From positions 1-23,771 of IMG/VR virus record IMGVR_UViG_3300030110_004504: a stretch of DNA of 23,771 bases; one strand, written 5' to 3'. The number at the start of each line of letters is the position of its first letter. The stretch's first letter is position 1. Origin of the DNA: a virus. The notes beneath the pieces were generated by a model. That model was not told the DNA's origin. It did no database searches and saw nothing but the letters and a program-made list of their open reading frames with translations. This document shows, one piece after another, positions 1 to 23,771 of the stretch. A program made the position numbers and the translations under genes.

Positions 1-3000
1 CAGGCAAAGACATTTTAGCTGGAGCTCTTTGTGCACTACCAACTCTCAGTTCTTCATTAGCATTTTCAAGAGCTACTCTATCTGCTAAACTCTCTGCCGA
101 TAGCCTATTTTCTAATACATCGTACATATTATTCATACGACCCGAGTTGATGTAGTACATCTTCTTGTCACCAAGGCCCATTGTTCTAGCATCAACGTTC
201 TTTCTGTCTTTAAATTTAGATCTGTCCATATCAAGTGTTGTGATATGTGAGTTTAAACTAGAGTCATAATCATCAGCGATAGTTTCTAATTGATTTTTGT
301 ACTCGTAAGGATCTATTGTTTTTTCTCTATTTTTCTTTGCTAAACCATAAGTTTCATTTAACATGAATACATTTTCTTTTAAATGCTCAGTGTATTCTTT
401 TAAAAACGCAGCGGGTTCTTTAGCTTTTGTTCTATCGTTAGGGTCTGCTATTTTTTTAGCATTACGTTTGTTGAACTCATCAGATAATACTTTTGCTTCT
501 TTATATAACGGGTGTGATTCGTTTTTAGGATCTTGTGAAACGCCCTCATAAACCTCAATATGCTTAAAGTTTGCAAACATTCTATGAAAACCACTTGTGG
601 CGTTTTGCGTGCCTTTATATATTCTTAACACACCAACTCTATCCATGGGGTTTTGGCTAGCATTTAACTCGCCTAACCTTTGATTCATGTATGTGAATAG
701 TTTTTTGTTTGTAGCGTTAGCTTTTTGTATTTCTGGTTTTAAAGCCTGTAGCTGTTCTTTTTTATTAGTATCAGTAGATTTTAATATCTTCCATATTTTT
801 TTGTATAAAGTTCCCGTAGAAACGTTAAGTGATTGTTTTATATCTTCTACTTTTATACCTAACTCAGGTACATTTTTGTTTTTATTTATACCTTTTCTTA
901 TTTCTGCTAATATATCTTGAGCGTCTTTATCAGCTAAACTTAAACCTTTTTCAGTTTTAACATCTTTGCTTAAGTTGCTCGCGTTAAAGCCAAAAAAGTT
1001 TAGTTGAGCATTACCAAGTTCTTTTGATAAGCCCGCTATAGCTTTCAACATATCTGGGTGCATAGTTTTTATAAGAGCTTTTACGCCATGAGCAAACTGT
1101 TTTCTTGCCTTACCTTTAAACTTTTTATCTACTTTATTTTTACCACCCACGTCTTGTGTGTACAACTCATAGGCTTCTTTGTCATTAGCTTTTAGATACT
1201 CTTCTTGTGTTTTAGCCCAACCATCTTTGTCAAGTGGAACAACCTCTGATTGCATATCAGTTAGCCACTGTATAAAATCTGGTCTTTCATTTGCTGGTAC
1301 ATCAGCTATTATATCTTCTAAAAATAATTCGTATGTTAATGGATCTGAGTTAGCAGATAAAAAGAATTCAGTTAACGCTGGTCTACCGTAAGCTTCGTAT
1401 GTAGGTAAACTTATTTTAAGTTTTGATCTTATGTTTGTAACATTTCTAGCGTCTGTAATTAATTTATCAGCGTTGATATCTATAACCTCTTGTATACCTG
1501 TTTCGTTAAGCACGTTAACAATATCAGGTGATGATGTTACTTGCTGTGCCATTTCAAAAGCCATGTAGTTAGATATCTCTTCTACTATTTTATCTTTTCT
1601 AACACCAACTCTACTAGCTGGTCCATCAAGAAAATAATTTAAAAACTCACCTTTAACTTGATCCCAAGGTTGCTTTTCAAACAGTTGAGGTTGTGATGTT
1701 GCTGTTTTTATAACTCGCTTTCCTGTAGGTTTTACAAATAAATCAGGATTACTTTTATCACCTCTAAATCTCTTGTTTAACGTTTCAACATTAACATCAT
1801 TAAAGTATGTTTCAAAGTTGTCTGTTAAAAACTTTTTGTAAACTTCTTTTTTCTTTATTGTATTTTTTAAATCCTTTCTTATTGCTTGTCTAAACGTGTC
1901 TTGTAAATTAAGCTTAGCTATACGCGGTTTAGTACCAACAGCTAGTTTCTTTAACACATCAGTAACTTGTTGTTTAACAACCGTATTAAGTTTAGCTTGT
2001 ACTTTAGGATCTATTTTAATTTTATCACTAATACTTGTTGTTGCTTGTTCTGTTATAGTATCTAACGTACCTTGTTGTTTTGCTTTTCTTTCTTGCGTTT
2101 CAGTTACTTTTGTTTCTTTTCTTTGTAGTCTTTTTACAGCTGTGCCAAACTTCTGTACTATGTATGAGTTTATATAAGCATCAAAGTCATCGTTCTTTGT
2201 TGGGTTAAAAGCTCTAGCATGTAACAACAAGTTGTACATTGTGTCCATAACAATGTCACTTTTCTCTTCAGCTATATCAAATGTAGAAAGATCTGACATT
2301 GAATAATCTCTTCTTTGATTTACTACAGCTTCAATTTTAGGCATGTAGTATGGTATAACTTCATCTATAGCTGCCTTGCCTTTTTGCTCGTAAAGTCTAT
2401 TTACTATTTCTTTTCTTTGTTGGTTTTCAATATCGTAGTTTGCTATTTTCTTTTTATCGTATATTCTTTTTGCTGTTTGTAATGATGGTTCACTTATTAA
2501 CTTACCTTGTAAAGCATTAGTTGACAACCTACCAAAAGACTTATATAGTTTACCTTCTTCAAAACTTTTGTTGTAATCTTTTAATAAATTAAATACATCT
2601 TCAGCTGTGTTAACTTTCATGTTAACATTAAAGTGTTTTCTAAGAAACTGTCTAACTAAGTCTGCAAGCTTTTGAAAAGTTGTTTGATCATATTTAAGTT
2701 CATTGTTAGCCATAGCCTCTGATGTTAATGTTAACACCTCTTCATACCTTTCTGCTTCAGTTAACTTACCATCTTTAACAGCGCCTTTATACGCTTGTAG
2801 TCTTTCTTTAAACCTACTGTTGTTTATTTCTTTTACGTTTATTTTATTTAAATAAGTTTCTAACTCTTTACCTAGTGTTATAGCTGTCTCGTCATTGTTC
2901 TTTAATGTTTCATGTAGCAAGCCATGTAGTAACTCGTGTTGACCAACTGTAAACTGATCACTTTTCATTGCTTCATCTTTGTTAATAACAATTACTTGTT

Positions 3001-4579
3001 TACCTGTGTCAGCATCTTGTATTATTCTACCCTCACCATCTGAGTCAAAGTTTGTTTTATGCTTAGCGTTGTACTCGTTAAAAAAGTTTACATACTCTTC
3101 GTTAGATAAAGACTTAAAGCCTATTTTTAAAAATTTTGCAAATGCTTCTGTTTTAGCTAAATTGTTTTCTAGGTTTTGTGTTTTTCTTAGATAAGCCCCA
3201 CCTGATATAACATCGCTAGCTGTAGTACTACCATCATATTTCTTTAATATGTTTTTTATTTGATTTTTTATCTCAGTGGCTCTGATGTTACCAGCAACGC
3301 TAGTTTGATCTTTTATTTTAGCATGCTGCTTTTCTAGTTTTATTATTTCTTTTCTGTCTTTTACGTTTGTTACGTCTTCACCTATTGCTAAATCATATAA
3401 CGCTTCTTGTCTTTTGTTATTAACAAGCTCTTCTATTACAGCGTTATTTTTTACTTCTATATTTGCTTTTCTTAGTGCTTCTGGATTTAGTCGATTTACG
3501 TTTTCTACAAACTTACGTGCGGAATATGACTCGTTATTTATTTTATATGTACCTGGTTGAGCCATGTTTAAACCTATTGATATAGGTGCTGTAGTTGTTC
3601 CTGCTATACCTTCAAAACCTATTTCAGCTACGTCCATTTCCTGATCAGCTGCTAGTCTACCAGCCACTTCACCTAAACTACCGCCCACAGCCTCAACACC
3701 AACGCCTGCAGCGGTTGCGCTAACTTTACTACCACCACCTAAACGAATACCTCTAACGGCTTTACCGGCTACACTTCCAGCAAGAGCTTCAAATGCTCCA
3801 ATAGCTATACCTCTTGCAACGGCTTTTTGTAACAAGCTATCAGCTTTATCTGGATCATCAAGTACAGCTCTTATGTTTTCTAAAGTAAAGTTATCTTCGC
3901 CAACTTCTTCTTTTAGTAATTCGCCAAACGTTAATGCGGCTTCCATGCCTGTAGCTAAAGCACCTACACCACCAGCAAATATACCTGTTGGGCCAGCAAA
4001 TGAACCAGCTGCTGCACCACCAACTGCAAGCCCCCTGACATCATCAGAGTCAACAGCTGAACCTATCATAGTAGCCATTGATGAAACAAATAATTGTGGA
4101 ATAATAGTTGGACTGTCAGCAACACCTTTTAGAAAACCCCATACACCTTTACCTTGTTCTTCGTATATTTTATTAAAGCTCATCATCTCGTCTGAAGACG
4201 GGGCTTGGCTGCTTACGTTATATGCTTCAATAAATTTTTGTATATCTTCATCTGATGCGCCGCCACCAAATAAACCTTTCATTACTTCTATGCTTTCATC
4301 TACTGATTTAGCGGCTTGAGCTCCTGACTTTCCAGCTCTGTATAAATCACCTATAAAATCTCCTATAAAAGGTACGTTGTCAACTGCGAATTTTTCTTCT
4401 TGTGACTCTGGTTTTGTTGAGCTACCATATTTTGGTTCTTGGTTAAAAATAACATCGGGAACGTAACTTAAAACTTTTTTTCTATAGTTAGGATCCGTGT
4501 TAAATGCTTGTTCAAAAACTTCATAGGGCTGATCAATTAAACCTCTTTGAAATAAACTGTTGTATATTTTATCAACCAT
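1..4579 (-). CDS. Giant internal virion (ejection) protein with zincin-like HELLH motif, partial
   Basis: An open frame runs from an ATG at 4579 to the left edge without a stop: at least 1526 codons, 3' end missing. I read the codons of this frame on the minus strand. Residues about 150-220 and 255-340 are rich in Gly, Ala and hydrophobic residues (for example GLAVGGAAAGSFAGPTGIFA and GIAIGAFEALAGSVAGKA), resembling membrane-active segments of phage ejection proteins. Residues 548-557 read HELLHGLLHE, an HEXXH zinc-peptidase motif preceded by a short beta-type stretch (KQVIVIN). A glutamate pair at 613-614 (YEEVLTLTSEAM) could supply the third metal ligand. The remainder is charged and mostly helical, with no domain I can name. 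It is the last of three ejection-type genes, four bases after the previous stop; its size and position parallel T7 gp16. Peptidase activity is inferred only. An ATG at 4584 that overlaps the upstream stop is out of frame and ends after 15 codons, so 4579 is the better start. Confidence 0.85.
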   Translation of the reverse strand, partial: MVDKIYNSLFQRGLIDQPYEVFEQAFNTDPNYRKKVLSYVPDVIFNQEPKYGSSTKPESQEEKFAVDNVPFIGDFIGDLYRAGKSGAQAAKSVDESIEVMKGLFGGGASDEDIQKFIEAYNVSSQAPSSDEMMSFNKIYEEQGKGVWGFLKGVADSPTIIPQLFVSSMATMIGSAVDSDDVRGLAVGGAAAGSFAGPTGIFAGGVGALATGMEAALTFGELLKEEVGEDNFTLENIRAVLDDPDKADSLLQKAVARGIAIGAFEALAGSVAGKAVRGIRLGGGSKVSATAAGVGVEAVGGSLGEVAGRLAADQEMDVAEIGFEGIAGTTTAPISIGLNMAQPGTYKINNESYSARKFVENVNRLNPEALRKANIEVKNNAVIEELVNNKRQEALYDLAIGEDVTNVKDRKEIIKLEKQHAKIKDQTSVAGNIRATEIKNQIKNILKKYDGSTTASDVISGGAYLRKTQNLENNLAKTEAFAKFLKIGFKSLSNEEYVNFFNEYNAKHKTNFDSDGEGRIIQDADTGKQVIVINKDEAMKSDQFTVGQHELLHGLLHETLKNNDETAITLGKELETYLNKINVKEINNSRFKERLQAYKGAVKDGKLTEAERYEEVLTLTSEAMANNELKYDQTTFQKLADLVRQFLRKHFNVNMKVNTAEDVFNLLKDYNKSFEEGKLYKSFGRLSTNALQGKLISEPSLQTAKRIYDKKKIANYDIENQQRKEIVNRLYEQKGKAAIDEVIPYYMPKIEAVVNQRRDYSMSDLSTFDIAEEKSDIVMDTMYNLLLHARAFNPTKNDDFDAYINSYIVQKFGTAVKRLQRKETKVTETQERKAKQQGTLDTITEQATTSISDKIKIDPKVQAKLNTVVKQQVTDVLKKLAVGTKPRIAKLNLQDTFRQAIRKDLKNTIKKKEVYKKFLTDNFETYFNDVNVETLNKRFRGDKSNPDLFVKPTGKRVIKTATSQPQLFEKQPWDQVKGEFLNYFLDGPASRVGVRKDKIVEEISNYMAFEMAQQVTSSPDIVNVLNETGIQEVIDINADKLITDARNVTNIRSKLKISLPTYEAYGRPALTEFFLSANSDPLTYELFLEDIIADVPANERPDFIQWLTDMQSEVVPLDKDGWAKTQEEYLKANDKEAYELYTQDVGGKNKVDKKFKGKARKQFAHGVKALIKTMHPDMLKAIAGLSKELGNAQLNFFGFNASNLSKDVKTEKGLSLADKDAQDILAEIRKGINKNKNVPELGIKVEDIKQSLNVSTGTLYKKIWKILKSTDTNKKEQLQALKPEIQKANATNKKLFTYMNQRLGELNASQNPMDRVGVLRIYKGTQNATSGFHRMFANFKHIEVYEGVSQDPKNESHPLYKEAKVLSDEFNKRNAKKIADPNDRTKAKEPAAFLKEYTEHLKENVFMLNETYGLAKKNREKTIDPYEYKNQLETIADDYDSSLNSHITTLDMDRSKFKDRKNVDARTMGLGDKKMYYINSGRMNNMYDVLENRLSAESLADRVALENANEELRVGSAQRAPAKMSLP

Positions 4580-4583
4580 ATCA

Positions 4584-6605
4584 TTATTGTATTGGTACGT
4601 TTAGAGGTGGTGGCGTGTTATCGCTTTTTTTCATTACACCTATAACCTCTGCTGTTTTTGTACTTATAAATTGATTGTTAAGCAATGAGGTCATCAAATC
4701 TATTCTACCTTGTTCAGTTGTCGCATTACCAACATGACCTCTTATGTCGCCGTCTTTGATGGTAAATACTCCAGATTTATTTACAAAATCAGTTCCACCA
4801 ACAAACCTGTTAAACGCTATGTCTTTTAGTATATCTACTATTTGCGCATTAGCTTTTAAGTCACCTGTCTCATATATCATTACACTAGTAAGTGTTGACA
4901 TTACACTTTGTTCTTGTTCTTGTGATATTAATCCAGCCTCAGATAAAGCTTCCACAAAATCACCTGTAAACTGATAGTATTTAATTCCGCCAGATTTACC
5001 TTCGCGTATAAATTGTAATCCCGTGCGTGGATCTACTTCTAAGTCAAAAGACTTCACTGTACCAATTTTATCAGGATCTAAAGCATTAAACACCCTTTCT
5101 AATACAACTCTTTGCAGATCTGCTTTACTATCATCTCCAGCAATTCCTTCTCGTATTTGATTTTTAACTTCATCAATTACCGTGCTCACTCTATCTTGAC
5201 TTCTAAACAAATAGCTTTTTGCTTCGTCATATGTGTTTACACTACCTTTAACGTTACCACCTCTTCTAACGATTTCCTGTAGATATCGCTTGTTATATGC
5301 AGTTAAGTCCGCTGGAGTTAAATCACTTTTTAAAACTGGCACGTTGTTATCATCTAACACATACTGGGGGTTATTGTTTGCGTCTAAAGTTGTTTCAAAG
5401 AATCTAGCATTATTTTCATTTTCTGCTAATTTTAGTACAACATTATCTTGTATTCCTTTAAGGCCAGCTGCAATTCTTTCGGCGGTATTTTTAGGTCCTT
5501 TCAATTCTTCTGCATCTTTAATTTTCTGCAAATAATCATCTATCTCTTGTTGTCTTTTATCATCTTGAATTTTCTTACCAGCCTCAATAAACTGATTACC
5601 AATACGCTGTGTAAAGCTTCTTACAAAAGTTTCAACGCCTTGTACAATATCTGGTTGCTCAACACCAGCTTTTAATTTCATACCTTGTTCTTTTCTAACT
5701 TCTGGATTAATAAATGATTCCCAATTTTCTGTAAATTCACCGGCATTTTCAACTACACTTTCAAACAGTTTTCTATACGCATCATCATTTTGTATCCTTA
5801 AAGTGTCTGTCAAACCAGTTTCAGTTTGAAACTCAGTTGGTATTGTTATCTGAAAGTCTAACAAGTCTTGTATGTCAGAGTAGTTTAAATCATTGTCAAT
5901 GCTTCCTAATATTTTTGTAAGTAAAGCACTTGCTTCAGCTGTGTTTGTTGATGCTGTTGTTGCTACTTGAGCAAGATCATTTGAGTACGTTGAATACAAA
6001 CCTTCTCTAGGTTGATCGTATGGTCTTAGATCGTTTAGTTCAACATCACCTATACCATCAATTTTAACAATTGTTTTACCGTCTTTAAAGTAAACATCTA
6101 AAACTTCATCAGCTTGACCAGATTTATAATCACCATTTATTAACTCTGTGTAAGCTGCTCTTAATTTAGTTTCTCTAGCACTTAACTTAGTGTTTGTTTC
6201 GTGCGGAAAAAAAGCGTCAGGGTTATTAGCAAACTCTGTTTCAGCCTCTTCTAAAGACTGAATACCAGCTTCCATTTTTGTTAGTTCTTTTAATATTTCA
6301 GCATTTCTTTGTCTAGCATTTATAGCTACATCAGAAAAATCAGCTTTTCTATACGATACATCTGCATTGCTTTTGTATTCGTTTTGTAATTCTAATACTT
6401 TACTTTGTATTTTTGGTTGAAGAAAAGATAATGTTGTATCAAAAACTTGAGGGGTTAACTCTAAATCTTTTATCTTTTGATCAAACTTTCTTTGATAATA
6501 TTTATTTAAAGCATCGTAGTTTAGACCTTCGCCTATACTTCTGCCCCAGTCTACCGCTGTTACTGTACTTAAATTACCTACTATTTTTTCTTTAAAAAAT
6601 GCCAT
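4584..6605 (-). CDS. Putative internal virion (ejection) protein, 673 aa
   Basis: The 673-residue product is mostly charged and helical, with likely coiled coil in the N-terminal third (around residues 35-125, containing QSKVLELQNEYKS and EILKELTKMEAGIQSLEEAE). It has no signal peptide, no membrane segment and no enzyme motif that I recognise. A Pro-rich tail (TPPPLNVP) closes it. It lies between a small Gly/Gln-rich ejection-type protein and a giant protein, the place that T7 gp15 or P22 gp20 type proteins occupy. From that context I infer an internal virion protein that leaves the capsid with the DNA. Sequence alone does not prove the role. The start ATG at 6605 follows the A/T-only leader ATAAATAAAATAAT, ten bases after the upstream stop. 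Confidence 0.75.
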   Translation of the reverse strand: MAFFKEKIVGNLSTVTAVDWGRSIGEGLNYDALNKYYQRKFDQKIKDLELTPQVFDTTLSFLQPKIQSKVLELQNEYKSNADVSYRKADFSDVAINARQRNAEILKELTKMEAGIQSLEEAETEFANNPDAFFPHETNTKLSARETKLRAAYTELINGDYKSGQADEVLDVYFKDGKTIVKIDGIGDVELNDLRPYDQPREGLYSTYSNDLAQVATTASTNTAEASALLTKILGSIDNDLNYSDIQDLLDFQITIPTEFQTETGLTDTLRIQNDDAYRKLFESVVENAGEFTENWESFINPEVRKEQGMKLKAGVEQPDIVQGVETFVRSFTQRIGNQFIEAGKKIQDDKRQQEIDDYLQKIKDAEELKGPKNTAERIAAGLKGIQDNVVLKLAENENNARFFETTLDANNNPQYVLDDNNVPVLKSDLTPADLTAYNKRYLQEIVRRGGNVKGSVNTYDEAKSYLFRSQDRVSTVIDEVKNQIREGIAGDDSKADLQRVVLERVFNALDPDKIGTVKSFDLEVDPRTGLQFIREGKSGGIKYYQFTGDFVEALSEAGLISQEQEQSVMSTLTSVMIYETGDLKANAQIVDILKDIAFNRFVGGTDFVNKSGVFTIKDGDIRGHVGNATTEQGRIDLMTSLLNNQFISTKTAEVIGVMKKSDNTPPPLNVPIQ

Positions 6606-6615
6606 ATTATTTTAT

Positions 6616-7380
6616 TTATCCGAATAAGTTACCACCTGCTAAACTACCTACGCCACCTACTAAACTACCTATACCTTGACCTAATGCATTTTGTTTTGCT
6701 GCTAGTGCTTCATTTGCACTTTGTAATCTATCAGCTGCATAACCTGTTAGTACAGATGCTTTTTCAGCTCTTAACTGCTGTGCTCCTTGTTCGCCTTGAC
6801 CAATTGCCATTTGTCTAGACATCTCACCTTCAGCTCTCGCAAATGTATTTCTTGATTCTTGTTCACCTATAGAAGCAGACGCTTGTTGCATCATCTGCGT
6901 ACTTTGATTAGCCATAGCTTGTGCTAAAGCTGCAACACCGCTACCACCAACACCAGCTCTTGTTTGTGCTAGTATATCAACTAAAGACTGTTGACCTTGT
7001 TGTGCTTGAAACTGCGCTTGCTGTTGGTTTACTCTTAAGTTAGCGTATGGATTTCTCATCCTTGCAAAAGGATTATTAACATCAACAGCTGCTAATCCAG
7101 CCATTTCTTTGTCAAACTGTTTTTTTGCGTTATCTCTTTGTCTTCTTGCTTTACCCATGCCAGTTAAACCACTGACTATACCGCCTATACCACCGATAAC
7201 ACTAGCTGTACCAGCAGCTCTTACGGCTGGGTCCATATCTGTAAAGTTTTGTGTAAAGGCTTGGCCTCTTGATAAACCTCCAAATTGTTGAAATAATTGT
7301 CTTGTCATGCCGGTATCTTGTATTTTACCAGCTCTAACGTCACGTTGATAATCTGCAAATGTTTTTCCTGTTAAACTCAT
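6616..7380 (-). CDS. Small Gly/Ala/Gln-rich internal virion protein (T7 gp14-like role)
   Basis: The 254-residue product has the composition of small phage ejection proteins. A glycine-zipper hydrophobic segment sits at about 55-75 (SVIGGIGGIVSGLTGMG). A basic helix follows (KARRQRDNAKKQFDKE). Residues 118-205 form a Gln/Ala-rich helical region with QQQAQFQAQQGQQ and Met/Gln-rich MANQSTQMMQQ. The C-terminus is a second glycine-rich hydrophobic stretch (LGQGIGSLVGGVGSLAGG). Such segments suit a protein that inserts into the host envelope as DNA leaves the capsid; T7 gp14 and P22 gp7 are functional parallels. It is the first gene of the three-gene ejection cassette and follows the giant tail gene and one small gene. 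The function is inferred from composition and order, not from a catalytic motif. Confidence 0.7.
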   Translation of the reverse strand: MSLTGKTFADYQRDVRAGKIQDTGMTRQLFQQFGGLSRGQAFTQNFTDMDPAVRAAGTASVIGGIGGIVSGLTGMGKARRQRDNAKKQFDKEMAGLAAVDVNNPFARMRNPYANLRVNQQQAQFQAQQGQQSLVDILAQTRAGVGGSGVAALAQAMANQSTQMMQQASASIGEQESRNTFARAEGEMSRQMAIGQGEQGAQQLRAEKASVLTGYAADRLQSANEALAAKQNALGQGIGSLVGGVGSLAGGNLFG

Positions 7381-7406
7381 GTTATTATAATTACATTAAT
7401 TTTTTA

Positions 7407-7733
7407 TTATTTACTACTCTCAGCTATCTCGGAAGATAACTGAAATAATTCAGCTTCAGCTGTACTATTATTTTTCATTACAGCTTCAGCATAATATCCT
7501 ATTATATCTGCTTGGTTTGCTTTATTATCTTTAGCAAAAAGGTAATAAGTACCACCAGCAGGTGTTACCACATTGTCAGCAACGCTAACTGTTATTTTTT
7601 TAGTTGTGGTGTTGACTACAGTTATTGTTCCCAACCTCTTAGCTTCTGTTCCACTCTTAAAGAATATGATATCATCAACTTGAACTAAGTCGTTTAAATC
7701 GTGCGTAAATGTTAGTGTTATTAATCTTGCCAT
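7407..7733 (-). CDS. Small beta-rich virion-associated protein, unknown function
   Basis: The 108-residue product has alternating beta-strand patterns in its first 70 residues (ITLTFTHDL, DDIIFFKSG, GTITVVNTTTKKITVSVAD, GGTYYLFAKD). It ends in a helical tail, GYYAEAVMKNNSTAEAELFQLSSEIAESSK in outline, that ends on Lys. I see no signal peptide, membrane segment or catalytic motif. It lies nine bases after the giant tail gene and 26 bases before the ejection cassette, so a structural role at the tail or vertex is the natural inference. A small adaptor or decoration protein are both possible. A/T-only leader (AATAAAAAAAT) before the ATG at 7733. Confidence 0.7.
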   Translation of the reverse strand: MARLITLTFTHDLNDLVQVDDIIFFKSGTEAKRLGTITVVNTTTKKITVSVADNVVTPAGGTYYLFAKDNKANQADIIGYYAEAVMKNNSTAEAELFQLSSEIAESSK

Positions 7734-7742
7734 ATTTTTTTA

Positions 7743-10700
7743 TTAACTTGCGTCATATTGAATTGTTAACGGTGCATCTCCAGCCACCAAGTTACCACCA
7801 CTAGCGTTATCAAGGTTTACATTTACAGCTATAGTTGCTAGACCACCAGTGTATGCTCCTGTCCAACCGCTAGGATTTGTAGCAGATCCGTTGTTTGAAA
7901 ATCCATCAAGCGTGTAGCTTATTGTTATATCACTAGTTGTTTTTCCAGTAAAGAAAGAAGATAAAGGTACAAACGTAACTGTACCTGTATAATTTGTTCC
8001 ATCTGATGTGCCTATGTTTATAGTAGTTGGTATAGTGCCTCTACTTGTAGTCGTTGCTATGTTACTTATTCCAAACAAGTTAACATATAAACTAGAAACG
8101 CCACTACCTCTAGTTATTAAATTATCTGGATTAAAGTTAAGTAAGTTAAAACTACCACCAGAATTTGAAGTAGCATCACCATACTTCTTTATTACTAGCA
8201 TACCAAACACAGTTAACTTTGTAGCAGAACCACCACTACCAGTTGCTAAAGTTGCTGTTAAGTTAGTTATATCAATGTCAAAGTTATCATCATCACCAGA
8301 TCCACCATTACCAGTGTGTGTAAAGTCCGCTGCCTCAGGTTGTCTAATTAACGTATCATCTGAACCACCACCTGGATCAAACACAAATTTAAAAGGTATA
8401 AACCTACTGAAGAAATTACTAGATCCTGATATTTCACTTTCAGTTTGTGCTTGCGTAGTAATAAATTGAGCAGCTATGGCTGAGTCACCTGTAAAAGCTG
8501 TAACTGTTGCATTGTTAATAAAATCTCTATCAACATCTTCAGTCACAGTAAAGTTTGATGTGCCTACTGCAGATCCAGTACCACCGTAACTAGTACTAGA
8601 AACTTGTAACTTTAATTTAGAAAGCGCATGTTGATTAACCTGTACGTGTACACCTGATGAAACTTCTGTAAAACCACTTTTTAACATCGTGCTATTAACA
8701 AAAAATCCCATGTTTTCTAATTGAGTTTGGCCTGTTCTATCAGGCATTTCTAAGCTTACTAATAAAAAGTTTTGTTCTGTAGGTATTTGTAGCGTATCCT
8801 GTGCTATGTCACTAGCACTACCATTTAGTTTAAATCCTAAAGTACTACCAGGTGATAGTCTTGTTAAACCAAATAAAGCACCGGCATCACCACTTACTTT
8901 AAAATATCTTATGTCGTTAGCTCCAATGTAACCTACCTTTGAATCATCCGGTACAAATGTGCCATCATCTAGTTTTCTACCTAACACTATTGATCTTATT
9001 TTAGGTGAAGATGGTCCTTGTTTTGATAGTCCCGTAGCTACTTGTATGATTATATCATCACCTGTTATAGTGGTTTCACTACCAAATGTATACTCAACTT
9101 TAACTTTCATACTTATAACTTCGTTATCAGCGTTTGTTATTTTATCTGATATAGTTAAAGTATATTTACCACTATTATCATTTTTTATGTTAACTTGAAG
9201 TAAATCAAAAGCTGTAGGTTCAAAGTATGTGCCGCCTTTATAACCACCAAATATAGGCAGTTCTCCAGGTATTGCTGGTACTGTATTTAAAGTGAATTCA
9301 CTTACAACAACTTGTTTGTTACCCACGTAGTCTGTAGCGCTATAACTTTGCGTTGTATTTATAGTATCTGTACTTGTAACAAAAAGTGGTGATGCTTGTA
9401 TTATGTAGTTACCAGCCACCGAGTTCTTTGTGCCTGTAGCAGCTGATGTTATTGTTATTGTTTCTGTGTGTCCGTCAGTACCAATTGTTCCACCTGCTGT
9501 TAATGTAAACGTAACAACACCCGTTGTTGAATTATATGATGCTGTTGCGTTACCGCTTATAGTAAGTGATGATGGTAAATCAAATCCTGATAAAGCATCT
9601 AAATCTACTTGTAGTGTTACAGTGCTTATATTTGCTGATGCTGTAAATGCTTTAGTAAACGTGTCGTTAGTGCTATTAGCAGAATAACCTGATGGTGTTC
9701 CATTTATTTCAAGATTATTATTTGTTAAACCAGCTATTGTTATTGATACATCAGCTTGTGTTTGGCTACCAACGTTACCACCATCTGCATCACCTTCAGC
9801 TGCTGCTGCTACACCCAAGCCTTGTACTGAAAATTCTGACGCATCTAGGTTAGCATCAGTTAATGAGTCGCCACGTAGGTGATTATAAAACTTATTTTCT
9901 TTACCAATAAACTCTTGTATGCTACCTGATTGTAGATCAGTTGTTATGTTATCTAAATACCAACCTGCTTGTCTTTCTTGAGCGCTTAATGAATTAAATT
10001 CACTTGTAGTATCTGGTGCAAGCTCAATCAACCTTGCTAACGTTAAGTTATCAGCGGCAGTATATTCAACACTATCAATAGTACCTAAATATCTAAACCT
10101 CTTCTGTTGCGACCCTTCATATGCTAATGTTTTAAAGCTCTTTACTGTGTCACTCATTTCGTTAAACAAAACGTTTATACTTGACTCAACAGCGCTAGCT
10201 CCATAAAATGTATTTCTAGTTTCGTTGTCATGAGAGTATAACAAACCATTTTTAAACGTATAGTATGTGTCATTAATGCTTAAACCTGATTCTGGTATGT
10301 ATGATTTAAAACTTGTCCAACCACCACCTTCGCCTGATGATTCTGAAAATGCTACAGTCTCTGATGTATCTTTATTTAATGTTAAGATATATTCTGATTT
10401 ATCTTCACTGTAACTACCTATTAGTTTTGTAGAGGTTTTTAAGTTGTCACCAAAATAATCTGACATACCTTTACCACTTATATCAGTTAAACCATCTCTT
10501 GATAACCTTAGTACAACACCTCTAGCTTTGTCTGTAAAATAAGATCTGTAAGCATAAGAAACAAATGATTCAGGGTTTTTACTTATACCATACTCACCAG
10601 TGTAAGGCACTGCTTGACCTAATACGTTTGTACTTGCTATGAGCTGTGGATTACCATCAGCATTAAATATAGCATCCTTATTAGCAACTATGTTTATTAT

Positions 10701-13700
10701 TTTATCTTCATTGCAAGATATTAAGTTACTGTCTCTTGCTTCTAACTTTTGTATTGATCCATATTCTGGATTTAAGTCTTTTGTTATTTTATCTGCTATT
10801 AAAAATTGATTAGTTTCGTTTATACCGTTCTTATTAACATATATACCTGAATATATTAAGCTTGCTTTCTTGTGTTCTTCAACAACTTCTCTTTCAAGTA
10901 CTGTAGAAACTTTTGGACCTTTGTCAATAAACACCTGATTAAAATCATCTCTTATTCTATTTGATTCAATACCGTTGCCAAATGTAAAGCAATTAAACCA
11001 TGACAAGATATCACTACCGACGTGACCACCATTTGCTACGTTAATAACTGTTTTACCACCAGCGTTTTCTGTGGCTGATGATATTCCTACTGTTACTATG
11101 TCTGTTTCAAAGCCGTTAGTATCAACAAATGTTTTTGTTTCGTTGTTTGTTATACCAGTTACTATACGATCAAGTGCTATTTTTCTATCTGCCATGTCAA
11201 CACTTACCACCTCAGCATCAGTTCCTTTTAATGTACTACCTATTTTAACAATACCTATTGCATCAGATATTTCGTGGTACAAATCTAAATCAGCTAGCTC
11301 TGCGGGCTCTGTTTCAAAAACGGCAGGTGATGGAACTTGCACTTCACTACCAGTTATTGGCTGCTCTTCTTTAGTTAGTATATATATTCTTGTTGCTGCT
11401 GAGCCACTAACAAATAAGGGTTCTTCTTGGTAAGGTTCTTCTTCTGTATCAATTAATTTTATTTTCCATATTCTAGTAAAATAATTTTCTAAAGTTCCTA
11501 TACTATCTTTATTCCAAAAATCTTTAAAATCACCATTAATAGGATCAAACACTATTTCGTATATCCCGCTTGTTACGCCAGCCTCATTAGCAAATTGTAT
11601 TTTAGTTCCAGTTACTAAACTTTTAAAACCCTGGTAATTTTCTGGTAAATTGTTTATGTAGTTTTGTATAGCTATTGGAACGTCATTATCTGCAGATGGA
11701 AAATTAGCTCCTAAGTTGTAAAATGTTAAACCAAAATATGCGCTATTAGTTGTAGGGTGTGTATGCTTTTTACTGCTTGATAAGTTTATAGGGTGAGTAG
11801 TTATATCATAAGGCTTGTTAGAAGTAAATGTTTCTCTATCATTATTACGGCTTAACTGCCACGTTATTGTTGGCGTACCACCAGATACATACGCTGTTTG
11901 ATTTTCTGCAATAGCTAATGATTCTGTTTCTGGTAATGTTTTCAGAACTTTGTAATCAAGTTCTGTTGCTTGTGGTATTTTTATATTTTCTACTATCTCT
12001 TTACTGTCTTCAACTTTAGCAAAAAACTTACCACTAAGCTCTGCGCCTCTTCTATTTTGCAGCTCAAATAATTCTAATGTTGGTGTTGTAACGGTTACAA
12101 GAAAATTATCAGCTTCAACTATAGCTGTGTCTAATGTTAATATATACCTGTTACCTGTAAGCATTTTGTAACCAACAACAGTATAAAACTTTGATACTTT
12201 TTTGTCACTACCTGTACCATCTGTAAACCTAACAACTCTTCTTGTACTTACGTTAAGCCTGTCATTTAATGTCGTGAAGTCTTTTGAACCACCACTAAAT
12301 TCAAATGTTGATAAACCTACTGTACATGGTCCTGATGTGTCAACATCTTCACTATGTATTTGTACTCTTTCAAACTCAACAAACTTTGGTGGCTCTAGTG
12401 CTATATCCAGTACTTTTAGTTTTACGTTATTTTCAATAACCTCTTCAAGCTGATGTTTCTTTTTTAACTCTATAAAATCTCCTGCTTTAACCTTGTTAAC
12501 TTCTGCTGAAGGAAAACTTAACCATATGTTACCATCTTCAGCTGTATAAAAATTACTTAACACTAGGTTATAATACTCACTAGCACCTTCTTTTAAAAAC
12601 CATTTATAATGTGTTGCCCAGTCAGGCGCAGGACTTTCTATATTACCAACAAGCTTATTTTTAAGTGCTGAGTTTTTCTTTTCAATAAACGTTGAAGCGT
12701 CTTTATCTGTAAATACAGGTGATTGTCTTCCGTATTTATCTTGATAAACAACACCAAGCTGATAATTTCTTTGTGACTTTACAGATGGTATACCTCTATT
12801 TTTTTTATCGTATTGTATTGTAATAGTTCCAGCTGTAGGTTGTGCATCAGTAAAAAATAAAAAGGTTTCGTTTGCTTGTTTGTTTATTAGTCTAGGGTAT
12901 TGATCAAATGGTAATTCATTACCACTTGCATCTAGGACAGTTACATCTTGACCTTGTATTGGAAACTCAGAAAATTTACTTGGTGATAAAGTTAATTTAC
13001 GATTACCAACAACGTATGTAAAATCTTCTGACTCAATAATGTTTGTTGATGCTTGGTCAACAATTATTGTAGGATCTTCTGTATCATACCCTTCTTTATA
13101 GTTACCATACACAATTCTATTACCTATAAGCTCTTGAGCTTTTGCTTTTTTAGGTACAGTATCAAATGGTCTTGTTAATTGATTTGATTCAACTAATGAC
13201 TTTAAAATTTCTCTATTTAATGTGTATGTGTTCTCGTTATTTTTTAAAGTCGTAACTATTCTTACATTATTACTGTTAGACTCTTTATATAAAATATCTA
13301 CGGATTTAACACCTTTTGGAAAAGCACTATCAACTATATCAGGTAAAGTTATTTCTAACTCTCTTAATCTATTTTCCATACCTAAGTTTGTTCCTGTGTT
13401 AGGTCTATAATCATATAAACCTGGCACGAAAGCCACATCTGAAAATGGTGAAAAACAAGAGTATTCACCATCGTTATATTTATACCTGTATGCAAATCTA
13501 GGAAATTTAAGCTTGTACAAAGCATCATCTTCTTCTAAGAAACACGTATACGCTTCACTGCCTGCTGATATCCTATCATCAATAGATATTATTCTTATTG
13601 TAACATTTACTTGACCTGCAAAAGGCCTTATATCTGTTACGGTTGCCCTTATAATTAAATCAACTTTTCTGTTGTTAATAATTTCAACTCTTTTAATTCT

Positions 13701-14447
13701 TATTATACTACCTCTTGTCCATGCTGTAGGAAATATTTGAACTGATATATCTTTTGTATCACCACCTTTAAGTACAACTGAGCTTAAGCTAAAGTCTTCA
13801 GTAATATCAAGTGGATTTGTTTCTATACCTATTTTACCTGATTGAAACGTAGCTGATTTATTAAGTGTTGGTGCTTTTAGTGGTGATTGTTTTATAACTG
13901 TTATATGCTCTTCTTTAAAAGCTACACCTTCAAATGTAGTATGTGTATTAAAATCTGTTGAAACAAAGCCTCCATTTTCTGTAACATTTATTTTTTTTGG
14001 TTCGTACTGATCATCTGTCCAAAATAATAAACCATCAATTATATTAATGCCTGTTATCAAATAACTTGAGCTAAACTTTAAGATGCTATTTTTATCAACT
14101 AACACTGGAGCTACAGTGTCTTTTACTGTATCATATACAGCTATAGCACTAACGCTTTTATCTGATGTAGCTATAAACCAATAAATTTTATTATTTTCTG
14201 TATCTGCGATGCTACCGATACACTCTGGATTTGTAAGATTACTTATGTAGTCTGATGACCACGCAACACCATCTTTTTTTATTTTTCTTTCTTGATTACC
14301 TAATATGTTTTGTACAGAACCAGCATTGGAACCTTCTGATGTTACTATTTCTACGTTTTGCGCGTCTCTATAATAACCTTGCGGTACAAGTCTCTCATCG
14401 AGATCCTTGTTCATAGCACCTCCAACAAAATTCTTTTTTATCTCCAT
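7743..14447 (-). CDS. Giant tail protein (nozzle/stabilisation type), 2234 aa
   Basis: At 6.7 kb this is the largest complete gene in the window. The N-terminus has the pattern GGAMNKDLDERLVPQGYYRD followed by a SEGS...VQNILGN stretch (to about residue 51), which I associate with large tail proteins of marine and Bacteroidota phages. Residues about 75-165 look like beta-propeller blades (ENNKIYWFIA, then GLLFWTDDQYEPKKINV, with an FWTD core). A second conserved-looking block lies near 1315-1450 (LRLSRDGLTDISGKGMSDYF, GGWTSFKSYIPESGLSI, RNTFYGA, SFKTLAYEGSQQKRF). Residues about 1560-1680 form an Ig-like Thr/Ser/Val-rich beta domain. The last 250 residues are Gly/Ser/Asp/Thr-rich with acidic clusters (GSGDDDNFDID). 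The position after two connector genes suggests a tail tube or nozzle component with host-facing C-terminal beta domains. The exact role is inferred. Start ATG 14447 is five bases past the upstream stop; no frameshift was found. Confidence 0.8.
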   Translation of the reverse strand: MEIKKNFVGGAMNKDLDERLVPQGYYRDAQNVEIVTSEGSNAGSVQNILGNQERKIKKDGVAWSSDYISNLTNPECIGSIADTENNKIYWFIATSDKSVSAIAVYDTVKDTVAPVLVDKNSILKFSSSYLITGINIIDGLLFWTDDQYEPKKINVTENGGFVSTDFNTHTTFEGVAFKEEHITVIKQSPLKAPTLNKSATFQSGKIGIETNPLDITEDFSLSSVVLKGGDTKDISVQIFPTAWTRGSIIRIKRVEIINNRKVDLIIRATVTDIRPFAGQVNVTIRIISIDDRISAGSEAYTCFLEEDDALYKLKFPRFAYRYKYNDGEYSCFSPFSDVAFVPGLYDYRPNTGTNLGMENRLRELEITLPDIVDSAFPKGVKSVDILYKESNSNNVRIVTTLKNNENTYTLNREILKSLVESNQLTRPFDTVPKKAKAQELIGNRIVYGNYKEGYDTEDPTIIVDQASTNIIESEDFTYVVGNRKLTLSPSKFSEFPIQGQDVTVLDASGNELPFDQYPRLINKQANETFLFFTDAQPTAGTITIQYDKKNRGIPSVKSQRNYQLGVVYQDKYGRQSPVFTDKDASTFIEKKNSALKNKLVGNIESPAPDWATHYKWFLKEGASEYYNLVLSNFYTAEDGNIWLSFPSAEVNKVKAGDFIELKKKHQLEEVIENNVKLKVLDIALEPPKFVEFERVQIHSEDVDTSGPCTVGLSTFEFSGGSKDFTTLNDRLNVSTRRVVRFTDGTGSDKKVSKFYTVVGYKMLTGNRYILTLDTAIVEADNFLVTVTTPTLELFELQNRRGAELSGKFFAKVEDSKEIVENIKIPQATELDYKVLKTLPETESLAIAENQTAYVSGGTPTITWQLSRNNDRETFTSNKPYDITTHPINLSSSKKHTHPTTNSAYFGLTFYNLGANFPSADNDVPIAIQNYINNLPENYQGFKSLVTGTKIQFANEAGVTSGIYEIVFDPINGDFKDFWNKDSIGTLENYFTRIWKIKLIDTEEEPYQEEPLFVSGSAATRIYILTKEEQPITGSEVQVPSPAVFETEPAELADLDLYHEISDAIGIVKIGSTLKGTDAEVVSVDMADRKIALDRIVTGITNNETKTFVDTNGFETDIVTVGISSATENAGGKTVINVANGGHVGSDILSWFNCFTFGNGIESNRIRDDFNQVFIDKGPKVSTVLEREVVEEHKKASLIYSGIYVNKNGINETNQFLIADKITKDLNPEYGSIQKLEARDSNLISCNEDKIINIVANKDAIFNADGNPQLIASTNVLGQAVPYTGEYGISKNPESFVSYAYRSYFTDKARGVVLRLSRDGLTDISGKGMSDYFGDNLKTSTKLIGSYSEDKSEYILTLNKDTSETVAFSESSGEGGGWTSFKSYIPESGLSINDTYYTFKNGLLYSHDNETRNTFYGASAVESSINVLFNEMSDTVKSFKTLAYEGSQQKRFRYLGTIDSVEYTAADNLTLARLIELAPDTTSEFNSLSAQERQAGWYLDNITTDLQSGSIQEFIGKENKFYNHLRGDSLTDANLDASEFSVQGLGVAAAAEGDADGGNVGSQTQADVSITIAGLTNNNLEINGTPSGYSANSTNDTFTKAFTASANISTVTLQVDLDALSGFDLPSSLTISGNATASYNSTTGVVTFTLTAGGTIGTDGHTETITITSAATGTKNSVAGNYIIQASPLFVTSTDTINTTQSYSATDYVGNKQVVVSEFTLNTVPAIPGELPIFGGYKGGTYFEPTAFDLLQVNIKNDNSGKYTLTISDKITNADNEVISMKVKVEYTFGSETTITGDDIIIQVATGLSKQGPSSPKIRSIVLGRKLDDGTFVPDDSKVGYIGANDIRYFKVSGDAGALFGLTRLSPGSTLGFKLNGSASDIAQDTLQIPTEQNFLLVSLEMPDRTGQTQLENMGFFVNSTMLKSGFTEVSSGVHVQVNQHALSKLKLQVSSTSYGGTGSAVGTSNFTVTEDVDRDFINNATVTAFTGDSAIAAQFITTQAQTESEISGSSNFFSRFIPFKFVFDPGGGSDDTLIRQPEAADFTHTGNGGSGDDDNFDIDITNLTATLATGSGGSATKLTVFGMLVIKKYGDATSNSGGSFNLLNFNPDNLITRGSGVSSLYVNLFGISNIATTTSRGTIPTTINIGTSDGTNYTGTVTFVPLSSFFTGKTTSDITISYTLDGFSNNGSATNPSGWTGAYTGGLATIAVNVNLDNASGGNLVAGDAPLTIQYDAS

Positions 14448-14452
14448 ACTAA

Positions 14453-15556
14453 TTAATGTTTAATCTGTTTCGATTTGTTTCTCATTATCTGAGCTAACTC
14501 CTCGGACTTAAGGTTTGATAACCTTATTTTAGCATTTCTTAATGATGCGTATCTTTCTTGTTTGTATCTTCTTACCACATACTCTGGTATGTTTACTCTT
14601 GATGATAATACAGCGTGAGCAATATGTTTGTATAAAGCTTCTTCAGCAAACTTATGTACTCTCATCTCGTCATCAGTACCTAAAGTATCTGATATATATT
14701 TTATTATTACAGTTTTACCTGACAAGCCAGCTGAAAAATGTATTCGACCTTGATTTAAATCTATGTAATAAGATCCGTTATCTTGAGCGTGCTCTGGTGT
14801 TAAACCATATCTTCTACCTTCTTGAAACTTCCACTCAATATCAGTGCTATCGTCTTGATTTACATTTGATTCACTTGTTCCTGCTTGACCGTTTTTAAAT
14901 TTATCCCAAGTATCAGATGGTTGTTGTTCTAATAGTGTACCGTCATTATCAAAAACGTAATCAAAGTTAGCATCTTGCAATAATGATTTAGGGTTTGATG
15001 AATATCTAACTGGATATAATTTTAATTCTATACCTTGACCATCCGTATGAACTATGCTAGTATAATTAACATAGTCATGTGGTAAAGGTATTATTAGTGA
15101 AGGTGGTACTTCTATTTCTTGTGATTTATGTGATTGTAACGTGTCATAACTAAACTCTGCTAAACCTCTTTTAGCATGAAAGCTAACATCTGTTCTACTA
15201 ACTTTGCTTATTAATTTACCTTCACCAACATAAGCTATCATAAAGTTATTTACAATATCTGTTAGTGCTACGTGTTGATACGTACCAAAATCTTCTGTGG
15301 TTTCTACTTGTCTAACTACAATATTAACACCAGCTGTTGGTGCTGTATCTAATGTTAAGTTAGGACTTGAATATGCGTAATCATCAACATCAAGCTCAGC
15401 ACCATCTACAAAAACTCTTATGTCTGCTTTAGCTGCTGGTACTGTAGGAAAGAAAGTGTTTAACAGCTCATACGCCTGTGCGGCATCTGCTACAGCTTCA
15501 AAGGTTTGACTTTGCTGATAATACTCTTCTTGTGTTTTATTAAATAAGCCTGCCAT
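14453..15556 (-). CDS. Putative head-tail connector with N-terminal beta-domain extension
   Basis: The 367-residue product seems to have two parts. Residues about 1-95 hold a helical lead (FNKTQEEYYQQSQTFEAV) and a beta hairpin domain (ADIRVFVDGAELDVDDYAYS, then LTLDTAPTAGVNIVVRQVE). The latter resembles the small N-terminal domain of T7-type tail fibres. From about 100 on, the pattern IVNNFMIAYVGEGKLISKVS, then DVSFHAKRGLAEFSYDTL and PPSLIIPLPHDYVNYTSI, is one I associate with connector or neck-type structural proteins of marine phages. The C-terminal 65 residues are helical and basic (YVVRRYKQERYASLRNAKIR). It lies between another connector-type gene (three bases upstream) and the giant tail gene, supporting a role at the portal-tail joint. 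A purely tail-side adaptor is the main alternative. Confidence 0.65.
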   Translation of the reverse strand: MAGLFNKTQEEYYQQSQTFEAVADAAQAYELLNTFFPTVPAAKADIRVFVDGAELDVDDYAYSSPNLTLDTAPTAGVNIVVRQVETTEDFGTYQHVALTDIVNNFMIAYVGEGKLISKVSRTDVSFHAKRGLAEFSYDTLQSHKSQEIEVPPSLIIPLPHDYVNYTSIVHTDGQGIELKLYPVRYSSNPKSLLQDANFDYVFDNDGTLLEQQPSDTWDKFKNGQAGTSESNVNQDDSTDIEWKFQEGRRYGLTPEHAQDNGSYYIDLNQGRIHFSAGLSGKTVIIKYISDTLGTDDEMRVHKFAEEALYKHIAHAVLSSRVNIPEYVVRRYKQERYASLRNAKIRLSNLKSEELAQIMRNKSKQIKH

Positions 15557-15559
15557 TTA

Positions 15560-16270
15560 TTATAATTTTTCGTTTTGTAAATTTTCAATATCTTCTTTAT
15601 CAGATGCTTGGTATACATCAGCCGCTTCCATAGATATACCTGCTAGTTCTAATATTTTATTAACTAAGTTTCTTTGTTCTGACCCGTGTAATTCAAAGTT
15701 TGTAGAACTACTAGGATCATATAGTGGCTCATTATTAACCATAACAAAACCCCATTTAACAGTTGCTGGATTTTTTATATAAGTTATTTTAGCTCCTGAC
15801 GTTTTTGTTTCCCAAAAAGGTGTGGTTGTTTTACTACCATATACAACTAAACCATCTGAGTTTTTTACATAAATAGGTTGGTTGTTTGTAGGTAAAGTCA
15901 GATTGCTAGCTAGTATGTATTTAAGATCTTTTAACGATATGTTACTAGCTTCTTTATCGTTAAACAGTACTGAATTTATTTTGTATAAGTCTGATGGTAA
16001 GTTATAGTGATCTGAATCATATGATAAAGCTGTATCATACTTTTCAAATAAACTTATTTTTTCTTCGATGCTATCGATTGTATCGGCAAATCTAGTATCA
16101 TTACCAGGTCTTCTCATGAACTGATTAAGGTCATAGAAATACTGCTCAAATATATCTGCTTGTGCAGCATTAGCAAATACATTATACTCTTGAGGTGTTA
16201 CATAACCTCTTTGTTCTTTGTTTGATATTGCTAAAACCCTTTGATAAATTGTGTTTACGTTAATTGCCAT
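15560..16270 (-). CDS. Putative head-tail connector/adaptor protein, 236 aa
   Basis: The preferred start is the ATG at 16270 (MAINVNTIYQRVLAISNKEQ). A GTG nine codons upstream at 16297 would lie inside a hairpin and add MTTLYKKKF, so I reject it. The N-terminal 80 residues are helical, with GYVTPQEYNVFANAAQADIF followed by EQYFYDLNQF, a pattern I associate with a conserved structural protein next to the connector in marine phages. The middle is beta-rich (PIYVKNSDGLVVYG, AKITYIKNPATVKWGFV). The C-terminal helix (EQRNLVNKILELAGISMEAA) is acidic at its end. No membrane or catalytic motif is visible. The gene lies between a winged-helix-like gene and a second connector candidate. The function is inferred from position and fold pattern. 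Confidence 0.65.
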   Translation of the reverse strand: MAINVNTIYQRVLAISNKEQRGYVTPQEYNVFANAAQADIFEQYFYDLNQFMRRPGNDTRFADTIDSIEEKISLFEKYDTALSYDSDHYNLPSDLYKINSVLFNDKEASNISLKDLKYILASNLTLPTNNQPIYVKNSDGLVVYGSKTTTPFWETKTSGAKITYIKNPATVKWGFVMVNNEPLYDPSSSTNFELHGSEQRNLVNKILELAGISMEAADVYQASDKEDIENLQNEKL

Positions 16271-16283
16271 AAATTTCTTTTTA

Positions 16284-16319
16284 TATAGTGTAGTCACCCA
16301 ATAGAGTGACTACTCTATA
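16284..16319 (-). promoter_or_regulatory. Overlapping hairpins before the connector gene
   Basis: On the minus strand the arms TATAGAGTAGTCAC (16319-16306) and GTGACTACACTATA (16297-16284) pair at 13 of 14 positions around an 8-base loop. The same RNA contains a competing perfect 7-bp stem, ATAGAGT and ACTCTAT (16318-16312 and 16307-16301), with a 4-base loop. The two stems share bases, so they cannot form together. The downstream ATG (16270) starts 13 bases after the long stem. No U-tract follows on either strand, so it is not a standard intrinsic terminator. It could be an RNase III processing site, a pause site or a translational control element; that is inference. Confidence 0.6.
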
Positions 16320-16329
16320 AAGTGATTAA

Positions 16330-17130
16330 TTATTTTAATCTTTTTTCTAAATTGCCATAAGCTTCTAAGCCTTCGTCAGTTTTAAACCATGCAGCTAAAG
16401 CAGAATATGGATGCTCATCAAAAGGAACATTCATGACTTTTCTACCTGTGTTAGCCCATGTAAAACTTCTATTGTCGGATGATAGGTTTAGTAAACCTAA
16501 TTCAACGCATTTAATTCCAAAGTTTCTAAGCGTAACATTTTCATCATTAGCTAGTTCTAAAAATAATGAAGGGTTGTTTTTAGCTAACAACACAACATCT
16601 CTTTTTATTTCTTTTGATGTCATATTACTTACTGAACTACCTCGCTCTACTCTTAGTATAGCTTCTGCTCTATCAACATCTAAACTCATTGCAGAGTTCA
16701 ATGCTTCTATTTCTGTTTCAATAGTAACCATATCTTCTTCAGCTTCTTGAACAGCATTAAACTCTTTGAATAATCTGTCTCTCTGTGGATGATATAGTGA
16801 TAAAAGCTTTTGTAATGTTTGTTTTTCTTTTGGAACGTTTAAAACGCCATCTTCAAAAGTTATGTGACCTAATCTAGCATCACCTTTAAATTCATCTACA
16901 AAAGGTGTTTTTTGATTAAGCGTATATTTTAATTCTCTTTCGTATCCTTTTTCTTCATCAAAGTAATATATACCTCTTGATCTAATTGTATACGACAAAG
17001 GTGTCAAACCTTCTCTTAAATAATATACTCTGTCTTTTATTTCCCAAGAATTTTTTTTCTTAGGTTGTTCTTTTGCAACAACTACAGGTTCTTCTATAGC
17101 TACCGCTTTTTTTGTTTGTTTTTTTGCCAT
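16330..17130 (-). CDS. Winged-helix-like protein of unknown role in the head gene cluster
   Basis: The 266-residue product starts with a basic Lys-rich tail (MAKKQTKKAV, then KEQPKKKNSWEIKDR). Residues 35-100 have strand-like segments (RVYYLREGLTPLSYTIRSRG, GIYYFDEE). Residues 105-160 form an acidic helical stretch with coiled-coil character. Residues 190-245 (LRNFGIKCVELGLLNL, then FTWANTGRKV) read as a helix plus two-strand wing, as in a winged helix. The last residues are helical. I do not recognise a named family. It lies directly after the capsid terminator and before the connector genes. A DNA-contacting head or vertex protein, or a regulator encoded with the head genes, are both possible. 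The 20 bases before the ATG are almost purely A/T. Confidence 0.7.
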   Translation of the reverse strand: MAKKQTKKAVAIEEPVVVAKEQPKKKNSWEIKDRVYYLREGLTPLSYTIRSRGIYYFDEEKGYERELKYTLNQKTPFVDEFKGDARLGHITFEDGVLNVPKEKQTLQKLLSLYHPQRDRLFKEFNAVQEAEEDMVTIETEIEALNSAMSLDVDRAEAILRVERGSSVSNMTSKEIKRDVVLLAKNNPSLFLELANDENVTLRNFGIKCVELGLLNLSSDNRSFTWANTGRKVMNVPFDEHPYSALAAWFKTDEGLEAYGNLEKRLK

Positions 17131-17151
17131 GATATAATAAAATTAAATATT

Positions 17152-17193
17152 AAAAAAAAATAAAGGGCTAGGTGCCGAAGCACCTAACTCTTT
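17152..17193 (-). terminator. Intrinsic terminator after the capsid gene (UUCG loop)
   Basis: On the minus strand the stem runs from 17193 to 17162. The core TAGGTGC-TTCG-GCACCTA is a perfect 7-bp stem closed by C(UUCG)G. Beyond one mismatch it continues as AAAGAGT against GCCCTTT, with one G-U pair, to about 14 bp. Nine T's follow at 17160-17152. This is a textbook rho-independent terminator for transcription in the direction of the genes. It lies eleven bases after the capsid stop codon and about 20 bases before the next start. Confidence 0.9.
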
Positions 17194-17204
17194 AAAATAA
17201 TGTA

Positions 17205-18683
17205 TTAGTTAAGTAACATGAAGTTATTAGCTCCTTGTACTACTAAACATCTCTCAGATAGGAAGTTGATTTCCATAGCATCAAGATCAGATGTGATGTT
17301 TCCACCTACTGAACCTGTTACCCATGTCTTCATTCTTCTATCATCTACTTGAGATGCTCTATATCTAACATGTAAGAATGGTCGTCTCATACTTTGTCCA
17401 ACTACTTCATCATAAACTGTTGAAGTACCAGCTGGGATTAATACCCCTCTGACGTCGTTGAAAGCTGCTTGACCTCTTAATGTTACTTCATTTAAGTATC
17501 TCCAATCTGTTTTGTAGAAGTCATAAGATGCTCTTCTAAATCCAGAGAAACCTAAATTTAACGCCATATCTTCAGAGTTACTGAATACACCGTAAGATGT
17601 ACCACCAGACCCGTAAGAATTTTGCGCTGCTAACATATCATCAATTGCTAATGATACTGTTCTGTTACAGTAAAGCATGTACTCTTCAATAGCACCTTGC
17701 TCATCAAACTTTTTAAGTATCTCGTCAAAAGATCCTAAATCATCTACTGCTGTAGTTCCACCGATACCCGAAGTCGTGTGACCTCTAGCTTCGATAGCTG
17801 AGAATAAACCTTCAGTACCAACACTGTCGCCAGCTGTTCCTAAAGTTTCATCAAGAATAGATCCACCAGAATTATCTGCTTTCTCTGCTTCAACTAAAGC
17901 CATTTCTAAGTAATCAGCAAATCTTAATCTAGTTTCTGCTTCTGCTTTTAGATACCATAAGTAACCTGAAGTTCCGTCTTCTGCACTTACTTCAACCCAA
18001 CCGATTCTTGAAGTATCAGATCCTGAGATCTCATAGTGATCTTTTAAGATGATTGGTTTGTTGTTAAATGATTTGAAGCTAGGATTAACTGGGTTATTCT
18101 TAGCATCGTTGCCCATACCTCTACTTGCCTTAGCAAACTCAGATCCATAAACGAATACTCTACCGTTTGTTCCATTTAATGAAAAACCAGATACATTACT
18201 TATACCTGCTACATTGTAAGGTAAAACTGTAATAGTAGTAGCCGCTGTGTCTGAAACATAACCTCTAAATACAGTTGGAGTCGCACCACCATCAGAGACT
18301 AGAACTGTTTGTCCTATTCTAACTGCGTGATTTGCGTTTACATCCGTTGTTCCTACGGAACCTGTTATTGTAATAGTGTTAGTTGAAATACTTGCGATTT
18401 TGTAAGATAGATGTAATCTACCTTGTTCTGTCCATATTACTTGATCTGAACTCATTGCTTCTTCTGCTCCAATAGCTGATAAGAAACCAGAGATATTTCT
18501 TTTACCGTAAACCTCTGCTTCTTGTTCTATCAAATCAGGTAGATACTGCTGTGCCCAACCTGCATTTCCGTTACCGTCAATGTCTGAAGAAGTAAAATCC
18601 AAATAATTAGTAGATATAGCACTTTTAATTGGTGAAGGAACTGCGTTTAAAGACGCACCCGCACCTGGAGTAATTGCTGCCAT
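17205..18683 (-). CDS. Major capsid protein (HK97-type, putative)
   Basis: The 492-residue product follows portal and scaffold-like genes and is followed by a strong terminator, as expected for the most abundant virion protein. The N-terminus (residues 1-50) is small-residue and helix-rich (GWAQQYLPDLIEQEAEVYGK at 42-61). Residues 60-95 fit an N-terminal arm leading into the core (SGFLSAIGAEEAMSSDQVIW). About 95-180 is an added beta-rich stretch (STNTITITGSVGTT, then GQTVLVSDGG and ATTITVLPYN), probably an insertion domain. Residues 230 onward are helical (AEAETRLRFADYLEMALVEAE), followed by strands and loops that match a typical capsid core. The end (FLSERCLVVQGANNFMLLN) is a beta strand. 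Capsid identity is inferred from position, size and secondary-structure pattern. ATG 18683 has an A/T leader (AAAATTTAAAAATT). Confidence 0.8.
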   Translation of the reverse strand: MAAITPGAGASLNAVPSPIKSAISTNYLDFTSSDIDGNGNAGWAQQYLPDLIEQEAEVYGKRNISGFLSAIGAEEAMSSDQVIWTEQGRLHLSYKIASISTNTITITGSVGTTDVNANHAVRIGQTVLVSDGGATPTVFRGYVSDTAATTITVLPYNVAGISNVSGFSLNGTNGRVFVYGSEFAKASRGMGNDAKNNPVNPSFKSFNNKPIILKDHYEISGSDTSRIGWVEVSAEDGTSGYLWYLKAEAETRLRFADYLEMALVEAEKADNSGGSILDETLGTAGDSVGTEGLFSAIEARGHTTSGIGGTTAVDDLGSFDEILKKFDEQGAIEEYMLYCNRTVSLAIDDMLAAQNSYGSGGTSYGVFSNSEDMALNLGFSGFRRASYDFYKTDWRYLNEVTLRGQAAFNDVRGVLIPAGTSTVYDEVVGQSMRRPFLHVRYRASQVDDRRMKTWVTGSVGGNITSDLDAMEINFLSERCLVVQGANNFMLLN

Positions 18684-18702
18684 AATTTTTAAATTTTAAT
18701 TG

Positions 18703-19881
18703 TTATTTTTTAAGTTTAAATTTAAAAGCATTAGAATCATCACCGCTTAACACTTTAACTTTCACACCACCAGCTTGTACTTCACCAAGACCTTGTCTAG
18801 GTTCTGTTGTTATGTTTTTAGCTTTTGCTATACTATCTTTGATAGCATCCGCCTTACCTTGCTGGTAAAAATGATTAGCTACAGCGTCAGCATTCATTGC
18901 TGTAAACAAAGATTTATGATAACCTTGTGGATCAGTTAATTGGTTTCTTTTGTCCGTAAACTTGGAAACAAAGTTATTGATATCACTTTGGTTTTCTTTT
19001 ACTTGCGTTGCATCCTTAACATTAAATCTAAAACGTTTATCACCGATGTTATATTCAAAACCTTTGAATTTATCCGTGAATAACTGATTTGTTTTAGATG
19101 TAAACGCATCTCTTTGTTGTTGAGCAATTTTATTAGTTTCTGTCTGCTCTTTGTTGTATCTACTAAAGAAATCAACAGCCTTTTGTTGATCAGGTGTTAA
19201 CTTAACACCAGCTTTAATCTCTTTGTAGTATTTAGACTTTTGCCCGTCTAAGTTGGCTCTAGCGTTGGCAACCTGCTCTTTAAACGCTAATTTCTTTCGC
19301 TTTATATCTCTTGGATCATCAACATCTTCGTCGTATGTAAATGAGTCTTCTATTAAAAACTCAATTTCATCAGCATCAAGATGTGATTTAGTTTGTTTAT
19401 AGTATTCTCTTAATAAATCTTTATTATCAAGTTTACTATAATCTTGATTTAATCTAACATAATCCTCAAGATCACCACCAGTTTCATCCATAAACTGCAT
19501 TAGCTTTTGAATGTTTTCTGGTAATTCTTCACCAGTTTCTTTTGCTTCCTCAACCGCCTCTTTAACTGCTTCTTGTACTTCTTCTACCTTCTCCTCAACC
19601 TTTTCATCAGTTATCTCTTCTACAACTGGTTGCTCCGTTTCTTCAACAGCCTCTTCTTCCTTTGTTTCTTCAACAACTTCCTCTACAACAGGTTGCTCCT
19701 CTTGTACTTCCTCTTTGGGCTGTTCTTCTACCTGCTCTTCTGCCGCAGGCTCTTCTTTAGCAAGATTAACTTTTAAAGTTTCTTCTTGCTGGTTGTATTT
19801 TTTAAGACGAGGTTTTTTTACTTTGCCATCACCCATAGGTGATTCAGCATTGTTCTCGTCAATTTTTACTTTATCCGCCAT
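18703..19881 (-). CDS. Acidic capsid scaffold-like protein, 392 aa
   Basis: Residues about 43-120 are extremely rich in Glu, Val and Pro. The short block EQPVVEE occurs twice (62-68 and 83-89), so part of this region probably grew by local duplication. Residues about 122-250 are helical and charged (GGDLEDYVRLNQDYSKLDNK, then EIEFLIEDSF and KRKKLAFKEQVANARANLDG), typical of scaffold proteins. The C-terminal half stays helical, and a short Lys-rich end (FKFKLKK) could contact the capsid. Highly charged, low-complexity proteins directly before the capsid gene are usually assembly scaffolds that leave the shell after assembly. No protease motif is visible. It is separated from the capsid gene by 19 bases and from the small protein upstream by 49 bases. 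Confidence 0.75.
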   Translation of the reverse strand: MADKVKIDENNAESPMGDGKVKKPRLKKYNQQEETLKVNLAKEEPAAEEQVEEQPKEEVQEEQPVVEEVVEETKEEEAVEETEQPVVEEITDEKVEEKVEEVQEAVKEAVEEAKETGEELPENIQKLMQFMDETGGDLEDYVRLNQDYSKLDNKDLLREYYKQTKSHLDADEIEFLIEDSFTYDEDVDDPRDIKRKKLAFKEQVANARANLDGQKSKYYKEIKAGVKLTPDQQKAVDFFSRYNKEQTETNKIAQQQRDAFTSKTNQLFTDKFKGFEYNIGDKRFRFNVKDATQVKENQSDINNFVSKFTDKRNQLTDPQGYHKSLFTAMNADAVANHFYQQGKADAIKDSIAKAKNITTEPRQGLGEVQAGGVKVKVLSGDDSNAFKFKLKK

Positions 19882-19930
19882 AATATAATATTATATAATT
19901 AATTAAACATATGTACTCTCGTACAATTTC
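19882..19930 (-). promoter_or_regulatory. 49-bp gap before the scaffold gene with AT palindrome
   Basis: This is the third longest gap. It holds the perfect 14-bp palindrome ATATAATATTATAT (19883-19896), which touches the leader of the scaffold start codon. It also has a small stem, GTAC-GAGA-GTAC (19924-19913), and the palindrome ACATATGT (19907-19914). A TATAAT-like hexamer is part of the AT palindrome, but I find no -35 box at a convincing distance. AT-rich DNA yields such matches by chance, so a promoter or operator is only possible. Confidence 0.3.
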
Positions 19931-20260
19931 TTATTTACACTCGTATGCTATTACTTTTCCGCTATTTAAAGTAAATGAAGTCCACTTACCATATAGTATT
20001 GTACCAACTGGAAAAGTATCACCAGTTGCTACTGCTGTACCAGCGTCAGTTCCCTCTGTGTTTATATAAACACTAACATCCGCTGCTTCTCCATCACTAT
20101 CATCATCTATCTTTTCAGATATTAAAGCGGTAAATGTAGTAGCTGCAATACATTCAATAGCACAAAAGTAAGTTCCTCTACCAGGTGTTTCAGCGCCTGT
20201 ATCATCAATCCATCTTGATGCTACAATGCTACCAGTCCAATCATTAGTTACTATTGCCAT
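19931..20260 (-). CDS. Small beta-rich head protein, possibly decoration protein
   Basis: The 109-residue product lies between portal and scaffold-like genes. It is mostly beta-strand-like (TYFCAIECIAATTFTALISE, DVSVYINTEG) and ends with a pattern, FPVGTILYGKWTSFTL followed by SGKVIAYECK, that I associate with small structural proteins of many phages. Three Cys (33, 37, 108) are present. The acidic centre (KIDDDSDGEA) could bind a metal or be a flexible loop. I see no signal peptide, membrane segment or active site. A capsid-surface or vertex protein is the most natural inference from its neighbours, but the family is not known to me. Confidence 0.7.
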   Translation of the reverse strand: MAIVTNDWTGSIVASRWIDDTGAETPGRGTYFCAIECIAATTFTALISEKIDDDSDGEAADVSVYINTEGTDAGTAVATGDTFPVGTILYGKWTSFTLNSGKVIAYECK

Positions 20261-20284
20261 TTGTTTTTATTTATTTGTTAAACA

Positions 20285-22699
20285 TTATCTAGGTCCAAAC
20301 GAACTTAGATCTATTCCTTCGCCTAATATATCATTACCTGAAGACTCAAACTTTTTAGGTCCTGAACCTTCTTTTCTTTGTGATATTAATTCAGACTGTT
20401 GACTAGCTTGTATTCTAGTTCTTTCATCTTTACGATCTTCTTTAAAAGTTTCTCTAGTCTTTAACGCTTCAACTTCTAAATTTTTAAGTTGCGCTGATAT
20501 CTGAGCTTCAGCTTGCATTAACTGAAACTTAAGCTGTGCTTCAGTTTGTAGCTTTTGTAATTCAACTTGACCTCTTACTTGTTCAAGCTGAGCTTTACTT
20601 TGTAAGGATACTTGTTCTTTTTGTAACTCAGCTGCTGCCGCTTGTTCTGCAGCTTGTGCGTTTGCTTGAGCTTGCACTTGTATATTTCTTTCTGCTGTAG
20701 CCTGATCACGCTGTGCTTTCTTTTGTCTTCTTATTTTTAAAACTTGATTTGCTAGTTTTAAGTTTTTAATCTGCCTAACATCAATAGCATCTTCAAGCTC
20801 TATACTGTTAGACTGTAAAGCCATTTGTATATTATTTTCTAACAATTGTTTTTCTTCTTCATCTGGCGCTAGCTCAATAAATATACCAAAGTCATATAAG
20901 TACAACTCATTAAGCTCACTTAATGTAGCTACATTATGAGCACCAACAGCTTGTATGAAAGCATCTCTTGTTGGCGAGTACTCTAATAAATCAGATATTC
21001 TTAATGATAATGATTGCGCTAACTCAGTTGTTAAGAATAAACCAGACTGTAGTATATGTCTTGTAGCTGTATTACTATTTGCCGCTGCCATCTTTTGTAT
21101 ACCAACTAAAGCGTTTTTATCAGGTGTGCTACCATCTCTTGCTTCGTTTAGTCCAGTTACATCTCTTATCATTTGTAGATAATAGTTATAAGTTGTAATT
21201 AAACTCTGCATTTTATTACCACCACTACCGCTAGCTATTTCTTGTATAGGTACTTTGCCTGGATTCATGTCACCTTCCTGAGTGAGTGATCTACCAATGA
21301 TACTACCAGTTTGGAAAAACATGTTTAAAGCTTCTTGTGGATTATAATTTGTACCGTTACCTAGATCAACCTCAGCTAAACCATCAGCATCTAAATAAAC
21401 ACCATCAGGTACCATGCGTGACATAACCTGTTGTATTTTTAAATGTGTTAACTGTATCATGTCAGCAAAACCTGTTATACGTCTTACTAAAGATTCTATT
21501 CTACCTTTGTACATACGTGGAGCTACCATGTTATAATTCATTTTAACTCTAGTGTAATCACTTTTAGAACGTATTTGATTTTCAGCTAATTTCCACTTTA
21601 ACAAGTTTTTAGTACCCACTATTAAAGCTCCTTCGTATAATACCTCTATAGCTTTTGAAACTCTCTCAAAATTACCATCACCAGGCGGATTAAAAGTATC
21701 ATCTTTTTCAATAGCTTTTTCAGCACCTGATCCTAATGTTTTTACTTTAAATACATTATTAGCATACGTCTTATAATTAAAATATAATACAGTAATAATG
21801 TTTTCATCTAAATTATTATCTTCATACTTAGTTCCATACCTTGTTGCTTGGTATGCAGGTTGTGATGGTTGTTGTTGTATCTCTTCAAGATCAGCATCTG
21901 TTAAATCTGGAAACTGTTTTTTAAGTTCGTTTATAGATACATTTTTTGCTTCACCAACATAATAAATGTCTTCAAAGAAAGGTGAATCGCTATATGAATA
22001 AACTAAATTAGCAGGATCAACATATTTTATTGTTGCGCCTTCTGATGTGTTAAAATCATTTTTAACAGCACCAATGCCTATAACGGTTAAATCTTGATAA
22101 ACTCTTTTTAATATATTATCATAATGATTACCTTCCATTAGGACTTTCAAAGCCTGTTCTTCTGCTATTTCTATAGATTGTTTATAGTTTAATTGCATGT
22201 GTACCTCTAGTTCTTCAGTAGTCTCTGGTAAACTTTCAGGATCGTTTTGGTATATATTAATACCAAACTTATTCATCACATCATTATTAAAATCTTTTGA
22301 CTGCATATCACCAACAACAGATTCCATATATGCTGTTCTTTGATTTACACCGGCTGGATCTTGTGAGTAAGCTTTTATATCATAAGCTCTTTCAGCAATA
22401 CCATTTACTACTATATCTACAAACTTAGGTATGATAGGCACTGGCTTCCAGTCTAAATTAAGATATGATAAATCACCATTAATAGATAATTCATCTTTAT
22501 ATTTCTGTATTGATTGTTCGCCTCTAGCATATAATCTAAGTTTATGAAACTCAGCTTGATTAATATTATACCTATTGTTGTTTTTATCTTTTCCAAACCA
22601 TTCGCTTTCGATGGCTTTAGCTACTTTTAAACCGTATTCAGCACTAGCTTTTTCAGCATCACTAACTACTTGACTAGGAAAATAACCTTTTTTACTCAT
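20285..22699 (-). CDS. Portal protein with long C-terminal coiled coil
   Basis: The 804-residue product follows the terminase gene by two bases. The N-terminal third has portal-type features: a helical clip (EFHKLRLYARGEQSIQKYKD) and then PVPIIPKFVDIVVNGIAERA. A long beta/alpha core follows, with repeated aromatic strands (TVLYFNYKTYANNVFKVKTL). A helical section holds the conserved-looking DKNALVGIQKMAAANSNTAT and LSLRISDLLEYSP. From about residue 655 to 775 it becomes a Gln/Ala/Glu-rich coiled coil (QAQANAQAAEQAAAAELQ, LEQVRGQVELQKLQTEAQLK), which fits the helical barrel that lines the inside of podovirus portals. The last 25 residues are flexible and glycine-rich. The product forms the ring through which DNA is packaged and leaves. 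Portal identity is supported by size, pattern and order. Confidence 0.85.
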   Translation of the reverse strand: MSKKGYFPSQVVSDAEKASAEYGLKVAKAIESEWFGKDKNNNRYNINQAEFHKLRLYARGEQSIQKYKDELSINGDLSYLNLDWKPVPIIPKFVDIVVNGIAERAYDIKAYSQDPAGVNQRTAYMESVVGDMQSKDFNNDVMNKFGINIYQNDPESLPETTEELEVHMQLNYKQSIEIAEEQALKVLMEGNHYDNILKRVYQDLTVIGIGAVKNDFNTSEGATIKYVDPANLVYSYSDSPFFEDIYYVGEAKNVSINELKKQFPDLTDADLEEIQQQPSQPAYQATRYGTKYEDNNLDENIITVLYFNYKTYANNVFKVKTLGSGAEKAIEKDDTFNPPGDGNFERVSKAIEVLYEGALIVGTKNLLKWKLAENQIRSKSDYTRVKMNYNMVAPRMYKGRIESLVRRITGFADMIQLTHLKIQQVMSRMVPDGVYLDADGLAEVDLGNGTNYNPQEALNMFFQTGSIIGRSLTQEGDMNPGKVPIQEIASGSGGNKMQSLITTYNYYLQMIRDVTGLNEARDGSTPDKNALVGIQKMAAANSNTATRHILQSGLFLTTELAQSLSLRISDLLEYSPTRDAFIQAVGAHNVATLSELNELYLYDFGIFIELAPDEEEKQLLENNIQMALQSNSIELEDAIDVRQIKNLKLANQVLKIRRQKKAQRDQATAERNIQVQAQANAQAAEQAAAAELQKEQVSLQSKAQLEQVRGQVELQKLQTEAQLKFQLMQAEAQISAQLKNLEVEALKTRETFKEDRKDERTRIQASQQSELISQRKEGSGPKKFESSGNDILGEGIDLSSFGPR

Positions 22700-22701
22700 A
22701 T

Positions 22702-23771
22702 CTATTTTATTATTTGTGATGTAAATCCATCATTGTTATATCTTGCAAAGTTTATATTTACTTTCGCTTTATGTGTTTTCGAATTAGGCGTATAAAGGTG
22801 TCTATTACAAGCCATAATCGCAAGCCCGCTGCTAATAGTAGCATCAAACCTAGTACGCTTAGTAATATCAAATTTCGCCCAATCATTTAAAGTCCTGTTA
22901 AAATACATGTTACCACAACCACCGTTTGACTTTAAACCTACATTTTCTTGTATATATGTTTCAATAGCTGCCGCGTGTGCCTGCTTAATATCTTCACTGG
23001 AGTTTGGTATACCACCTATTTCTTTTTCAGTAACAGATAGCTTGTTCCATACTTTATCAGGTCTATTCATTGAATACCCTCTGTAACCTCTTCTTCGTAG
23101 ATAATACAATAAACGCGGTTTATTATTCTCTGCAAGCATAGGCATGCCATAAAAAACTAATGACATCAAAACATCTTCAAAAAATATCTCAGCGGTTTGA
23201 GGTCTTGCCACATATTCTAAAAAAAACTGACTAGGCGGTGCATCTTCCATACTAAACTTAGTTAAACCATGCAAAGCACCATTTGAACCCACACCATCAA
23301 CTGTTCCTGATATATCGTAACTATCACACCCAAAAGAACCCATGTGTTCATTGCCTGGATACTTTATTCCGTTTCTTTCAATAAACTTATTTTGTAAATT
23401 AGTAGGTGGTACCCAGCTAATTCTAAATCTACCTTTGGGATCTGGATAAAACATAACGTTTGTATCTTTGACACCATTGACCCATTGAAAATTACCAATA
23501 GATATACCGTTGTTAGCTTCTTCGTTAAAGTCTATTTGCTCGTATATTTTTACTAGATTAAATATACTATTGTTAGCTTCGTCTCTAAACGCGTGTTCTT
23601 CAGTTCTTGGAAACTGACGGTAAAACTCATTTAACGCATCTTGATCGTTTTTTAAACCCTCTGCTTCATTTTGCCAGTGATCTATAACGCCAGTATCAAT
23701 AATGTCATTGTGTGGGCCGTTGACCTCGTTATCTGGTGTATCAAACACAGGTAAGCCATACTCATCCATAA
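22702..23771 (-). CDS. Terminase large subunit, nuclease part (partial at the right edge)
   Basis: Only the C-terminal portion is in the window. Counting from an internal ATG at 23769, 355 residues are visible. The ATPase domain, with Walker A and B motifs, is not present, so I treat that ATG as internal and the gene as truncated by the edge. The visible part has an RNaseH-like nuclease layout: an acidic first motif in GSFGCDSYDISG (Asp149 or Asp152), a second acidic residue in PMLAENNKPRLLYYLRRRGY (Glu214), and a third in RFDATISSGLAIMA (Asp309). The linker FYRQFPRTEEHAFRDEANN is typical of the ATPase-nuclease join in terminases. The subunit cuts and pumps DNA into the head and works with the portal encoded two bases downstream. 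It is the only gene here ending in TAG. Confidence 0.88.
   Translation of the reverse strand, partial: MDEYGLPVFDTPDNEVNGPHNDIIDTGVIDHWQNEAEGLKNDQDALNEFYRQFPRTEEHAFRDEANNSIFNLVKIYEQIDFNEEANNGISIGNFQWVNGVKDTNVMFYPDPKGRFRISWVPPTNLQNKFIERNGIKYPGNEHMGSFGCDSYDISGTVDGVGSNGALHGLTKFSMEDAPPSQFFLEYVARPQTAEIFFEDVLMSLVFYGMPMLAENNKPRLLYYLRRRGYRGYSMNRPDKVWNKLSVTEKEIGGIPNSSEDIKQAHAAAIETYIQENVGLKSNGGCGNMYFNRTLNDWAKFDITKRTRFDATISSGLAIMACNRHLYTPNSKTHKAKVNINFARYNNDGFTSQIIK

Follow-up and report, generated by a model that had tools for sequence, protein, structure and literature searches.

Does the HELLH motif of a giant protein, encoded by the last gene of a phage late operon, mark an active peptidase that travels with the DNA into the host cell, and what would such a peptidase cut? 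The motif lies in the virus record IMGVR_UViG_3300030110_004504, whose positions 1 to 23,771, the whole 23.8-kb stretch analysed here and called the window below, consist of a single minus-strand late operon (Table 1). Judging from sequence comparison, HELLH is best read as the predicted active site in a domain of zincin-like metallopeptidase type, which spans about residues 460-630 of a modular protein of 2382 residues, and we put the probability of an active zincin-like domain in a delivered giant protein at about 0.7.

Table 1. Positions in the window of the genes, domains and residues discussed in the text
Feature	Window position	Strand	Remark
Late operon content			terminase large subunit, portal, capsid and tail genes, muzzle, two small proteins, 673-aa protein, giant protein
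Portal protein	20285..22699	(-)	PHROG 6547, E=1.7e-147
Muzzle (tail tip) protein, crassvirus type, 2234 aa	7743..14447	(-)	Pfam PF25731, E=1.3e-15; PHROG 14478 virion structural protein, E=9.3e-142
673-aa protein between muzzle and giant gene	4584..6605	(-)	place of crassvirus cargo proteins C1/C2 by gene order
Giant protein gene, holding residues 1-1526 of about 2382	2..4579, start ATG 4579	(-)	runs off window end
N-terminal domain with Gly/Ala-rich part, residues 72-450	3230..4366	(-)	PHROG 32588 (unknown function), E=1.1e-46
Zincin-like metallopeptidase core, residues 460-630	2690..3202	(-)	predicted; AlphaFold2 on 109-row alignment
Strand KQVIVIN, residues 527-533, just ahead of active-site helix	2981..3001	(-)	predicted strand
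HELLH, residues 548-552	2924..2938	(-)	predicted zinc ligands H548, H552; predicted general base E549
Glu614, predicted third zinc ligand, downstream helix	2738..2740	(-)	invariant in 109 relatives; in 80/80 loci
Conserved stretch past Glu614, residues 617-682	2534..2731	(-)	consensus TLFSDAI...DVYNFxKDYNKSIxxGKL

The portal of the window is 53% identical to that of MW202828 (host unknown), 42-46% to those of Elemovirus (Flavobacterium phages) and of Maribacter phage Panino, 35% to that of Cellulophaga phi38:1 (Pervagoviridae) and 25-27% to portals of Pachyviridae; the closest portals belong to phages of Flavobacteriia. The window phage, a marine Bacteroidota phage whose muzzle is of crAss type, is by these comparisons kin of Elemovirus and Callevirus, a kinship that does not imply membership in Crassvirales. 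As a weak hint to the host range, contigs of the group (L268-L281) were binned in MAGs of which half are Bacteroidota (Flavobacteriaceae, Saprospiraceae, Sphingobacteriales, Crocinitomicaceae). In the inspected relatives the genes follow the order of terminase, portal, structural genes and a long structural protein, with the giant gene last, the exception being Gundel_1, where the giant is placed ahead of the terminase. The 673-aa protein has no significant family match in Pfam or PHROG, and PHROG 18548 is split over two ORFs, the muzzle ORF matching its start (4-87) and a 108-aa ORF (7407-7733) its end (144-239). Recovery of the giant gene from a longer contig, proposed in the earlier note, succeeded: a contig 97% identical to the window (L002/L008) carries it in full, with 2382 codons for amino acids.

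The decapeptide HELLHGLLHE occupies residues 548-557 (window 2938-2909, minus strand). Counting from the ATG at 4579, we found in the window ORF the HELLH at 548-552, the KQVIVIN before it and the two Glu at 613-614 exactly as the earlier note had read them, and the Asn of KQVIVIN is kept in 70 of 72 relatives. Among 109 non-redundant relatives the solely invariant columns are H548, E549, H552 and E614, so the conservation of HExxH among homologues, on which the peptidase idea depends, holds in 109 of 109. The proposed Glu pair stands by its second member, while residue 613 is E in 62 relatives and D in 27; the proposed contribution of His556-Glu557 to the site has to be given up, these positions being unconserved and Glu occurring at 557 in just 10 of the 109. 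This pattern of conservation indicates that the site consists of HExxH and Glu614, and that the second 'HE' is incidental.

Our first large fetch of relatives was biased, as the pattern held HE.LH and 70 of 80 loci matched that pattern alone. Since this fetch was driven by the motif itself, two motif-independent ones were made, which share loci, so that their counts are not mutually independent. With residues 617-682 as a query, each of the 80 loci shows, 53-99 residues ahead of the match, an HExxH whose two inner residues vary from locus to locus, and also has a Glu in the position of E614. With the conserved C-terminal domain, some 1400 residues away, as a query, 75 of 80 loci give proteins of at least 1800 aa, and 69 of these 75 long giants contain HExxH, for which an estimate from composition (about 0.007 per 2382-aa copy) leads to an expectation of 0.31. 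Among the other six are four with HExxxH in the corresponding region (L204, L213, L232, L261) and two with neither form (L198, L248).

The AlphaFold2 model of residues 460-630 reached a mean pLDDT of 92.3 and a pTM of 0.87, with a predicted order of helix, strand, helix, strand, strand, the HExxH helix, more helices and the E614 helix. In it the two His of HExxH lie one turn apart on a single helix, and E614 is inside the helix predicted at model positions 149-165. The modelled order of helices and strands agrees with a zincin-like MPTase core, that is, an N-terminal helix, a three-stranded sheet and two C-terminal helices. Foldseek recognised no solved zincin in the PDB, the compact model included, a gap that may come from a diverged minimal domain or from a limit of the comparison; in the viral library it matched a single protein of an uncultured virus with E=8e-4 and, more weakly, proteins of polyvalent, MuF and SprT-like type.

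To which zincins, then, is the domain closest? The earlier note had denied it metzincin spacing, rightly, since HELLHGLLHET has neither the G nor the H needed for HExxHxxGxxH, and residue 556 is unconserved. A thermolysin-type gluzincin is not supported either: there is no NExxSD, the consensus being EExLTxFSD with the Asp at E+7 and not at E+4. Peptidase_M78 (IrrE/ImmA-like, PF06114) is the best Pfam match, with 15 and 19.1 bits; both scores are under the curated cut-off of 22, and membership was rejected. Ten of the 71 members scanned match it weakly (E=2.7e-4 for the best), and the likeness covers 46 residues up to and around HExxH, but spans only the first catalytic helix and the part preceding it. 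PF18818 (MPTase-PolyVal) has no match in the window, nor in the control genomes, and is not among the 25 of 45 families that are listed for the 71 members.

A profile built on the N4-like virion RNA polymerases of 11 phages matched our domain family along the strands and the HExxH helix with P=1.3e-5 and a probability of 81%, the reversed control giving 0.19. With HExxH masked the match kept its register at P=0.009, and from this drop we conclude that the motif makes up most of the signal. The profile search suggested in the earlier note has thus yielded the N4 match and the weak M78 one, while no solved zincin was reached by profile, a search of the zincin profile against the sequences of solved structures returning nothing. 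The MPTase of N4 vRNAP (gp50 C1, residues 2124-2375; PDB 9PNR, 9PNQ and others) shares with the window family an HExxH after a strand, a conserved later Glu (NEFMAW in N4) and a place in a giant protein of a late operon, one that enters the cell by ejection in N4 and probably does so here. It differs in the stretch between HExxH and this Glu, and the significant similarity is limited to about 64 columns, through the HExxH helix.

The MPTases of polyvalent proteins, predicted by Iyer et al. 2017 (PMC5512222; PF18818), resemble our family in having HExxH or HExxxH, both of which variants it contains, in the Glu on a later helix, in the three strands with an N-terminal helix that are predicted for it, and in belonging to large virus proteins of modular build whose enzyme domains vary; the window family differs by a helical insert between the two catalytic helices. 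As its closest known kind we would name the zincin-like MPTases that phage polyvalent proteins carry, that of the N4 virion RNA polymerase among them. Of the two assignments offered in the earlier note, the polyvalent-protein one is favoured by conservation, predicted secondary structure, the N4 profile match and gene position, and the gluzincin-like one, taken as a specific family, is not supported, with NExxSD missing and no solved zincin recognised by fold or profile. Among cultured phages, the giant structural protein of Elemovirus (gp18 in Flavobacterium phage elemoF) carries HEIFH at residue 1543, within a domain related to ours (31.8 bits); HEFGH motifs occur in the giant structural proteins of MW202828 and Tenacibaculum phage Gundel_1; the giants of Panino, phi38:1 and phi13:2 have no HExxH, and a direct tblastn in cultured phages gave no match.

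For the delivery of the protein a comparison is offered by gp47 of PhicrAss001, which has the same operon place after muzzle and cargo genes and a similar size (262 kDa), and was detected in virions by mass spectrometry (PMC10172136). It differs in being called RNA polymerase-associated, with no peptidase mentioned (PMC10172136). In the window's giant family we found no match to the N4-type RNA polymerase, and the D.DGD motif of multisubunit-type RNA polymerases, searched in the giants, has no consistent presence.

We propose that the giant protein probably travels inside the particle and enters the cell together with the DNA, as suggested by gene order, by crAss001 gp47 and by relatives annotated as structural. 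His548, His552 and Glu614 would hold Zn2+ and Glu549 would activate water, as the invariance of the four residues and the fold class suggest. After delivery the peptidase would most likely cut the phage proteins injected with it, within or between them, and so release the N-terminal part from the C-terminal domains, or else cut a host protein. Mean pairwise identity is 0.29 in the peptidase domain vs 0.60 in the C-terminal domain. Such fast sequence change, together with the near-universal presence of the domain, suggests a shared job with a substrate changing along with the enzyme. On this reading we rank cleavage of the injected phage proteins a little above that of a host protein; we offer such processing after entry as a tentative proposal, a little short of even odds.

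An injected peptidase that cuts a host envelope or defence protein is the next to be weighed, and is possible though on balance unlikely. The same divergence around fixed catalytic residues would fit an effector of this type, as would the HAD phosphatase-like and P-loop kinase modules which come and go in the same giant; a defence-specific effector, however, would be expected to turn over, and the peptidase is present in 73 of 75 giants. We may go further and imagine that the domain founds a peptidase clade of its own, nearly universal in a large group of uncultured marine Bacteroidota phages, and acts at one conserved entry step, for instance by cutting the giant as it crosses the envelope. 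We consider this rather unlikely; if true, it would make proteolysis a regular part of ejection in these phages.

Maturation, with the enzyme cutting its own giant or the neighbours while these are still unpackaged in the producing cell, a role suggested for P1 DdrB, seems quite improbable. DdrB is processed before packaging and has a C-terminal MPTase (PMC5512222), and our peptidase sits suitably between the conserved N-terminal and C-terminal domains, but L007 keeps both these domains without it. Moreover, N4 vRNAP is packaged unprocessed (PMC5512222) and, with its HExxH subdomain, was produced and solved at full length (PMC12633501), which argues against compulsory self-cleavage in that relative. 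The peptidase domain is dispensable in some phages, being absent from L007 and from L005, which retains the N-terminal domain, while L198 and L248 are without the motif; it is not strictly required.

A non-catalytic structural or regulatory domain, with the metal site kept for folding, is a shade more improbable again. The consulted part of the N4 structure paper describes autoinhibition of transcription by the C-terminal region, HExxH subdomain included, and reports no peptidase activity (PMC12633501), yet in our family Glu549, predicted to serve as the general base rather than to bind zinc, shows the same invariance as the ligands. A chance motif or an artefact of composition can be dismissed, as the only point in its favour is the shortness of HExxH, set against 69 observed vs 0.31 expected, the other motif-independent fetch and the invariance in 109 relatives.

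The kind of domain and the idea are already published, and are known in other giant injected phage proteins; for the window family, its near-fixed presence and its HExxxH members we found no description in the literature and libraries searched. For the HExxH domains of giant injected phage proteins, cleavage was predicted by Iyer et al., while the consulted part of the N4 structure paper reports no peptidase activity for its HExxH subdomain. Here the family may be of use, as a large set with four fixed residues amid divergence, together with natural relatives lacking the domain, makes the role testable. It also extends the theme of peptidase-bearing injected giants to marine phages with a crAss-type tail tip.

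Around the peptidase, the giant is built from the N-terminal domain, a stretch with a weak likeness to sigma region 2, a middle module that takes two very different forms, a HAD-phosphatase-like region and a strongly conserved C-terminal domain. HAD-type motifs are found in the C-terminal half of most full-length giants and are absent from others; in L008 they (DFDDTL, LTAR, DDAxxN) fall at residues 1551-1700, past the window end. In L066, L082 and L087 the HAD region encloses a P-loop kinase-like stretch, which in L023 comes after the peptidase instead; it corresponds to Zeta_toxin/AAA_33 in one scanned member, and the copy in L082 bears a weak resemblance (E=0.005) to the kinase chain 4gp7. 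The pairing of a kinase with a phosphatase, if true, would point to nucleic-acid end repair. Polyvalent proteins typically gain and lose enzyme modules in this way. LPD23 and LPD14 scored only below the cut-off in the giant protein, and a match of the C-terminal domain with a part of Gundel gp74 was gone with the full sequence and is not used.

The sigma-70 region 2-like stretch (residues 772-820, window 2120-2266, NPTKNDDFDAYINSYIVQKFGTAVKRL) matches Pfam with E=0.005 and NCBIfam sigma70-ECF with E=0.0009, with weak matches in 6 of 71 relatives; a profile search of solved structures did not confirm this reading. The two forms of the middle module (residues 1015-1526, window 2-1537), compared in L008-L013, are about 20% identical between flanks whose identity is up to at least 95%, which indicates recombination inside the giant gene. 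A second HExxH outside the studied domain occurs in the giants of L021, L022 and L024 (residues 2125-2162) and of L045 and L048 (residue 1612), and in L197 and L202 the conserved C-terminal domain is found on an ORF of its own, of 661 or 627 aa.
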